NCBI GenBank assembly: GCA_028283605.1
Contig: JAPWKH010000001.1
Coordinates: forward strand, 1 to 64,000
Direction: 5' to 3'
Origin: Arachidicoccus sp.
Lineage (GTDB): Bacteria; Bacteroidota; Bacteroidia; Chitinophagales; Chitinophagaceae
Length of the DNA stretch: 64,000 nucleotides
Shown here piece after piece: positions 1 to 64,000 of this stretch (within the stretch, counting starts at the first letter, position 1; each line of letters opens with the position of its first letter). The notes under the pieces were generated by a model that ran no database searches, was not told the DNA's origin, and saw only the letters and a list, made by a program, of their open reading frames with translations. Made by a program: the position numbers and the translations under genes.

Positions 1-721
1 ATGTTAATCAGTCAAGGCGCCTCCGCCCTCGAGGGACCAGCCAGACCGAGTTGAGTGCCGAAGGCGGGACAATTTGAAGGAACGTCTTTATAAGACTCAG
101 CTGTAACGTCGTTGGTTAGGGATAAGTTCCCACCTACAGCATTAGTGATGCTCATCCTGTCTTCGTAATACGACGGTTGAGTGCTCGTTGCAGGCATTAG
201 TGAAGTGGTACTTGAGAACGCGGCTCCGCGCCATCACCCTTGACAAGTACGCCTTGTGCATTCAATAAATGAAGCGAATAATGATACCAAGGAGGGAACG
301 TGAAAGTTCTGTTGATTCTCGTACCGGGTATCTTCGCGATCGGGATGTTTGTGCGGAGAGCATCAAGCGTGTCGCTTCGGCCGTCGGAGAAGGATTGATG
401 TCTATCCAGGTTGTTCATCAGGCCCTCGCTACACAGTGAAGTCGTATTGAGCGATACGCCCTTTACCGATGGACCGGCGACGAGCAACTCTTGTTCTTGC
501 AATCCACGGAGGCGTCGTTCGCTAGATGAGGACGAACGGCTGCGCTTTGAATCGTAGATGGATACGGACGTCCGAGCGCAGAAGCGGCAGAGAACTGCGC
601 CGACGCTAAACATTGTATTGTCTTCCACTTGAACCACTCAAGATCGCAAATCCCTTGTCTGTGCGAAATGAAAAAACCGCCTAAAGTCCGCGAGGACCGA
701 GGGGCTTGAGGAGCAGGTGTT
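1..721. other. Upstream region with no recognised gene apart from one small ORF
   Basis: I recognise no protein in this GC-rich stretch. The long minus-strand open frames (12-197, 197-637, 463-789) overlap one another, lack ribosome-binding sites, and show no domain or signal peptide that I know. The only start with a convincing Shine-Dalgarno site is the small ORF at 300, listed separately. The last 30 bases carry GAGGAG ahead of the regulator start at 722. The region may hold promoter sequence for that regulator, but I could not find a clear sigma-70 or sigma-54 box. Confidence 0.4.
300..398 (+). CDS. Small hydrophobic peptide, 32 aa (candidate)
   Basis: A GTG start at 300 follows a textbook AAGGAGG ribosome site at 289-295. 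The frame encodes 32 residues: a basic start, one hydrophobic segment (about residues 3-17) and a short charged tail ending at TGA 396-398. This fits a single-pass small membrane protein. I do not recognise a family. It is not obviously a RiPP precursor, since there is no polar leader followed by a glycine-rich core. The case rests on the ribosome site and the membrane-like composition alone. Confidence 0.35.
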   Translation: MKVLLILVPGIFAIGMFVRRASSVSLRPSEKD

Positions 722-2989
722 ATGACGGCGTGTCCGAAGCGGGCATCCATGTTGACGCGATTTCTGCGCCATGCACTAGCGATTGCCACTGTCGGAATTG
801 CTCTTGGGGCATTGTTAATCTTCCAGCATTTCCCGGTGCGCCGCCCCTTTATGCTGGTCTATCTCGCTGCGATCGCCGTAACGTTTTGGTACGGCGGCGA
901 AGGGCCAGGGATCGCAGCGTTTGTGCTCTCGACGGGGTGCCTCCTCGGGGAATTCTTTACTTCCGAGCACGGTTGGCAGGGGCTAGTTGTTTATGATTGG
1001 CCAGGATTGTGCATCTATGTCGTCTTCTCCTGGTGGATTCGGGCCTTTGTCGACTCTCGTCGACGCCTCGAGTCAATGCTCCTGCGCAACAGCACAGTGT
1101 TGGAGGATGCAGTAAAGGCGAGAACAGACGAGCTACTTCGCGTGAATACTGAATCGAAGACGATCCTCGATGCTGCTCCTTTTGGCGTTGTCCTATTTGG
1201 ACCGGATCGTATCGTCGTTCGTTGTAATCCAGCGTACGAAACGATGATCGGGTATGGTCCCGGCGAACTTCGCGGTACTCATGCACCGTTACCCGAGGAC
1301 CAGCTAGAGACTTGGAGAGAGTTGGAAGAGACCCTTCGTGAGGGAAAGCCAGTCGTTGGCCGCGAAGTACAGCGGGTGCGGCGTAACGGCGCGCAATTTC
1401 CCGCAACAATCTGGCTGACTCCTCTGGAAGGATCTGATGGGGAGTTTGTGGGAATGGTCGGTTTCATTCTCGACGATACGGAGCGGAATGCACATGAAGC
1501 CGAGCGACAAATGCTGTCGATGCTCGTGGCGCGATCTCCCGAGTTCATTGGAGTAGCCGATGAATCCGGGAACCTCACCTTTGTTAACCCCGCCGGCAAG
1601 AGGCTCCTGGGGCTGGAAGCGAAGGGCGAGGTTGCACAGCCGAGGGTTCCTGATGAGGTGTGGAACTCTCTACCCCGTCGCCGCACGGATGCGTTCATCA
1701 AAGCCCAGGAGAGCGAAGAGAGCCATTTCTGTCTCGAGATGAGATATCCACTCACTGGGAATGGAACTGCGGTCCACCTCTATTACACGTCGTTTGCTAT
1801 TCCGCCGATGGAGCCGGGCGGAGCAACACTGTGGGCGATCGTCGCTCAGAACGTCACCGAACGGAAAGCCGCCGAGACGAGGCTACGGGAATCGCTCGAT
1901 GAGAACTGCCGGTTGCTTGAGGAGAACAAAGCCCTGCAGGAGAAGCTGCGGCACGAGAATATCTCGCTGCAAGAGCAGAATCGAGCTCTCCAAAATGAGA
2001 TCGCGGAGATTCAGAAGACGAAGTTCGATAGGATCGTGGGCCAGTCGAGTGCTCTACGCCGTGTCCTCAATAAGGTCGCGCTAGTCGCTGTGACCGATGT
2101 GACGGTGCTCATCACGGGAGAGACCGGTACAGGAAAAGAGCTGGTAGCACAAGCGATCCATGAGAACTCGAAGCGCGCGGCGATGCCATTTCGCGCATTC
2201 AACTGTGCCTCTCTACCAGCGAGCCTGATGGCCTCAGAGCTCTTCGGACACGAAAAAGGAGCCTTTACTGGAGCGGACAGGCAACGTCTCGGGCAGTTCG
2301 AGCTGGCTGCCGGAGGGACGCTGTTTCTCGATGAGATAGCCGAGCTCTCGGTCGAGGAGCAGGCCGTCCTCCTTCGGGTCCTCGAAGAACGGTCGTTCGA
2401 GCGGCTCGGAGGCGGAGGGAAGTTGATTCCGATGGATGCAAGGATCATCGTGGCGACGAACCGTGACCTTCCTGCCGCGATCCAAGCGGGAGCATTCCGG
2501 CAAGACCTGTTCTTCCGGCTCAACGGATTTCGCATCGAAGTTCCACCTTTGAGGGAACGTGTCGAGGACATTCCCTTGCTGGTGGAACATTTCGTAAGAG
2601 CCCTGGCGGCCCGTCATGGCAAAAGCATCCGTAACATTCAGAAGCGCTCCATGGAAATGTTGATGGGGTACGGGTGGCCTGGGAATATCCGCGAACTGCG
2701 GAACGTGATCGAGATGTCGGTGGTCATTTCTCCGGGGGACGAGCTGCTCATTGACGAAGAGCTTCTGTTTGGCGTCCCGTCTTTATCCGATGGAGCTTCC
2801 GGCACGCTGGAGGAAAGAGTCGCTCACTTTGAACGCGCCCTGATCGAGCGGGCGTTGGCACAAACCCGCGGGCGTGTCGCCGGACCTGCGGGGGCCGCGT
2901 CGCTCTTGGGGGTACCGCCATCGACCCTTTCGGAAAAGATGACAAGGCTGAAAATTGTGGCTTCGACGTTCAAGTCGTCTACGGATTGA
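722..2989 (+). CDS. Membrane-anchored PAS/AAA+ sigma-54-dependent transcriptional activator
   Basis: A 755-residue bacterial enhancer-binding protein. Order: several N-terminal membrane segments (about 12-110, DUF4118-like), a first PAS domain (about 145-255), a second PAS (about 262-375), a coiled coil (about 380-430), an AAA+ domain, and a C-terminal Fis-type helix-turn-helix (about 710-745). The Walker A motif GETGTGKE starts near residue 466, the sigma-54 contact loop GAFTGA is at about 513, and Walker B (TLFLDE) follows. It should use ATP to open sigma-54 promoters in response to a membrane or PAS-sensed signal. GAGGAG precedes ATG 722; an alternative ATG is at 749. Its targets are unknown, though the RiPP-like genes downstream are possible. 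The kind of signal is inference. Confidence 0.88.
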   Translation: MTACPKRASMLTRFLRHALAIATVGIALGALLIFQHFPVRRPFMLVYLAAIAVTFWYGGEGPGIAAFVLSTGCLLGEFFTSEHGWQGLVVYDWPGLCIYVVFSWWIRAFVDSRRRLESMLLRNSTVLEDAVKARTDELLRVNTESKTILDAAPFGVVLFGPDRIVVRCNPAYETMIGYGPGELRGTHAPLPEDQLETWRELEETLREGKPVVGREVQRVRRNGAQFPATIWLTPLEGSDGEFVGMVGFILDDTERNAHEAERQMLSMLVARSPEFIGVADESGNLTFVNPAGKRLLGLEAKGEVAQPRVPDEVWNSLPRRRTDAFIKAQESEESHFCLEMRYPLTGNGTAVHLYYTSFAIPPMEPGGATLWAIVAQNVTERKAAETRLRESLDENCRLLEENKALQEKLRHENISLQEQNRALQNEIAEIQKTKFDRIVGQSSALRRVLNKVALVAVTDVTVLITGETGTGKELVAQAIHENSKRAAMPFRAFNCASLPASLMASELFGHEKGAFTGADRQRLGQFELAAGGTLFLDEIAELSVEEQAVLLRVLEERSFERLGGGGKLIPMDARIIVATNRDLPAAIQAGAFRQDLFFRLNGFRIEVPPLRERVEDIPLLVEHFVRALAARHGKSIRNIQKRSMEMLMGYGWPGNIRELRNVIEMSVVISPGDELLIDEELLFGVPSLSDGASGTLEERVAHFERALIERALAQTRGRVAGPAGAASLLGVPPSTLSEKMTRLKIVASTFKSSTD

Positions 2990-3256
2990 GAGTCGCCGCT
3001 TCTGGGCTCTCGCTGCAAACCAGCTGTTGCCTTCACGCCACGGGATGGAGCGTTCGGCGCCAGGGAAATCGATCCAACAATCCAGGGGTCGTAACTAACT
3101 CGATGAAAGTACGGCAGCGATCTCACCAGGGAATCGGATACGCCTCGTGCGGATTCGCCACGCTCGGAGAAAAAGGTTGCACAGCCCAGAATCCTGCCTA
3201 TGCTGCTTCTATTGATTTTGCTTCCTATGTGAGGCGGCCTGCGGAGCTGACTGGAG

Positions 3257-3811
3257 ATGACGCAGTTGAAGCGCAAGGCATCTGCTTCCGGCGATCCGAA
3301 GAAGCCGATCCGCGAGCGTGCCAGGAAAATCATCGACGCTCCAGCGTCCAAACATCGGATGCGAATCCTCTTGTTTGCCTGTAGCCCGGTCGACGCGCGG
3401 ACAACGCTCAATCACGCCGATAGTACCGAGGTGGCGTTCCTTCCGAGCTTCGACCTCGAAGAGATCCGGAATGAGATTCTGCGGTTCAAACCCCGACTCA
3501 TCACGTGTCGCGCGGATTTTTTCCTGCGGCTTCTTTCTGCGGTTCCGTCCCGAACGGTAGCGCATGAACCGCTCGAAGGCTCAGTGGCGCAAAACAGGGT
3601 GCAACCGGCTCTCGTGAGCCCGCGAGAGACGAAGGTCCTAGCCATGCTGGTCCAGGGGAAAACGAATAATCAGATGGCGCGCGAACTGCGAATGAGCTCC
3701 CGAACCGTGAAGCGCACTCTTAGTGGACTGTTCGAGCGCTTCGGTGCCACGAATCGAACAGACTTAACGCACCGTACAGCCAGGCTCTGTTTGCTTGAGA
3801 ACGGGAGCTGA
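3257..3811 (+). CDS. LuxR/NarL-type HTH transcriptional regulator
   Basis: 184 residues. The C-terminal part (about residues 118-178) is a LuxR-type helix-turn-helix: it starts with the usual SPRE, continues through KTNNQMARELRMSSRTVKR and ends in a dimer helix. The N-terminal half begins like a receiver domain (MRILLFACSP, about residue 35) but I see no phosphoacceptor aspartate in the expected place, so it may be a degenerate receiver that works without phosphorylation. A basic stretch precedes it; the real start could be the ATG near residue 35. It sits 150 bases before the PqqD-kinase-peptidase genes on the same strand and is a likely local regulator of them (inference). Confidence 0.75.
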   Translation: MTQLKRKASASGDPKKPIRERARKIIDAPASKHRMRILLFACSPVDARTTLNHADSTEVAFLPSFDLEEIRNEILRFKPRLITCRADFFLRLLSAVPSRTVAHEPLEGSVAQNRVQPALVSPRETKVLAMLVQGKTNNQMARELRMSSRTVKRTLSGLFERFGATNRTDLTHRTARLCLLENGS

Positions 3812-3908
3812 AGAGTCGTTGATCGTGGCCCGCTTGGGCCACCAAAATAATGGGCCAGTTGGACCTTGTACGCGCGCAATGGACGAGAGCATTCTTACGA
3901 TACTTCAT

Positions 3909-3944
3909 CGCCGTTCTCGCTTGGTTCGTGAAGCGAGAACGGCG
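3909..3944 (+). promoter_or_regulatory. Perfect 14-bp hairpin upstream of the PqqD gene
   Basis: Bases 3909-3922 pair perfectly with 3931-3944 (CGCCGTTCTCGCTT with its complement), leaving an 8-base loop. No T-run follows, so it is a poor terminator. It ends just before the ribosome site (AAGAGG, 3948-3953) of the PqqD start at 3962. It could be a regulator's operator (the DNA is a perfect dyad) or a 5'-UTR structure. Confidence 0.6.
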
Positions 3945-3961
3945 CATTAAGAGGTTCGTCC

Positions 3962-4216
3962 ATGCCGATCTCTGTCGAGCAATTTCCAACCGCTGTAGGT
4001 CGTGATGCAACTTCCGTTATGGATGTGTCGCGAGACCAAATCACCGTCCTCAATACAACCGGGGGATTCATCTGGGAACGGCTGCAGAAGGGACACTCGT
4101 TCGAAGACGTCGTTCAGGCGCTTGCGGTGGAGACGAATATGAGTCCGGATGCAGTGGCTCCCGGAGTGGAACGATTCTTGAGTGAACTGCGGGCACAGCA
4201 CCTACTTCGCCCTTAG
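3962..4216 (+). CDS. PqqD-like peptide chaperone (RiPP recognition element)
   Basis: 84 residues with the PqqD signature: the first half holds two short strands and the pattern LNTTGGFIWERL, followed by helices with F..VV..L and a final V..FL..L stretch. PqqD-type proteins bind the leader of a ribosomally made peptide and present it to modifying enzymes. In lasso peptide clusters the equivalent is called B1. AAGAGG is 8 bases before the ATG. The next gene follows within 30 bases or overlaps, and a truncated S9 peptidase comes after that, so a RiPP cluster is likely. Which peptide it serves cannot be said, because no precursor is visible. Confidence 0.8.
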   Translation: MPISVEQFPTAVGRDATSVMDVSRDQITVLNTTGGFIWERLQKGHSFEDVVQALAVETNMSPDAVAPGVERFLSELRAQHLLRP

Positions 4217-4244
4217 CGACGTGGCTGTTGAGAGGGCGCTGAAG

Positions 4245-5603
4245 ATGACTCAATCCTTGCAGAGCGAATTTGAGAAAGTGCCGTACCGGGTGGCGCTCGT
4301 CTTGCCGGGTGCCGAACGATTGCTGGCCGTCAGGCGTGGAGGTCTGTTCCAGCTTCCTTTGGTGAACGTGCAGGCTTCGTTTCGGCCTGCCCAGGAGATT
4401 ACGCAATATCTCTCGGACGAATGGCAAGTCCAAGCTGTGGTTGTCGAAATTCTGCGCTCTACAGATGAAGGACCGCATACGGCGATTGCAGAGGTTCTCG
4501 CTTGGGACGGCTCCCAGGATCATGCGTCGATGACGCTAATTGGTCGTGGCGCGTCGGATGGGACATGGCTGCCGCAGCCAGTCAGGGACGGGTTGACGAA
4601 GATGTCGGAGCGCCGTTCTTCTATTGGCTATGTGGGATGGGTGGAAGAGGCAAGACAATGGGTTCGTGCCAGCTTGTCCGACCCGGTGATCGAGTTCGAT
4701 GGGACAACCCGCCAACTCAATGGGGGCGCGGGATTCATGCTCCTCCGGCTTGGGACGAAGGCGGGGCCCGCGTATTGGGTGAAAGCGACAGGAGAGCCGA
4801 ACCGTCATGAATTCGCCATTACCCAGCGGCTCTTCGAATGTTGTCCATCGTCGCTCCCCTCGATTGTCGCGGTGCATGAAGGATGGAACGCATGGGCGAT
4901 GGAAGAGGTAGGAACATCGCTCGACGACTCGGTTGAAGCCGGAACAATCGCATTGGTCGCGCAAAGCCTGGCGCGGCTTCAGCAGGCGACCTTGGGTCGA
5001 GGACAGGTGTTTGCTTATGCCGGCTGTGGCGATCAGCGAGTTGAAACGTTGCGGAGTTACCTGCCTGCCTTCATGGCGTGCGGAAAGACGCTTGCTACGG
5101 AAAGCTCTTTAGTGGCTGGTGGCGAAGTATCCATCGACATGGTGGCCCGAGCGGAGGCCGTCATCGAGGCTGCATTGAGCACCGCCCAACATCTTGAGAT
5201 CCCGGACGCAATCAACAATAACGACATGAAGCTCGCGAACATCCTCTTCGATGGAACGAGGGCTGCCTTTACGGATTGGTGTCACGCATATTGGGGAAAC
5301 CCGTTCCTCACGTTTCAACACTTGCATACCTACCTGTCCAGACGCTTGCCGGCACTGGGGCGAGTGTTCCAAGAGACTTATGTGGCGGAGTGGACCGCGC
5401 TCCTTTCCGAAGGGCAAATCTCAGGTGCCTTGACCCTCGCTCCTGTGATCGCTCCCTATGCGTATCTCAGCGCGCGCGGCCCTCAGTCTTTGCTGGCACG
5501 CTCCGGGGAACCTGGCTTTAGGAAATACTTTGCGAACATCCTAAGGCGAATCGTCAAGGCCGGAGGAGAACTGCGTGGGAAGGAGCAATGGGTGTATGCA
5601 TGA
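4245..5603 (+). CDS. APH/choline-kinase-like phosphotransferase in a RiPP-like cluster
   Basis: About 452 residues from ATG 4245 (GAGAGG about 10 bases upstream); the frame is open back to GTG 4182, which would overlap the PqqD gene. The first 130 residues are not recognised. The rest is a kinase of the aminoglycoside-phosphotransferase fold: the catalytic loop reads NNNDMKLANILFDG, with the catalytic Asp and the metal-binding Asn, and the DFG-like aspartate is in AFTDWCHAYWGNP. The invariant lysine is probably the one in YWVKATGE. It could phosphorylate the peptide product or a small molecule; kinases do occur in some lasso clusters. Its stop overlaps the next start by 8 bases, so the two are translationally coupled. 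Confidence 0.65.
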   Translation: MTQSLQSEFEKVPYRVALVLPGAERLLAVRRGGLFQLPLVNVQASFRPAQEITQYLSDEWQVQAVVVEILRSTDEGPHTAIAEVLAWDGSQDHASMTLIGRGASDGTWLPQPVRDGLTKMSERRSSIGYVGWVEEARQWVRASLSDPVIEFDGTTRQLNGGAGFMLLRLGTKAGPAYWVKATGEPNRHEFAITQRLFECCPSSLPSIVAVHEGWNAWAMEEVGTSLDDSVEAGTIALVAQSLARLQQATLGRGQVFAYAGCGDQRVETLRSYLPAFMACGKTLATESSLVAGGEVSIDMVARAEAVIEAALSTAQHLEIPDAINNNDMKLANILFDGTRAAFTDWCHAYWGNPFLTFQHLHTYLSRRLPALGRVFQETYVAEWTALLSEGQISGALTLAPVIAPYAYLSARGPQSLLARSGEPGFRKYFANILRRIVKAGGELRGKEQWVYA

Positions 5604-6477
5604 GTTTCAGCGTCAAGACGTTGTGGACGTCCTGCATGGAGTTCCCGTCAGCGATCCGTATCGGTGGCTCGAGGATCGGGACTCGCCGCTCACACAAGAA
5701 TGGCTGGATGTACAGCGTGAGCAATCGGATGCCTACTTTTCTGCCTGCGAGGGTGTCGAATGGCTGCGCGAGCGCGTCCGGGTCTTGCTCGACCGAGAGG
5801 AAGTTTCGCAGCCTATCGGCGTGGGCAGTCGTATTTTTTTTCGCCGGCGCAACGTGGGGCAGGAGCAGCCGTGCATCTGCATGTCTTACCTCGATAAGAC
5901 GGGAACGCAAGTGCTTATTGATCCCTCAGAACGTGGGCCGATGTCGTCAGTTCTCATCCATCGCGTCAGCGACAATGGCTCGCTGCTTGCGTTTGCATGC
6001 GCCAACGGAGGATCGGATGCGAAGGAGATGCATTTCCTCGATGTGGATTGTGCCACGGTTCTGCCGGATTTTCTTCCCATGGCTCGTTCGCGGGGCATTG
6101 AGTTCTTCCGTGACAATACAGGCTTTTACTACTCTCTCGACGGTGCGGGAGCGAGTTCGAGCAACGTGCATGCTATCCGCCGGCATGTATTTGGGCTGAC
6201 AACGGGGCATGACCCTGTGATCTTCTCTGTGCCGCGATCAAGCCTCAGCAAGTTGATTCTTCTCGGAGACGAAGTGAATTTGGGGGCCCTCCACGTCTAC
6301 GAGACAAGTGGAGGGTTTAAGAGCGACGTCTACCGAACGCTTCGAGATGAACCCTCCGCCTGGAAGCTTGTAACTGGAGGACTTCCAGCAACGACCGGTG
6401 TCGTGTTTCGTGACGGAAAGATCTTCTTCTTCAGGGAAACTTGGGACCGCCAAAGAGAGCTCCTATGCATCGATCAA
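5596..6477 (+). CDS. S9 prolyl oligopeptidase family protein, N-terminal part only
   Basis: From ATG 5596 (GGAG about 10 bases upstream), the first 290 or so residues match prolyl oligopeptidases: DPYRWLEDRDSPLTQEWL near the start, then beta-propeller blades with motifs such as FFRRRNVGQEQP and DGKIFFFRETWDR. The catalytic alpha/beta-hydrolase domain with the GGSxGG serine is missing because the frame passes into a pyruvate dehydrogenase sequence at about 6478. In lasso peptide clusters an S9 relative acts as an isopeptidase that opens the ring, so this is a plausible role here, but without the catalytic part that is inference. The truncation is best explained by an assembly join. Confidence 0.75.
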
Positions 6478-6485
6478 AACGGATT
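6468..6485. other. Chimeric junction between two genomes
   Basis: Up to about 6475 the sequence is GC-rich and encodes a prolyl oligopeptidase propeller; from 6478 it is AT-rich and encodes the middle of a pyruvate dehydrogenase E1 beta subunit. Both genes are cut at this point and both are otherwise well conserved. The shift in base composition and in translation signals persists for the rest of the window on each side. The codons for Asn-Gly at 6478-6483 would fit either protein, so the exact join cannot be fixed. Confidence 0.85.
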
Positions 6486-7248
6486 ATTACCAATCGTTGA
6501 ATTCATGACCTGGAATTTCGCCGTTTTGGCCTTGGATCAAATATTAAACACTGCCTCTAAAATGTTGGCAATGAGTGGTGGCCAGATTGGTTGTCCCATT
6601 GTATTTCGCGGGCCAAACGGAAGCGCAGGGCAATTAGGCGCTCAACATTCTACAGCATTTGAATCTTTGTATGCCAATATTCCCGGTATTAAAGTTGTTT
6701 CCATTTCCAACGGTTACGACGGTAAAGGATTATTAAAGCAAGCCATCAGATACGAACAGGATCCGATAATGTTTATGGAAAGTGAAGTAATGTATGGTGA
6801 TAAATGCGAAGTACCTGAAGAAGAATATTATATAGAAATAGGCAAGGCTGATATTAAAAAACCGGGGAAAGATATAACCATTGTTTCCTTTAGTAAAATG
6901 ATGAAAGTGGCCTTAGGGGCTGCTGCCGAATTAGAAAAAGAAGGTATCAGCGCTGAAGTGATTGATCTGCGTACGATTCGTCCGTTAGACTGGCATACTA
7001 TCTTAGAAAGTGTGAAAAAAACGAATCGTCTCGTAATTGTGGAAGAACAATGGCCATTTGCATCCGTAAGTTCAGAAATAACTTATCGTATCCAAAAAGA
7101 AGGTTTTGATTATCTCGATGCACCGATACGCCGCATTACCAGCGCAGACGCGCCTATGCACTATTCGCCAACGCTGATCGATGCTTATTTGCCAAACATA
7201 GAAAGAACAGTAAAATTGGTAAAAGAAGTAATGTATCTAAAAAAATAG
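6478..7248 (+). CDS. pdhB: Pyruvate dehydrogenase E1 component beta subunit, C-terminal part
   Basis: About 256 residues, beginning with GLLPIVEFMTWNFAVLALDQ and running to the normal end. Family features include CPIVFRGPNGSAGQLGAQHS, PIMFMESEVMYGD, the transketolase C-terminal domain with IDLRTIRPLD, and VEEQWPF. The E1 beta subunit, with E1 alpha, decarboxylates pyruvate with thiamine diphosphate in the pyruvate dehydrogenase complex. Around 75 N-terminal residues, including the catalytic Glu region, are missing because of the join. The true gene in the Bacteroidota genome is presumably complete. A hairpin with flanking A and T runs follows at 7275-7309. Confidence 0.9.
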   Translation, partial: NGLLPIVEFMTWNFAVLALDQILNTASKMLAMSGGQIGCPIVFRGPNGSAGQLGAQHSTAFESLYANIPGIKVVSISNGYDGKGLLKQAIRYEQDPIMFMESEVMYGDKCEVPEEEYYIEIGKADIKKPGKDITIVSFSKMMKVALGAAAELEKEGISAEVIDLRTIRPLDWHTILESVKKTNRLVIVEEQWPFASVSSEITYRIQKEGFDYLDAPIRRITSADAPMHYSPTLIDAYLPNIERTVKLVKEVMYLKK

Positions 7249-7274
7249 CAACAGTTATCTGACATTAATATTAT

Positions 7275-7309
7275 AAAAAAATATCCGTTTTAATGACGGA
7301 TATTTTTTT
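7275..7309 (+). terminator. Bidirectional intrinsic terminator after pdhB
   Basis: ATATCCGT (7281-7288) pairs with ACGGATAT (7296-7303), with flanking A6 and T7 runs extending the stem. It lies between convergent genes (pdhB and a glycosyltransferase) and can serve both. Confidence 0.85.
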
Positions 7310-7358
7310 ATTTATAACAAAGTTGTAAACCCGATTTAGGCTTCTTGATAATCTATTC

Positions 7359-8297
7359 TTACCAACCGAACTTGCCGATGGTAATATGATTTTTCCAGCC
7401 GAAAAGCATTCTGCCACCTAAGATTTTATTTTCAATAAAATTGAGTATTCTGTATTTTAATTTTCTTTTCCTTCCGAAAATTTTTGGTGGTTCGCCGGTG
7501 TATCGCAATAAACTTTCCCAATTGATATTCTTCATCCGTTCAGTCATCACGGCAGGGTGGGAGCCTTTAAAATCAGGGAATACAGATATGTTCCCATAGT
7601 CGTAATATTGTTTTAATTCCGATACCTGTGTGCCTGCGTGCATGGATATCTGTTCTGTTTTTTTAGCCACCAGTATTTTAGGGTCGCGCACATAAGTGTA
7701 ATGAAACAACTTTGCGTTCAAATCAATACAATGCAGCTTTCGTGTATTTTCTTTTTGATAATAATCTTTATAATCGAAATTCGGAATAATGCGGAAAGAC
7801 TGCGCATCACGCCAGGAGTGTATCTCCGGATTATTTCTTACAATCCTGATTTCTTTTGGATAAGCAATATGCATGGAATCTATATATTTTTTATAAGAAC
7901 CATATAGCCATACATAATTCAGCAAAAAGCCGTCCACGTTTTTATTGTTCAGATATTTCTCGCAAGCCGCTTTAATAATTGGAATACCTGCTTCGTGCAA
8001 TACTTCATCTGCCTGAAGATAGAAACACCAATCTCCTTTGCAGGCACGTAAAGCAATATCGGTTTGGTGTGCATATACCTGGCCTTCTTTATAATAGGTA
8101 TTAGTATCCCAATCTGTTTTAATGATTTTGATTTTAGGCGATTTAATGGAATTAATTAATTCTTCTGTGTTGTCGGAACTGTTGCCCAATGCAATTACAA
8201 ATTCATCCACCAAATCAAGAACGGAACGGATGCATTCCACAACAGGAAAATCGTATTGAACAGCATTGCGTATAATGGTAAAACCTGAGATTGTCAT
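7359..8297 (-). CDS. Family 2 glycosyltransferase
   Basis: 312 residues. The start MTISGFTIIRNAVQYDFPV and the following FVIALGNSSDNTEE are typical of the GT-A nucleotide-sugar fold, and LQADEVLHE carries the acidic metal-binding motif (QADE in place of DxD). The protein has no membrane segment, so it should act at the cytoplasmic face on a growing surface polysaccharide or LPS glycan. It is followed, in transcription order, only by the terminator at 7275. The gene upstream (8317-9366) is 19 bases away on the same strand and is another putative glycosyltransferase, so the two probably form an operon. Donor and acceptor sugars cannot be predicted. Confidence 0.8.
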   Translation of the reverse strand: MTISGFTIIRNAVQYDFPVVECIRSVLDLVDEFVIALGNSSDNTEELINSIKSPKIKIIKTDWDTNTYYKEGQVYAHQTDIALRACKGDWCFYLQADEVLHEAGIPIIKAACEKYLNNKNVDGFLLNYVWLYGSYKKYIDSMHIAYPKEIRIVRNNPEIHSWRDAQSFRIIPNFDYKDYYQKENTRKLHCIDLNAKLFHYTYVRDPKILVAKKTEQISMHAGTQVSELKQYYDYGNISVFPDFKGSHPAVMTERMKNINWESLLRYTGEPPKIFGRKRKLKYRILNFIENKILGGRMLFGWKNHITIGKFGW

Positions 8298-8316
8298 TTT
8301 TAAAGAATGATTGATA

Positions 8317-9366
8317 TTAATAAATTGTTGGTGGAGTTATGGGTGAATATGGAGGTATATCCAATATATATTTGATCCAGTTAGTGAAAGAATATTTTTC
8401 TTTGATGGATGGTGCAATCGCAACATAAGAAGAATTGATAAAATTCTCCAATTGCAAATCGTCATCCTGTCCTATGATAAAAATATTTTCTTTCTTATAA
8501 AAATCGTAATGTACAATCTCCGGATTGTTTGTTATTAATTTCTTATCAAAACATAATGCTTCTAACGCTCGAAAAGTTAAGCCTTTATGAAAACTTATAT
8601 TTACGAATTCAAGTAAAACTTTTGCACTTTTTGCCATTTGTATATTTTTTTCAAATGATACAATTTCGTTCATCAAAAATTGAATTCCATATGTTGATTT
8701 TTTTGCATAGTTAAGCCTGTGTTTAGGTAAACGAATCAGAACATTTTTATTGATAGGAATATCCTTCGTTTTATATATGAATTGTTCTGTTTCCTTTATT
8801 CTTCTTTTGTCAAATGTACCTATATAATATAATTCATTTTTTTGTGGAATATCTTTTATATCTAAAAATCTCGGTAAGTCGAAATAAAAGTTTGTAATAA
8901 AAAATAAATTTTTGCACGAATGGTCTATGTCTTTTGGGTCAAATACAAAGAACCTATCAAAATAATGAATTATTTTATAAGTTAATGGGAATCTATTTAA
9001 ACCATCCCATTGATAAGCAATCATTTTTTTAGATAATTGTCTAAGTTTTTTTATGAAATATTCAGGATAAACATCAGGCCTTATTAGAAATATATAATCT
9101 ACTTCTGTGAATTTCTTTAATTTATATGATATTTCTTTTTCGTGGATTGAAAATTTGAGATTAACTTTATACGTTTTATCTCGTAAAAACGTTTTTCTTA
9201 AAAAATTATTCAATCTCTGCCCGAAGTTTTTGTATTTAAATTTTTTAGAAAAAGCTATATCTATTATTTCGTACTTTTCTCCGGCAAGGCTGTAACGTAT
9301 ATTTTCTCGGATAAGCTCAGATATATAATAATCTTCAGGATATCCAAATAAAATGGTCTTTTTCAT
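8317..9366 (-). CDS. Putative CgeB-like/GT-B glycosyltransferase
   Basis: 349 residues, strongly AT-rich and rich in Lys, Ile and Phe. There is no clean motif, but the layout resembles CgeB-like GT-B proteins: KTILFGYPEDYY at the start, DYIFLIRPDVYP in the first Rossmann half, and in the second half LTFRALEALCFDKKLITNN, which looks like the nucleotide-sugar binding region of GT-B enzymes (E in the place of the conserved acidic residue). It starts with MKKTILFGYP and lies directly upstream of the GT2 gene on the same strand. It is likely part of LPS core or O-antigen synthesis. The family assignment is by pattern only. Confidence 0.5.
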   Translation of the reverse strand: MKKTILFGYPEDYYISELIRENIRYSLAGEKYEIIDIAFSKKFKYKNFGQRLNNFLRKTFLRDKTYKVNLKFSIHEKEISYKLKKFTEVDYIFLIRPDVYPEYFIKKLRQLSKKMIAYQWDGLNRFPLTYKIIHYFDRFFVFDPKDIDHSCKNLFFITNFYFDLPRFLDIKDIPQKNELYYIGTFDKRRIKETEQFIYKTKDIPINKNVLIRLPKHRLNYAKKSTYGIQFLMNEIVSFEKNIQMAKSAKVLLEFVNISFHKGLTFRALEALCFDKKLITNNPEIVHYDFYKKENIFIIGQDDDLQLENFINSSYVAIAPSIKEKYSFTNWIKYILDIPPYSPITPPTIY

Positions 9367-9421
9367 AATTCTGTTTGGGCGAAATTAATATAAAATCAAT
9401 CTCAGAAAATGTAAAGAATTA

Positions 9422-9619
9422 AGAGCCTGTTTAAATTTAAAAAATTGAAATACCATATTGAGATTTCTCGGTCGTTCCTTCCTCGAAATGACGGTCATAG
9501 AATTCTTTATTTTCTTCATATTATCATCAATTTTGATAGTAATAGAAACGATAGCAACGTCATTTCTCTCTTCGGTCGAAATTTCAGATAAACATTTTTA
9601 GTAATTTTAGACAGGCTCT
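9422..9619. repeat. MITE-like element with terminal inverted repeats
   Basis: AGAGCCTGT at 9422-9430 is exactly complemented by ACAGGCTCT at 9611-9619, and AAATTT follows both ends. Inside, the halves are again partly complementary (a TTTCTCGG...AAATGACG arm against CGTCATTTCTC...GAAATTTC). No ORF is present. A 198-base palindromic non-coding unit of this kind between divergent genes looks like a miniature inverted-repeat element or a REP-type repeat. There is no second copy in this window. Confidence 0.55.
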
Positions 9620-9693
9620 AAATTTAAAAACATAAAAATGAAATTGTTTTATTTAACACCTCGTTCTTAATTTCGAAGGCAAAAACTAAATTT

Positions 9694-10761
9694 ATGCAAT
9701 ATAAATTTCTCATTTTTCTTTCTTACAGTTATGGAATGCCCATCGCATTGCCGTTGGAGCTAGAGATATTGAAAAGAGGATATGAAGTAAAATGGGTTAC
9801 TTATATCGAAGAAACAAAAAAAAGCATACCGTCTGCAAGTGCTCTCATCTATAAAATTGAAGATGCTGTGGCTTATAAACCGCATATAGTTTTAGTCATT
9901 GCAGATTACGCACCGGATTTTATTTCCGGGCTAAAAGTGCAACTTTTTCACGGGTTCAATTCGGATAAAAGAAGTATCAATGATCATTTTAATATTCGCG
10001 GTTTTTTTGATTTATATTGTACCCAGGGACCTTCTACTACGGAAAAATTTAAAGCGTTGCAAAAGAAACATCCGCATTTTGATGTAATAGAAACAGGCTG
10101 GTCAAAAATGGATCCGTTATTTCAAGACACAACAAAAATAATAAATGAAATTCCGGTTATAATGATTGCTTCCACTTTTACCGAGCGATTAAGTTTAGCC
10201 TTGAAAGACGATGTATATGAAGAAATAAAAAGATTATCTCAAAAAGGGAAGTATAAATTTTTATGCGTTTTGCATCCTAAGTTATCCAAAGATATTGTTA
10301 CAAAATGGAATGCTTTGAACAATGAAAATTTTGAATTTATCGATACGACAGATTTAATACCCTTATTTAAAAAAGCAGATATTCTTTTTGCGGACAGCAC
10401 ATCGGCTATTCAGGAATTTATGCTTACAGAGAAACCTATTGTAACTTTCAGGCACAACAGGCCCCTTGATGCTTATATAAATATTTCGGAAGTTGCAGAG
10501 ATAGAAAATGCATTTGATTATGCGCTTACTTATCCGCAAAAAAATATCGATGCAATAAAAAAAATAGCAGATGAAAATCATCCTTACAAGGATGGCAAAT
10601 CAAGTGAGCGCGTTATAGATGCATGTATTTATTTTTTGCATAAAGACAAAAGTTATTTAAATAAGAAGCCGTTGAATATTATCCGTAAATATAAAATCAG
10701 GAAAATGCTTGGCTATTTTACTTTCAAGACTTACCGGAAGCCTTATACGATTCCTAAATAA
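9694..10761 (+). CDS. CDP-glycerol glycerophosphotransferase-like protein
   Basis: 355 residues with the GT-B layout of TagB/TagF-type enzymes. KVQLFHGFNSDKRS corresponds to the family's QxxHGxxxK segment, and ADILFADSTSAIQEFMLTEKPIVTF is the conserved D.SS...E....KP..F motif in a slightly altered form (DSTS). Members transfer glycerol- or ribitol-phosphate-like units to glycans; in Bacteroidota such genes lie in capsule or LPS loci. The two minus-strand glycosyltransferases nearby support a polysaccharide role. The C-terminus is basic. It overlaps no gene and converges with aminopeptidase P only 12 bases on. Confidence 0.7.
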   Translation: MQYKFLIFLSYSYGMPIALPLELEILKRGYEVKWVTYIEETKKSIPSASALIYKIEDAVAYKPHIVLVIADYAPDFISGLKVQLFHGFNSDKRSINDHFNIRGFFDLYCTQGPSTTEKFKALQKKHPHFDVIETGWSKMDPLFQDTTKIINEIPVIMIASTFTERLSLALKDDVYEEIKRLSQKGKYKFLCVLHPKLSKDIVTKWNALNNENFEFIDTTDLIPLFKKADILFADSTSAIQEFMLTEKPIVTFRHNRPLDAYINISEVAEIENAFDYALTYPQKNIDAIKKIADENHPYKDGKSSERVIDACIYFLHKDKSYLNKKPLNIIRKYKIRKMLGYFTFKTYRKPYTIPK

Positions 10762-10773
10762 AAATGATTTTTC

Positions 10774-12063
10774 CTACTTCTTCATGGCAGCTTCAATTTC
10801 TTCGGCTGTAATTGGAAAATTCTTCATCAAATCCTTATTGCCGTTTTTAGTAAGCCAATAATTATTTTCTATGCGGATACCTATATGTTCTTCTTCAATA
10901 TAAATTCCCGGCTCAATCGTCAATAGCATGCCTTCTTTTAACGGCTCTGTCCTCGTTCCATAATCATGCACATCAATTCCTAAATGATGCGATACGCCGT
11001 GGTATAAATATTTGCGATAAGCACGGTTTTCCTTGTCTTCGTTTTTAATTTCCGATGCAGACAGCAACCCGATTTTATTAAAAATTTTAGTGGCTTCGTC
11101 GCCTATTTTTTCATGATAAACATTTACCGAAATTCCGGGTTTTAAAATGCTTGCAGCATAATGGTGCAAATGAAGGCAGGCATTGTATATTTCTTTCTGG
11201 CGCTTGGTAAATTTTCCGTTTACAGGAATGGTTCGTGTAAGGTCGGCATTGTAGCCGCCGTATCGTGCACCAAAATCCATCAATATCAGCTCGCCGTCTT
11301 TGCATTCTTCATTATTATAAACATAATGTAAAGTGCGCGCTCTGTCTCCGCTTGCTATGATGGTTCCGTAGCCTTCGCCGGAAGCTCTGTTGCGCAAAAA
11401 TTCATGTATTATCTCGGCTTCGATTTCATATTCATATACGCCGGGTTTTACAAATTGCATTACTCTTCTAAATGCTTTTTCGGTAATGTCCACAGCCTGC
11501 TGCATTACTTCAATTTCATAAGGCGATTTTACGGCGCGCAATTCTTTTGCAATCTTAGCTGCGCGATAGTATTTGTGTAAAGGATAGCGCTTCTTCATTT
11601 GCCGTATATACTTGTATTCGCGCGTTTCGTAATGAAAAGGCTTTCTGTCATTTTCATCTGTATCCAGATAAATATTATCGGCATTGTGGATCCATGATTG
11701 CAGCAATGCATCCAGACTGTCCAGCCATACAATAGTTTCTATACCTGAAATTTTTTGCGCCTCATCTATGCGTAAGCGATGCCCGTCCCATTTTTCTTTC
11801 AATGTATTGGGGCGTACAAGCACCAGTACTTCTCTGTATTTTTTATCAATATTATCTGGGAATAAAATCAGCATAGTATCTTCCTGATCGATGCCTGTAA
11901 GCCAATACAGATTGCTGTTCTGAACAAATTTATATAATGCGTCCCCATTGGTGATAACTTCATCATTGCTGTTGAAAACCGCAATGCTGTTGCTTTTCAT
12001 TTCTTTTGCAAAGCGTTTTCGGTTCTCAATAAAAAGCTTATTATTTAATGGTAAATGTTTCAT
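10774..12063 (-). CDS. pepP: Xaa-Pro aminopeptidase (aminopeptidase P, M24B)
   Basis: 429 residues, the usual length. The N-terminal AMP_N domain (about 1-150) contains NLYWLTGIDQEDTMLILFPD. The creatinase-fold domain shows all five metal ligands in order: Asp in LMDFGARYGGYNAD (two aspartates), His in HHLGIDVHD, Glu in LTIEPGIYIEEEH and Glu in IRIENNYWL. It removes the N-terminal residue when proline is second, in the cytoplasm, with two manganese ions. The gene stands alone; the next genes on each side are unrelated. Start at ATG 12063, which begins MKHLPLNNKLF. Confidence 0.95.
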   Translation of the reverse strand: MKHLPLNNKLFIENRKRFAKEMKSNSIAVFNSNDEVITNGDALYKFVQNSNLYWLTGIDQEDTMLILFPDNIDKKYREVLVLVRPNTLKEKWDGHRLRIDEAQKISGIETIVWLDSLDALLQSWIHNADNIYLDTDENDRKPFHYETREYKYIRQMKKRYPLHKYYRAAKIAKELRAVKSPYEIEVMQQAVDITEKAFRRVMQFVKPGVYEYEIEAEIIHEFLRNRASGEGYGTIIASGDRARTLHYVYNNEECKDGELILMDFGARYGGYNADLTRTIPVNGKFTKRQKEIYNACLHLHHYAASILKPGISVNVYHEKIGDEATKIFNKIGLLSASEIKNEDKENRAYRKYLYHGVSHHLGIDVHDYGTRTEPLKEGMLLTIEPGIYIEEEHIGIRIENNYWLTKNGNKDLMKNFPITAEEIEAAMKK

Positions 12064-12172
12064 TCGTAAAATTGTTTTTAATTCTAATGGTTCCTATTTT
12101 TTGGAAATGCAATATACAACTCAAATTATTTTACGCGTATGACATATTTTAACCTTAACAAAATATACGGCA

Positions 12173-13420
12173 TCAGCTTTCTGAAACCTTCAATGCTTTT
12201 TCCCATTTGCTTACCACCGAAGTGGACAAAGCATTTCCTACAACATTGGTCATGGTTCTGAACATGTCACAAAAATGATCGATAGGCAATAGTAGTGCTA
12301 TACCTTCCGGCGGAATTTTAAACATGCCGCAAGTGGCTGCAACTACTACAAGCGCTGCGCGTGGTACGCCTGCAATGCCTTTGCTGGTAAGCATTAGCAC
12401 AAATAACATAGTAATTTGTGTACCCGTATCAATATGAATTTGATAAGCCTGCGATATGGCAATACTTGCAAATGTCATATAAATCATACTGCCGTCAAGA
12501 TTGAATGAATAGCCAAGCGGTAGTACGAATGATACAATCTTTTCGTTACAACCGTATTTTTCCAGTTCTTCTGTAAGTACGGGAAATACTGCTTCGCTGC
12601 TCGTAGTGCTGAAGGCAATAAACATCGGTTGAAGAATATGCTTTAGCAAAGGGAATAATTTTTTCTTCAGGATAATAAATCCGGCAAGAAACATGATAGC
12701 CCAAAGCAGGATTACGGCGACCAGAAACCATAATAAATATCCGCCGTAAAACTTAAATACAGACGGGCCGTTCTGCGCCATTGTAGCTGCAAGCGAGCCA
12801 AGAACGCCTATCGGCGCAACATACATAATATAACTTACCATTTTGATAATGGCATGCGATAATGTTTCCAGTGCTTTAATCAAAGATTTGGATGCATTGC
12901 CCATCGAAGCCAATGCAATACCGAGAAATACTGAGAAGATTACAATTTGTAATACTTCGTTTTCAGACATTGCCTGTATCAAACTTTTGGGAATGAGATG
13001 TGTAAAGAAATTAACTGCGGAAAACCCTTTCGTGTTGGCAACAATATCATGCGTATCTTTTGAAGCCTGTGTGTTTAAAACAATTTCCGTTCCGGGATGA
13101 CCGATATGCACTATCAGCAAACCAACGAACAAACTTGTTACAGAAGCAGCAATGAACCATAGCATAGCTTTACCGCCAACGCGGCCGACGGCTTTTATAT
13201 CGCCGAGTTTTGCAATGCCAACTGTGAGCGTACAAAATACCAATGGTGCAATAATCATTTGTACCAATCTTAAAAATACTGTTGTAAGCAAATTGGCATA
13301 TTCCGCGAAAGCGGGAATTTTTTCTTTCGGTAAATAAAGATATGCGGCATAGCCAATACACGCGCCAATAACCATTGCCGCTAAGATGTAGTAAGTCAAT
13401 CGATTTTTACTTTTGCCCAT
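12173..13420 (-). CDS. Dicarboxylate/amino acid:cation symporter (DAACS family)
   Basis: 415 residues with about eight membrane helices and two re-entrant loops. Family marks: the serine-rich hairpin IAFSTTSSEAVFPVL, the NLDGSMIYMTFASI segment in helix 7 and SKGIAGVPRAALVV in the second hairpin. Such proteins import C4-dicarboxylates, glutamate or aspartate with sodium or protons. The arginine/aspartate positions that separate substrates (DHFCDMFRTMTNVVGNA) resemble glutamate/dicarboxylate carriers but do not settle which. It is transcribed away from the gene at 13552 and followed by aminopeptidase P with a 109-base gap. Confidence 0.92.
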   Translation of the reverse strand: MGKSKNRLTYYILAAMVIGACIGYAAYLYLPKEKIPAFAEYANLLTTVFLRLVQMIIAPLVFCTLTVGIAKLGDIKAVGRVGGKAMLWFIAASVTSLFVGLLIVHIGHPGTEIVLNTQASKDTHDIVANTKGFSAVNFFTHLIPKSLIQAMSENEVLQIVIFSVFLGIALASMGNASKSLIKALETLSHAIIKMVSYIMYVAPIGVLGSLAATMAQNGPSVFKFYGGYLLWFLVAVILLWAIMFLAGFIILKKKLFPLLKHILQPMFIAFSTTSSEAVFPVLTEELEKYGCNEKIVSFVLPLGYSFNLDGSMIYMTFASIAISQAYQIHIDTGTQITMLFVLMLTSKGIAGVPRAALVVVAATCGMFKIPPEGIALLLPIDHFCDMFRTMTNVVGNALSTSVVSKWEKALKVSES

Positions 13421-13486
13421 GGAACATTATTTATTGCAATATAAATGATTTGTAATAATATAAAAGAAGATGCATTTTTAAATAAA

Positions 13487-13518
13487 TTTGGTTTATATTA
13501 TAAACTACTTTACTTTTG
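13487..13518 (+). promoter_or_regulatory. Bacteroidota-type promoter (TTTG / TACTTTTG)
   Basis: A -33 TTTG at 13487-13490 and a -7 box TACTTTTG at 13511-13518, matching TAnnTTTG, are separated by 20 bases. The box is 33 bases before the ATG at 13552, so this should be the promoter of the membrane protein/HTH pair. Confidence 0.6.
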
Positions 13519-13551
13519 TATTAAGTTTATAAATAATAAAAAATTTATTCA

Positions 13552-14142
13552 ATGGAAGAAAAAGAAATATCTCCCGAACAAAGCCTTCAGATAATTGAGA
13601 AGATGCTTGCCGATGCACGTAATCGTTTTTGTAATAACGGATTTGCTTTACTGTTTTGGGGTGTTTGGATTATTTTAATGGTTGTTGGCGACTATATTAC
13701 CAGCCATTATTTTCAAAAATATTATTCGAATTATATATGGATGATATCCATTGTTGTAGGAATGCTTTTTACATTTCTTTTTTATGCTTTTGCTGCTCCT
13801 AAAAAGAGGGTCTTCACAAGGCTTGATTCAATAAACGGAAAACTTTGGATTGCGTTCGGCATTTCCTTTTTACTGCTTATGTTTTTGTGCTATAAATATA
13901 AGGCTGACGGACCGCCATTTATTTATTGCATGATTGGGCTTTGCATGTTTGCCTCAGGCGGCATTTATAAATTTTGGTCATTGTATGCAGGTGCATTTGT
14001 TTTTTGGCTTGGCGCTATTGTTTGGTGGTATTTTCCTGCAGAAATTGAGCGAGTGATTCTTACGGTATTCATTATGTTCCTTGGTTATCTTGTTCCCGGA
14101 TATTTATTGTGGAGAAAAGCAAAAAAAGAAGCGAATGTTTAG
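13552..14142 (+). CDS. Multi-pass membrane protein paired with an HTH regulator
   Basis: 196 residues. After a soluble N-terminus of about 30 residues (EKEISPEQSLQIIEKMLADA) come about five or six hydrophobic helices between residues 32 and 185. The tail WRKAKKEANV is basic and cytoplasmic. I know no precise function. In Bacteroidota, proteins of this kind are commonly encoded just before a small winged-helix protein, as here, where the stop codon overlaps the next start by 8 bases. Membrane control of the regulator is a reasonable guess but unproven. Confidence 0.7.
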   Translation: MEEKEISPEQSLQIIEKMLADARNRFCNNGFALLFWGVWIILMVVGDYITSHYFQKYYSNYIWMISIVVGMLFTFLFYAFAAPKKRVFTRLDSINGKLWIAFGISFLLLMFLCYKYKADGPPFIYCMIGLCMFASGGIYKFWSLYAGAFVFWLGAIVWWYFPAEIERVILTVFIMFLGYLVPGYLLWRKAKKEANV

Positions 14143-14425
14143 AGCCTTAGATCCATTGCTGCATTCCGAATTGAGATTGGCTGTTATCAGTTTATTGGTT
14201 GGAGCAACGGAAGCTGAATTTGGTGAGATAAAAGAAAAAACAGGTGCAACAGCCGGCAATCTAAGTGTGCAATTACAAAAGCTTGCAGACGCAGAGTATA
14301 TTACTATACGAAAAACTTTCAGGGGAAAATATCCGTTGACCATTTGTAAGATTACCAAGAAAGGAGTGAAGGCATTTGAAGAATATGTTGAAGCATTGAA
14401 AGATTATTTAAAGCCAAAGAAATAA
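14135..14425 (+). CDS. Small winged-helix transcriptional regulator
   Basis: 96 residues starting at ATG 14135 (MFRALDPLLHSELRLAV), inside the end of the upstream membrane protein gene; a longer open frame back to TTG 14081 is unlikely to be used. The order is helix, recognition helix (EFGEIKEKTGATAGNLSVQL), and a wing with YPLTICKITKKG, ending in a dimer helix. It belongs to the MarR/ArsR-like group of one-domain DNA-binding proteins. Overlap means coupled translation with the membrane protein. A TonB receptor follows after 103 bases on the same strand and might be a target. Confidence 0.8.
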   Translation: MFRALDPLLHSELRLAVISLLVGATEAEFGEIKEKTGATAGNLSVQLQKLADAEYITIRKTFRGKYPLTICKITKKGVKAFEEYVEALKDYLKPKK

Positions 14426-14528
14426 TTCTTTACCGATGCTTATTGTTCGTTCATCGCAAAACTATTGATAAGATTTTTTTGAAAATAAACTTTGTATTAC
14501 AAATTCAATTTATTGACTTGAGCCGTTT

Positions 14529-16781
14529 ATGAAAAAAATAATTTTAATACTGATTTTTATTGTCTCATCATTTATTTCTTTTTCTCAAACCATTATTCAA
14601 GGTTGGGTTAAAGACAATAAGATGAAGCCTGTTCGTAATGCAAGTATTTCCATAAAGAATTCTTACGATGGCGGTATCACTGACAGTCTTGGCAATTATA
14701 AATTTACCACAACAGAAAAAGGAAACGATACTTTAATAATCACTTGCACAGGCTATGAAGATTATCAAAAAGTAATTATTATAAGTGGCGAAACCATTAC
14801 TGCAAATATTGTATTGAATGTAAAATTCAACGAACTTACTGCAGTAACAGTTACTGCAGGCGCATTCTCTGCCGGCGATAAACAACGGGGTGTTGTGATG
14901 AAAGCGCTGGACGTGGTAACTACGGCAACTAATGGCGACATAAGTACTGCATTCCGTACATTACCGGGCGTGCAGCAAATCGGAGAGCAGGAAGGTTTGT
15001 TTGTCCGTGGCGGAGACGGTACGGAAACTAAACAATTTATTGATGGTGCAGTCATTCCCAATCCGTATTTCAAAGGCCCTCCGCAAATCGCGCAGCGTGG
15101 GCGTTTCAATCCGTTTTTGTTTAGCGGTATGTTGTTCAGCACAGGCGGTTATTCGGCTTTATACGGCAACGCTTTATCTTCTGTATTATTAATGAATACA
15201 ACAGATTTTCCCGAAAAGTCAGAAGTGGATTTGAATGTATCGCCATTATTTCTCGGAGGAAGTATGCAGCATTTGGCAAAAGATAAAAAATCTTCATACG
15301 GATTTAATTACAGCTATACGGATGTTTCTTTGTATTTCGATGTAGTAAAAACCAAGCCCGATTTTTTCAGTGCACCTAAATATCATACAGCCGATTTTAA
15401 TTTTCGCATGAAAACCAAATGGGGCGGCATGATAAAATATTATTCATCATTCGGATTTAATCGCGTTGGCATGCGTCAGCAGGATTATGACAGCCTTAAT
15501 ACAAAAGACCAGTTTGATGTAAAGAGTACGAACTGGTACAATAATATTTACTGGACAGAAAATCTGGGACACCGCTGGAAAATGTATTGGTCAAACAGTT
15601 TTGCTATTAATAATGATAATGTAAAAGCGCAACTTGTAAGCGCAAGTAATCAGCCGATAATTTACAGCAACAATATTTTCTGGATGAACTTAAAAACATT
15701 TCATTATGTAAATACTTCAGATTATTTACAGTCGCATCTTGTATTTGAAAAAAAGTTTTCACATTTAAATGCTGTGCGTTTCGGTACGGAATATAATTAT
15801 CAGCATTCCAATATGCACTATCAAAACATTTATTCCGATATTCCTCTAAATCTCAATGATAATTATGCTGCATTGTTTGCAGAGTCAGATATTTATTTCA
15901 CTGAGCAATTTACTTTACAAGTTGGCGGAAGAGCTGAGCGTTCCGCATTACTCAACAAAAATAATATTGTTCCCCGTGCAGCATTGGCATACAAGCTTGG
16001 TAACGATGGACAAATGTCAGCGGCCTACGGCATCTTTTATCAGAAGCCCGATGATATGTATTTGCTATACAATCAGAACATGGATTATTTAAAAGCAACA
16101 CACTATATTTTAAATTATCAAAAAGGCAATTTCAACAGAATGATAAGAGTAGAAGCATACTATAAAAAATACGATAACCTAATAAAAACAGTTTCAAAAC
16201 CCGAAGGGCAATTTACTTACAACAACAACGGCTACGGCTATGCAAAAGGCATCGACATGTTTTGGAAAGACACAAAAACAATTAAAAATTTCGGTTACAG
16301 AATCAGCTATTCGTACATTGATACCAAGCGCGAATACCTCACATATCCCGAACAGTTGCACCCTTCGTTTACAACGCCGCACAATTTTTCGGCAGTATTA
16401 AACACTTTTATTTTGCCGCTAAAAACACAGGTAAACCTTACTTATTCATTTGCAACTGGAAGGCCATACTACAATTTTTATCCAAATAATCAAGGTGGGT
16501 ACAATATTACGGACAGAGGAACTACGATGGATTACAACAACCTTTCTTTAAGTGTAGATTACCTCCCGAATTTAGGAAAGCCAAAGTCCAAATGCAGTAT
16601 TGTAATCGTAGCATCGGCAAACAATATATTGGGATTAAAACAAATTTACGGATACAATTATTCCTATGACGGCTCTTACAAAACGCCCATTCTGCCCTCG
16701 GCACGGCAATTCTTTTTCTTAGGTGTTTTCTTCAGTTGGGGAGTAGACCGTTCACAACAAACTATCAATGACAATATGTAA
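14529..16781 (+). CDS. TonB-dependent receptor with carboxypeptidase-like regulatory domain
   Basis: 750 residues. A signal peptide (MKKIILILIFIVSSFISFSQ) is followed by a carboxypeptidase D regulatory-like domain (about 22-110: IIQGWVKDNKMKPVRNASI), a plug domain (about 110-230, LPGVQQIGEQEGLFVRGGDG) and an outer-membrane barrel ending in a phenylalanine-rich strand (FFFLGVFFSWGVDR). There is no SusD partner beside it, so this looks like a stand-alone receptor for a metal chelate, vitamin or small peptide rather than a polysaccharide locus. It follows the membrane/HTH pair. A Bacteroidota-type repeat begins 17 bases after the stop. Confidence 0.88.
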   Translation: MKKIILILIFIVSSFISFSQTIIQGWVKDNKMKPVRNASISIKNSYDGGITDSLGNYKFTTTEKGNDTLIITCTGYEDYQKVIIISGETITANIVLNVKFNELTAVTVTAGAFSAGDKQRGVVMKALDVVTTATNGDISTAFRTLPGVQQIGEQEGLFVRGGDGTETKQFIDGAVIPNPYFKGPPQIAQRGRFNPFLFSGMLFSTGGYSALYGNALSSVLLMNTTDFPEKSEVDLNVSPLFLGGSMQHLAKDKKSSYGFNYSYTDVSLYFDVVKTKPDFFSAPKYHTADFNFRMKTKWGGMIKYYSSFGFNRVGMRQQDYDSLNTKDQFDVKSTNWYNNIYWTENLGHRWKMYWSNSFAINNDNVKAQLVSASNQPIIYSNNIFWMNLKTFHYVNTSDYLQSHLVFEKKFSHLNAVRFGTEYNYQHSNMHYQNIYSDIPLNLNDNYAALFAESDIYFTEQFTLQVGGRAERSALLNKNNIVPRAALAYKLGNDGQMSAAYGIFYQKPDDMYLLYNQNMDYLKATHYILNYQKGNFNRMIRVEAYYKKYDNLIKTVSKPEGQFTYNNNGYGYAKGIDMFWKDTKTIKNFGYRISYSYIDTKREYLTYPEQLHPSFTTPHNFSAVLNTFILPLKTQVNLTYSFATGRPYYNFYPNNQGGYNITDRGTTMDYNNLSLSVDYLPNLGKPKSKCSIVIVASANNILGLKQIYGYNYSYDGSYKTPILPSARQFFFLGVFFSWGVDRSQQTINDNM

Positions 16782-16798
16782 CCTAAATATTATTTTAT

Positions 16799-16955
16799 TT
16801 TGGGCGTGCCGCCAAGCGACTATTTATAAATATTCAAGTAGTTGCACGTTGTCGCTTGCCGTCAGGCTATTCAGGGCTGCGCTTCGCTACGGTGCTTCGT
16901 TTCACTACGCACCGCTCGTTCCTCGCGCCCTTACTATCCTTCACGCGCTCAACGC
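16799..16955. repeat. Dispersed intergenic repeat R2, copy A
   Basis: About 157 bases that begin TTGGGCGTGCCGCCAAGC and end CTCAACGC. A second copy at 34298-34480 shares the same 18-base start, a middle block around CAGGGCT.CGCTTCGCT, and the end block CTTACTATCC.TCACGC. The unit is markedly more GC-rich than the DNA around it. It fills most of the gap between the TonB receptor and the next gene. Confidence 0.7.
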
Positions 16956-17024
16956 AAAATCAGTCGCCAATAATTTATTTATACAGCAATTAAACAAAAA
17001 TTCATTACAAAAAAATCTAAACAA

Positions 17025-17660
17025 ATGAAAAAGCTAATTCTCTCAACCTTACTGTTCATCAGCCTTTCGGCAACATTTGCACAATCTGAAAAATATGTCG
17101 CCGCCATGAAATCAAATCTTGAACTATTAAAGAATTCGAAAACACCTGCCGATCTGCTCAGCGTTTCCGCAGCATTCGAACGAATTGCCACTGTAGAAAA
17201 AACACAATGGCAGCCGTACTATTATGCCGCATTGGCGCAGCTAAATGGAGCCATGCAAGATCCAAAAGCCGACAAAGACGCAGCAGGAATAAAAGTAGAT
17301 ACGTTATTATCCAAAGCCGAAGTCATCAACAAAAACTCGGAGCTAAGCACTCTGCACTATTATTGCGAAATAATGAAGATGACCGTCGATCCGCAATCAC
17401 GTTATATGACGGCAGCCGGTGCAATGGAAAAATATTATCAGCAAGCGGTAGCGCAAGATTCAGCAAATCCACGTATTTATTTCATGAAAGCTCAAACCGT
17501 ATTTCACACACCTGAAACATTTGGCGGAGGCAAAGCAGCAGCAAAACCTATATTTCAAAAATCTGTAGATTTATTTTCCGCACAAAAAACTTCAGAAGAT
17601 TTCTTACCAAAGTGGGGCAAAGAAGAAGCCGAAGCAGCCTTGAAAGAATGTAGTGAATAG
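17025..17660 (+). CDS. Secreted TPR-like protein of unknown function
   Basis: 211 residues. A clear signal peptide (MKKLILSTLLFISLSATFAQ) is followed by helical repeats: YYYAALAQLNGAM and PRIYFMKAQTVFHTPETFGGG look like TPR helices. The protein is probably periplasmic. Sec-dependent export is clear from the sequence; the function is not. Proteins of this kind are common in Bacteroidota. A terminator at 17667 follows the stop by six bases, so this ends a transcript. Confidence 0.7.
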   Translation: MKKLILSTLLFISLSATFAQSEKYVAAMKSNLELLKNSKTPADLLSVSAAFERIATVEKTQWQPYYYAALAQLNGAMQDPKADKDAAGIKVDTLLSKAEVINKNSELSTLHYYCEIMKMTVDPQSRYMTAAGAMEKYYQQAVAQDSANPRIYFMKAQTVFHTPETFGGGKAAAKPIFQKSVDLFSAQKTSEDFLPKWGKEEAEAALKECSE

Positions 17661-17666
17661 AAGCCG

Positions 17667-17701
17667 AAAAGACCGTCAGACATTGAATGTTATGGTCTTT
17701 T
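17667..17701 (+). terminator. Intrinsic terminator after the TPR-like gene
   Basis: AAAAGACC (17667-17674) pairs with GGTCTTTT (17694-17701) across a loop of 19 bases. The stem's own T-run ends it. Confidence 0.7.
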
Positions 17702-17756
17702 CTCCTTATTTAATCTTAAAAAAACTGGTAACAGGTTGCTCTTACAATATCGCGCC

Positions 17757-17933
17757 TTACTCTAACAGTGCCAATAATTCTTCTTTTGATTCAGCGACAT
17801 GGTAGGTATCTCTTATTAAATGTACAATAGATTTGGAATCTGTTTCAGTTGCCTCAATAATCGAAACAATGTATTCCGGATTGATTAAGATTTTAGAATT
17901 GTCATTACTGTTTGTTACTGTAATGTATTTCAT
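17757..17933 (-). CDS. Small FlbD-like protein, 58 aa
   Basis: A complete minus-strand frame from ATG 17933 to TAA 17757-17759. It begins MKYITVTNSNDNSKILINPE, continues YIVSIIEATETD and ends with the helix HVAESKEELLALLE. The pattern (short strands, a conserved INPEYIVSI turn, a strand-turn-strand, a terminal helix) resembles FlbD-like small proteins, which are found well beyond flagellated bacteria. It is too short for most gene callers. Function unknown. Codon use and charge pattern look like a real protein. Confidence 0.65.
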   Translation of the reverse strand: MKYITVTNSNDNSKILINPEYIVSIIEATETDSKSIVHLIRDTYHVAESKEELLALLE

Positions 17934-18017
17934 AATAAATTATTTTGAAGCAAGGTGCTACAGCAACCAAGAATGTTCCATACAGCTTAATGTTAATTTA
18001 GAGATTGAAGAATAAAA

Positions 18018-18046
18018 TAAAAAAGCCCTCATGTTGATGAGGGGCT
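18018..18046 (-). terminator. Minus-strand intrinsic terminator
   Basis: AGCCCTCAT (18024-18032) pairs with ATGAGGGGCT (18037-18046, one bulged G). On the minus strand the stem is followed by six T. It lies 92 bases after the stop of the 29-residue ORF at 18138-18227 and would end its transcript. Confidence 0.65.
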
Positions 18047-18137
18047 ATTGGGTGTTTCAAAGATTAGTATCTAATTCAATGCAAAAATAGATTGTTACAT
18101 TTTTATAGAATGTAACAATTTTACTACAAACAAATAT

Positions 18138-18227
18138 TTATTTCATTCCTTTGTATTTCTTAGTAAAACGATAATAGAATACATTAATAAGTACCATAAT
18201 GGTGGTAATGAATAAAGAAGTTTCCAT
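18138..18227 (-). CDS. 29-aa single-pass membrane peptide (candidate)
   Basis: From ATG 18227: METSLFITTIMVLINVFYYR followed by a basic tail (FTKKYKGMK), then TAA at 18138-18140. One hydrophobic helix with positive charges inside is typical of small membrane proteins. A terminator at 18018-18046 follows on the same strand. Upstream on the minus strand a TTTG and a TAATTTTT are 20 bases apart, close to the Bacteroidota promoter pattern. It is not in any family I know. Confidence 0.4.
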   Translation of the reverse strand: METSLFITTIMVLINVFYYRFTKKYKGMK

Positions 18228-18419
18228 ATTGAAGGGTTTTAGAAATTAAAATTAAATAGTATAAAAATAATTTCCAAAGAAGAATTTTATATTTTAATTA
18301 TTCAAAAAACTTCACATTTAGAATTATACAAATACTTCTTTAATGTTTTGCGCATTACAATACCTGAAAGCGCATATCTGCACATCTATCCGTACACACG
18401 CGCGTGAGGGCAAAATGAG

Positions 18420-18452
18420 GAAGCTGTCCTGAAAAGGGCGGCTTCTTTTTTT
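18420..18452 (+). terminator. Strong intrinsic terminator with no gene before it
   Basis: GAAGCTGTCCT (18420-18430) pairs with AGGGCGGCTTC (18435-18445) over a GAAA loop, allowing G-U pairs, and seven T follow. No plus-strand gene precedes it for over 700 bases, so it may end an unannotated small RNA. Confidence 0.6.
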
Positions 18453-18990
18453 AGAGAAGCCTCAATGTGTATAATTAACTTAAACAACTTCTTAATAGAA
18501 TAATTTTTATTTATCATATAAGAAAATTTCCAGCTTTAAATTTTTCAAAGCGCCGACTTTTCTTATTACGGGAAAAAATATATAATTATATCGGTTGTAA
18601 AAATTAAAAAAACGTTTATATCTCGTTATAGACAATGCCGGCAATATTTCCCATTTCAAGCATAGAAAGAAATAATAAAAAGATGACTTATTATTTTTGT
18701 TGCATGATATAAAGGATATGGCACTGAACAATAGATCATAAATGTTTTAATTAGGAACTTAATAGGATAGCTCAATATACTTTTTTCATTTTTTATGAAT
18801 GATTATCGAATATGGATGAATATCAAATTTATTAAACCGGAGAATTAATTATTTTCTATAAGTAGTTTATTGTTTTCAATTAATGAGTCAATATTAGTAG
18901 GATATAACAACAAGACTCTCGTTTTGGAAGATAATGGAAAAGTAGGACGATAATTATGTGTTCATCCAATGTCTAAACTCATATACTTAA
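18453..18990. other. AT-rich intergenic stretch without a supported gene
   Basis: The minus-strand frame 18507-18731 (74 codons) has no recognisable domain and is dominated by Phe, Tyr, Asn and Lys, as expected by chance in AT-rich DNA. I see no repeat or tRNA here. It probably includes decayed sequence and the 3' end of the GH130 transcript. Confidence 0.4.
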
Positions 18991-20124
18991 TTAATGCACA
19001 TTGTACACCGCCACACCTACTCTTGAATCGGCACAGCCATAATACAAGAACCATTTATTTTTAAAATACACCATTCCTTCGATGAAGACCGTTCCGGCTG
19101 TATATTGTCCCGTCCTTTCATACGGTTCCGTGGGATAGAGAAATGGCTTATCCAATCGCGCTTTCACTTTTGTAGGCGACTTTCGATCAAACAATACTTG
19201 ACCGGCACAATAGCTGTCTACAGCATAAGACGTATCCCCCATATTACCTTTTTCGTTCTTCCCGTTATACAATAATACAATTCCTTTTTTGGTAAGAACG
19301 GCGGGCGGACCGCATTCAGTAAGCTGACTGTCGAAATATCTTGCGCGAGGCTGTATGAGTTTGAGTAAACCACCCAATTTATTAAGCATCGGCTGCCAAT
19401 GTATCAAATCTTCAGAAGTGGCGAGGTTCACGAAATGCTCTCCCCAATACATCAAATATTTGCCGTTGATTTTTACGGCAATTTGCTTCCCGTTTTTTAT
19501 TTGTGTAACAATTGAGGCCGACTTGGAAGCAATGTTTGCAAATTTGCCGTTCCAGGCATCCTTAAATGCCGGGCCGTATTTATTCCAATGAATTAAATCT
19601 TTCGATACGGCGATGGATAATCTCGGAGTCTTATTGTTCCATGCAGTGTATGTCAAAATATAAGTGCCGTCTTCGATTTGCACGATTCTCGGGTCTTCAC
19701 ATCCGCCGGGATGATCGAATGCAGCTTGGTCGTCGTTGCCGGGATAAAGCACGGGCGCAGCATATGCCTGCATATGAATGCCGTCTTTGCTTTCAGCAAT
19801 CCCTATCCGTGAAGTATGCCTGCCAATTCTGGCTTCGCCCAGATTATCTTCCGCACGGAACAAGACAAATATTCTATTGCCTTTGACAACGGCCGCGGGG
19901 TTAAATGTAGCATTCGTTCACCAATGTACTTCTTTGTTGGTGACAGAATCCGTAAAAACTGCATTCGAATCGGGCAGCAATATGGCGCCTGTCGGTTCGG
20001 GTCTGCTGAATGACCCCAATGCCCAGTCGGGTAACGTTGTTTGTGCCCGTTGAGCGTATGTATTATAACAAAATGAAAGAATTGCCGTACCCATAAATAC
20101 AAAGCTGTTTATTAGAATCTTCAT
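18991..20124 (-). pseudogene. GH130 mannoside phosphorylase/mannosidase, interrupted by one in-frame stop
   Basis: One 378-codon frame, opened by a signal peptide (MKILINSFVFMGTAILSFCY) at 20124 and broken only by TGA at 19918-19920 (codon 69). Downstream the frame reads TNATFNPAAVV, FRAEDN, GCEDPRIV, LTECGPPAV and GTVFIEGMVYF, which are GH130 motifs of the five-bladed propeller. The family splits or phosphorolyses beta-1,2- or beta-1,4-mannosides. Its start is seven bases after the GH92 stop on the same strand, so they form one mannoside operon. The stop may be a real nonsense mutation or a sequence error; a restart at 19863 would give an unexported 290-residue fragment. Confidence 0.8.
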
Positions 20125-20130
20125 CTGCGT

Positions 20131-22206
20131 TTAGTTTTTAGTTTTTAGTTCGCTGACCCATATTTCAGGTTTTGGGTCTTTTGCAGGTTTGTCCGATGCA
20201 TGAATGATAATCTCTCCACCCGCCGTGATTTGTTGCTGTGTAATGTAATTTTTATTCCAAACTTTGCCGTTGAAGCGGATGCTTTGTATAAAACATGCAT
20301 TGTCGGATAGGTTTTCCGTCTTTATCGTAAATCTTTTTCCATTGGGCAGATTAAAAATAACTGTCTTAAATAACGGAACATTTAAATAATAAACCGGATA
20401 TCCGACACATGCGGGAAACAGCCCGCAGGCACTGAACACAAACCAGGAAGACATTGCTCCGGCATCGTCATCCATTGTCTGCAGCAATGCCTGCGGCTTA
20501 TTTTTATAAACCTGTCCGATATAAGGGTCAATACCTCTTGCATTATCATTGAAGTAATATTGGATCATTGTATCTACTGCGATTTTATGCATCAAATATT
20601 GCGATTTCCATGACTCGCCGGTTGCATCGTAGAGTACAGGGGCTTTAATATCGGGCTCGTTGGCATGACTGTAATAATCTTTGCCGAAGAACGTGTTTAA
20701 TTGTTTGATAAACGCTTCTTCGCCTCCTGCCAGTTCCTTTAGTCCGGCAATATCGTAAGGCACAAGCCAGCGATATTGCCATATAGTTCCCTGGTACATC
20801 CCGCGCGCCTGCATCCTGTCGACATCCCTTTTCGTGAGATCTTTAAAATCTTTATTCCAATAGTTTTTATACTCCAATGCTTTTTGTTTGTATTGGTTAC
20901 TTAAATCTTTTTTGCCGAGAATGGAAAGTATTTCAGAAAATGCCCATACATCGTAACTCGATTCCAATGCTTTATCGGGATGAGAGAAATCAAGACGGTC
21001 AATTTCATTTTTTAAAGAATCTAAAATTCCTGCAAAATCAACAGTATAACCTTTCCTATAGGCGTCCAGCAGTACAACGATCGTATGTTCCGTGCGAACG
21101 GTATTGGACGGTTCGTGCTGAGTGGCATAATCTTTTTTTCCGAAACGGTACAAATTTGAAAGCGATTGCACCATGCCTTTATATTTTTCCGGATACAGCA
21201 AAGACAGCAGCGGCAGTTGCGTTCCGTAATTGTCCCACACTGACCAGCCGTTATACAATGTGTCGGAAGAGGTTTGTTCTGTGCCATTAGTTGCCCTGTA
21301 GTGACCATCATGTTCTGAAATGCGGTAAGGCGACTGCACCACCCTGTATAATAAAGAATACAATAATGATTCCCTTTCCTTGTTGCCCGATACTTTTATG
21401 CGCCCGAGTATATTGTTCCAAATATTACTTCCTTTAATTTTTAATGCATCGAATTTGTCTTTACCAATTGCAGCTTTTGCATAATCCTCATTAACAGAGG
21501 ACAACCCGATTCGTAATTGCACGGAGGTTGCATCATCGGGCAGTTCGGCAACCAATTCATGATCAGAAACCTTTTTCCATGAAACATTCTTATCAATATA
21601 TAAATAATAATACATCCTGTATTTTCCCGCACTGCATGTCGTGCCTGCATCCACCCATCCGCTTAATGTGTCTGTAGATGTATTATGCTCTTCCTCAACA
21701 AAACCGTTGGCGAGCGTATGCGCAAGATCAATGTATAGCCCTTTTTTCCCTTCCGGAAATGTATATTGATGAATGCCATAGCGCCCGTTTACGGCAAACG
21801 ATGCGTCTATGCCGTTTGAAAAGCTTACATGATAATAGCCCGGGCTTGCAGATTGAGATGTTTTTTCCAACAAACAATTTTTATAATCGGAACTAAGGAA
21901 AGGTTTTACAAGAATGTTACCGCCACTGCCACGACAGCCTACACCTTCTATGCAGGTATGAGCAAAGCCGAGAAATTCTTTGGCATAATATTCATATCCC
22001 GTATGGATATCCGGATAGGTTTGTGGTACGATACTTAGCATGCTGAACGGCGCACTCGCAGCAGGAGATAATTGCCCGTGGTCGCCGGACGTGCCCAGAA
22101 AAACGTTTACACTATACGACGGACTCTGCCTTGACTCCTGCATCTTTTGCGCAAAAGACGGTACTAAACTTATAAAACAAGCACACAGGATTATAATTCT
22201 CTTCAT
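20131..22206 (-). CDS. GH92 family alpha-mannosidase
   Basis: 691 residues from ATG 22206, which begins a signal peptide (MKRIIILCACFISLVPSFAQ); the frame is open to 22266. Family signs: SVNVFLGTSGDHGQLSPAAS and GYEYYAKEFLGFAHTCIEG in the N-terminal beta domain, YSHANEPDIKAPVLYD in the catalytic (alpha/alpha)6 barrel, and DDDAGAMSSWFVFSACGLFP near the end. GH92 enzymes are calcium-dependent exo-alpha-mannosidases acting mostly on N-glycans and yeast mannan. The GH130 gene follows. Export to the periplasm is expected. No SusCD pair is present, so this is a small accessory mannan locus. Confidence 0.9.
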   Translation of the reverse strand: MKRIIILCACFISLVPSFAQKMQESRQSPSYSVNVFLGTSGDHGQLSPAASAPFSMLSIVPQTYPDIHTGYEYYAKEFLGFAHTCIEGVGCRGSGGNILVKPFLSSDYKNCLLEKTSQSASPGYYHVSFSNGIDASFAVNGRYGIHQYTFPEGKKGLYIDLAHTLANGFVEEEHNTSTDTLSGWVDAGTTCSAGKYRMYYYLYIDKNVSWKKVSDHELVAELPDDATSVQLRIGLSSVNEDYAKAAIGKDKFDALKIKGSNIWNNILGRIKVSGNKERESLLYSLLYRVVQSPYRISEHDGHYRATNGTEQTSSDTLYNGWSVWDNYGTQLPLLSLLYPEKYKGMVQSLSNLYRFGKKDYATQHEPSNTVRTEHTIVVLLDAYRKGYTVDFAGILDSLKNEIDRLDFSHPDKALESSYDVWAFSEILSILGKKDLSNQYKQKALEYKNYWNKDFKDLTKRDVDRMQARGMYQGTIWQYRWLVPYDIAGLKELAGGEEAFIKQLNTFFGKDYYSHANEPDIKAPVLYDATGESWKSQYLMHKIAVDTMIQYYFNDNARGIDPYIGQVYKNKPQALLQTMDDDAGAMSSWFVFSACGLFPACVGYPVYYLNVPLFKTVIFNLPNGKRFTIKTENLSDNACFIQSIRFNGKVWNKNYITQQQITAGGEIIIHASDKPAKDPKPEIWVSELKTKN

Positions 22207-22269
22207 GTATTTACACGTATGGTTATTGCCAAATATAAAGAATATAGAGGTATTGGAATTTGCCATTTA

Positions 22270-22446
22270 TTATTCCGTCTCAATTTTACGGATTCTGTTA
22301 TTGCCATAATCGGCAATATACAAAACGCCGCTAAAACCACCTGCCGCTGCTCCGGCTGCTGCGCCTATCAATCCGTCTCTTAATGCACGGTAATCTCCAC
22401 TGATAAGCCCAAATGAATACTGGAATTCTGCCCATATAGTAGCCAT
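22270..22446 (-). pseudogene. C-terminal remnant of an NHL-repeat protein
   Basis: The 58-codon frame ends with LYIADYGNNRIRKIETE, the classic NHL blade ending, and DGLIGAAAGAAAGGFSG stands where the usual ARF..P.G segment should be. The rest of the propeller is missing: the DNA beyond 22446 is the IS3 remnant. A large NHL protein (often secreted in Bacteroidota) was probably truncated by the insertion and deletion. Confidence 0.6.
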
Positions 22447-22449
22447 TAA

Positions 22450-23660
<1,211 letters not shown>

Positions 23661-23803
23661 CAGATTTTTAGTCCACTATTAGTGGCGAACTGCAGTAGTC
23701 TAAAGTAATTGAGACAGTGATTATGTTTTAAGAATAATTCTAAAACTGTAAGTGAAAATGTAACTAAAAATAAATATTTACAATAAATTATAAATATTAT
23801 TTG

Positions 23804-23875
23804 TGGTCTCGACAGGAATCGAACCTGTATCCGGAGCTTCGGAAACTCATATACTATCCATTGTACTACGAGACC
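23804..23875 (-). tRNA. tRNA-Arg (CCG)
   Basis: On the minus strand the sequence starts GGTCTCG at 23875 and ends CGAGACC plus A near 23804, giving a seven-pair acceptor stem. The T arm contains GGTTCGATTCC. The anticodon loop TTCCGAA puts CCG at positions 34-36, decoding CGG. The outermost anticodon-stem pair appears mismatched. CCA is not encoded, as is usual in Bacteroidota. Confidence 0.88.
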
Positions 23876-23906
23876 TTCGGGTGCAAATATAATTGCTATT
23901 TCACAA

Positions 23907-25151
23907 TTAAGATTTTTCTTCCCAAACTTGTACAAGATTTATCAACACTTCTACGGATTTTTCCATGTCTTCTTGGGCAATCCATTCATGTTTACTATGA
24001 ATTGCCTGCATACCTGTAAAAATATTCGCGCAAGGCAATCCCATATAACTTAAACGGCTTCCGTCTGTGCCGCCACGAATAGGTTCATTGCGCAAAACCA
24101 AACCACTTCTTTCATAAGCCAGCTGTACATTTTCGGCAACTTGCGGGTAATTTATCAATACATCTTTCATATTGCGGTATTGCTCTTTTACAGCAAATTC
24201 CATTGTAACGCCGGGATATTTATCGATAATGATTTGAGCAATATTTTTTAATCTCTCTTCATGCTTTGTAAGCATATCAGTAACAAAATCCCTTACTATA
24301 AAATCAATACTTGCTTTTTCTGCAATGCCCGAAATTTTTACAGGGTGAACAAATCCCTCTCTGCCATTCGTTGTTTCAGGGCTCCATTCATTCTTTGGCA
24401 ATGCATCTAAAATCTCGCCAGCAATTTTTATCGCATTAATCAATTTCCCCTTTGCATATCCTGGATGTGCTATCACGCCATTAATCGTAATAATCGCTGC
24501 ATCGGCGCTAAAAGTTTCATCTTCGTACGTCCCGCATTCTCCACCATCTAAAGTATAGCCAAAATCTGCGCCCAATTTTTTCATGTCAAGTTTTTCCGTA
24601 CCGCGACCGGTTTCTTCATCAGGTGTAAATAAAATTTTTATTTCGCCGTGCAAAATTTCTTTATGCTGTTGAAGATAATTTGCCAAGTCCATGATAATGG
24701 CAACGCCGCTTTTATCGTCAGCGCCGAGCAATGTTTTTCCGCTTGCGGTGATAATATTTTTACCGATAAAGTTTTTTAAATAAGGATATTTTTCTGTTGT
24801 AATAATTTGTGTTTCATCATCAGGAAGAATTATTTCCTGTCCGCTGAAATGCTGATGAATAATGGGTTTTACATTTGTTCCCGAACAATCAGGCGCAGTA
24901 TCTACATGTGAACAAAAACAAATAACCGGAACATTTTTTTTACTGGTGGATGGAACGGTTGCATATACGTAACCATGCACATCAACGTGTGCATCCTTCA
25001 AACCGATTTGCTGTAATTCATCTACTAATAAGTTGCTTAAAATTTTTTGTTTCTCCGTTGATGGAAACGATGTGCTCTCGGGATTACTTTGCGTATCGAT
25101 TTGTACATATCTCAAAAATCTTTCTGTAACAGTATATTGATAATTATTCAT
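23907..25151 (-). CDS. pepT: Peptidase T (tripeptide aminopeptidase, M20B)
   Basis: 414 residues, normal for PepT. Zinc ligands and catalytic residues are visible in order: SHVDTAPD, LLGADDKSGVAI, TPDEETGRGTEKLD, YTLDGGECG and, near the end, HSKHEW. The insert IITASGKTLLGADD is typical of PepT as opposed to other M20 enzymes. It removes N-terminal residues from tripeptides in the cytoplasm. The gene is 10 bases after hisB on the same strand; co-transcription is likely, although the two functions are unrelated. The tRNA follows. Confidence 0.95.
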   Translation of the reverse strand: MNNYQYTVTERFLRYVQIDTQSNPESTSFPSTEKQKILSNLLVDELQQIGLKDAHVDVHGYVYATVPSTSKKNVPVICFCSHVDTAPDCSGTNVKPIIHQHFSGQEIILPDDETQIITTEKYPYLKNFIGKNIITASGKTLLGADDKSGVAIIMDLANYLQQHKEILHGEIKILFTPDEETGRGTEKLDMKKLGADFGYTLDGGECGTYEDETFSADAAIITINGVIAHPGYAKGKLINAIKIAGEILDALPKNEWSPETTNGREGFVHPVKISGIAEKASIDFIVRDFVTDMLTKHEERLKNIAQIIIDKYPGVTMEFAVKEQYRNMKDVLINYPQVAENVQLAYERSGLVLRNEPIRGGTDGSRLSYMGLPCANIFTGMQAIHSKHEWIAQEDMEKSVEVLINLVQVWEEKS

Positions 25152-25161
25152 TCTTATTTAT

Positions 25162-26299
25162 TTATAAAACACCTTTTGTACTTGGCAGCGCATCGCTCAG
25201 CGGATCGCGCTTCACAGCCATTTTAATAGCTTTCGCAAATGCTTTAAAAATAGCTTCTATTTTATGATGTTCATTATCTCCTTTGCATTCTATATTCAAA
25301 TTGCATTTTGCCGCATCGCTGAATGATTTAAAGAAATGAAAGAACATTTCCGTAGGCATATCGCCCACTTTCTCGCGCTTAAATTCTGTATTCCAAACAA
25401 TCCAGTTTCTTCCTCCGAAGTCTATCAATACTTTTGCTTCGGCTTCATCCATCGGCAACGCAAAGCCATAACGTTCCATGCCGCGTTTATCAACTAAAAC
25501 TTTTGCAAACGCTTCTCCTAAAGCAATGCCTGTATCTTCAATCGTATGATGTTCGTCAATATGCAAATCGCCTTGTGTAACGATGGATAAATCAATATTT
25601 CCATGTCTTGCAATTTGTTCCAGCATATGATCGAAGAAGCCTAAACCCGTATGAATATTGGCTTTTCCGGTTCCGTCCAAATTTAAGATCAACCGAAATT
25701 TTTGTTTCGTTCGTATTGCGCTCATGATGTACAGTACGTGTTTTTAATTTTAAAAATTCATATATCTGTTTCCATGATTTTGTTTCCAAAGCGATGGATT
25801 CTTTCAAGCTTTCTATATCATTGATTTCGCTTGCGCCAAGTGTTTCATCATTATTCAGCCATATCGCTTTGCTGCCTAAGTTTTTGGCTAATTGTACATC
25901 CGTAACTCTGTCGCCGATTACATAAGAATTTGGTAAATCATAATCAGGATTATTAATATAATTCGTCAGCAAGGCAGTTCCGGGTTTTCGTGTTGGCAAA
26001 TTATCCTTTTTAAAAGTTTTATCTATAAGAATGTTTGAAAAAGAGATGCCTTCATTTTTTAAAGTATTAAGGATGAAATTTTGCACAGGCCAAAAAGTTT
26101 CTTCAGGAAAAGATTCTGTTCCCAAACCATCTTGATTGCTTACCATGATCAGTTCGAAATCGAGTTCCTCTGCAATGCGCGATAAATATTGAAACACTTC
26201 AGGATAAAATTCGAGTTTCTCAAAACTGTCTATTTGATAAGTAGGCGGAGCTTCATTAATAATGGTACCGTCCCGGTCTATAAAAAGAATTGACTTCAT
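25162..26299 (-). pseudogene. hisB: Bifunctional histidinol-phosphatase/IGP dehydratase, split by one base
   Basis: The front (26299 down to about 25690) is the HAD phosphatase half: LFIDRDGTIINEAPP, SNQDGLG and GDRVTDVQLAKN. It continues into the dehydratase start [13 protein letters not shown], then leaves frame; the other frame picks up with [32 protein letters not shown] and [11 protein letters not shown] to the stop at 25162. Removing one A from the CTTAAATTT run (about 25682-25686) restores a 378-residue HisB of normal length. The enzyme catalyses steps six and eight of histidine synthesis. The break is probably a sequence error. Other his genes are not nearby. Confidence 0.88.
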
Positions 26300-26440
26300 G
26301 TATGCGTATAATTTTTTATAATATTTTCAAAGATATTCAATTGTACATAATTAAATTCTTTGTAAGACTTATCTTCCATGTTATTATCTTTAATGCTCCT
26401 TTTTGTTATGTACTATTTAAGAATATCAATGAACCTGATT

Positions 26441-28066
26441 ATGAAAAAATTAAATTTAAGTTGTCTGTTTATTTTATTTGCAATCTTATCATTTGCTCAG
26501 TTGCAAAGGCCAAAACTTGTTGTAGGCATTGTGGTAGATCAAATGCGCTGGGATTATTTGTACCGGTATTACAATAAATTCGGGAATGATGGATTCAAGC
26601 GATTAATAGGAGAAGGATTCAGCTGTGGTAATACATTGATAAATTATCTTCCATCATATACAGCGGTTGGCCATACAACTATTTTTACCGGTTCTGTTCC
26701 TTCAATAGATGGTATTGCAGGCAACGATTGGCGCATTCAGTCCACAGGAAAAGAAACTTATTGTACTGATGACTCAACTGTATCAACAATAGGAGCAGCG
26801 GGCAATGCAGGTAAAATGTCGCCACGCAATTTATGGGTTACGACTGTTACGGATGAGCTTCGCCTGGCTACAAATTTTCAATCTAAAGTAATAGGAGTAT
26901 CATTAAAAGACAGGGCTTCCATTCTCCCTGCGGGACACAATCCTACAGGAGCTTATTGGCTGGATGATGCTTCTGGAAATTTTATCACAAGTTCTTATTA
27001 CAGAAAAGATTTGCCCGAATGGGTAGGCAATTTTAATGCAGATAAACATATAGACAAACTGATTTCAAACGGCTGGAATACATTGTTGCCAATTGATCAA
27101 TATACAGAAAGTACAGTAGATGATGCAGCTTGGGAAGGGAAATATAAAAATGTATCGGCTCCTGTATTTCCTTATGATTTAAAGAAAATTTATGCAGGCA
27201 ATAAAGGAAGTTTACGTGCTACACCATTTGGAAATACACTTACTTTACAATTCGCTGAAGCTGCTGTTGAAGGCGAAAAATTAGGTCAGGGAAATCAGAC
27301 GGATTTTCTTACGATTAACTGCGCATCGACCGATTATGCCGGCCACCAATTTGGCCCTAATGCCATTGAAGTGGAAGATGTATATTTAAGACTGGATAAA
27401 GATTTGGGAAACTTTTTTAATTATTTGGATAATAAAGTAGGCAAAGGAAATTACATGATATTTCTTTCTGCCGATCATGGAGGCGCACATTCCGAAGGCT
27501 TCATGGAAGCAAATAAAATGCCAACCGGCTTCTCAAATAATCTTAAGGCTGATTTAAATCATTTTCTGAAAAGCAAATTTGGGGAAGAAAAATTGGTATT
27601 AGGCATAGAGAATGATGCTGTATCTTTTGATAATAATTTAATTAAAACAAAAGGATTGGATAAAGCGAAGATTAAAGAAGCCGCTATTGATTTTTTGCAA
27701 CAGCAACCTTCCGTTTTATATGCCGTAGATAATGAGAAAGCAGCAACTGCGACTGTGCCGCAACCGATCCGAGAGATGATCGTAAACGGATATAATCGTC
27801 AAAGAACGGGCGATATAAAAATTATTCTTCAATCGGGATTTTTGCCCGGCGGCTATAAAACCGGCACTACACACGGCTTGTGGAATCCTTATGATACGCA
27901 CATTCCATTGCTTTTTTACGGATGGAAAATTCCACATGGCGAAAGCAATGAAACCGTTTATATGACAGATATTGCGCCTACAGTTGCCGCACTGCTTCAT
28001 ATACAAATCCCGAGCGGGTGTATCGGCAAACCAATTGTTGCCATTACCAATAAAGTAAATAACTAA
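26441..28066 (+). CDS. PafA-like alkaline phosphatase, exported
   Basis: 541 residues from ATG 26441, where a signal peptide begins (MKKLNLSCLFILFAILSFAQ); the open frame reaches back to 26378. PafA-type motifs: DQMRWDYLYRYY (first metal aspartate), YTAVGHTTIFTG with the likely nucleophilic Thr, GIAGNDW, TDYAGHQFGP (metal Asp and His) and SADHGGAHSEG. These zinc phosphomonoesterases release phosphate from organic esters in the periplasm and are not repressed by phosphate in the best-studied Flavobacteria. A close paralogue lies 86 bases downstream. Confidence 0.88.
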   Translation: MKKLNLSCLFILFAILSFAQLQRPKLVVGIVVDQMRWDYLYRYYNKFGNDGFKRLIGEGFSCGNTLINYLPSYTAVGHTTIFTGSVPSIDGIAGNDWRIQSTGKETYCTDDSTVSTIGAAGNAGKMSPRNLWVTTVTDELRLATNFQSKVIGVSLKDRASILPAGHNPTGAYWLDDASGNFITSSYYRKDLPEWVGNFNADKHIDKLISNGWNTLLPIDQYTESTVDDAAWEGKYKNVSAPVFPYDLKKIYAGNKGSLRATPFGNTLTLQFAEAAVEGEKLGQGNQTDFLTINCASTDYAGHQFGPNAIEVEDVYLRLDKDLGNFFNYLDNKVGKGNYMIFLSADHGGAHSEGFMEANKMPTGFSNNLKADLNHFLKSKFGEEKLVLGIENDAVSFDNNLIKTKGLDKAKIKEAAIDFLQQQPSVLYAVDNEKAATATVPQPIREMIVNGYNRQRTGDIKIILQSGFLPGGYKTGTTHGLWNPYDTHIPLLFYGWKIPHGESNETVYMTDIAPTVAALLHIQIPSGCIGKPIVAITNKVNN

Positions 28067-28152
28067 ACTACACCAGACTTTACTATTTCTTAATATACAG
28101 CGTTTTGAATTATTCTACCTTGCCGTTTAATTTATTTTAAACAGCATCTGGT

Positions 28153-29802
28153 ATGAAGAAGGTTTGTTTATTCTTTTTGTCATCAATTATTTTGTTATTT
28201 TCTTGTCATCAAAAACAGTCTCAGCTTCCACGTCCGAAATTGGTTATAGGCATTGTTATAGATCAAATGCGCTGGGATTATTTATACAGGTATTACGATA
28301 AATACGGTAATACCGGGTTTAAGCGATTGCTGAAACATGGCTTTAGTTGCAGCAATACTTTGATTAATCATTTGCCCTCACAAACTGCCGTTGGGCATTC
28401 GACTATTTTTTCCGGATCGATTCCTTCAATAGATGGCATTGCCGGCAACGATTGGATTGATCAGAAAACAAGGCAAAGAATTTATTGTACAGATGATTCT
28501 ACGGTAGTAAGCGTAGGCGCTGCAAGCATTGATGGTAAAATGTCGCCGCGCAATTTATGGGTCACTACTGTTACAGATGAGTTGCGGCTTGCAACCAATT
28601 TTCAATCGAAAGTAATTGGTGTATCACTGAAAGACAGAGCCTCAATTTTACCTGCCGGGCATACGGCAAATGGCGCATTTTGGTTCGATGATGAATCAGC
28701 CGGTTTTATCACGAGTTCTTACTATATGCAGAAATTACCGAAATGGGTAAATGATTTTAATAAAGAAAAGAACGTAGATAAATTTTTGAAAGATGGATGG
28801 AATACATTGTATCCGATTAAAGATTATACCGAAAGTACCGGCGATAATGAAAGCTGGGAAGGAATGCTGAAAGGCGCACAAAAGCCAACCTTTTCTTTTA
28901 ATTTAAAAACAGCATATGCTGCCGATAAGAGCAGTTTCAGGAATACGCCTTTTGGCAATACACTTACATTACAATTTGCTAAAGCTGCAATAGAAGGCGA
29001 GGAATTGGGGCAACGGGATGCTACCGATTTTCTTACCATTAATTGCGCATCTACCGATTATGTAGGACACATGACGGGAACTAATTCTATAGAAATAGAA
29101 GATACTTATTTGAGGTTTGATAAGGATTTGGGCGATTTTTTATCTTATCTCGACAGTAAAGTCGGTACAGACAATTATCTCTTATTTATTTCGGCAGATC
29201 ATGGAGCTTCCCAATCCGAAGGCTTCCTTCAGGTAAATAATATTCCTTCCGGTTTATTCGATGAAAACAGCGAATTCGAAAGATATAAAATCAACAATGC
29301 ATTAAAGCAAAAATTTAATACGGATAGTTTAGCAATAGGAATAGATGATGATGAAGTATCGTTTGATGAACGTCGGATAGATTCTCTGAAACTTGATAAA
29401 CAGCAAATAAAGCAAACTGCAATTAATTTCCTTGAAGGCCAGGACGGTATTTTATATGCAGTTGATGAAGAGCACGCTGCAACGGCGCCGATACCGCAAC
29501 GGATCCGTGATATGATTATTAACGGATATTGTAAGCAAAGAAGCGGTGAAGTAAAAATAATATTTCAGGCAAATTGGCTGCCGGATGAATATAAAACCGG
29601 AACAACGCATAGCGCATGGAATCCTTATGATACGCACATTCCATTGCTTTTTTACGGATGGAAAATTCCGCATGGCGAAAGCAATGAAACCGTTTATATG
29701 ACAGATATTGCGCCAACAGTTGCCGCACTGCTTCACATCCAAATGCCGAGTGGGTGCATCGGAAAACCAATTGTTGCCATTACCGATAAAGTAAATAAAT
29801 AG
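28153..29802 (+). CDS. PafA-like alkaline phosphatase, lipoprotein paralogue
   Basis: 549 residues, a tandem duplicate of the preceding gene. Here the signal ends LLFSCHQK, a lipobox with a cysteine, so the product should be lipid-anchored instead of freely exported. The same motifs occur: DQMRWDYLYRYYDKYG, QTAVGHSTIFSG, GIAGNDW, STDYVGH and SADHGASQSEG. Identity rises towards the 3' ends, where long stretches of DNA are nearly identical, which suggests gene conversion. It ends in the terminator at 29858. A division of labour by location is an inference. Confidence 0.88.
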   Translation: MKKVCLFFLSSIILLFSCHQKQSQLPRPKLVIGIVIDQMRWDYLYRYYDKYGNTGFKRLLKHGFSCSNTLINHLPSQTAVGHSTIFSGSIPSIDGIAGNDWIDQKTRQRIYCTDDSTVVSVGAASIDGKMSPRNLWVTTVTDELRLATNFQSKVIGVSLKDRASILPAGHTANGAFWFDDESAGFITSSYYMQKLPKWVNDFNKEKNVDKFLKDGWNTLYPIKDYTESTGDNESWEGMLKGAQKPTFSFNLKTAYAADKSSFRNTPFGNTLTLQFAKAAIEGEELGQRDATDFLTINCASTDYVGHMTGTNSIEIEDTYLRFDKDLGDFLSYLDSKVGTDNYLLFISADHGASQSEGFLQVNNIPSGLFDENSEFERYKINNALKQKFNTDSLAIGIDDDEVSFDERRIDSLKLDKQQIKQTAINFLEGQDGILYAVDEEHAATAPIPQRIRDMIINGYCKQRSGEVKIIFQANWLPDEYKTGTTHSAWNPYDTHIPLLFYGWKIPHGESNETVYMTDIAPTVAALLHIQMPSGCIGKPIVAITDKVNK

Positions 29803-29857
29803 TCACTTCATCGGAACGACTTTATAAGTAATTGCATACTTCCTAAATTTTATTTTC

Positions 29858-29886
29858 GCCGTCTTTGAAAGAAGACGGCATTTTTT
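29858..29886 (+). terminator. Intrinsic terminator after the phosphatase pair
   Basis: GCCGTCTT (29858-29865) pairs with AAGACGGC (29872-29879), then A and six T. Confidence 0.88.
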
Positions 29887-29906
29887 ATTTCAAACACAAT
29901 ATTCCT

Positions 29907-29914
29907 TACATTTG
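29907..29914 (+). promoter_or_regulatory. Promoter -7 box for the AI-2E-type permease
   Basis: TACATTTG matches the Bacteroidota TAnnTTTG box and is 31 bases before ATG 29946. It lies just after the upstream terminator; the -33 element is weak. Confidence 0.5.
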
Positions 29915-29945
29915 TATATAGCTAACCTTTTAAACATATATCAAT

Positions 29946-31067
29946 ATGGGATTGTTCCATTTTGAAAAAACACGAGATAACAACAACCGTCATTATCCGT
30001 TTTTTATTAAAGCGCCTTTAATCATTATTGGATTATATCTTTTCTTTTATATCCTGTATTTGTTGCAAGATATTTTAATGCCGTTTGCTTTTGCGGCGTT
30101 GGTTGCAGTATTGCTTAATCCGGTTTATAATTTTTTATTAAAGAAAAAAATAAATAAAATAATCTCGATTATCCTGGTAATACTCCTCGCAGTAATTGTA
30201 GTTGCCGGTTTATTCTTTTTCCTGTCTTCACAAATTATGCAGTTCGATGAAATGATTCCGCAGCTGAAACAAAAATCTTTATCTCTTTTTCATCAGCTGC
30301 AAACATGGCTCTCAGAAAGGTTTGGCGTATCTACAGAGAAGCAAATGAAAATGGTAAATGAAGCGGTCAATAACAGCAAAGCCGTTATAGGACAAACTAT
30401 CAATACTGTTTTCGGCATACTGAGTTATTTTGTATTGATTCCGTTGTATGTATTTTTATTATTGTTTTATAAGCCGCTTCTCTTAAACTTTATGTACGAA
30501 GTTTTTGAAGATGATGATTCAAGTAGAGTGGAAGAAATTTTGCAGGAAACAAAATCAGCTATTCAAAGCTATATCGTTGGTTTGCTGATAGAAACCTGTA
30601 TTGTTGCGGTATTGAATAGCGTTGCGCTGTTGATATTGGGCGTAAAATATGCAATACTTTTGGGCACAATCGGAGCATTGCTCAACTTAGTTCCTTATTT
30701 GGGCGGCATAATTGCTATTGCGCTTCCGGTGCTTATTTCCATAGCTACAAAAGATGGTTTTTCTACACCAATATTAATTGTAGCGGCATACATGCTGATC
30801 CAGTTTATAGATAATAATATTCTGGTGCCGAGAATAGTTTCTTCCAAAGTATCTGTTAATGCTTTAATGTCCGTCATCATTGTATTGCTGGGCGGAACTT
30901 TGTGGGGCGTAAGCGGGATGTTTTTATCTATACCTTTTGTTGCAGTTCTTAAAATAATTTTTGACAGGATCGACGGACTGAAACCTTGGGGAAAATTATT
31001 AGGCGATAAACTGCCCGAATATATCCCCGCAAAAGTAGCAAATGCAAGAGAGTTTGAGCAAGAATAA
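29946..31067 (+). CDS. AI-2E family transporter (PerM/YdiK-like permease)
   Basis: 373 residues with about eight membrane segments in the family layout: two near residues 20-55, one at about 60-85, a soluble periplasmic-type region (FDEMIPQLKQKSLSLFHQLQ), then five more after residue 150. The hallmark motif is present as GALLNLVPYLGGIIAIALPV followed by FIDNNILVPRIVSSKVSVNA. Members are called AI-2 exporters but some carry out sodium/proton exchange, so the substrate is open. The FAD oxidoreductase starts 11 bases after the stop and is probably co-transcribed. Confidence 0.88.
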   Translation: MGLFHFEKTRDNNNRHYPFFIKAPLIIIGLYLFFYILYLLQDILMPFAFAALVAVLLNPVYNFLLKKKINKIISIILVILLAVIVVAGLFFFLSSQIMQFDEMIPQLKQKSLSLFHQLQTWLSERFGVSTEKQMKMVNEAVNNSKAVIGQTINTVFGILSYFVLIPLYVFLLLFYKPLLLNFMYEVFEDDDSSRVEEILQETKSAIQSYIVGLLIETCIVAVLNSVALLILGVKYAILLGTIGALLNLVPYLGGIIAIALPVLISIATKDGFSTPILIVAAYMLIQFIDNNILVPRIVSSKVSVNALMSVIIVLLGGTLWGVSGMFLSIPFVAVLKIIFDRIDGLKPWGKLLGDKLPEYIPAKVANAREFEQE

Positions 31068-31078
31068 AAAATAAACAG

Positions 31079-32282
31079 ATGAAACTAAAATCGAGCGAGC
31101 CTTTTTGGCTTGTTAAGAATGGCATATTACATTCATATCCTTCCCTGAAAGAAAACATAGAAACAGATGTATTAATAATTGGATCAGGTATTACCGGAAG
31201 CCTCATTGCGCATCAATGTATCAGAGACGGATATAAAACCACAATCATTGACCGGCGTGAAATTGCCAATGGAAGTACATCTGCAACAACATCAATGCTG
31301 CAATACGAGATAGATGTGCCGCTGTATGAACTGATTGAAAAAGATAGGAGAGAAGGGCGCAGTAGAAAGTTACCGCGCTTGTTTTCGCTCCATTGATGAT
31401 CTTGAAAAAATAGCAACGCAAATAAAATCAGGTTGCGGTTTTAAGAAGAAGGATTCTCTTTATTTCGCTGCACTCAAAAAAGATGTTGACGAATTGAAAA
31501 AAGAATTTGAAGCAAGAAAAAAATATGATTTTCCTGTTGAATGGATGGAAGCAGACGAGGTTAAAAACAAATATCTTATTGAGAATTCTTACGGCGGCAT
31601 ATTATCACACCAGGGAGGAAGTATTGATGCATATACGCTAGCTCATGATATTTTGTATTATAATTATAAAAGAGGTCTGAAGATATTTGATAAAACCAAT
31701 GTACAACATACAGCGTATAAAAGAAACGAAGTTATTATTACAACAGAATATGGCAATACCATTAAAGCAAAAAAACTGATTTATTGTAATGGCTTTGAGA
31801 GCACGGAAATTATTAAAGAAAATTTTGTAAAACTGCTGTCTACATATGCCATAGTAGGTGAGCAAAAAAAAGAACAATCAATCTTAAACGATACTTTGTT
31901 TTGGAATACGGCAGATCCGTATAATTATATGCGTACCACAGATGACGGGCGGCTGCTAATAGGAGGAGAAGATGAAGATTTCGTTAATACAAAAAAACGT
32001 GATTCCTTATTAAATAAAAAAGCAAAAAAGTTAGAGGGGAAATTAAAGAAAATGTTGCCGGAATACAATTTCAGAACTGATTTTATTTGGGCCGGTACCT
32101 TTGGCGAAACGGAAGACGGGCTTCCGTATATTGGTGCACATAGCAATTTTCCGAATACATATTTTGTGCTGGGCTTTGGTGGAAATGGTATCACATTTTC
32201 AGTGATAGGAATGGAAATGATTTCCGCATTCTTAAAAAATAAAAAACATTTACTGACATCATATTTTAAATTCGGAAGATAA
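31079..32282 (+). pseudogene. FAD-dependent oxidoreductase (DAO family), one-base frameshift
   Basis: The first 85 or so codons contain the Rossmann dinucleotide motif DVLIIGSGITGSLIAHQC and DRREIANGSTSATTSML. The frame is lost at the five-A run 31338-31342 and resumes one frame over as EKGAVESYRACFRSIDDLEK, running on to GLPYIGAHSNFPNTYFVLGF and GGNGITFSVIG. With one A removed the gene is 400 codons, as expected for a D-amino-acid-oxidase/glycine-oxidase-like enzyme. The substrate is not predictable. The start is 11 bases after the permease gene. A sequence error is more likely than real decay. Confidence 0.85.
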
Positions 32283-32347
32283 ATGATTTATAGAATAAAA
32301 TAGATTGGTCTTATGTACAAATTCAGAATGCGTATAAAGTTCTTAAA

Positions 32348-32395
32348 CGTCATTCTCGCGAAAGTGGGAATCTTTATTTTCGCTGCCGCGAAAAT
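32348..32395. repeat. Short palindromic intergenic unit (REP-like)
   Basis: An imperfect hairpin CATTCTCGCGAAAGTGGGAATC (one of the common REP-type palindromes, in altered form) is followed at once by the perfect 8-bp hairpin ATTTTCGC (32376-32383) with GCGAAAAT (32388-32395). It sits between convergent genes and may act as a terminator-like structure. Confidence 0.45.
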
Positions 32396-32418
32396 TCAAA
32401 GTATTTTATTCTAAAAAA

Positions 32419-33210
32419 TTATTTTATCCTCGAACTTAACGGATACCGGAGATTACGATAATCGGTAAGATCAACTTTAATAGAGCCTACGGCAATTGGG
32501 CTTTCTACACGTAGCGGAATATGATTGGGGTCGTCACTTATCCAAAGGGTCATTTTTTCTCCGCCTTTAAACATTTCACCTTTAATAAGTAATGGTTTCA
32601 GTTTTATTGCATTAAACGTGCCGTATCTTGTTTTTACTGTTTCTTTGCCCATGTAGCGGATATAAAGATTATACAATTCATTGCTCAAGAACATTTTGAA
32701 AGGTATCTGCTCGTTAATTTTATATTTGCTGTAATCGAGGCTTCTGGCATTAAATACCGCGCTTATTACATCCTGCACACATTCCGGCATTTTATAAACG
32801 CCTTTGTTGGTTACTGCTGTATTGGTGGTTCTGTTAAATGCTATATCTTCATTTCTCTTATAGCTTCCTTCATGTACGCGTCGTACAAATTTTGCAGGTT
32901 GCATGGTGCTTGTATCTATGTAAGACTCATATCTGTCTTCTACTTTGAATATCCAGTTATAGGAAGAATTTGTAGTACCGATTGCCGTTATATGATATAC
33001 CGGTTTGTCATTTAAAGTAGTCAATGAAGTATTTACAATGGCTGTGCCCGCTTTTACATATATACCCGCAACAGCATAATACACTGATAGCGTCAATGAT
33101 TCTCCTTCTTTAAAAGATGTATTGCGGATATTGCACAGCCCATCCGTTGGTTCTATTTGTCTGAATGAAGTCGCACAAAAAATCAGCAACAATAAAATTA
33201 TTCTTTGCAT
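32419..33210 (-). CDS. DUF3108 domain-containing exported protein
   Basis: 263 residues from ATG 33210, where a signal peptide (MQRIILLLLIFCATSF) starts; a TTG 15 bases earlier is in frame. DUF3108 features: FKEGESLTLSVYYAVAGIYV early, RYESYIDTSTMQPAKFVRRV in the middle, and MTLWISDDPNHIPLRVESPI near the end. The family is thought to be a periplasmic or outer-membrane beta-sandwich of unknown role in Bacteroidota and Proteobacteria. It is 43 bases downstream of the flippase-like gene and on the same strand, so they may be one transcript. Confidence 0.82.
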   Translation of the reverse strand: MQRIILLLLIFCATSFRQIEPTDGLCNIRNTSFKEGESLTLSVYYAVAGIYVKAGTAIVNTSLTTLNDKPVYHITAIGTTNSSYNWIFKVEDRYESYIDTSTMQPAKFVRRVHEGSYKRNEDIAFNRTTNTAVTNKGVYKMPECVQDVISAVFNARSLDYSKYKINEQIPFKMFLSNELYNLYIRYMGKETVKTRYGTFNAIKLKPLLIKGEMFKGGEKMTLWISDDPNHIPLRVESPIAVGSIKVDLTDYRNLRYPLSSRIK

Positions 33211-33252
33211 GTTTCCACTTTTCAATTGAAAAATAACAATTTCCTGATTATT

Positions 33253-34248
33253 CTACATCTTCTTTTTAAATATTCTTAATCCTAAAACAAATAAGCTGCC
33301 AAATAACGAAGGAATAATAATATTTATCAGCCAGATCAATGCTGCTGCCGTTATTACACCCAACGTATTTTGCGTAAGCAGCCCAAAGATTTTAATACTG
33401 ATTTCACCGCGCACGCCAAGTTCTGCAATTGGAATAGTAGGTATGATCGCTAATAGCAAAAACAAAACACTCACGGCGCTTATCGTCATCATCGCAGAAA
33501 TTTGCACATCGCACAAATAAAACATCAGCATATACTGCGCTATAAAAATAATATATCGTACAAATGATAACAGCAAGATCCGTATTAATAAAGGATTATC
33601 AAACTGCTCAAGGCTATTTACAAATACACGGTGCTTATGTACAAACGGAATTCTCTCAAACCATGTTACAACTAAAGAAATTTTAAAATAAAGCAATAAA
33701 AAGAAAATGATGAAAATATAAACAGCATACAGCAATGCCGTCAGCCAGAATTTAGACAAGCCTATTGTCTGCGCACCGAAAGCCGGCGCTTCCGACAAAA
33801 GATAATGCAATCCTATCACACCGATAATCAATGTAACCAATACCTGGCTTAAACTTCCAACAAAGCTCACAGCTACCGAACGCAGCCTGTTACCATCATT
33901 CAGGTACAACATTCTTCCAAGATATTCTCCCGCGCCATTCGGTATAAACAACGAAAAAGATAATCCCGACAACACGGCCTTAAAACCCGTAAAAATACTT
34001 ACATCCTGCACAGGTTTTATCAGCAATTGCCACTTACGCGCCTCAACGCTCCAGTTCATACACATCAGCAAAAGCATTACCAGCAGCAAATATCTGTTAT
34101 GCGTCATCGTTTCGCTGATGCTGTTCCATTCGTTCTCCAGATCGTGCTGCGATGTAATTTTATGATAAATGGAAAATGCCAATATCACAAACAATATCGG
34201 CCCAAATACATAATTAAGAAGCCTTTTATATTTAGGGTTAATCTGCAT
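33253..34248 (-). CDS. Lysylphosphatidylglycerol-synthase-type membrane protein (flippase-like)
   Basis: 331 residues with about eight membrane helices. It matches the LPG_synthase_TM (UPF0104) group: NGAGEYLGRMLYL after the third helix, then IPIAELGVRGEISIKIF, the family's second conserved loop, and IPSLFGSLFVLGLRIF at the end. The catalytic MprF domain is absent, so it is not a lysyl transferase. Stand-alone members are suggested to flip lipids or glycolipids. The start MQINPKYKRLLNYVFGP is well placed; the GC-rich repeat R2 begins 50 bases upstream. Confidence 0.82.
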   Translation of the reverse strand: MQINPKYKRLLNYVFGPILFVILAFSIYHKITSQHDLENEWNSISETMTHNRYLLLVMLLLMCMNWSVEARKWQLLIKPVQDVSIFTGFKAVLSGLSFSLFIPNGAGEYLGRMLYLNDGNRLRSVAVSFVGSLSQVLVTLIIGVIGLHYLLSEAPAFGAQTIGLSKFWLTALLYAVYIFIIFFLLLYFKISLVVTWFERIPFVHKHRVFVNSLEQFDNPLLIRILLLSFVRYIIFIAQYMLMFYLCDVQISAMMTISAVSVLFLLLAIIPTIPIAELGVRGEISIKIFGLLTQNTLGVITAAALIWLINIIIPSLFGSLFVLGLRIFKKKM

Positions 34249-34297
34249 TCTTCGTCAATGAATATATGCTAAACGTTTCAATTGTATTTTTATTACT

Positions 34298-34480
34298 TGG
34301 GCGTGCCGCCAAGCTGCCTGTCCGTTACAAAAACATTTTCAAATTCATCCGCTTAACGTCGGGCTATGCAGGGCTACGCTTCGCTGCGGTACTACGCTGC
34401 GCTGCGCACTGCTTCCGCCGCAGCGTGTGTCTGCACACGCTGCTCTGTCGCAGACTTACTATCCCTCACGCGCTCAACGC
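34298..34480. repeat. Dispersed intergenic repeat R2, copy B
   Basis: Starts TTGGGCGTGCCGCCAAGC and ends CTCAACGC, matching copy A (16799-16955) at both ends and in the block GGGCTA.GCAGGGCT. An extra segment rich in CGCTGCGC and CACACGC is inserted in the middle, which makes this copy longer. The block is GC-rich and stands out from its surroundings. Confidence 0.7.
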
Positions 34481-34510
34481 CGGCAGATACATCATCACGG
34501 AAAATTTTAT

Positions 34511-34603
34511 TCATCTGCTCATCTTTATTTTTTTAATTGTCAGATAGAATGCGCCGAATAATCATTGCTTTATGTGTGCAACGTTCTTATGGCTTATTTC
34601 ATA
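34511..34603. repeat. Dispersed repeat R3, copy A
   Basis: Runs from TCATCTG to TTTCATA. Copy B is at 53815-53910 in the same orientation; shared blocks are GTCAGAT.GAAT, AATAATCATTGCTTT and TTCTTATGGCT. It follows R2 copy B in the same gap, upstream of the flippase gene and downstream of etfA. Confidence 0.65.
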
Positions 34604-34673
34604 TAAATAAAAAAAACAGTCTATCTTTTATGACTATTCATAAATAAACAAACTGTTTTTTGTTTTTGGAATG

Positions 34674-35636
34674 CTAATTTTCAGACTTCAATTTTTTTAC
34701 CGCCTCAATCAGTTTAGGAACTACTTCAAATGCATCACCAACAATTCCGTAGTCTGCAGCTTTAAAAAACGGCGCTTCAGCATCTTTATTTATTACTACA
34801 ATAGTCTTGCTGCGGTTCACGCCGCCCAAATGTTGTATAGCGCCCGAAATACCGATAGCTATATATAAATTCGGTGCAATTTGTACGCCGGTTTGGCCTA
34901 CATGTTCATGATGCGGACGCCAGCCGTCATCGGCAACAGGGCGGCTGCATGCAATAGCGCCATGCAAAGAATGAGCAAGATCTGTAATCAGATACCAATT
35001 TTCCGGGCCCTTCAAACCGCGGCCGCCGCTTACAACAATTTCAGCTTCTGTTAAAGGTATTTCGCCTTCTATTTTCTCAATCTTGATTGTTTTTATTTTA
35101 CTTTCGGAAGAAGCCGCAGATATGTTTATAATTTCTGCATTCGCAGGCTCCCTTTCTTTGACACCGAAACTGTTGGCTTTAAGTGTAATTACTTTTTTAC
35201 CGGAATTGATTTTTACTTTGGCAAATGCCTTTCCTGAAAAAACAGATTTTTTCACAACAAATCCGTTCTCCGTTTCAGGCAGCGCTACTGCACCGGAAAC
35301 CAATCCTGCATTCAACACAGCTGCAAGGCGTGGAGCAATGGCATCGCCCAATGCGCTTTGTGCAAATACAATCACTTCCGCATTATTGGCGGTCGGTAAT
35401 AATGCTTTTGTAAGTACTTGCGCATCATAATTATTATACGCTTGGTCTGCTGCGTGGTAAACTTTTGTTATGCCATATCTACCGGCAATATCAAGTCCTT
35501 CTTTTACAGTACCGAGCAATATCGCTTCGGCAGTTGTATTTAATTTTTTTGCCAAGGCCGCTCCGTAAGACAGCGCTTCGAGCGAGCTCTTTTTTATGTT
35601 TCCTTCGGAATGATCTATGTATATTAAAACAGACAT
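34674..35636 (-). CDS. etfA: Electron transfer flavoprotein subunit alpha
   Basis: 320 residues. N-terminal domain about 1-190 (MSVLIYIDHSEGNIKKSSLE) and C-terminal FAD domain with the signature ACSRPVADDGWRPHHEHVGQ, TGVQIAPNLYIAIGISGAIQ and the ending DYGIVGDAFEVVPKL. With EtfB it accepts electrons from acyl-CoA and other dehydrogenases and passes them to ETF-quinone oxidoreductase. It is the second gene of etfBA, 27 bases after etfB. A long-looped hairpin with a T-run (34611-34661) after the stop may be its terminator. Confidence 0.95.
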   Translation of the reverse strand: MSVLIYIDHSEGNIKKSSLEALSYGAALAKKLNTTAEAILLGTVKEGLDIAGRYGITKVYHAADQAYNNYDAQVLTKALLPTANNAEVIVFAQSALGDAIAPRLAAVLNAGLVSGAVALPETENGFVVKKSVFSGKAFAKVKINSGKKVITLKANSFGVKEREPANAEIINISAASSESKIKTIKIEKIEGEIPLTEAEIVVSGGRGLKGPENWYLITDLAHSLHGAIACSRPVADDGWRPHHEHVGQTGVQIAPNLYIAIGISGAIQHLGGVNRSKTIVVINKDAEAPFFKAADYGIVGDAFEVVPKLIEAVKKLKSEN

Positions 35637-35663
35637 TTTATTTTTATTTGAGTAAACAATCGA

Positions 35664-36407
35664 TTAAATAACCTTCACATCTTCGTGCAATATGCGGACT
35701 AATTCTTCTACATTATTTGCATCAATCAGTTTTACACTTTCCTTTGCAGGCGGCAATTCGTATTGAACAATTTCAGTTAAATTATCGCTTGCGATCGGCT
35801 CAACAACTTTTATCGGTTTACTGCGTGCAGCCATAATTCCGCGCATATTTGGAATACGTTGTTTCGCCATGCCTTTTGTGCTGCTTATAACTGCCGGCAA
35901 TGTAATTTGTACTGTTTCTTCACCGCCTTCAATCTCGTGTATTGCGATAGCATCATTGCCTTGCAAATCAAATTTTGCAACAGCTGAAACATAAGGCAGA
36001 TCAAGCAATCCGGCAATCATGGAACCTACAGCCATTGCATTATAATCGATCGTTTCTTTGCCGGTAAATATCAGATCATAATTTCCTTGCTTTGCCACTT
36101 CTGCAATTTGTGCTGCTGTATTGTAACTATCACTTGCATCGGCATTTATACGAATAGCCTCATCGCCGCCAAGCGCCAGCGCTTTGCGCAAAATGGCATC
36201 ATTACTTGCATCTCCAACAGTTACAAGATGAATGACAGTTTGCGGATCGGCTTCCTTTAATTCAACGGCGCGTACCAATGAATACCATTCATCATATGGA
36301 TTGATGATCCATTGCACGCCATCTTCATTGAATTTTGTATCTCCGTCTTTGAAAGATACTTTGGATGTAGTGTCAGGCGCTTTGCTGACTGCTACTAAAA
36401 TTTTCAT
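35664..36407 (-). CDS. etfB: Electron transfer flavoprotein subunit beta
   Basis: 247 residues, starting MKILVAVSKAPDTTSKVSF. It contains the family's AMP-binding region: ALGGDEAIRINAD, IFTGKETIDYNAMAVGSMIA and LPAVISSTKGMAKQRIPNM, the last resembling the ETF-beta signature. It forms the heterodimer with EtfA and is transcribed first. A candidate -7 box (TATATTTG on the minus strand, 36475-36482) lies about 68 bases upstream. Confidence 0.95.
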   Translation of the reverse strand: MKILVAVSKAPDTTSKVSFKDGDTKFNEDGVQWIINPYDEWYSLVRAVELKEADPQTVIHLVTVGDASNDAILRKALALGGDEAIRINADASDSYNTAAQIAEVAKQGNYDLIFTGKETIDYNAMAVGSMIAGLLDLPYVSAVAKFDLQGNDAIAIHEIEGGEETVQITLPAVISSTKGMAKQRIPNMRGIMAARSKPIKVVEPIASDNLTEIVQYELPPAKESVKLIDANNVEELVRILHEDVKVI

Positions 36408-36474
36408 ATACCTTTTATTATTTTAATTTTCACAATATTGTAATTCGTCGAAAAAATATATTCTTCGAGGGGGT

Positions 36475-36482
36475 CAAATATA
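36475..36482 (-). promoter_or_regulatory. Candidate promoter -7 box for etfBA
   Basis: On the minus strand TATATTTG fits TAnnTTTG, 68 bases before the etfB start. No good TTTG is visible at -33. Confidence 0.4.
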
Positions 36483-36577
36483 GGAAATTGTCATTTGCCC
36501 GATTTACTAATATGGAAATAATATTTAGGATTATATAAATTTTGAATATTATGCCGGCAAACTGGCGGATAATACTT

Positions 36578-36976
36578 TTAATCCCAGTTTGATTTGCCGC
36601 GTTGTTGTTTGCGGATTGAATGTATTTTTTTGCTTTCGAGGCGTTTTTCTTTTGCCATTGCCGATGATTTAGTGGCAAGCCGTGTTTTCTTTTTTATCAG
36701 CGATTTATTGACGATTTCATTTAATTTATGGGTTACAATTTCCTTGTTGGATAATTGCGTTCTGGCTTCTTGCGATTTCATTAAAAGAAATCCTTGTTTA
36801 TTAATTTTTGCGGATAGTTTTGTCTGCAATATTTGCTTTTGTTCTTCGTTCACCAAAGATGAAGTATTTATATGCCATCTTGCTTCTACCATGGTTTCTA
36901 CTTTGTTTACGTTTTGTCCGCCTTTGCCACCGCTGCGTGCCGTAGTGTAAATTATTTCAGAAGATATATCGATCAT
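36578..36976 (-). CDS. arfB: Alternative ribosome-rescue factor (peptidyl-tRNA hydrolase ArfB)
   Basis: 132 residues. RSGGKGGQNVNKVET carries the release-factor GGQ motif, and the protein ends with a basic, disordered tail (KSLIKKKTRLATKSSAMAKE) that in ArfB enters the empty mRNA channel. It frees ribosomes stalled on broken messages. No domain for codon recognition is present, so it is not RF1/RF2. The gene stands alone on the minus strand upstream of etfB. Confidence 0.92.
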   Translation of the reverse strand: MIDISSEIIYTTARSGGKGGQNVNKVETMVEARWHINTSSLVNEEQKQILQTKLSAKINKQGFLLMKSQEARTQLSNKEIVTHKLNEIVNKSLIKKKTRLATKSSAMAKEKRLESKKIHSIRKQQRGKSNWD

Positions 36977-37153
36977 TGCGTATGCTAATTGTACTGCTGT
37001 AATATTATTTCGTTCTTTATCAAATATATTGCTTTTAAAAATTCCGATTGATGAAAAATGGGATCAAGTGTTGTAGGAAAACTTAATAAATTTGTTGTGT
37101 GATACATCTTTCGAAAAGCCGCATTCAATTTTTCTCTTTTAAAAAAATGATTT

Positions 37154-37609
37154 ATGCAGTCAAAAGCAAACAGTGTGAATGAATACATAAATGATTTGCC
37201 GAAAGACAGGCAATTCGCTATGAAAAAATTAAGAGAAATTTTGTTGGAAAATTTGCCGCATGGTTTTCACGAAGAAATGAATTATGGAATGATCGGCTAT
37301 GTGGTGCCGCATTCTATTTACAATGACGGATATCACTGTAATCCGAAGCTGCCGTTGCCTTTTATTAATATTGCATCACAAAAAAATTACATTGCTTTTT
37401 ATCACATGGCAATTTATCTGGATGAAAAAATATTGAAATGGGTCGAAGAAAATTATTCAAAATATTCTTCCGAAAAATTGGATATGGGTAAAGGGTGCAT
37501 GCGATTTAAAAAGATCGATAAAATTCCTTTCGGCTTTTTTACAGAACTGGTAAAGAAAATGACTGTAGCAGAGTGGATAAAGTTATATGAAGAAAAACTG
37601 AAAAAATAA
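37154..37609 (+). CDS. DUF1801 domain protein
   Basis: 151 residues. It contains the DUF1801 (YdhG-like) pattern: NEYINDLPKDRQFAMKKLRE, EEMNYGMIGYVVPHS, INIASQKNYIAFYHMAIYLD and CMRFKKIDKIPFGFF. The family is small, soluble and cytoplasmic, with an unclear role. It stands alone, and the first copy of the structured repeat begins 35 bases after its stop. Confidence 0.82.
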   Translation: MQSKANSVNEYINDLPKDRQFAMKKLREILLENLPHGFHEEMNYGMIGYVVPHSIYNDGYHCNPKLPLPFINIASQKNYIAFYHMAIYLDEKILKWVEENYSKYSSEKLDMGKGCMRFKKIDKIPFGFFTELVKKMTVAEWIKLYEEKLKK

Positions 37610-37643
37610 GTTGAAATAATTTTACTTTTTGGAATCTTGCACA

Positions 37644-37756
37644 CTTGCTGATCGTGATTTGCAATCGCGAATTATTATTTGTGCTTTTTTAATGCACATT
37701 ATATGCGAATCAAAATTCACTGATAGAGCTTCTACACTGCAAATGTCGAAGAGCAG
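37644..37756 (+). repeat. Structured repeat R1, copy 1
   Basis: About 113 bases bounded by CTTGCT and AGCAGG. It contains, in order, hairpins CGTGATT-AATCGCG, TGTGC...GCACA, GCGAAT-ATTC(A)C and an arm ending AAATGTCGAA. The same order recurs at 38871, 46531 and 47484, all in the same orientation. This copy follows the DUF1801 gene and precedes the methyltransferase gene. Confidence 0.85.
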
Positions 37757-37888
37757 GAATAGAAAATAAAAATCAACTAACCAAATTATAGAGGACATAA
37801 ATAAATAATTATATTTACATAACGATTGGTCTTTCTATGAAATAGAAAATGCATTTCCCAAATTTATTTAATCAAGAAAATAAAGGTC

Positions 37889-38671
37889 ATGGGCTCACAA
37901 GCAATACAAAGCCATCTTTGGGGACAACGTTCCAAAGATTGGGCAACAATTCAAGAAGCGACCGGCAAAGCTGGTTATGAATATGTTCTTCACTTTCTTC
38001 AACCAAAACTTTCCGAAAAATTTTTAGACATAGGCTGCGGCTCTGGATTGTTTGCAAATCTTGCAGCGAAATCAGGTGCAGAAATACTCGGATTTGATGC
38101 AACAGCACAATTAATCGAAGAAGCAAAACTGCGCAATCCTTCTATAAAATTTTTGACAGGAGAAATGGAAGCATTGCCTTTTGACGATAACACTTTTGAT
38201 ATCGTCAGTGGTTTCAATTCATTTCAATATGCAGCCAATGTAAAAGCTGCTTTGGCCGAAGCAAAACGTGTTTTAAAAGAAAATGGCAAATTAGTTGTAA
38301 TGATTTGGGGTAATAAAGAAGACTGCGAAGCTGCTTCATATTTAAAAGCCGTAAGAAGTTTATTGCCGCCTCCGCCGCCCGGTGCAGGAGGACCTTTTGC
38401 ATTAACCGAAAAGAATTTACTTGAAAATATTTTGGAAGAAATCGGGCTAAAAATTATAGACAACAAAGATGTGGAAAGTACTTGGGACTATCCTGATACC
38501 GAAACGGCATTAAAGGGTTTGCTCTCCGCAGGACCTGCAGTCAAAGCCATTGAACATGCGGGATATGAAAAAGTTCATGAAACAATTTTAGCTGCTGTGC
38601 AACCTTATATTCAAAGCAACGGATATGTTGTATATAAAAATAAATTCAGGATTGTAATTTCAGAAAAATAA
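37889..38671 (+). CDS. Class I SAM-dependent methyltransferase
   Basis: 260 residues. The Rossmann motif I is FLDIGCGSGLFANLAAKSGA with the post-I acidic residue in ILGFDATAQLIEEAK; motif II is MEALPFDDNTFDIVSGFNSF. The C-terminal part contains the odd run LLPPPPPGAGG, probably a loop. Substrate unknown. The gene is bracketed by repeat copies 1 and 2, with about 130 bases before and 200 after, and stands alone on the plus strand. Confidence 0.85.
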   Translation: MGSQAIQSHLWGQRSKDWATIQEATGKAGYEYVLHFLQPKLSEKFLDIGCGSGLFANLAAKSGAEILGFDATAQLIEEAKLRNPSIKFLTGEMEALPFDDNTFDIVSGFNSFQYAANVKAALAEAKRVLKENGKLVVMIWGNKEDCEAASYLKAVRSLLPPPPPGAGGPFALTEKNLLENILEEIGLKIIDNKDVESTWDYPDTETALKGLLSAGPAVKAIEHAGYEKVHETILAAVQPYIQSNGYVVYKNKFRIVISEK

Positions 38672-38746
38672 CTTTTTAAAAATAAAATTACTTGCCAATT
38701 CTAAGTATCTTGGCGATATAGTTAAGAAAACTTCTACGAATAAAAA

Positions 38747-38872
38747 ATTGAGGCGAATGATATTTTTGTGAAATGTGAACGCACGCATAATCTGAAAAAC
38801 ATTGACGTAAATTTTCCTAGAAATAAACTCATTGTTGTTACTGGTGTTTAAGGCATCGGTAAATTATTACTC
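38747..38872 (+). pseudogene. uvrA-like fragment
   Basis: The frame reads [20 protein letters not shown], then [11 protein letters not shown], matching the start of a UvrA ATPase. The Walker A that should follow (GVSGSGKSSL) is decayed: GV, a stop (TAA), then GIGKLLL. The rest of the gene is absent; the R1 repeat copy 2 starts at the break. Confidence 0.7.
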
Positions 38873-38987
38873 TTGCTATTCGTTATTTGCAATCGCGAAC
38901 GATTATCTGTGTATTTTTAATGCACATTAATATACGAATTAATAATTCCCTGATAGAGCTTCGATATTGCAATGTCGAAGAGCAAGA
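38871..38987 (+). repeat. Structured repeat R1, copy 2
   Basis: Bounded by TCTTGCT (38871-38877) and AGCAAGA (38981-38987), which are exact inverted repeats. It has the same order of hairpins as copies 1, 3 and 4. It abuts the uvrA fragment and lies 200 bases after the methyltransferase gene. Confidence 0.85.
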
Positions 38988-39078
38988 TATAGATTAATTG
39001 AAGACAATATGTTTTATGTTAACTATCCTTATGATATTACTTTAACGGAAATCCATAATGAATTAAACAATAATTAAT

Positions 39079-39354
39079 ATGGTTATCTATTCCAGCAAAA
39101 ATATTTTGTTGTTATTTTTCTATTTTTTTTAATTGTATATCTTCCGTATATGCGCAAAATATAAAAACAATACCTTACCATCCAAATTATGATTCCCTCA
39201 AGCAATTTTAAAAAAGAGTAGAAAATGATGATCAAGTTGGTAGAAATCAATTAGATGAAGTTTCAAGTAAATACGGATGGAAATTCTAATTGATACAATC
39301 AGGGTAAAAGATTCTATAAATATAGTAATTATTGAATCTTTTATTAATAATTAG
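39079..39354 (+). pseudogene. Decayed gene for an exported protein (DUF6624-like)
   Basis: From ATG 39079, VIYSSKNILLLFFYF is followed by TAA and then a signal-like IFRICAQN. Further on the same frame gives DSLKQF, stop, KRVENDDQVGRNQLDEVSSK and YGWKF before another stop and shift. The DDQVGR.Q and YGWK pattern recalls DUF6624 proteins. Several stops make it a fossil. The 80 bases upstream (38991-39078) encode a short open tail, MFYVNYPYDITLTEIHNELN, of unknown origin. Confidence 0.45.
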
Positions 39355-39364
39355 ATAATGTCAT

Positions 39365-39665
39365 ACTAAATAGACCAAAAAGAGTCAAAAGCAATATACC
39401 TGAATGAACAGGTAGAATTATATCTAGGGTAATTTTTTTGATGGTTTGGGAAAAGAAGTCGCTGATTTCGGATAAGGAATTAAAATGCCTGTTTGTAAAT
39501 TTTCTTTTAATATGTTGCCATATTTGCTCTGCAGGATTTAGTTCCGGACTATAATGGCTGCATCATCTCAGAAGAATCCTTTAAAAATTTTCTCAGCTCT
39601 TGCTGGCTTTCCTTAATACGAATATATAATGCGTAGGATATCCCAATATGATTTATAATACAGGC
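39365..39665 (-). mobile_element. IS630-type transposase remnant with internal deletion
   Basis: On the minus strand, HIGISYALYIRIKESQQELR (an N-terminal stretch) runs through a short gap into HYSPELNPAEQIWQHIKRKF, the C-terminal DDE region of IS630-like transposases (the P.LNP.E.IW motif). The middle of the enzyme is missing. This is a dead fragment. Confidence 0.6.
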
Positions 39666-39816
39666 CAAAAATAATACAAAAAAATTGCTCCGTCAAAAAT
39701 CGGTCTGTATTATTTTTCGGTATCCTATTAATACAAAATGAAGACAACTTGGTAGATAAATGGTAAGTCGACACTTCAATCATCTTAACGGCAAAATTGC
39801 CCGCCTCATCCGGTTT

Positions 39817-39851
39817 TTTGAAACGGAAAGAGTTTCAGTTTGCTAACTTTG
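39817..39851 (+). promoter_or_regulatory. Promoter of the histidine kinase operon, near-leaderless
   Basis: A TTTG at 39817-39820 and TAACTTTG at 39844-39851 (TAnnTTTG) are 23 bases apart. The box ends four bases before ATG 39856, so transcription would begin at or near the start codon. Confidence 0.6.
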
Positions 39852-39855
39852 TAAC

Positions 39856-40872
39856 ATGTCGAAACGATTTCGAATACCGGGTATCATTATTCCGCTTGGA
39901 ATAGCCCTTGCTGTATTACCGATCAAATTAACCGCGGATGACGTACAATCAGGCGGTTTATTTTTAGCTGTACGTACGATCAGGTATACTTTCACGGGCG
40001 GGGTACTTGCTTTTTTTCTACATCTTTGGCTGAGTCGGAAATTTGCTTCGGCGGGAAATAATTTGCGTTACGCAGCTTATTTATGCAAGATTATATTTGT
40101 TGCAATAAGCATATTTCTCGTTTCGGTTTTGCTTGATTATGTTTTTGGCAAATTTGTCAGAAGCTCTCCTTTCGCCATAGCCAAAGAGGATCTGAACTGG
40201 TATCTGGTAGTATTAAGGTGTTTACTGATAAGCGCCATACAATTCTTTGTCGTCTTTTATTTAAAGTTATTCAGCGAAAGCCAAAGGCGCAGTTTGGAAA
40301 TTGAGAAACTTAAACAAGCCCGGCTGGAAGCCGACCTCTCCAACTTAAAAGAGCAGATGAGCCCTCACTTTTTGTTTAATACATTAAACACGTTAAGCGC
40401 CATTACACAGGATAAACAGGTGAAAATATATGTCTCCCAACTTGCAGATGTTTACAGGTATATGTTGGTACATAACAAACTGAACCTTGTTGCCTTGGAG
40501 AAGGAATTAAGTTTTATTACCTCTTACCTGTACATTATAAAAACTCGAATGGGGGAGGCCGTTGACATACATATCGATGTTGAAGAAAAATTAATGCAAA
40601 CCAAGATACCACCGCTTACCTTACAACTTTTGCTGGAAAACGCCATTAAGCATAACGTGGCATCGGTTAATAAGCCATTAAATATTCGGATATCGAACGA
40701 TCCGTTATATATCGTTATTTGTAACAGTCATTCCCCGAAAACGGCGCAACGTTATTCAACTGGGGTCGGGTTAAATAATTTAATGACCCGTTATCAACTT
40801 TTATTTTCCCAAGATATCCTAATTGAGAAAAACTCAACAATGTTCACCATAAAGTTGCCGATACAGAAATGA
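39856..40872 (+). CDS. LytS/YehU-type sensor histidine kinase
   Basis: 338 residues. Four hydrophobic segments (about residues 7-25, 45-65, 75-100, 112-135) are followed by a helical linker and the His_kinase domain: the phosphorylated His is in MSPHFLFNTLN, then the ATPase region with LLLENAIKHNV and the G box STGVGLNNLMTRYQL. These dimeric kinases sense a membrane-linked signal and pass phosphate to a LytTR regulator, whose gene overlaps by four bases. Convergent with the desaturase gene, which could be a target, but that is only a guess. Confidence 0.9.
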   Translation: MSKRFRIPGIIIPLGIALAVLPIKLTADDVQSGGLFLAVRTIRYTFTGGVLAFFLHLWLSRKFASAGNNLRYAAYLCKIIFVAISIFLVSVLLDYVFGKFVRSSPFAIAKEDLNWYLVVLRCLLISAIQFFVVFYLKLFSESQRRSLEIEKLKQARLEADLSNLKEQMSPHFLFNTLNTLSAITQDKQVKIYVSQLADVYRYMLVHNKLNLVALEKELSFITSYLYIIKTRMGEAVDIHIDVEEKLMQTKIPPLTLQLLLENAIKHNVASVNKPLNIRISNDPLYIVICNSHSPKTAQRYSTGVGLNNLMTRYQLLFSQDILIEKNSTMFTIKLPIQK

Positions 40873-41633
40873 AGATTTTGATCATAGAAGACGAAATAAA
40901 TGCCGCAAAAGAACTGGAAAAAATATTGCTCAGTATGGATGCTTCTAATACCGTGCTGGCAATACTCGATTCGGTAGAAGCAAGCATATCGTTTTTGAAA
41001 GGAAATAACTTACCGGATCTGATCTTTTCCGACATCCAATTGGCCGACGGGATGTGTTTTGAAATCTATCGAGAAGTTCCTTTAAAGAAGCCGGTTATTT
41101 TTTGCACCGCTTACGATGAATATATGCTTGAGGCTTTCGACACAAATGCTGTCAGTTATTTATTAAAACCCATCACCGAGGAAGCTGTTGCAAAAGCAAT
41201 GGAGAAATATCACCGGCTGAAGTCTGCCTTTGAACCCTCAGTGGCCGCTCGCTCTGTTCAACAACTTGGTGAGCGATTAAAATACGCTTACAAAAAGACT
41301 ATCCTCGTTGAGCAACGAGGATACATCATTCCTTTTCCAGTAAATGATATTGCCTATCTGTATCTGGAAAATACAATCGTACAAATCGGGACAACCGGAA
41401 ATCATCAATATTTTATCACGTCGACACTTGACGAACTGGAAAGAATGCTTGATCCGGAGCTCTTTTATCGCGCCAACCGGCAATTTATTATCAACCGGCA
41501 TTCAATTGTAAATGTAGAAAGATTTTTCTCCAGAAAGCTTCTTGCCAAACTTGTTGTACAAACACCCGAAACGATCGTGATCAGCAAGGCAAATGCATCC
41601 GATTTTCTCCGGTGGCTTGAAGGGATTTCTTAA
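40869..41633 (+). CDS. LytTR-family response regulator
   Basis: 254 residues. Receiver domain about 1-120: acidic pocket IEDE, phosphoacceptor Asp in DLIFSDIQLADG, Thr/Ser and Lys in FCTAYDEYMLEAF and YLLKPI. C-terminal LytTR DNA-binding domain about 150-250: VEQRGYIIPFPVNDIAYLYL and FYRANRQFIINRHSIVNVER. It binds direct repeats upstream of its targets. Its ATG overlaps the kinase stop (ATGA), so the two are translated together. Confidence 0.93.
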   Translation: MKILIIEDEINAAKELEKILLSMDASNTVLAILDSVEASISFLKGNNLPDLIFSDIQLADGMCFEIYREVPLKKPVIFCTAYDEYMLEAFDTNAVSYLLKPITEEAVAKAMEKYHRLKSAFEPSVAARSVQQLGERLKYAYKKTILVEQRGYIIPFPVNDIAYLYLENTIVQIGTTGNHQYFITSTLDELERMLDPELFYRANRQFIINRHSIVNVERFFSRKLLAKLVVQTPETIVISKANASDFLRWLEGIS

Positions 41634-41712
41634 AACTTTTCTTTTCATACACGTGTCTCTGACAATGCTGCGACGCCTCTTACGACCGCTTGCGATAAGC
41701 CTTTTTTAATCA

Positions 41713-42756
41713 TCAGGAAAATCGTGCAGTTCTTTCTTTTAAAAACGCAATAACGGTCTCCTCCGATGTAAATCGATTCCCGATGTTCACAAAATTCTTT
41801 GCCAGTAAATCATATCTCTTTGCAAGTAAAAGCATTGCAACCATCATGATATCTATCTTACTGAATACAACTGCATTATTATCTATATACTTGTCGATTG
41901 TCTTTTGAAAATAAGCCGGGTGTTCCGACCAGTGCATCGTTTGTTTTAAATGGTGTGATATATGGTACCCGTCGTTCCAGCATATCCAATTATATTTACT
42001 GTTGATACAATTCATGCTGTTTTTATAAGCATTTCCGGGATCTGCCCGATCAATAAAAGCATGCTGCGCCCAGTTGCCGAGCATAGCGATCATCCGGTAA
42101 AAAAAATAGGGGAAAATAAAAACACATAAGGTAGCCTTCCAATTAAAGCAGCATAAAACCGAACACAAAACAATAAACAGAATTTCTCCACGCAGGGCAC
42201 TGTACATCAAATTTTTCCGGTTTTTCTTTTTGAAGTAAAACGCGAGATCCCACAGTCCCCGGACGAGAAATTTTGACAAATACAACAGGAAATTTTTCAA
42301 AGAATCCCGCTGATAAGACATGGTCGAGCTTTCGTCGTCTTTGAGGTTGTTTTCCGGATGGTGCATACCTATGTGATGGGCATAGTAGGTATCAGCCATA
42401 TGCCCGAAAAAAGGAGCGATTACATAAGGTAGTAAGTAGTTTAAATAATTATATTGTTTTTTAAACAAAGTCCGGTGGGCGGTGCAATGAAACATTAGCG
42501 AAAAACGGCCAATAAAAAAGGCTGCATTAAGTAACATGTAAAATATGGCAGCAATTAACCAATTCGAACCGACCCACATGCGACTGAACAATAACGTGGC
42601 ATACGGAATAAGGAATAAGATAATGCTAACCGTAAAATAAATAAAAGGCAAATCCCTTTCATCACGGATTAAGCTAATGAAGAATTTATCCAAACGGATA
42701 TAATACGGCGGCTTTAAACCGACTGGATCTGTCAAAATATCGGGTAAAGGTTGCAT
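41713..42756 (-). CDS. Membrane fatty-acid desaturase family protein
   Basis: 347 residues with four to five membrane helices. The histidine boxes are MFHCTAHRTLF (HxxxH), YAHHIGMHHPEN (HxxxHH) and GYHISHHLKQTMHW (HxxHH), which bind the di-iron centre. The protein belongs to the fatty-acid desaturase/hydroxylase superfamily; whether it inserts double bonds or hydroxylates is not clear from sequence. The second box (HHIGMHH) is slightly unusual. It is transcribed towards the LytTR gene. Substrate could be a membrane lipid or a sphingolipid-type chain. Confidence 0.8.
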   Translation of the reverse strand: MQPLPDILTDPVGLKPPYYIRLDKFFISLIRDERDLPFIYFTVSIILFLIPYATLLFSRMWVGSNWLIAAIFYMLLNAAFFIGRFSLMFHCTAHRTLFKKQYNYLNYLLPYVIAPFFGHMADTYYAHHIGMHHPENNLKDDESSTMSYQRDSLKNFLLYLSKFLVRGLWDLAFYFKKKNRKNLMYSALRGEILFIVLCSVLCCFNWKATLCVFIFPYFFYRMIAMLGNWAQHAFIDRADPGNAYKNSMNCINSKYNWICWNDGYHISHHLKQTMHWSEHPAYFQKTIDKYIDNNAVVFSKIDIMMVAMLLLAKRYDLLAKNFVNIGNRFTSEETVIAFLKERTARFS

Positions 42757-42839
42757 AATTAATCTTCAAATATTATTGTGATACAAATGAAGCATGAATT
42801 ATCAAATGAAGAAGAGGCAATAAGAGGGAGACGGGCAAA

Positions 42840-43001
42840 ATGATTGCTGAAGCGGAAAGCATCTTTAAACAAATCCGTGATGATGTATTAATAAACCCAA
42901 GTTGCAAGTTAAAAGAAGTGTTTAAATTGTTCAACACAAATAAAGATGACCATAAAATGTATTTTCCCAATACAAAAGACACTGTCTCCAAAAGTGTGTA
43001 A
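42840..43001 (+). CDS. Short ORF running into the IS256 element (doubtful)
   Basis: 53 codons, AEAESIFKQIRDDVLINPSC at the front. The last codons (AAAGTGTG region) lie inside the IS256 end, so the original gene was probably cut by the insertion, or this is chance. No family recognised. Confidence 0.25.
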   Translation: MIAEAESIFKQIRDDVLINPSCKLKEVFKLFNTNKDDHKMYFPNTKDTVSKSV

Positions 43002-43039
43002 TTAAAAAATCGAGGTCAAAAGGTCTCGATTTTTTAATT
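43000..43039 (+). terminator. Hairpin in the left end of the IS256 element
   Basis: AATTAAAAAATCGAG (43000-43014) pairs perfectly with CTCGATTTTTTAATT (43025-43039), a 15-bp stem with a T-rich arm. It lies before the transposase ATG at 43056 and could stop outside transcription from entering the element. Confidence 0.6.
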
Positions 43040-43055
43040 TTAAACATACAATATC

Positions 43056-44308
43056 ATGACAGTGCAAACAGAAGATTTTTTATCGGATGAATTTTTAAAA
43101 CAGTTCAAGAGCGGCGAACAGCTCAATGAGTTTTTAAGCAGTATTCAAAAACGGGCAATAGAGCAAATGCTCGAAGGAGAAGTTGACGACCATCTCGGTT
43201 ACGAGAAACACCGGCAAGGACAAAGCGACAACAACCGCAACGGTTACGGGAAAAAGAACGTCAAAACAAGTTACGGGGAAATGGAGATACAAGTTCCGCG
43301 CGACAGAGATGCCTCGTTCAATCCCATGTTGGTTCCCAAGCGTGAAAACATGCTGGAAGGCCTGGAAGAAATCATTGTATCGATGTACGCCAAAGGCATG
43401 AGTGTATCAGATATACAGGAACACGTCAAAGATATTTACAACTTCGATGTATCTGCAAGCACAGTGAGCCGTATTACATCGCGTATTGCGGAAGATATTA
43501 CAGCCTGGCAGAACCGTCCGTTGGAAAATGCATATCTTATCGTCTGGATGGACGGTATTGTTTTCAAGGTAGGGGAAAACAGCAAAGTCATCAACAAAAC
43601 TGTCTATATCGCCGTAGGGCTCAGGATTGACGGCAATAATGAAGTCTTAGGCATGTGGCTGGGCAAGAACGAGACATCCGCCTATTGGCTCAGTGTGCTG
43701 ACCGACCTCAAGTCGCGCGGCGTGCAGGACATCTTTATCACGGCGACGGATAACCTTAACGGATTTACAAGTACCATCCGCAGCGTGTTTCCTGAATCGT
43801 CCACACAAATCTGTGTGGTACATCAAATTCGCAATTCCATGCGTTACGTGGTATGGAAAGACAAAAAGGAATTTGCAAAAGATTTGAAAGCCATTTATAC
43901 TGCTCCGACTAAGAATGCAGCCCTTGCAGCATTGGATGATTTTGAGCAGAAATGGAAAAGCAAGTATGCTTATGCCATCAAATCATGGCGCGATAATTGG
44001 GACGAGCTGACAGTATTTTTTGACTTTCCCATTGAAATGCGAAGCATTCACGAATGCAATAAAAAAAATTAAAAATGTATGAGTAAATCAGGCAGATTAT
44101 TTACACAACCAACCTGATTGAAAATCTCAACGGCAAAATCCGGAAATACACCAAAAACAAACTTTCTTTTCCTACGGATGACGCCGTGATGAAATCCGTT
44201 TATCTCGCCCTCAGGGAAGTGTCAAAAAAAAGGACAATGCCTATTCATAATTGGGGAATTGTCCTGAACCAGTTCTTAATTATCTTTGGTAATAGATTGA
44301 AAATTTAG
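43056..44308 (+). pseudogene. IS256-family transposase interrupted by a 50-base insertion
   Basis: The first 329 codons form a normal Mutator-type transposase: SGEQLNEFLSSIQKRAIEQM, VDDHLGYEKH, AYLIVWMDGIVFKV (first DDE aspartate), DIFITATDNLNGF (second Asp) and CVVHQIRNSMRYV. After FPIEMR at 44042, foreign bases 44043-44092 introduce a stop. From 44093 the frame resumes as [20 protein letters not shown], with the catalytic Glu, and runs to TAG 44306. Without the 50 bases the gene encodes 400 residues, the usual length. As it stands it is inactive unless the segment is bypassed. Confidence 0.85.
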
Positions 44309-44377
44309 CACACTAAATTTTCAACCCCCGATTTTTTAATTACACACTTTGTGAGATACTCTCCATAAAATATAAAC

Positions 44378-46426
44378 CTATTTCATCCTCTCTAATTCTT
44401 GCTGCATCGCAATCATTTCATCACGCAGTTTTGCAGCTTCCATAAAGTCTAAATCCTTTGCTGCTTTTTCCATTTTCTTTTTGGTTTGCGTTATTTCTTT
44501 TTCCATTTGCGGAATAGTTTTTTTCGGCTTGTATGCCGTTGATTCTTCAGCGACTTGTTTTTGTACAATGTCTTCATCATAACTTATCGCATAAGATTTA
44601 TGTTCATCAAAACCTTTGATGTCGAGAACAGAAGTTTGCGCAAAAACCTGTTCCTTGCTTTTGGTTACTGTGGTAGGAGTAATGTTGTGTTCAGTGTTGT
44701 AAGCAATCTGTTTTTCACGGCGGCGATTTGTTTCATCAATCGTGCGCTGCATGCTCATCGTCATCTTATCTGCGTAAAAAATTACTTTGCCTTCTGCGTT
44801 GCGCGCGGCGCGGCCTGCGGTTTGCGTAAGCGATTTTTCGTTTCTTAAAAAGCCTTCTTTGTCCGCATCTAAAATAGCGACTAAGGTTACTTCCGGCAAA
44901 TCCAATCCTTCTCGCAAAAGGTTCACGCCAACGAGTACATCAATCTCGCCCAATCGCAGCTGGCGCAATATTTCCACGCGTTCCAAAGTATCTACATCAC
45001 TGTGAATGTATTTTGAGCTGATATTTATTTTTTGCAAATATTTATCCATCTCTTCCGCCATTCGTTTTGTTAATGTTGTTACCAAAACACGTCCACCTTT
45101 TTTTACTTGCTTATCAATTTCATCCAACAAATCATCAATCTGATTAATGCTGGGCCGCACTTCAATAGGCGGATCTAACAAGCCTGTGGGCCGAACAATT
45201 TGCTCCACTACAACGCCGCCTGTTTTCTCCAATTCAAAATCTCCCGGCGTAGCCGAAACGAATATTGTTTGACCGATAAGGTTTTCAAATTCATTAAAGC
45301 TCAAAGGGCGATTATCTATTGCACTCGGCAATCGAAAACCATATTCCACCAAAGTTAATTTGCGGCTTCTGTCGCCGCCGAACATGCCGCCGATTTGCGG
45401 AACGGTGACATGGCTTTCATCCAACACACAAATAAAATCTTTAGGGAAATAATCTAACAAACAGAATGGCCGTGATCCGGGTGCGCGCCTGTCAAAAAAC
45501 CTTGAATAGTTTTCTATTCCGTTGCAATAGCCTAACTCGCGCATCATTTCCAGATCGTATTCCACACGTTCTTTAATGCGTTGCGCTTCGATCAATTTGT
45601 TTTGTTTGGTAAAATAATCTACCTGCGCCTGCATTTCATCCTGAATCTCATACGTAATTTGCTGCATCATATCGCGCGGAGCTAAATACAAATTCGCAGG
45701 AAAAATGGCTGCATTATCTACGCGTGCAATGCGCATGTTTGTGATTACATCTATCGTTTCGATGCTTTCTATATAATCATCGAAAAAAGTAATTCTATAG
45801 CCAAAGTCCATATAAGGCAAATTAATATCAACCGTATCGCCTTTCACACGGAAACTGCCGCGCACAAAATCGACTTGTGTTCTGTTGTATAATGAATTGA
45901 CTAAAGAATGTAAAAATCCTTGCCGCGAAATGGCTTGACCTTTGTGGATTCGTATGATACCATTTTCAAATTCCGCAGGATTGCCGATACCGTAAATACA
46001 GCTCACACTCGCAACCACAATAATATCGCGCCTTCCGCTTAAGAGTTGCGCAGTAGCCTGTAAACGAAGTTTGTCTAATTCCTCATTAATACTCAAATCT
46101 TTTTCGATATACGTGTTGCTCACCGGCATATAAGCTTCGGGCTGGTAATAATCGTAATAGCTTACGAAATAACCGACAGCATTGTTGGGAAAAAATTGCT
46201 TGAACTCGCCATACAATTGAGCTACCAGAGTTTTGTTGTGCGTTAGAACAAGCGTGGGACGCTGAACGTTTTGAATCACATTCGCCATCGTAAACGTTTT
46301 GCCCGAACCCGTAACGCCGAGCAAAGTCTGAAATTGCTCACCATTATTTAATCCCTCTGTTAATTGTTGTATTGCAGAAGGCTGATCACCGGAAGGCTGA
46401 TATTCGGAATGTAATTCGAAAGGCAT
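44378..46426 (-). CDS. uvrB: UvrABC excinuclease subunit B
   Basis: 682 residues, full length. Walker A: LLGVTGSGKTFTMANVI; the DNA-clamping beta-hairpin is FVSYYDYYQPEAYMP; helicase motifs include CVLDESHVTVPQIGGMFGGD and QTAGRAARNAEGKVIFY; the C-terminal UVR motif (KAAKDLDFMEAAKLRDEM) binds UvrC. UvrB verifies DNA damage found by UvrA. A TAACTTCG box (minus strand) four bases before the ATG suggests a near-leaderless message. It follows the IS256 element but its own sequence is intact. Confidence 0.97.
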   Translation of the reverse strand: MPFELHSEYQPSGDQPSAIQQLTEGLNNGEQFQTLLGVTGSGKTFTMANVIQNVQRPTLVLTHNKTLVAQLYGEFKQFFPNNAVGYFVSYYDYYQPEAYMPVSNTYIEKDLSINEELDKLRLQATAQLLSGRRDIIVVASVSCIYGIGNPAEFENGIIRIHKGQAISRQGFLHSLVNSLYNRTQVDFVRGSFRVKGDTVDINLPYMDFGYRITFFDDYIESIETIDVITNMRIARVDNAAIFPANLYLAPRDMMQQITYEIQDEMQAQVDYFTKQNKLIEAQRIKERVEYDLEMMRELGYCNGIENYSRFFDRRAPGSRPFCLLDYFPKDFICVLDESHVTVPQIGGMFGGDRSRKLTLVEYGFRLPSAIDNRPLSFNEFENLIGQTIFVSATPGDFELEKTGGVVVEQIVRPTGLLDPPIEVRPSINQIDDLLDEIDKQVKKGGRVLVTTLTKRMAEEMDKYLQKINISSKYIHSDVDTLERVEILRQLRLGEIDVLVGVNLLREGLDLPEVTLVAILDADKEGFLRNEKSLTQTAGRAARNAEGKVIFYADKMTMSMQRTIDETNRRREKQIAYNTEHNITPTTVTKSKEQVFAQTSVLDIKGFDEHKSYAISYDEDIVQKQVAEESTAYKPKKTIPQMEKEITQTKKKMEKAAKDLDFMEAAKLRDEMIAMQQELERMK

Positions 46427-46530
46427 AAAACGAAGTTAGCACAATTTGAAAATTTGCGGATTTAAAAATCAAGTAAGAAATATTTTTTAACTTTGAAGAA
46501 ATGATAATGAAAATGTTATAGAATAATAAT

Positions 46531-46646
46531 TCTTGCTGTTTGTGTTTTACAATCGCAAACTATTATGTGTGCATTTTTAATGCACATTATATGCGAATTA
46601 AAAATTCGCTGACAGGGTTTCGACATTGCAAATGTCGAAGAGCAAG
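46531..46646 (+). repeat. Structured repeat R1, copy 3
   Basis: Bounded by TCTTGCT (46531-46537) and AGCAAG (46641-46646). Internal hairpins: GTTTGTG with CGCAAAC, TGTGCAT with ATGCACA, GCGAAT with ATTCGC, and TCGACAT with ATGTCGA. It lies upstream of uvrB (downstream in the map) and before the lipoprotein gene. Confidence 0.88.
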
Positions 46647-46785
46647 GGTAAACATCTTGATTCTTATATAAAATATTTTTTTTAATATAGCAGTTATTTT
46701 TAGAGTATAATACTTTTTTTGTGCGAATAACCTTAATGAAGGTTAAATTGTCCATTATTTTCCCAAAGCAAAATCTTATTTATTT

Positions 46786-47475
46786 ATGTTTCTAAAACCT
46801 TCTTTTTCTATTATTTTTTTTTGTTTCGTTTGCCTAATTGAAATATCGTGCAGCGTGCAAAAGAATAGCTATATCATTACAAATAATAATGACACTGTAA
46901 AAGGATCATTTAAACTATCAATGGCTCAATCTGAAATTAGTAATAAATATACATTTAACAATGATGAGCCAGATTCGATTTTTTTCATTAAAATTAATAA
47001 TGTTGAAAAGGGAATTAATGTTGACACTATTAAGAGTCTAAATCTAGTATGTAGAAATAGGGAGGATACTACAAAATATATTTTTAATCATCATCATTTT
47101 TGGAAATTATTAATATCTAAAAATGGTATGAATGTTTTTGCAAGAGAATATTTAGTGGATAATGGGTTTTATTTAAATTTTAAAACAGGCTATACTCAAA
47201 ATGATCAAGAAGCTCAAGACATAATAATAACTTCTGATAAATTTAGAATAATAACTACGATTTATAGTGGTCCTCTTCAGTACAATGGTATTCATTTATG
47301 GAAAGAACATGAAGTTTTAAACTTTATTAACTTAAGATATAAATTGAATTTAAAATTAAATGACTTGTTGATATTTGAAGATAAATACAAAAAATTTGAT
47401 GAGCAGAAAGAATTGTTTTCTTTCATTTTGGATAAAGAATTAAAGTTGCAAAATGAAACTAAAGCCACAGATTAA
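46786..47475 (+). CDS. Hypothetical lipoprotein between two R1 repeats
   Basis: 229 residues. A hydrophobic signal ends LIEISCSVQ, a lipobox with the cysteine near residue 22. The mature part is polar and strongly AT-coded (rich in Asn, Lys, Ile, Phe), with no domain that I recognise. It would be anchored to the periplasmic side or outer membrane. The gene sits alone, with repeat copy 3 ending 139 bases before its start and copy 4 beginning nine bases after its stop, so it looks like a unit bracketed by repeats. It may be a recently acquired gene. Confidence 0.65.
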   Translation: MFLKPSFSIIFFCFVCLIEISCSVQKNSYIITNNNDTVKGSFKLSMAQSEISNKYTFNNDEPDSIFFIKINNVEKGINVDTIKSLNLVCRNREDTTKYIFNHHHFWKLLISKNGMNVFAREYLVDNGFYLNFKTGYTQNDQEAQDIIITSDKFRIITTIYSGPLQYNGIHLWKEHEVLNFINLRYKLNLKLNDLLIFEDKYKKFDEQKELFSFILDKELKLQNETKATD

Positions 47476-47483
47476 TTTATTCT

Positions 47484-47590
47484 TCTTGTTTGTGTTTTAC
47501 AATCGCAAACCATTATGTGTGCATTTTTAATGCACATTATATGCGAATTAAAAATTCGCTGTTAGGGTTTTGATACTGCAAATGTCGAAG
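47484..47590 (+). repeat. Structured repeat R1, copy 4
   Basis: Nearly identical to copy 3 over the hairpins TGTGCAT-ATGCACA and GCGAAT-ATTCGC. Its last arm is worn (GATACTGCAAATGTCGAAG) and the outer AGCAAG end is lost. It begins nine bases after the lipoprotein stop and ends 20 bases before the next gene's stop. Confidence 0.85.
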
Positions 47591-47609
47591 ATAAATTTAT
47601 CATTATATA

Positions 47610-48617
47610 TCAAATCGTATTTATTTTATCAATCACTTCCTTTAAAATACGATAAGATTTTAATCTCTCTTGGTGATCGTAGATGTGTGAAACTGCTATA
47701 ATTTCATCGGCATTATATTCCTTTAAAAATTCTTGCAATCTGCTAAACAAAGAATTTTTATCTCCGATAAAGGTAAGCGACAACATCTGGTTAAGCCCCG
47801 AAATCTCAGGAGGGGAAAGCTGCTTTTCAAAATCTTTTACCGGTGGCTGTAATGGTTTTCTGTCATTATTCAATATATTTCTGAATGCCTGAAAAAGGCT
47901 TGTAGCAATCAAGTGTGCTTTTTCATTACTATCGGCAGCTATCACATTAATGGCGGCAATGGTATATGGCTTTGGAAATTTATCGGAAGGCTGATAATTT
48001 TCTTTATAAATAGTAAATGCCTTTTGCATTTGTGCAGGTGCAAAATGACCGGCAAATGCATAAGGCAATCCGTATTTGGCTGCAAGCCATGCGCTGTCTG
48101 TACTTGAACCGAGAATGTAAATCGGAATATCCAATCCTTCTCCCGGCATGGCACGTACTTTTCCGTTTTTATTCTCAGCAGAAAAATACAGTTGCAATTC
48201 TTTAATTTGTTGCGGAAAAGTTTCATTAATTGTCATCGGATTTCTGCCGATTGCCATAGCTGTAATGCCGTCTGTGCCGGGAGCGCGGCCAACGCCCAAA
48301 TCAATTCTATTCGGGTACAAAGTTTCTAATGTGCCGAATTGCTCAGCAACAATCAACGAACTGTGATTCGGCAGCATAACGCCTCCGGAGCCTACTCTTA
48401 TATTTTGAGTTCCTTGTGCAACATAACCTATTAGTACGGAAGTTGCGGAACTTGCAATGCTTTCCATATTATGGTGCTCTGCCAGCCAAAATCTTTTATA
48501 TCCCATTTGCTCTGCATGGCGTGCCAGATCAAGACTGCGATGAAGGCTTTCCTGAACGCTGCTGCCTTCTATAACAAACGCTAAATCCAGAACCGAAACT
48601 TCTATTTTGCTGCCCAT
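47610..48617 (-). CDS. LLM-class flavin-dependent oxidoreductase
   Basis: 335 residues of the luciferase-like monooxygenase TIM-barrel: starts with SVLDLAFVIEGSSVQESLHR, then FWLAEHHNMESIASSATSVL, RVGSGGVMLPNHSSLIVAEQ, LDLGVGRAPGTD-type text (IDLGVGRAPGTDGITAMA) and PIYILGSSTDSAWLAAKYGL. The subgroup is that of the MsnO8-like proteins without F420 specificity; it probably uses FMN. Its substrate is unknown. A minus-strand -7 box TAACTTTG (48635-48642) lies just upstream. The gene is single. Confidence 0.9.
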   Translation of the reverse strand: MGSKIEVSVLDLAFVIEGSSVQESLHRSLDLARHAEQMGYKRFWLAEHHNMESIASSATSVLIGYVAQGTQNIRVGSGGVMLPNHSSLIVAEQFGTLETLYPNRIDLGVGRAPGTDGITAMAIGRNPMTINETFPQQIKELQLYFSAENKNGKVRAMPGEGLDIPIYILGSSTDSAWLAAKYGLPYAFAGHFAPAQMQKAFTIYKENYQPSDKFPKPYTIAAINVIAADSNEKAHLIATSLFQAFRNILNNDRKPLQPPVKDFEKQLSPPEISGLNQMLSLTFIGDKNSLFSRLQEFLKEYNADEIIAVSHIYDHQERLKSYRILKEVIDKINTI

Positions 48618-48708
48618 AATTTAATTATGTTTCCCAAAGTTACAATGTAAATTTGAATAGATTTTGAAGTTGGGTCCGAAGAAAATTTTATTGATTTGAC
48701 AATAAAAA

Positions 48709-48734
48709 AAATATTATCCCGAAGGATAATATTT
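48709..48734 (-). terminator. Terminator after ssb
   Basis: On the minus strand AAATATTATCC pairs with GGATAATATTT around a TTCG loop and runs into T-rich sequence. It lies 39 bases after the ssb stop. Confidence 0.88.
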
Positions 48735-48772
48735 GAATTGATTTTTAAGGAGAGTCTGATATCGAATTGATC

Positions 48773-49195
48773 TTAAAAAGGCAAATCGTCATTGGATTCA
48801 AAATCCGGTGAGGCAGCTACTTCCGGTGCATGTGTGCCATTGCTTGCGGCATGTGTGCCTCCTTCTTCTGTACTGCTTCTCGATCCTAATAACTGCACAT
48901 TTGAAATCCTGAGCGTAAGCGATGACTTACTCGTTCCGTCCTGCGTTTGGTATAATCTTGTATCGGGCGTGCCTTCCACATACACAATTTGTCCTTTTTT
49001 TAAATAAGGTGCAATGGCTGTTCTGTCTGTCCAATAGGCGCATTCAATCCATGTAGTGCGCGATTTTGTTTCTCCTGAATTCGAATCTTTAAATTTTTCA
49101 GTATGGGCAACGCTGAAGTTAATAACGGTTCTTCCGTTTACCGTATTTACCGTACAATCTCTTCCTAAATTTCCTATAACTTGTAATTTGATCAT
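48773..49195 (-). CDS. ssb: Single-stranded DNA-binding protein
   Basis: 140 residues. The OB fold runs from MIKLQVIGNLGRDCTVNTVN to about residue 105, with WIECAYWTDRTAIAPYLKKG and VYVEGTPDTRLYQTQDG. The flexible tail ends in the acidic tip SNDDLPF, which recruits repair and replication partners. It binds and protects ssDNA during replication and repair. A UUCG-type terminator follows. Confidence 0.96.
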   Translation of the reverse strand: MIKLQVIGNLGRDCTVNTVNGRTVINFSVAHTEKFKDSNSGETKSRTTWIECAYWTDRTAIAPYLKKGQIVYVEGTPDTRLYQTQDGTSKSSLTLRISNVQLLGSRSSTEEGGTHAASNGTHAPEVAASPDFESNDDLPF

Positions 49196-49247
49196 AAACT
49201 ATGTTTTTTAAATATGGAAAGAATATACCAAGATACATTATTTTACG

Positions 49248-49280
49248 AAAAAAGCACGATAAATTTTACCGTGCTTTTTT
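49248..49280. terminator. Bidirectional terminator after the outer-membrane protein gene
   Basis: AAAAAAGCACG (49248-49258) pairs with CGTGCTTTTTT (49270-49280). It lies 18 bases after the stop of the gene at 49298 (minus strand). Confidence 0.85.
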
Positions 49281-49297
49281 CAATATATAAAAAAATA

Positions 49298-49942
49298 TTA
49301 TAGCTGTGAAGGATTTTTAACAGCGCTTCTAATTCTTGAAGAAGGTAAGAATACTTGTAAGCCAAAGTTAATGCCTAATGAATTTTGGTAATTTGTATTA
49401 CCGCCTCCGGCTAATCCGTTGTATTTAATTAATCCTTCCAAGGCAACATTCGGAGTTATAAAATAGGAGTAGCCTGGACCAAATCCAAAAGCAAAGCCAT
49501 TGGTTGTATTTCCCGGTTTTACATTAACACCTGCAAAACCCGCGTTCGCTTCAAAAAAGAAACGGCCATGTTTGAGAAGATTATCAATGCCATGTTCTCC
49601 GGGACTTATATAATAACGACCCAAAGCTTGAATTCCGTAAACCGTAGTTTTTGCCCCTGAAATATCACCTACATTTTTTGCTTTATCATAACCCAAATTT
49701 ACAACACCGCCAATCAATAAATTATCATTTACAAAATATCCTATTTTCGGGCTAATGCCAATATTCCATCCTGAACCGGAATTAAGATTAAAATTTGCCC
49801 CGAATAAACTGCTGTTCCCGATACCTGAAATTCCGCTGCCTAAATCTGTACCTACCATTACATTCCCTTTGGAAATTTGCCCGTGCGCGACGCTAAAAAC
49901 TCCGGCAACTCCCGTAAAAAATAAGAATAATAATTTTTTCAT
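49298..49942 (-). CDS. Outer-membrane beta-barrel protein
   Basis: 214 residues: a signal peptide (MKKLLFLFFTGVAGVFSVAH) and alternating strands with glycine-rich turns, for example ISPKIGYFVNDNLLIGGVVN and FGFGPGYSYFITPNVALEGL. It is of the porin-like 'outer membrane beta-barrel' type common in Bacteroidota, eight strands or so. The C-terminal residues (LPSSRIRSAVKNPSQL) are not the usual aromatic ending, so a few residues may lie past the barrel. Specific function unknown. The terminator at 49248 follows. Confidence 0.75.
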   Translation of the reverse strand: MKKLLFLFFTGVAGVFSVAHGQISKGNVMVGTDLGSGISGIGNSSLFGANFNLNSGSGWNIGISPKIGYFVNDNLLIGGVVNLGYDKAKNVGDISGAKTTVYGIQALGRYYISPGEHGIDNLLKHGRFFFEANAGFAGVNVKPGNTTNGFAFGFGPGYSYFITPNVALEGLIKYNGLAGGGNTNYQNSLGINFGLQVFLPSSRIRSAVKNPSQL

Positions 49943-50155
49943 CTGTTTTAGTTTTTAAGTGTTTAAAAAATGGATTTTTTAATGCAGAAATTGTATCAAC
50001 AAAATCATGCCAAAATAAAAAATAAGTAATTCTTTTTATTTAAAATGTTATCAATCACAATCATTTGTCTTAAACAATTGAAAATAATAACGCGCGCAAA
50101 AATAAGTAACTAATTTATTTTTTAATGAAAATTTGGTTTACTTATCTTCGCCATT

Positions 50156-51292
50156 ATGCAATTCAGCAATATAATTGGCCTGCAAAATATAAAACAAAAA
50201 TTGGTGGATATGGTTCATGACAATCGTATCAGCCATGGACTTTTATTTCTGGGGAAAGAGGGTTCGGGTAATCTTCCCTTAGCTGTTGCATTTGCACAAT
50301 ATGTCATTTGCGAAGACAAGCAGCAAAACGAGGCTTGCGGCAAATGTGCAGCATGCAAAAAAGCAGCGGAATTCATACATCCGGATATTCATTTTTCTTT
50401 TCCGGTAATTCCTAAAAAAACCGGTACAAAACCCGTGAGCAATGACTATATAACCGAGTGGCGGGAATTTTTAAAAAACTATCCTTATGGTAATGCTTTT
50501 GACTGGCTGCAATGTATCGGCGCGGAAAATAAGCAAGGGAATATCACGGCCGAAGAATGCAACGATATTATCCGTAAATTTTCTCTGAAAAGCTACGAAA
50601 GCGAATACAAAATCCTCATTTTATGGTTGCCTGAATATTTGGGAAAAGAAGGAAACAAATTATTGAAACTGATTGAAGAACCTCCCGCCAAGACCATTTT
50701 CATACTCGTTGCGGAAAATGAAGAGGAAATTCTTTCCACAATTCGCAGTAGAGTACAACTTGTAAAAATTCCGTTGCCCGACACAAAAGACGTACAAACA
50801 GCGTTGATTAAAGGTGCAGGGTTATTTGACGACAATGCACTTGATATTGCCAATTTGTCCGAAGGTAATTATAGAAATGCGTTGCAATTGCTGCAACATT
50901 CCGTGAGCGACTGGCAGCAATATCTGCGGGACTGGCTGAATGCTATTTTAAAAGGCGGCCATCCGGCAATTACTAAACTGATTGAAGAAATAAATAAACA
51001 AGGCCGGGAAAAACAGAAACAGTTTCTGCAATATTTCAACCAATCGTTGGCGCAAAGTATCCGATTAAGGATATTGGGAAATGAGAATGTAAATATTTCT
51101 TCTCAGGATAAAGACTTTGCTGAACGATTAAATAAAATTGCTTCTATAAGCCAGCAGGAAAAAATAATAGAAGAACTTGATAAAGCCATCTATTATATAG
51201 AAAGAAATGCGAATGCAAAAATGCTGTTTCATGCCCTTAGCATTAAATTGAGATACATTATTCAGCATAAAACATTAATTTTGACGAAATAG
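50156..51292 (+). CDS. holB: DNA polymerase III delta-prime subunit
   Basis: 378 residues. It is the clamp-loader type of AAA+: ISHGLLFLGKEGSGNLPLAV (degenerate P-loop), the zinc-binding cysteines CGKCAACKKA plus the upstream VICEDKQQNEAC, and LLKLIEEPPAKTIFILVAEN (the SRC-like region follows as STIRSRVQLVKI). The unusual P-loop, GSGN rather than GSGKS, is expected for delta-prime, which does not hydrolyse ATP. It helps load the beta clamp. A TATCTTCG box five bases upstream suggests a near-leaderless start. RicT follows, as is common in Bacteroidota. Confidence 0.88.
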   Translation: MQFSNIIGLQNIKQKLVDMVHDNRISHGLLFLGKEGSGNLPLAVAFAQYVICEDKQQNEACGKCAACKKAAEFIHPDIHFSFPVIPKKTGTKPVSNDYITEWREFLKNYPYGNAFDWLQCIGAENKQGNITAEECNDIIRKFSLKSYESEYKILILWLPEYLGKEGNKLLKLIEEPPAKTIFILVAENEEEILSTIRSRVQLVKIPLPDTKDVQTALIKGAGLFDDNALDIANLSEGNYRNALQLLQHSVSDWQQYLRDWLNAILKGGHPAITKLIEEINKQGREKQKQFLQYFNQSLAQSIRLRILGNENVNISSQDKDFAERLNKIASISQQEKIIEELDKAIYYIERNANAKMLFHALSIKLRYIIQHKTLILTK

Positions 51293-51399
51293 TCGGAATT
51301 TTATACGTTAAATATGTTGCGACAGAACAAACAAATATTTTTTACTTCACTTTTCGCGAAGCGCATTCTGCTTCGTGAAATCAAAATATATTCACTACA

Positions 51400-52641
51400 A
51401 TGGGATGTGGAAATTGCGGCACGGGAACTCCGTCCGGTTGCAAAAGCAATGGCGATTGCGGCACCGGAAGCTGTAACCGGATGAACGTTTACGATTGGCT
51501 CCAAAATTTACCTATAGATAATTCTGACGACGCGTGTCGTATTGTTGAACTCATCTTTAAGAATGGAAGCAGGAAAGATTTTTTCCGTAATAATACTTTG
51601 CAATATTTTTCAAAAGGCGAATTGGTAACGGTAGAAGGTGTAAGTGGTTTTGATGTGGGAGAAGTGAGCCTTTCCGGCGAATTGGTTCGTATGCAAATGA
51701 AGAAAAAAGGAGTAAACGAATATACAGCCGAATTCAAAAAAATACTTCGCAAAAGCACCGAAAAAGATATAGAGCTCTTTAAGCAAAATAAAGCCAAAGA
51801 ACAAAATATATTGATGCGCTCGCGCGAAATAGCGAACAGTCTTAAACTGCAAATGAAACTCTCTGAAATAGAAATTCAGGCAGATGGAAAAAAAGCAACC
51901 TTCTTTTATACTGCAGATGATCGCGTAGATTTCCGCGAAATGATAAGGCTTTTCGCGACTGAATTTAAGCTAAAAGTAGAAATGCGCCAGATTGGCATCA
52001 GACAGGAAGCAGGCAAGGTGGGCGGAATTGGCAGTTGCGGGCGCGAGCTTTGTTGCAGCACATGGCTTACCGATTTTAAAAGCGTAAATACAACTGCAGC
52101 CCGTTATCAGAATTTATCCATCAATCAAACAAAATTAAGCGGGCAATGCGGCAGATTAAAATGCTGTCTAAATTACGAACTGGATACTTATCTCGATGCC
52201 TTACAAGGCTTTCCTAATGATGCAGAAACGTTAGAAATTCAAAGGGGCAAAGCAGTCTTGGTAAAAAAAGATATTTTTAAAAATTTAATGTGGTACACTT
52301 TATCCGATAGCAGCAAGCAATATCCGCTTACGATACATCGGGTAAGAGAAATCTTATCGCTGAACCGTAAAGGAGAAAGGCCGGAAAAGCTCGAGGCAGT
52401 AGAATTGGTTGGCAAGGTGAAAGAAATAGAGCCGAGCTTTGTAGATGTGGTAGGGCAAATAAGCCTGAGCTCGCTCGAAAAAATAGAGAAAAAACATAAA
52501 TCAAAAAACAAGCCTAAAAAATTTTCTGATCAAGGAAAACAGTATCCATCGCCGGTAAATGGCAATCCGAATAAAAGCAAGCAATTTAACATACAAGGCA
52601 AGCCTCCCGTGCAGGTAAATAACCCCGGTAAAAAAAATTAA
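51400..52641 (+). CDS. ricT: PSP1-domain protein RicT (YaaT)
   Basis: 413 residues. N-terminal MGCGNCGTGTPSGCKSNGDC is a cysteine cluster. The PSP1 core (about 70-290) includes LKLQMKLSEIEIQADGKKAT, MRQIGIRQEAGKVGGIGSCG, RELCCSTW and LSGQCGRLKCCLNYELD. The many cysteines fit the [4Fe-4S] Ric complex (RicA/F/T), which promotes mRNA processing in Bacillus. A lysine-rich tail follows. It is 107 bases after holB on the same strand and ends at a hairpin (52651). Confidence 0.88.
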   Translation: MGCGNCGTGTPSGCKSNGDCGTGSCNRMNVYDWLQNLPIDNSDDACRIVELIFKNGSRKDFFRNNTLQYFSKGELVTVEGVSGFDVGEVSLSGELVRMQMKKKGVNEYTAEFKKILRKSTEKDIELFKQNKAKEQNILMRSREIANSLKLQMKLSEIEIQADGKKATFFYTADDRVDFREMIRLFATEFKLKVEMRQIGIRQEAGKVGGIGSCGRELCCSTWLTDFKSVNTTAARYQNLSINQTKLSGQCGRLKCCLNYELDTYLDALQGFPNDAETLEIQRGKAVLVKKDIFKNLMWYTLSDSSKQYPLTIHRVREILSLNRKGERPEKLEAVELVGKVKEIEPSFVDVVGQISLSSLEKIEKKHKSKNKPKKFSDQGKQYPSPVNGNPNKSKQFNIQGKPPVQVNNPGKKN

Positions 52642-52650
52642 TAATCGAAG

Positions 52651-52674
52651 AAAGCATTACCTAATGCTTTTATA
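52651..52674 (+). terminator. Hairpin after ricT
   Basis: AAAGCATTA (52651-52659) pairs with TAATGCTTT (52662-52670) with a very tight loop and a short T-run. It lies nine bases after the ricT stop. Confidence 0.5.
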
Positions 52675-52699
52675 ATCTCTCTTTCCGCAAATAACTCAT

Positions 52700-52707
52700 T
52701 ACCTTTG
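52700..52707 (+). promoter_or_regulatory. Promoter -7 box of rlmN, near-leaderless
   Basis: TACCTTTG (TAnnTTTG) ends four bases before ATG 52712, so the transcript would start at about the start codon. The -33 element is weak. Confidence 0.5.
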
Positions 52708-52711
52708 CAGC

Positions 52712-53761
52712 ATGGAAAATTCTGTAAAGCAAAATATACGTCATCTCAGTTTACCGATGCTGGAGCAATATTTTGCTGATAACGGCGAAAAGAAATTTCG
52801 CGCCAAGCAAGTATACGAGTGGATTTGGCTAAAAGGTGCGAACAATTTTGATGATATGCTGAATGTGAGTAAAGAATTGCGCGGCCGTTTGTCAGAACAT
52901 TTTTCATTGCCGGCAATTTCCATCGACACAATTCAGTATAGCGCCGACGGAACTATAAAATCACGTTTTAAAACTTTCGACAACCATCTGATTGAGGGCG
53001 TTTTAATTCCTACGGAAGAAAGAAAAACTGCTTGCGTTTCTTCACAAATAGGTTGCAGCCTTACCTGTAAATTTTGCGCAACAGGATATATGGCACGCGT
53101 GCGTAATTTATCTTACGATGAAATCTACGATCAGGTAATGCTCATCAACAAGCAAAGTATTGAAACATACAATCAAAAACTATCCAATATTGTTTTCATG
53201 GGAATGGGCGAGCCATTGCTCAATTACAGCAATGTACTGAAAGCGATAGAACGTATTTCTGCAGAAGACGGCTTAGGTATGAGCCAGCGCCGTATCACGG
53301 TTTCAACAGCCGGTGTTGCAAAAATGATAAAGAAACTCGGAGATGACAATGTGAGATTTAAACTGGCGCTTTCTCTGCACGCCGCTAACGATAAAAAGCG
53401 CAATGAGATAATGCCGGTAAATGAAAGCAACAATATTGCTGCACTTATAGAAGCGCTGAATTATTATTATAAAAAAACAAAGCAATCCGTAACTTTTGAA
53501 TATATTTTATTCCAGAATTTCAACGACAGCCTGAAAGATGCGGAGGAACTTGTAAAAATATATCGCCGTGTACCTGCAGATTTAATTAATCTGATTGAGT
53601 ATAATCCTATTGATGCAAGCAATTTTTCAAAACCAGAGGATGATAAAGTAGAAGCGTTTATGCAATATCTCGAAGCAAATAAAGTTAATGCTCGCCTAAG
53701 GCGCAGCCGCGGAAAAGATATTGATGCCGCTTGCGGTCAATTGGCAAATAAAGGAAATTAA
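52712..53761 (+). CDS. rlmN: Dual-specificity RNA methyltransferase RlmN
   Basis: 349 residues. The radical-SAM cysteines are CSLTCKFC, followed by ATGYMARVRNLSYDEIYDQV; FMGMGEPLLNYSNV and ITVSTAGVAKMIKKL are characteristic, and the catalytic cysteine is near the end (DIDAACGQLANKGN). It methylates A2503 of 23S rRNA and A37 of some tRNAs. The gene stands between ricT and the repeat R3 copy B. Confidence 0.96.
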   Translation: MENSVKQNIRHLSLPMLEQYFADNGEKKFRAKQVYEWIWLKGANNFDDMLNVSKELRGRLSEHFSLPAISIDTIQYSADGTIKSRFKTFDNHLIEGVLIPTEERKTACVSSQIGCSLTCKFCATGYMARVRNLSYDEIYDQVMLINKQSIETYNQKLSNIVFMGMGEPLLNYSNVLKAIERISAEDGLGMSQRRITVSTAGVAKMIKKLGDDNVRFKLALSLHAANDKKRNEIMPVNESNNIAALIEALNYYYKKTKQSVTFEYILFQNFNDSLKDAEELVKIYRRVPADLINLIEYNPIDASNFSKPEDDKVEAFMQYLEANKVNARLRRSRGKDIDAACGQLANKGN

Positions 53762-53814
53762 TAGATAATTACAGCCAGTTTTTTTATAATTAATAATCGC
53801 TTTGCACTTTGTTC

Positions 53815-53910
53815 TCATCTGTTTATTTTTATTTTATAATGGTCAGATGGAATTTTCTAAAATAATCATTGCTTTGTTGGGTATGCAAAATTCTTATGGC
53901 TCATTTCATA
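53815..53910. repeat. Dispersed repeat R3, copy B
   Basis: Runs from TCATCTG to TTTCATA and matches copy A (34511-34603) in GTCAGAT.GAAT, AATAATCATTGCTTT and TTCTTATGGCT. It fills the gap between rlmN and the rluB-like gene. Confidence 0.65.
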
Positions 53911-53942
53911 ATTCATAAATCACACAATTCATAATTCATACG

Positions 53943-55109
53943 ATGGGCAAACAAGCATTTGAAAAATTTATCAATCCGAAATCGCCTGCCAAAATCAAAG
54001 AAGAACATCGCCAGGAGAAAAGAAAAATTAAAGCCGAAATGCGTGCGGAAGGCGAAGAGCGCAGAAGGATAAAAGCAGCTAAGCTTCGCGGCGAAAAATT
54101 GGACGATCCTTCATCATTTCCGGTAAATGATCATTATGCAAAAGATAAGTTTAAGAAAAAAGAATATTCTTCCGGCGGCAATTATCGCAAGGCGGATTCT
54201 TTCAATAATAAAAAAAGCAATTCTTTTGTATCATCTCCCGAAAGCCAATCGCAGCAAGGATTTGTGAAGAATGAAACATTAAAGAAAACAAAAAATTACG
54301 GAACTAAGAATGAGCGTTTTGTAAAAAATGAAAATGCAGTATCCGAGCAAATGCCATTGAATAAATTTATTGCACATGCTGGTATTTGCGGCAGGAGAGA
54401 AGCGGCTGAATTGGTAAAACAGGGATTTGTAAAAGTGAATAACGATACTGTATTCGAGCCTGCGTTTAAAGTTTCAGAAACAGACAATATAGTATTAAAG
54501 GGGAAGAAAATTGAATTGCAAAGGAAGCTGATTTATATTCTGATGAACAAGCCGAAAGACCATATCACAACTACTAAAGATGACAAAGGGAGAAAGACAG
54601 TTTTGGATTTATTGAAAGGTGTGGAGGATATTAAAAGAATTTATCCGATTGGCCGGTTAGACAGGAATACAACGGGCGTATTGCTATTAACCAACGACGG
54701 CGAATTGTCACAAAAACTCACACATCCTTCTTTTCAAATTAAAAAGATATATGAAGTAGGGCTTGATAAACCTTTGCAGAAGAAAGATGCCGAACAAATA
54801 GCAAATGGTATTGAACTCGAAGACGGATTTATAAAAGCAGATGCAATCGGCTATGTCGGCGGCAATGACAAAAGCCTTGTAGGTGTTGAGATTCACAGCG
54901 GCCGCAACCGAATTGTGCGCCGTATATTTGAACATCTTGGATACGAAGTAAAAAAACTGGACAGAGTGATGTTTGCCAATCTTACAAAGAAAAATGTAGA
55001 ACGCGGCAGATGGCGCTACTTGTCGGAAAAAGAAATTCGTTTACTGAAATATATGAATGCTTCCGTACAGAAGAAAAAATCGATAAATAAAACCGAACCG
55101 GCAGATTAA
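53943..55109 (+). CDS. RsuA/RluB-type pseudouridine synthase
   Basis: 388 residues. A Lys/Arg/Ser-rich unstructured extension of about 135 residues (KIKEEHRQEKRKIKAEMRAE) precedes the S4 domain (about 136-180: MPLNKFIAHAGICGRREAAE). The catalytic Asp is in PIGRLDRNTTGVLLLTNDG, and SGRNRIVRRIFEHLGYEV follows. It modifies uridine in rRNA, most likely 23S, as RluB does, but 16S cannot be excluded. The stop overlaps the next start (TAATG). Confidence 0.9.
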   Translation: MGKQAFEKFINPKSPAKIKEEHRQEKRKIKAEMRAEGEERRRIKAAKLRGEKLDDPSSFPVNDHYAKDKFKKKEYSSGGNYRKADSFNNKKSNSFVSSPESQSQQGFVKNETLKKTKNYGTKNERFVKNENAVSEQMPLNKFIAHAGICGRREAAELVKQGFVKVNNDTVFEPAFKVSETDNIVLKGKKIELQRKLIYILMNKPKDHITTTKDDKGRKTVLDLLKGVEDIKRIYPIGRLDRNTTGVLLLTNDGELSQKLTHPSFQIKKIYEVGLDKPLQKKDAEQIANGIELEDGFIKADAIGYVGGNDKSLVGVEIHSGRNRIVRRIFEHLGYEVKKLDRVMFANLTKKNVERGRWRYLSEKEIRLLKYMNASVQKKKSINKTEPAD

Positions 55110-55816
55110 TGAAGTTGGATATTATTTTTGAGAATGAAGATTTTGTTGTTATCAACAAACCTTCGGGACTGTTAAGCGTACCGGACAGAATGCAATCCGA
55201 ACCTTCCTTAAAGGATATTCTGAAAGAAAAATACGGAGATATTCTTACCGTACACCGCCTGGATAAATTTACCAGCGGGTTAATTGTATTTGCAAAAAAT
55301 GCAGATATGCATAAAATGCTTTCGCAATTATTCGAAGGCAGGGAAGTAGAAAAATTTTATATCGGTTTGGTAAAAGGAAATCTATATGCTGAGTCTGGAA
55401 CTATAGAAGCAGCAATTGCGGAACATCCGGCGAAAAAAGGTTTGATGACTACAAATGTGAAAGGCAAAACATCTGTAACCGATTATAAAGTTGTAGAAAA
55501 TTTTAAAAATTATTCGTTAGTAGAATTTCAAATTCGTACAGGAAGAACACATCAGATAAGAGTACATTTGAAGCACATTGGTTCTTATCTTGTTTGTGAT
55601 GAATTATATGGCGATGGCAAGCCTTTGTGTCTTTCAGAAATTAAAAAAAGATATAAATTATCCAAAAACGAGTTTGATGAAAAGCCTTTGCTGGCAAGAC
55701 TTGCACTGCATTCTTTTAGAATAAAATTTGTTGTAAAAGATATTCCTTATTCTTTCGAAGCGCCACTGCATAAAGATTTTCAAGCCACTCTTCAGCAGTT
55801 ACGGAAAAATGCTTAA
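55109..55816 (+). CDS. RluA-family pseudouridine synthase
   Basis: 235 residues, no S4 domain. The catalytic Asp lies in TVHRLDKFTSGLIVFAKN; KPSGLLSVPDR and RTGRTHQIRVHLKHIGSYLV are further family motifs. It forms pseudouridine in rRNA or tRNA. Coupled to the preceding synthase by overlapping stop and start codons. Confidence 0.92.
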   Translation: MKLDIIFENEDFVVINKPSGLLSVPDRMQSEPSLKDILKEKYGDILTVHRLDKFTSGLIVFAKNADMHKMLSQLFEGREVEKFYIGLVKGNLYAESGTIEAAIAEHPAKKGLMTTNVKGKTSVTDYKVVENFKNYSLVEFQIRTGRTHQIRVHLKHIGSYLVCDELYGDGKPLCLSEIKKRYKLSKNEFDEKPLLARLALHSFRIKFVVKDIPYSFEAPLHKDFQATLQQLRKNA

Positions 55817-55885
55817 TCTTTTTTTATACAGCAAGATATAATACGGAAAAATGTTTCCACCGTTTTAGATTTATCTAAAATAAAG

Positions 55886-56914
55886 CTAAACGGCTCCGGT
55901 AAATTGTTGCAAAAACCGAATATCGTTTTGGGAATAAAGCCGTAAATCATTCACACGGTATTTCAATTGAGTAATTCGTTCCACGCCCATTCCAAATGCA
56001 AATCCTGTGTATTTTGTACTGTCGATGCCAAAGTTTTCCAACACTTTAGGATGCACCATTCCACTGCCGAGAATTTCTACCCAACCTGTATGTTTACAAA
56101 CATTACAACCTTTTCCGCCACAAATCAAACAACTGATGTCCATCTCTGCGCTTGGCTCTGTGAAAGGAAAATAACTCGGGCGAAAACGCACTTTAACTTC
56201 TTTGCCAAACATTTCCTGAACAAAGAAATAAAGCGTTTGCTTCAAGTCTGCAAAACTTACATTTTCATCTATATACAAACCTTCTACCTGATGAAAAAAA
56301 CAATGTGCGCGCGCGCTGATTGTTTCATTACGATAAACGCGGCCGGGACATATTACGCGAATTGGTGGTTTTTGTGTTTCCATTACACGGGCTTGTACGC
56401 TACTTGTGTGCGTACGCAACAGCCACGAAGGGTTTTGATGAATATAAAAAGTGTCTTGCATATCGCGGGCAGGATGATCTTCGGGCAAATTCATAGCACC
56501 GAAATTGTGCCAATCGTCTTCGATATCCGGACCTTCTGCCAAAGCAAATCCCAACCTTTTAAAAATAGATACAATCCTGTTTCGCGTGATACTTAAAGGA
56601 TGCCTGCTTCCTATTTTGATGTAGTTACCCGGCAAGGATAAATCGATATTTTCCGAATGAGAATGACTGCCGGAAAATTGTGCTTTTAATGTTTCATATT
56701 TTGCTTCTACAAATTGCTTGAACTCATTCAGCAATTGCCCGGCTTGCTTTTTTTGATCATTAGGTACGTTTTTCATTTCGCCCATTACAGATTTTAATAA
56801 GCCTTTTGTGCCGAGGTATTTTATACGGAAATTTTCAACTTCATCTGCATTTGTGGCATTGGAAGCGGCAATTTCTTCTTTATATTTATTAAGCTGATCG
56901 ATTAGATTATCCAT
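55886..56914 (-). CDS. pheS: Phenylalanyl-tRNA synthetase alpha subunit
   Basis: 342 residues. The N-terminal coiled coil (about 1-90) is followed by the class II catalytic domain: motif 2 as RVYRNETISARAHCFFHQVEG, FRPSYFPFTEPSAEMDISC, a Cys-rich insert (CLICGGKGCNVCKHTGW) and motif 3 in GFAFGMGVERITQLKY. It charges tRNA-Phe together with PheT. The ATG at 56914 is followed by DNLIDQLNKYKEEIAASNAT. The gene lies 56 bases after the frr stop on the same strand. Confidence 0.95.
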   Translation of the reverse strand: MDNLIDQLNKYKEEIAASNATNADEVENFRIKYLGTKGLLKSVMGEMKNVPNDQKKQAGQLLNEFKQFVEAKYETLKAQFSGSHSHSENIDLSLPGNYIKIGSRHPLSITRNRIVSIFKRLGFALAEGPDIEDDWHNFGAMNLPEDHPARDMQDTFYIHQNPSWLLRTHTSSVQARVMETQKPPIRVICPGRVYRNETISARAHCFFHQVEGLYIDENVSFADLKQTLYFFVQEMFGKEVKVRFRPSYFPFTEPSAEMDISCLICGGKGCNVCKHTGWVEILGSGMVHPKVLENFGIDSTKYTGFAFGMGVERITQLKYRVNDLRLYSQNDIRFLQQFTGAV

Positions 56915-56970
56915 ACTTTTATATTAATGAAAAATGAATATTTTTTATTGTTAAAACATATTCATTATTC

Positions 56971-57533
56971 TTAAATCGCCATCATTTCTTTTTCTTTTGT
57001 TTCGAGATGCTTGTCAACAAGCACAATAAATTTATCCGTTATTTCCTGTATTTCTTTTTCAATGCCTTTCGCCTCGTCCTCACTTAATCCGTCTTTTTGC
57101 AATTTCTTGGTTTGTTCAATAGCCTCGCGGCGAATATTTCTAATGCTTACTTTTCCGCTTCGCCTTCGGCGGTTGCTTTTTTAAATAACTCTTTTCTGCG
57201 TTCTTCCGTAAGCGGAGGAAGGAAAAGGCGAATTTGTACGCCATCGTTTTGCGGCGTGATGCCAATGTTTGCAGCCATAATAGCGCGTTCAATTGGCGCC
57301 AGCATATTTTTTTCCCATGGTTGAATGGTTATAGTGCGTGCATCCAAAAGGCTTACGTTGGCTACCTGATTTACGGGAGTCGGATTTCCGTAATATTCAA
57401 CCATTACGCCGTCCAGCATAGAAGGATTGGCCTTGCCTGCGCGTATGCGAGTCAATTCTGTTTCAAGATGCAATATCGATTTTTTCATGGCCGATTCGGC
57501 GTCTTGTAAAATCTTATCAGTTTGTTCGGACAT
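56971..57533 (-). pseudogene. frr: Ribosome recycling factor, split by one base
   Basis: The first 125 residues are a normal RRF: MSEQTDKILQDAESAMKKSI, GNPTPVNQVANVSLLDARTI and PWEKNMLAPIERAIMAANIG. At the T-run 57151-57154 the frame ends in a stop; the other frame continues SIRNIRREAIEQTKKLQKDG and ends LETKEKEMMAI at 56971. One extra base there would give 187 residues, normal for RRF. RRF splits post-termination ribosomes and is essential, so the break is almost certainly a sequence error. Confidence 0.9.
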
Positions 57534-57654
57534 TTCATTTTCATTTAAATAGGGGCGAAATTAAATGAAAAGATAAAGAAGGCAAAGGAAATTTTAGGTT
57601 TAACATGCATGTATAAATCTTTAGCAAAATATTAATACTAAAATAAATTTTGTT

Positions 57655-57697
57655 ACTACGAATAAAATCGTAGTTTCGTTCTACGAAATTATTCGTA
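57655..57697. promoter_or_regulatory. Tandem dyad operator for the BlaI-type regulator
   Basis: ACTACGA (57655-57661) and TCGTAGT (57668-57674) form one perfect dyad. TACGAA (57682-57687) and TTCGTA (57692-57697) form a second one downstream. The outer TACGAATAA at 57657 and TTATTCGTA at 57689 are also exact complements. The TACG/CGTA half-sites suit a BlaI/MecI repressor, whose gene starts 20 bases on. Confidence 0.7.
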
Positions 57698-57717
57698 CTT
57701 AAAAACAATATTCACTA

Positions 57718-58110
57718 ATGGCAAAAGAAATAAAACTTACCGAAGGAGAGCAGGAAATACTACACGTGTTGTGGCAATCCGGCCCGAGCTCTGTAAGAGA
57801 CATACATGAAATAATAGGAGCGCCTAAACAAAAAAGTTATACCACTACATTGAAAATAATGCAGATTATGTATGAAAAAGGATTGCTTACCCGCAATGAA
57901 TCTTCGAAAACGCATATATACAAAGCGGCCATTTCTGAAAAATCCAGTAAGCAGCAAGCGGTAGGAAAGATTATCAAAAATTTGTTCAAGGGTTCGGCGG
58001 CACAATTGGTAATGCATGCATTGGGAAATCATCGCCCGTCAAAAGAAGAACTGGACGAGATAAAAACCTATTTGAGTCAATTGGATGAAAGCGCCGATAA
58101 GAAGAAATAA
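57718..58110 (+). CDS. BlaI/MecI/CopY-family transcriptional repressor
   Basis: 130 residues. Winged-helix N-terminal domain: LTEGEQEILHVLWQSGPSSV, DIHEIIGAPKQKSYTTTLKIM, then MYEKGLLTRNESSKTHIY. The C-terminal helices form the dimer interface, which the partner protease cuts: FKGSAAQLVMHALGNHRPS. It should bind the TACGA/TCGTA dyads at 57655-57697 and so control its own operon with the M56 peptidase 26 bases downstream. In this phylum such pairs often respond to signals other than beta-lactams. Confidence 0.9.
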   Translation: MAKEIKLTEGEQEILHVLWQSGPSSVRDIHEIIGAPKQKSYTTTLKIMQIMYEKGLLTRNESSKTHIYKAAISEKSSKQQAVGKIIKNLFKGSAAQLVMHALGNHRPSKEELDEIKTYLSQLDESADKKK

Positions 58111-58136
58111 AGTTCAAACATTAAACATGTAAGGCC

Positions 58137-59898
58137 ATGTATATTATACATTTTCTGTCATCTCCCGGTTTCAAATCTTTAGGATGGAGTTTGCTGCATA
58201 GTTTGTGGCAGGCATTCATGTTGTGTATGCTTACGATTTTTGTATTATATGTAATAAGAAATGCGGCTGCGAGAATCAAATACATCATTGCTTATTCTGC
58301 ATTATGTGCAACAGGTATATCATTTGTATTTGCTTTGGTGCGGCAGTACAATATTCAACAATCAATTGCAGCAAGCAATGCGGTATTCATTGATGTTGGT
58401 TTTCACAAGTCCATGAATATTCCGTTAAAGGAAAATATTATTCAACAAAACGGTTCTTCTTATATAGAACATTTATTGCCGTTTATTGTCTTGATTTATT
58501 TTACAGGTATTTTTGTTTTTCGGAATAAGGTTAATTTATCAATACAGGAAAATTGTTTTTCTCAAATCAAAAGGTTTAAAAAGAATTGGGGAGAATTTAG
58601 AAACACGTGTCAGGCAAATGGCTCATCAGCTTAATATTTCCGATAAATTTAAAATCTTTCTTTCGGATCATATCCAAGTGCCTGCGATGATTGGATTTTT
58701 AAAGCCTGTCATATTATTGCCTGTTGCATTTTTAAATAATTTATCCATAGAAGAAACTGAAGCTATATTAATACACGAGCTGGCACATATCAGCAGGAAA
58801 GATTACTTATTCAACCTGTTGCAAACTATAATAGAAACAGTTTTATTTTTCAATCCATTTGTGTGGCTGCTATCAAAAATAATCCGTGAGGAAAGGGAAA
58901 AAGCATGCGACGAAATAGTGGTAGAATATGCGGCTCCGGTTATTTACGCTCGCGCATTATTATCCATAGAAAATACTGCAAAACCTTTACTCGCTCAAGC
59001 CGTAAGCGGCGGTAAATACAGGCTGCTGAACAGAATAAAAAACTTTACCATTAAAAAAAATAATACTATGAATGCAAAGCAAAAAATTATCAGTGTACTG
59101 ATTGTATCGATGGGAATTGTTTCTATCGCATGGTTATCTCCAAAACCACAGGCAAAGAATATGCAGAATAATATTGTAAAAAGCTCATTGACATTGCCAC
59201 CCAATCTTTATAATATTGATACACCCATCATTTCTATTAAACCGGAAGTTTTGCCTGCACCTCCCGTTCCTCCTATGCCGCCAAAAGCTAAGAATGAATC
59301 TTTAGTTAAAATGCCGCCGCCGCCGCCGCCCGCAGCGCATACATTACCTTATTCCGTACAACAGGAAATAGATTCGCCGCCGGCTATTGATAGTATGAGG
59401 ATCGCAAAGATTCATGATTTTTATAACAGCAGAGAATGGAAAAAATTCCAGAAACAGATGGAAGAAAAAACTTCGAAAATCAGTGAATTTTACAAGAGCC
59501 CTAAATGGAAAAAATACCAAAAAGAATTGCAGCGAAACGCAGAAAAAATCAGTAATTTTTATAACAGTAAACAATGGGAAAAAAGCACTGAAGAATTGAT
59601 GGCAAATGCCGACAGATTAAGGCAACAATCTGATTTGTGGAGTAAAAGAATAGATACCGTACAATGGAACGGACAGCAGGATAATTATAAACAATTGCGG
59701 AAACAAATGAAAGGTTTACAAAAACAAATCAACGACAAAGTCTGGAAAGCACAGTCTGAAGCATTGCAACGACAGGCAGAACAATTAAGAAAAGATGCAG
59801 AAATTTATCGTAAAAAAATATTCGATAATCCGGAATGGAAAGCGCAACAAAAAGACATGGAGGAAAAAATGCGTCAATTAAGTAATGATCTCCAATAA
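58137..59898 (+). pseudogene. BlaR1/M56 antirepressor metallopeptidase, one-base frameshift
   Basis: Part one (58137 to about 58515) carries membrane segments (GWSLLHSLWQAFMLCMLTIF and so on). The five-T run 58516-58520 shifts the frame; GIRLIYQYRKIVF begins the next part, with the zinc motif AILIHELAHISRKDY (HExxH) and the third ligand in REEREKACDEIVVEYA. After a further membrane segment comes a proline-rich stretch (PPVPPMPPKAKNES) and 23-residue W/K/Q-rich repeats. Without one T the gene is 586 residues. It should cut the BlaI-type repressor when its sensor is triggered. The break is probably an error. Confidence 0.87.
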
Positions 59899-59986
59899 AA
59901 TTAAAATATTCTTCGGCGCATGTTTTTTACATTGTATTATAAAATGAAATATATAATAAGCAGATAATTTTTTCTTCTATTTATAT

Positions 59987-59994
59987 TAATTTTG
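59987..59994 (+). promoter_or_regulatory. Promoter -7 box of amt
   Basis: TAATTTTG fits TAnnTTTG and lies 48 bases before ATG 60042. Confidence 0.45.
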
Positions 59995-60041
59995 GGAAAT
60001 TATTAAATATTAAATTATAATTTAATCAATTTTCTTTTGTT

Positions 60042-61397
60042 ATGCAAAAAACATCTTTTAAGCAAGTTGCGCCGTTTTTATTATTAGTAATTGTGGCTAT
60101 CGGTTCATTATTTATTCCATCTTATGTAAGTAAATTTGATGTATCTAAATATAATGGCGCAGATATTACATGGATGTTAATTTCTTCCGCACTGGTTTTT
60201 TTAATGACGCCCGGTCTTGCATTCTTTTACGGAGGTATGGTAAATAGAAAAAACATACTTTCTACAATGATTAAAAGCGTTGTGGCTGCCGGTATCGTTG
60301 GCGTATTGTGGGTAGTAATTGGCTTTAGCCTTTGTTTTGGAAACTCTGTTCATGGAATAATAGGATCGCCTTCTACTTATTTTTTCTTTAAAAGTGTGGC
60401 TTCGGGCGAGCCTTGGGGTGGCATGCCAACCATTCCTCTTACTTTATTTTCTGTATTTCAGTTAATGTTCGCTGTTATCACGCCGGGATTGGTTGTTGGC
60501 GCAGTGGCAGAAAGAATTAAATTTACTTCATATATTTTATTTATTGTATTATTTAGTTTGTTGGTATATGCTCCATTGGCTCACTGGAGCTGGCATCCCG
60601 AAGGATTTTTGGCCAAAATGGGAGCGCTTGATTTTGCGGGCGGAACGGTGGTGCATATTTCCGCAGGTTGTGCGGCATTGGCCGGTGCAATGGTACTGAA
60701 ACGCAGGCGCGCGCATATAGATCATATCGAAACACCTCCGGCAAATATTCCTTATGTATTGATCGGAACAGGTTTATTATGGTTTGGCTGGTTTGGATTT
60801 AATGCCGGTTCCGCAGGTTCGGCAGGTCCGTTGGCAGTTTCTGCATTCGCTACTACAAATACTGCTGCTGCAGGTGCAGGATTGTCTTGGATGTTTTTTG
60901 ATGTAGTAAGAGGAAAAAAACCTTCTGTGCTTGGATTTTGTATCGGCGCTGTTGTTGGCTTGGTTGCTATTACGCCCGGAGCGGGATATGTTGCCATTCC
61001 TCAAAGTATTTTCATCGGTGTGCTGGCATCTATTATTTCTAACTTAGCTGTGCATTTTAAATCCAAATCTAATGTAGACGATACATTGGATGTGTTTCCT
61101 TGTCATGGCGTGGGTGGAATTGTGGGTATGATTTTGACCGGTATATTTGCTACCAAAACAGTAAATGCTGCCGGTGCTGATGGGTTGTTTTACGGAAATG
61201 CAAGTTTCTTTTTTACAGAATTAAAAGCGATAGTAATTGTGGTTCTTTACAGTTTCATCGTATCGTTTCTTATATTTAAATTTATCAATTTTATATTGCC
61301 GCTCCGAGTAACGGTTGAGGAAGAAGAAATAGGGCTTGATGCCTCTCAGCACGATGAAAAATATTTAGATCCTCCTTCTATAGTACAGACAGCATAA
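60042..61397 (+). CDS. amt: Ammonium transporter
   Basis: 451 residues with an extra N-terminal segment plus the eleven helices of Amt proteins. Motifs: DITWMLISSALVFLMTPGLA, FFYGGMVNRKN, DFAGGTVVHISAGCAALAGA (first pore histidine), LLWFGWFGFNAGSAGS and CHGVGGIVGMILTGIFA (second pore histidine). The N-terminal hydrophobic stretch (PFLLLVIVAIGSLFIP) may be a signal peptide or helix. It carries ammonium/ammonia across the inner membrane. No glnK gene is next to it, unusual for Amt. Confidence 0.95.
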   Translation: MQKTSFKQVAPFLLLVIVAIGSLFIPSYVSKFDVSKYNGADITWMLISSALVFLMTPGLAFFYGGMVNRKNILSTMIKSVVAAGIVGVLWVVIGFSLCFGNSVHGIIGSPSTYFFFKSVASGEPWGGMPTIPLTLFSVFQLMFAVITPGLVVGAVAERIKFTSYILFIVLFSLLVYAPLAHWSWHPEGFLAKMGALDFAGGTVVHISAGCAALAGAMVLKRRRAHIDHIETPPANIPYVLIGTGLLWFGWFGFNAGSAGSAGPLAVSAFATTNTAAAGAGLSWMFFDVVRGKKPSVLGFCIGAVVGLVAITPGAGYVAIPQSIFIGVLASIISNLAVHFKSKSNVDDTLDVFPCHGVGGIVGMILTGIFATKTVNAAGADGLFYGNASFFFTELKAIVIVVLYSFIVSFLIFKFINFILPLRVTVEEEEIGLDASQHDEKYLDPPSIVQTA

Positions 61398-61428
61398 TAA
61401 TTAATTACTCACTCGAACTGCTTATTAC

Positions 61429-61455
61429 AAGAGCCGCACATTAGTTGCGGCTCTT
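61429..61455. terminator. Bidirectional terminator between amt and fmt
   Basis: AAGAGCCGCA (61429-61438) pairs perfectly with TGCGGCTCTT (61446-61455), loop of seven bases. The fmt stop codon (61441-61443) lies inside the loop, so the terminator overlaps the coding end. Confidence 0.85.
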
Positions 61456-62427
61456 TCGTTTTAAAGTAATTTGAAGATGAAAACTTAGTTTGATTCTATT
61501 TTGTAACCTCTTAAAAAATCTTGGATATTCAATCTTTTTCTTCCCCTCTATCTGTACATCTTTTAAACTGATATATCCATTGCTGCAGGCAATTTTGAGA
61601 AATGTTTTATTGTCGGAAATTATTTTACCTGGCGGTTCATTGTGTTGAATTGTTTCTTTTTCTGCAAAATATATTTTCAATATTTTTTCTTTCAGCTTTG
61701 TAAAAGCAGCCGGAAACGGAGAAAGTCCGCGAATGAGATTGTATATTTCCCCAACAGATTTATCAAAGTTTATCAAACAGGTTTCGGTAAATATTTTTGG
61801 TGCAGTTTTCAGGTTATCTTCGGCAATATCGGTTTGCTTTTTTTCGGTTATATTTCCTGTTGCCAATCCTTTAATTGTTTCCACCAAAAGTTCAGCACCG
61901 ATTAATTTCATTTTATCGTGAACTGTTCCGGCAGTATCATTTTCTTCTATCGGAAATTTTTTTTGCAATAAAATATTGCCGGTATCAATGGCGTGCTGCA
62001 ATTTAAATGTGGTAACGCCTGTTTCTTTTTCGCCATTAATTACAGCCCAGTTAATTGGCGCAGCGCCACGATATTGCGGCAACAAAGAGCCATGCAAATT
62101 GATCGTTCCCATCGGTGGCATATTCCACACAACTTCCGGCAACATACGGAAGGCGACTACCACCTGAATATCGGCATGTAGGGATTTTAATTCTTCAATA
62201 AAAACTTCATTCTTGAGCTTATCGGGTTGCAGTAAATGGAGATTGTTTTCTACCGCGAATTTTTTTACAGGGCTTTGCGAAATATGTAATCCTCTTCCGG
62301 AAGCTTTATCAGGTGCAGTAATTACACCTACTATATTTGCGCCGGCCTTTAACAGTGCATCTAAAGAAGCAACTGCAAATTCAGGTGTTCCCATAAACAC
62401 AATCCGCAAGTCTTTGAAATCTTTCAT
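61441..62427 (-). CDS. fmt: Methionyl-tRNA formyltransferase
   Basis: 328 residues. RIVFMGTPEFAVASLDALLK begins the formyl-transferase domain; HGSLLPQYRGAAPINWAVIN holds the catalytic Asn/His region; the Asp is in AIDTGNILLQKKF. The C-terminal domain is about 200-315. It formylates initiator Met-tRNA using 10-formyl-tetrahydrofolate. The final residues QITLKRKSRN overlap the terminator hairpin, so they may be replaced in other strains. It is followed, upstream on the minus strand, by the membrane protein at 62452. Confidence 0.95.
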   Translation of the reverse strand: MKDFKDLRIVFMGTPEFAVASLDALLKAGANIVGVITAPDKASGRGLHISQSPVKKFAVENNLHLLQPDKLKNEVFIEELKSLHADIQVVVAFRMLPEVVWNMPPMGTINLHGSLLPQYRGAAPINWAVINGEKETGVTTFKLQHAIDTGNILLQKKFPIEENDTAGTVHDKMKLIGAELLVETIKGLATGNITEKKQTDIAEDNLKTAPKIFTETCLINFDKSVGEIYNLIRGLSPFPAAFTKLKEKILKIYFAEKETIQHNEPPGKIISDNKTFLKIACSNGYISLKDVQIEGKKKIEYPRFFKRLQNRIKLSFHLQITLKRKSRN

Positions 62428-62451
62428 TATTTTTATTCCGGGTTTCTGAAA

Positions 62452-62883
62452 TTACATTCCGGGAATCAATGCTTTGTCCCAGGGAATCATCGCAAGAATA
62501 ATGATTAGCGAAGCCAAAAATAAGTTGGCTGCTCTTTTATGTTTAGAAGCTTCGGTAATATTTTTTCTGAAAACACCTCTGCCTATTGTAATCAATACAA
62601 TTGCTATAAGCATTGCGAAAGGATGTTCAACATATTGCTTCCTTAATGCCGAATTTTGCATAACGGATATGCCGGAAGGAAGATTTTTTAAATCAATTAT
62701 CAGTAACACAATTCCCACTACAAATGTAATATGCGCGCAGATCATCAGCCAAAGCCCGAGCTTTTTATCGCTAGTGGAAAATGGTTTATTAATGCTTGTG
62801 TAATGCCGAACGATATTGATCAGCAAAAGAATCAAAATTGCCCAGCGCAATAAGTTGTGTAAATCCAATAATCCTTTTAGCAT
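62452..62883 (-). CDS. Conserved Bacteroidota membrane protein
   Basis: 143 residues with four hydrophobic helices (about 12-30, 44-64, 88-105, 120-135). The start MLKGLLDLHNLLRWAILILL and the loop KHKRAANLFLASLIII are typical of a small conserved family of unknown role in this phylum. It stands 24 bases upstream of fmt on the same strand and is probably co-transcribed. Confidence 0.72.
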   Translation of the reverse strand: MLKGLLDLHNLLRWAILILLLINIVRHYTSINKPFSTSDKKLGLWLMICAHITFVVGIVLLIIDLKNLPSGISVMQNSALRKQYVEHPFAMLIAIVLITIGRGVFRKNITEASKHKRAANLFLASLIIILAMIPWDKALIPGM

Positions 62884-63194
62884 ACCATTATTTTTTAGTG
62901 ATGCGAAATTACGAAAGTTGAAGATAGAACTTTGAATAATTAGGGATTATAAAATTTAAAAATCATAAATGGTCATAAATAAATTCGCTTCATGCTTTGA
63001 CTCTGTCAGTTTTCAATGCGGCATCTATTGATAAAATTTTCACGCTTGCGTGGGGCGAGCTGCTTCATAAATTATTAATGGCTAATTGGTATTAAACAAA
63101 AATTGAAACAAATGAAAAGAGTTTCGATGATTTAATTACATTGAAACTCTTATTGTAACAGATTTAACAATTCGGAATAACAAACAACGAACAA
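62884..63194. other. Intergenic stretch with one terminator
   Basis: Apart from the hairpin at 63117-63151, I see no gene, repeat or tRNA here. A GC-rich patch near 63040-63060 may be a small palindrome (ACGCTTGCGT). Confidence 0.5.
63117..63151 (-). terminator. Terminator of the endonuclease gene
   Basis: AAGAGTTTC (63117-63125) pairs with GAAACTCTT (63143-63151); on the minus strand the stem is followed by TTTTC. It lies 43 bases after the stop at 63195. Confidence 0.7.
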
Positions 63195-64000
63195 TTAATT
63201 GCCGTCTCCGTTTTTGGTTTTTAATGCACTTCTTATATTTTCATCCGTAATGTTTGTGAAGAAGCTGTAGCCGGTAGCTTTTTCAATATTTGCAACGGTG
63301 GTAATATATAGCTTCCAGCTTGAATTTTTAACTACATTATTTGTGTTTGGCATATCTACAACAAATAATCTGGCGGTAGAAGAAATTCTGCTTATATCAG
63401 AATTACCTTTCGAAATAACAACTGCGACTTTCCATGTATTTGTCGGTACTGTTACATGCCCGTTATCGATAGTTTTGGAATTTCCATAAGAACCGCAATA
63501 AATATATGCTTCATTTCCGTTAGATACATAAGTACGAATTGTATCTTCCAGATGTTCCCATGGCCCCTGGTTATTATTCGCTGCTTGCGGCATCATATTC
63601 GTCATTAAAAATGTTGCATCATTTGCGTCTGTTGTTGAGGTTCGGTCTGCGCTGGGGCAGTTGTGGCCTCTGTCATATCCGGAACTGGTGTAATCGTTTG
63701 AGCGTACTTGATACCATCCCGAAGGTAGTCCTGCCCATCCTGCAAAATCATTACCCCGGCCGGCCGAACCTATATCTTCGTTGCCAAGATGCCAAGCGGT
63801 CCAGTTTGGTTTGCCTTGAGACATAGAGTAAGATTCTATATAATAATGCTGATCAAATAAATGATTTTCAGTATTGGAAGGAGTGGAATCTGCATTGGAA
63901 GGATTCCCTAACAATATATTCGAATTATCGCCCGTAAGCGGTTGTACTACATCATTCGCTGTTACTACTACATATCTCGGTGTTGTATCATCGTCATAGT
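63195..64000 (-). CDS. DNA/RNA non-specific endonuclease (partial, runs off the window)
   Basis: The frame is open from the window edge to the stop at 63195, at least 267 residues. The ββα-metal nuclease motif is clear: SGYDRGHNCPSADRT (DRGH with the catalytic His), followed by NDATFLMTNMMPQAANNN (the metal-binding Asn) and WEHLEDTIRTYVSNGNEAYI. GSYGNSKT is also typical. Such NUC enzymes are usually secreted; the signal peptide must lie beyond 64000. The N-terminal visible part (DDDTTPRYVVVTANDVVQPL) is a short extra region, perhaps a linker from another domain. Confidence 0.9.
   Translation of the reverse strand, partial: YDDDTTPRYVVVTANDVVQPLTGDNSNILLGNPSNADSTPSNTENHLFDQHYYIESYSMSQGKPNWTAWHLGNEDIGSAGRGNDFAGWAGLPSGWYQVRSNDYTSSGYDRGHNCPSADRTSTTDANDATFLMTNMMPQAANNNQGPWEHLEDTIRTYVSNGNEAYIYCGSYGNSKTIDNGHVTVPTNTWKVAVVISKGNSDISRISSTARLFVVDMPNTNNVVKNSSWKLYITTVANIEKATGYSFFTNITDENIRSALKTKNGDGN

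Follow-up and report, generated by a model that had tools for sequence, protein, structure and literature searches.

Two truncated genes share one open reading frame

The window analysed here, a stretch of 64,000 bases, comprises bases 1-64000 of contig C25 (86,887 bp) of genome G000, an assembly of 35 contigs and 3,588,324 bp that is rated 98.91% complete and 1.34% contaminated. The contig begins at window base 1, so the left 6,474 bp of the window form the tail of the contig. At the inner edge of this tail, an open frame of 557 aa on the forward strand (5575-7248) carries Pfam matches to two unrelated enzymes. Its left part, with an ATG at 5596, is the 5' part of an S9 prolyl-oligopeptidase gene (5596..6474, 293 codons, PF02897), and its right part is by homology the 3' part of pdhB, which encodes the pyruvate dehydrogenase beta subunit (6475..7248, 257 codons plus stop). 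The names pdhB, valS, der, APC permease, MFS, OppA and SusC are what we take these genes to be on reading the sequences.

Neither half is complete. Peptidase_S9_N covers residues 13-221 of the frame (profile positions 6-226 of 414), and the Pfam scan of the frame found no S9 catalytic domain. On the other side, Transket_pyr matches residues 302-407 from profile position 70 onwards (70-172 of 174), its N-terminal part being missing, while Transketolase_C is nearly entire (residues 423-543, profile 1-122 of 124). A natural fusion would join complete functional domains; here an S9 protein without its catalytic domain meets a Transket_pyr domain that begins at position 70 of 174, and both genes are cut at the junction, as a chimeric contig would show.

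Similarity between the S9 half and the related locus L137 reaches codon 293 (window 6472-6474), with that to three other related loci (L016, L138 and L139) ending earlier, at codon 230 or 277. The first window base with similarity to pdhB is 6475. The junction (6474..6475) can be placed to about one base, the ambiguity arising because a T stands at 6474 on both sides. A preliminary description of this DNA, made from the letters alone, had located an in-frame S9/pdhB join within 6440..6520 and had noted that each gene lacks its other half at the same point. Both statements hold: the break lies inside that range, and the two parts lack the S9 catalytic domain and the pdhB start, respectively. 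The same description regarded a fused enzyme of this kind as biochemically senseless, which agrees with the incomplete folds of both halves and with the pdhB match lying in a separate, single frame of 324-372 aa in 18/18 relatives searched. The fusion frame is no gene, and it is open by chance.

The 5' part of pdhB lies at the end of another contig

A search of the genome itself with the pdhB start of a congener located residues 1-71 at positions 15295-15507 of contig C2, with 97% identity to that congener (G003). C2 is 15,507 bp long, and the pdhB start occupies its final 213 bases, up to the last one; the terminal sequence (...GTAGGCGCGGCT) is native pdhB and contains zero foreign bases. In the four same-genus loci that were read at this point (L005-L008), the residues that follow the C2 end are Gln-Asn-Gly. 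Two of the four spell them CAAAACGG, and the window carries CAAAACGG at 6475. Placed side by side, the C2 and C25 halves give 329 codons including the stop, with no internal stop. The two contigs do not overlap, so that they are paired by homology and frame and not by shared sequence.

The native continuation of the right-hand side is thus present elsewhere in the assembly and abuts the junction to the base. Across the 252 residues compared, pdhB is 90-94% identical in five same-genus relatives, and identity falls to 48% in the most distant relative. Judged from these alignments, the right side belongs to the native genome, and the interruption of pdhB exists in the assembly alone. The preliminary description had proposed a search for intact copies of both genes: the missing pdhB half was found at the end of C2, and no intact S9 copy was found in the genome. 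Apart from itself, the S9 half matches nothing convincing there (next best E 0.28), which is expected if the S9 gene belongs to another organism.

Composition and ribosome sites change at the junction

By maximum likelihood, the GC content of the window changes at 6463, where it drops from 56.7% to 36.8%. The six left 1-kb bins range from 53.6 to 58.6% GC, whereas the 72 native 1-kb bins have a mean of 36.9% (sd 3.5, max 43.8%). Tetranucleotide usage, expressed as the L1 distance to the rest of the window, likewise sets the left block (0.707) apart from eight right blocks (0.115-0.164). As a chimeric contig would lead one to expect, composition changes abruptly at one point, by both GC change point and tetranucleotide L1 distance. 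The shift in base composition asserted earlier at the join is therefore real, but the comparison of k-mer profiles suggested along with it gave a divided answer: the L1 distance separates the two sides and the TETRA correlation does not (0.504 for the left, 0.481-0.752 for the right).

A change of ribosome sites had also been described. None of the 30 right-hand ATG open reading frames of at least 250 aa has GGAG, GAGG or AGGA at -20 to -4, and such a word, read by eye, precedes all of four hand-chosen left starts (722, 3257, 4182 and 5596), a small sample in which the word before 4182 occupies -19 to -16, rather distant for a ribosome site. With these limits, the difference points the way that had been claimed. 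The promoter word TTG-N17-21-TAnnTTTG was counted 10 times in the right-hand 57.5 kb and never in the left-hand 6.5 kb, where the right-hand rate would give about one, so that the promoter comparison says nothing.

Gene content and relatives of the foreign tail

The foreign tail, which forms the 5' end of C25 (1..6474, GC 56.7%), was recognised by the GC and tetranucleotide break, by the lack of a second copy in the genome, and by gene-pair relatives in the phylum of an Acidobacteria MAG and not in the window's own. Upstream of the S9 half, all on the forward strand, it encodes a PAS/sigma-54 activator of 755 aa (722..2989, Pfam), a LuxR/GerE-type regulator of 184 aa (3257..3811, Pfam), an 84-aa PqqD-family protein resembling RRE or lasso B1 proteins (3962..4216, PF05402, E 2e-13) and a 473-aa kinase-like protein (4182..5603). 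The last has no Pfam or NCBIfam match of its own and was classed as a relative of APH-fold proteins through its relatives in L137 and L138, which match PF01636 (APH). By eye, it reads NNDMKLAN where the relative in L016 has HSDFNPGN; the histidine of the kinase motif may thus be replaced.

In a scan for close relatives by short peptide patterns, the single relative of the S9 half was L016, from an Acidobacteria MAG. The kinase-like protein matches 5 of 199 genomes in the phylum of this MAG, the MAG included (best E 2.9e-65), and, as a control, none of 197 further genomes from the phylum of the window itself. The S9 half itself matches 143 of the 199 genomes in the MAG's phylum (best E 3.5e-59) and 134 of the 197 others in the window's own (best E 4.3e-26). 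Because S9 genes are common in both phyla, the donor is indicated only by the close S9 type and by the gene pair. In all five genomes that carry the kinase-like gene, the S9 match adjoins it on the same strand, as seen by direct comparison in L016, L137, L138 and L139 and by coordinates in the fifth genome. These donor-phylum loci have 53-56% GC and share 27-41% identity with the tail genes.

The two sides of the junction consequently have different nearest relatives, those of the right side lying in the same genus (90-94% identity) and those of the left in the phylum of the Acidobacteria MAG. The tail stems from another organism, most likely a member of the Acidobacteriota. The similarities thus place the donor in or near the MAG's phylum and do not narrow it to a genus.

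A possible lasso-peptide-type cluster in the tail

Between 3962 and 6474, the tail has the order PqqD-family protein, kinase-like protein and S9 oligopeptidase, and the same three genes stand in L137. In L137, L138 and L016 the series continues with a transglutaminase-like B2 protein and then an asparagine-synthase-like protein; in L139, open reading frames that resemble these in size and sequence come next, and in L016 the PqqD side lies beyond the contig end. The NCBIfam lasso PqqD models match the PqqD-family protein of the tail below their cut-offs. Two further models concern the relatives and not the tail: NF033537, for B2, exceeds its cut-off in both L137 and L016, and NF033535, for the cyclase, stays below its own. 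For the S9 protein of L137, the NCBIfam model of AtxE2-type isopeptidases gave a score of 11.9, its cut-off being 400, and the window's S9 half is not among its listed matches. No lasso precursor gene was identified.

From gene order and profile matches, the tail would belong to a cluster of the lasso-peptide type in which the B gene is split, its B2 and cyclase genes being known from the relatives alone. A tentative and more specific proposal, which we hold to be somewhat less probable than its opposite, is that the tail holds the first genes of a lasso-peptide-type cluster from the Acidobacteriota (PqqD-type RRE, kinase, S9, B2, cyclase), whose product would be tailored by the APH-like kinase and processed by the S9 enzyme. 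In three lasso clusters with split B1 and B2 from soil metagenomes, prolyl oligopeptidase genes lie between core genes (PMC12670498). The tail resembles those clusters in its PqqD-family and S9 genes, and its relatives add B2 and asparagine-synthase-like genes. Unlike them, the tail has a kinase-like gene between the PqqD-family and S9 genes; the main text of that report contains no word starting with 'kinase'.

GC-rich tails at other contig ends

We sampled 3 kb from each of the 70 contig ends (longer for C2 and C25). At 11 of the 70, the terminal 1 kb exceeds 50% GC. Clear GC breaks were seen at ten ends (C6 5', C9 3', C13 both, C16 3', C18 both, C25 both and C31 3'), whose tails have 49-69% GC; the break at C9 3' (36.9% to 49.0%) is weaker than that at C6 5'. 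The GC-rich 5' end of C10 has a composition that is mixed over 20 kb and was kept out of the ten. C20 3', C21 5' and C23 5' were considered as tails and rejected, as their GC rises only moderately (44-45% vs 34-37%).

A native continuation in another contig was found for 6 of the 10 breaks, the search covering those at both ends of C13, C18 and C25, at C16 3' and at C31 3'. Besides the C25 5' break, which continues in C2, these are C18 3' (continued in C8), C16 3' (in C5), C13 5', C13 3' and C25 3'. At C13 5', a permease-like gene is cut at residue 268 and the first bases of C35 resume it at residue 270, with a few shared bases and a one-base length difference by eye. C13 3' (der-like) and C25 3' (valS-like) align over 2,231 columns (97.2% identity, 32 gaps), each of them continuing as native sequence where the other turns foreign. 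The copy of this 2.2-kb stretch at C25 3' is frameshifted. C13 and C25 are probably neighbours, the C25 3' end being of low accuracy. For C31 3' and C18 5', no native continuation was found among the contig-end sequences searched. At C18 5', a periplasmic binding protein is fused in frame to a TonB barrel, so that the window is not the only place in the assembly where a junction joins unrelated genes in one frame.

Open reading frames in or across the tails encode a histidine kinase (C18 3'), the complex I 49-kDa subunit (C31 3'), an ABC transporter (C13 5') and a protein with a glycosyl-transferase family 3 domain (C13 3'). The foreign tail of C16 3' consists of a WD40-repeat protein of eukaryote-like look (L096, 16804-19302). 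Next to the GC break of the short C6 5' tail lie long simple repeats (L091, about 1000-1475), and the same end has an Rfam match to a group II intron family (L091, 345-498). The Rfam scan covered seven sequences (C6, C9, C10, C21, C23 and C25 3' ends) and returned no rRNA.

Origin of the junction

Taken together, these results argue that C25 is a chimeric contig built from two organisms and that the S9-pdhB join is an assembly artefact, a reading to which we assign a probability of about 97%. That two source organisms are involved had been claimed beforehand, and three lines of evidence speak for it: the abutting end of C2, the relatives of the tail outside the window's own phylum, and the nine further GC breaks at contig ends. 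In the native genome, by its look that of a member of the Bacteroidota, pdhB runs uninterrupted from the 3' end of C2 into C25 at 6475. The assembly is broken at that base, with 6,474 bp of another community member's DNA forming the 5' end of C25.

A real horizontal insertion, with foreign DNA splitting pdhB on the native chromosome or only within part of the population, would also account for the presence of both pdhB halves and for their exact meeting, the state expected after insertion without target duplication. An inserted element would, however, leave foreign DNA on both halves of its target, and the other end of that DNA should then follow the pdhB start on C2; yet C2 stops at the break, purely native and without a foreign base. 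Nor would an insertion at pdhB explain nine other GC breaks at contig ends with tails of 49-69% GC, one of them with a WD40-repeat protein. We therefore consider it very improbable. Still less credence, close to none, can be given to a genuine fused gene encoding an S9-pdhB protein: the frame is indeed open across the join, but each half lacks part of its fold, pdhB has its own separate frame in all 18 relatives, and the matching pdhB start lies elsewhere in the same genome.

As to how the chimeric contig came about, we infer that the data are long-read metagenomic and that an artificial chimeric long read, or a graph path to which such a read gave rise, brought the tail in. Foreign DNA and pdhB would have been linked in a chimeric molecule or read; the native path would then have been split at that base, with the foreign arm staying on C25. 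Ten overlaps between end stretches are 94.0-99.3% identical, nine with 6-34 gaps and one without, and in one case the aligned stretch is not terminal in the second contig; these come from a table restricted to alignments of >300 bases and <99.99% identity, from which exact long overlaps would drop out. A comparison of the contig ends gave no exact terminal overlap of 12-300 bases. Such gapped overlaps between contigs suggest a long-read assembly. The open reading frames of the tail are intact, unlike those of one unpolished noisy read, so that if a single read supplied the tail it would have been accurate or polished. A less likely variant of the chimeric-contig explanation is that two sound reads were wrongly joined during assembly where they have a short sequence in common, with no chimeric read involved. 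This would also yield foreign tails, but the sequence common to C2 and C25 before the break amounts to one base, in a comparison on the native side only.

Inter-genome chimeric contigs are described in metagenome assemblies for species of low and intermediate coverage (PMC7881036). The present case is like those in that reads of different community members would share one contig; it differs in that the fault is seen from one genome, through the abutting C2 and the other tails. Artificial chimeric nanopore reads from ligation libraries are documented as well (PMC13141652, PMC5600009), in which, as proposed here, unrelated molecules are read as one. PMC13141652 stresses inverted repeats; here long reads are deduced from gapped contig overlaps.

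Implications for the genome

No biology follows from the fusion, and its significance is one of quality control. The genome is rated 98.91% complete and 1.34% contaminated, yet GC-rich, foreign-looking tails stand at up to 11 of its 70 contig ends. Any gene fusion, horizontal transfer or biosynthetic cluster predicted close to such an end would be spurious, and in this assembly pdhB would look broken.
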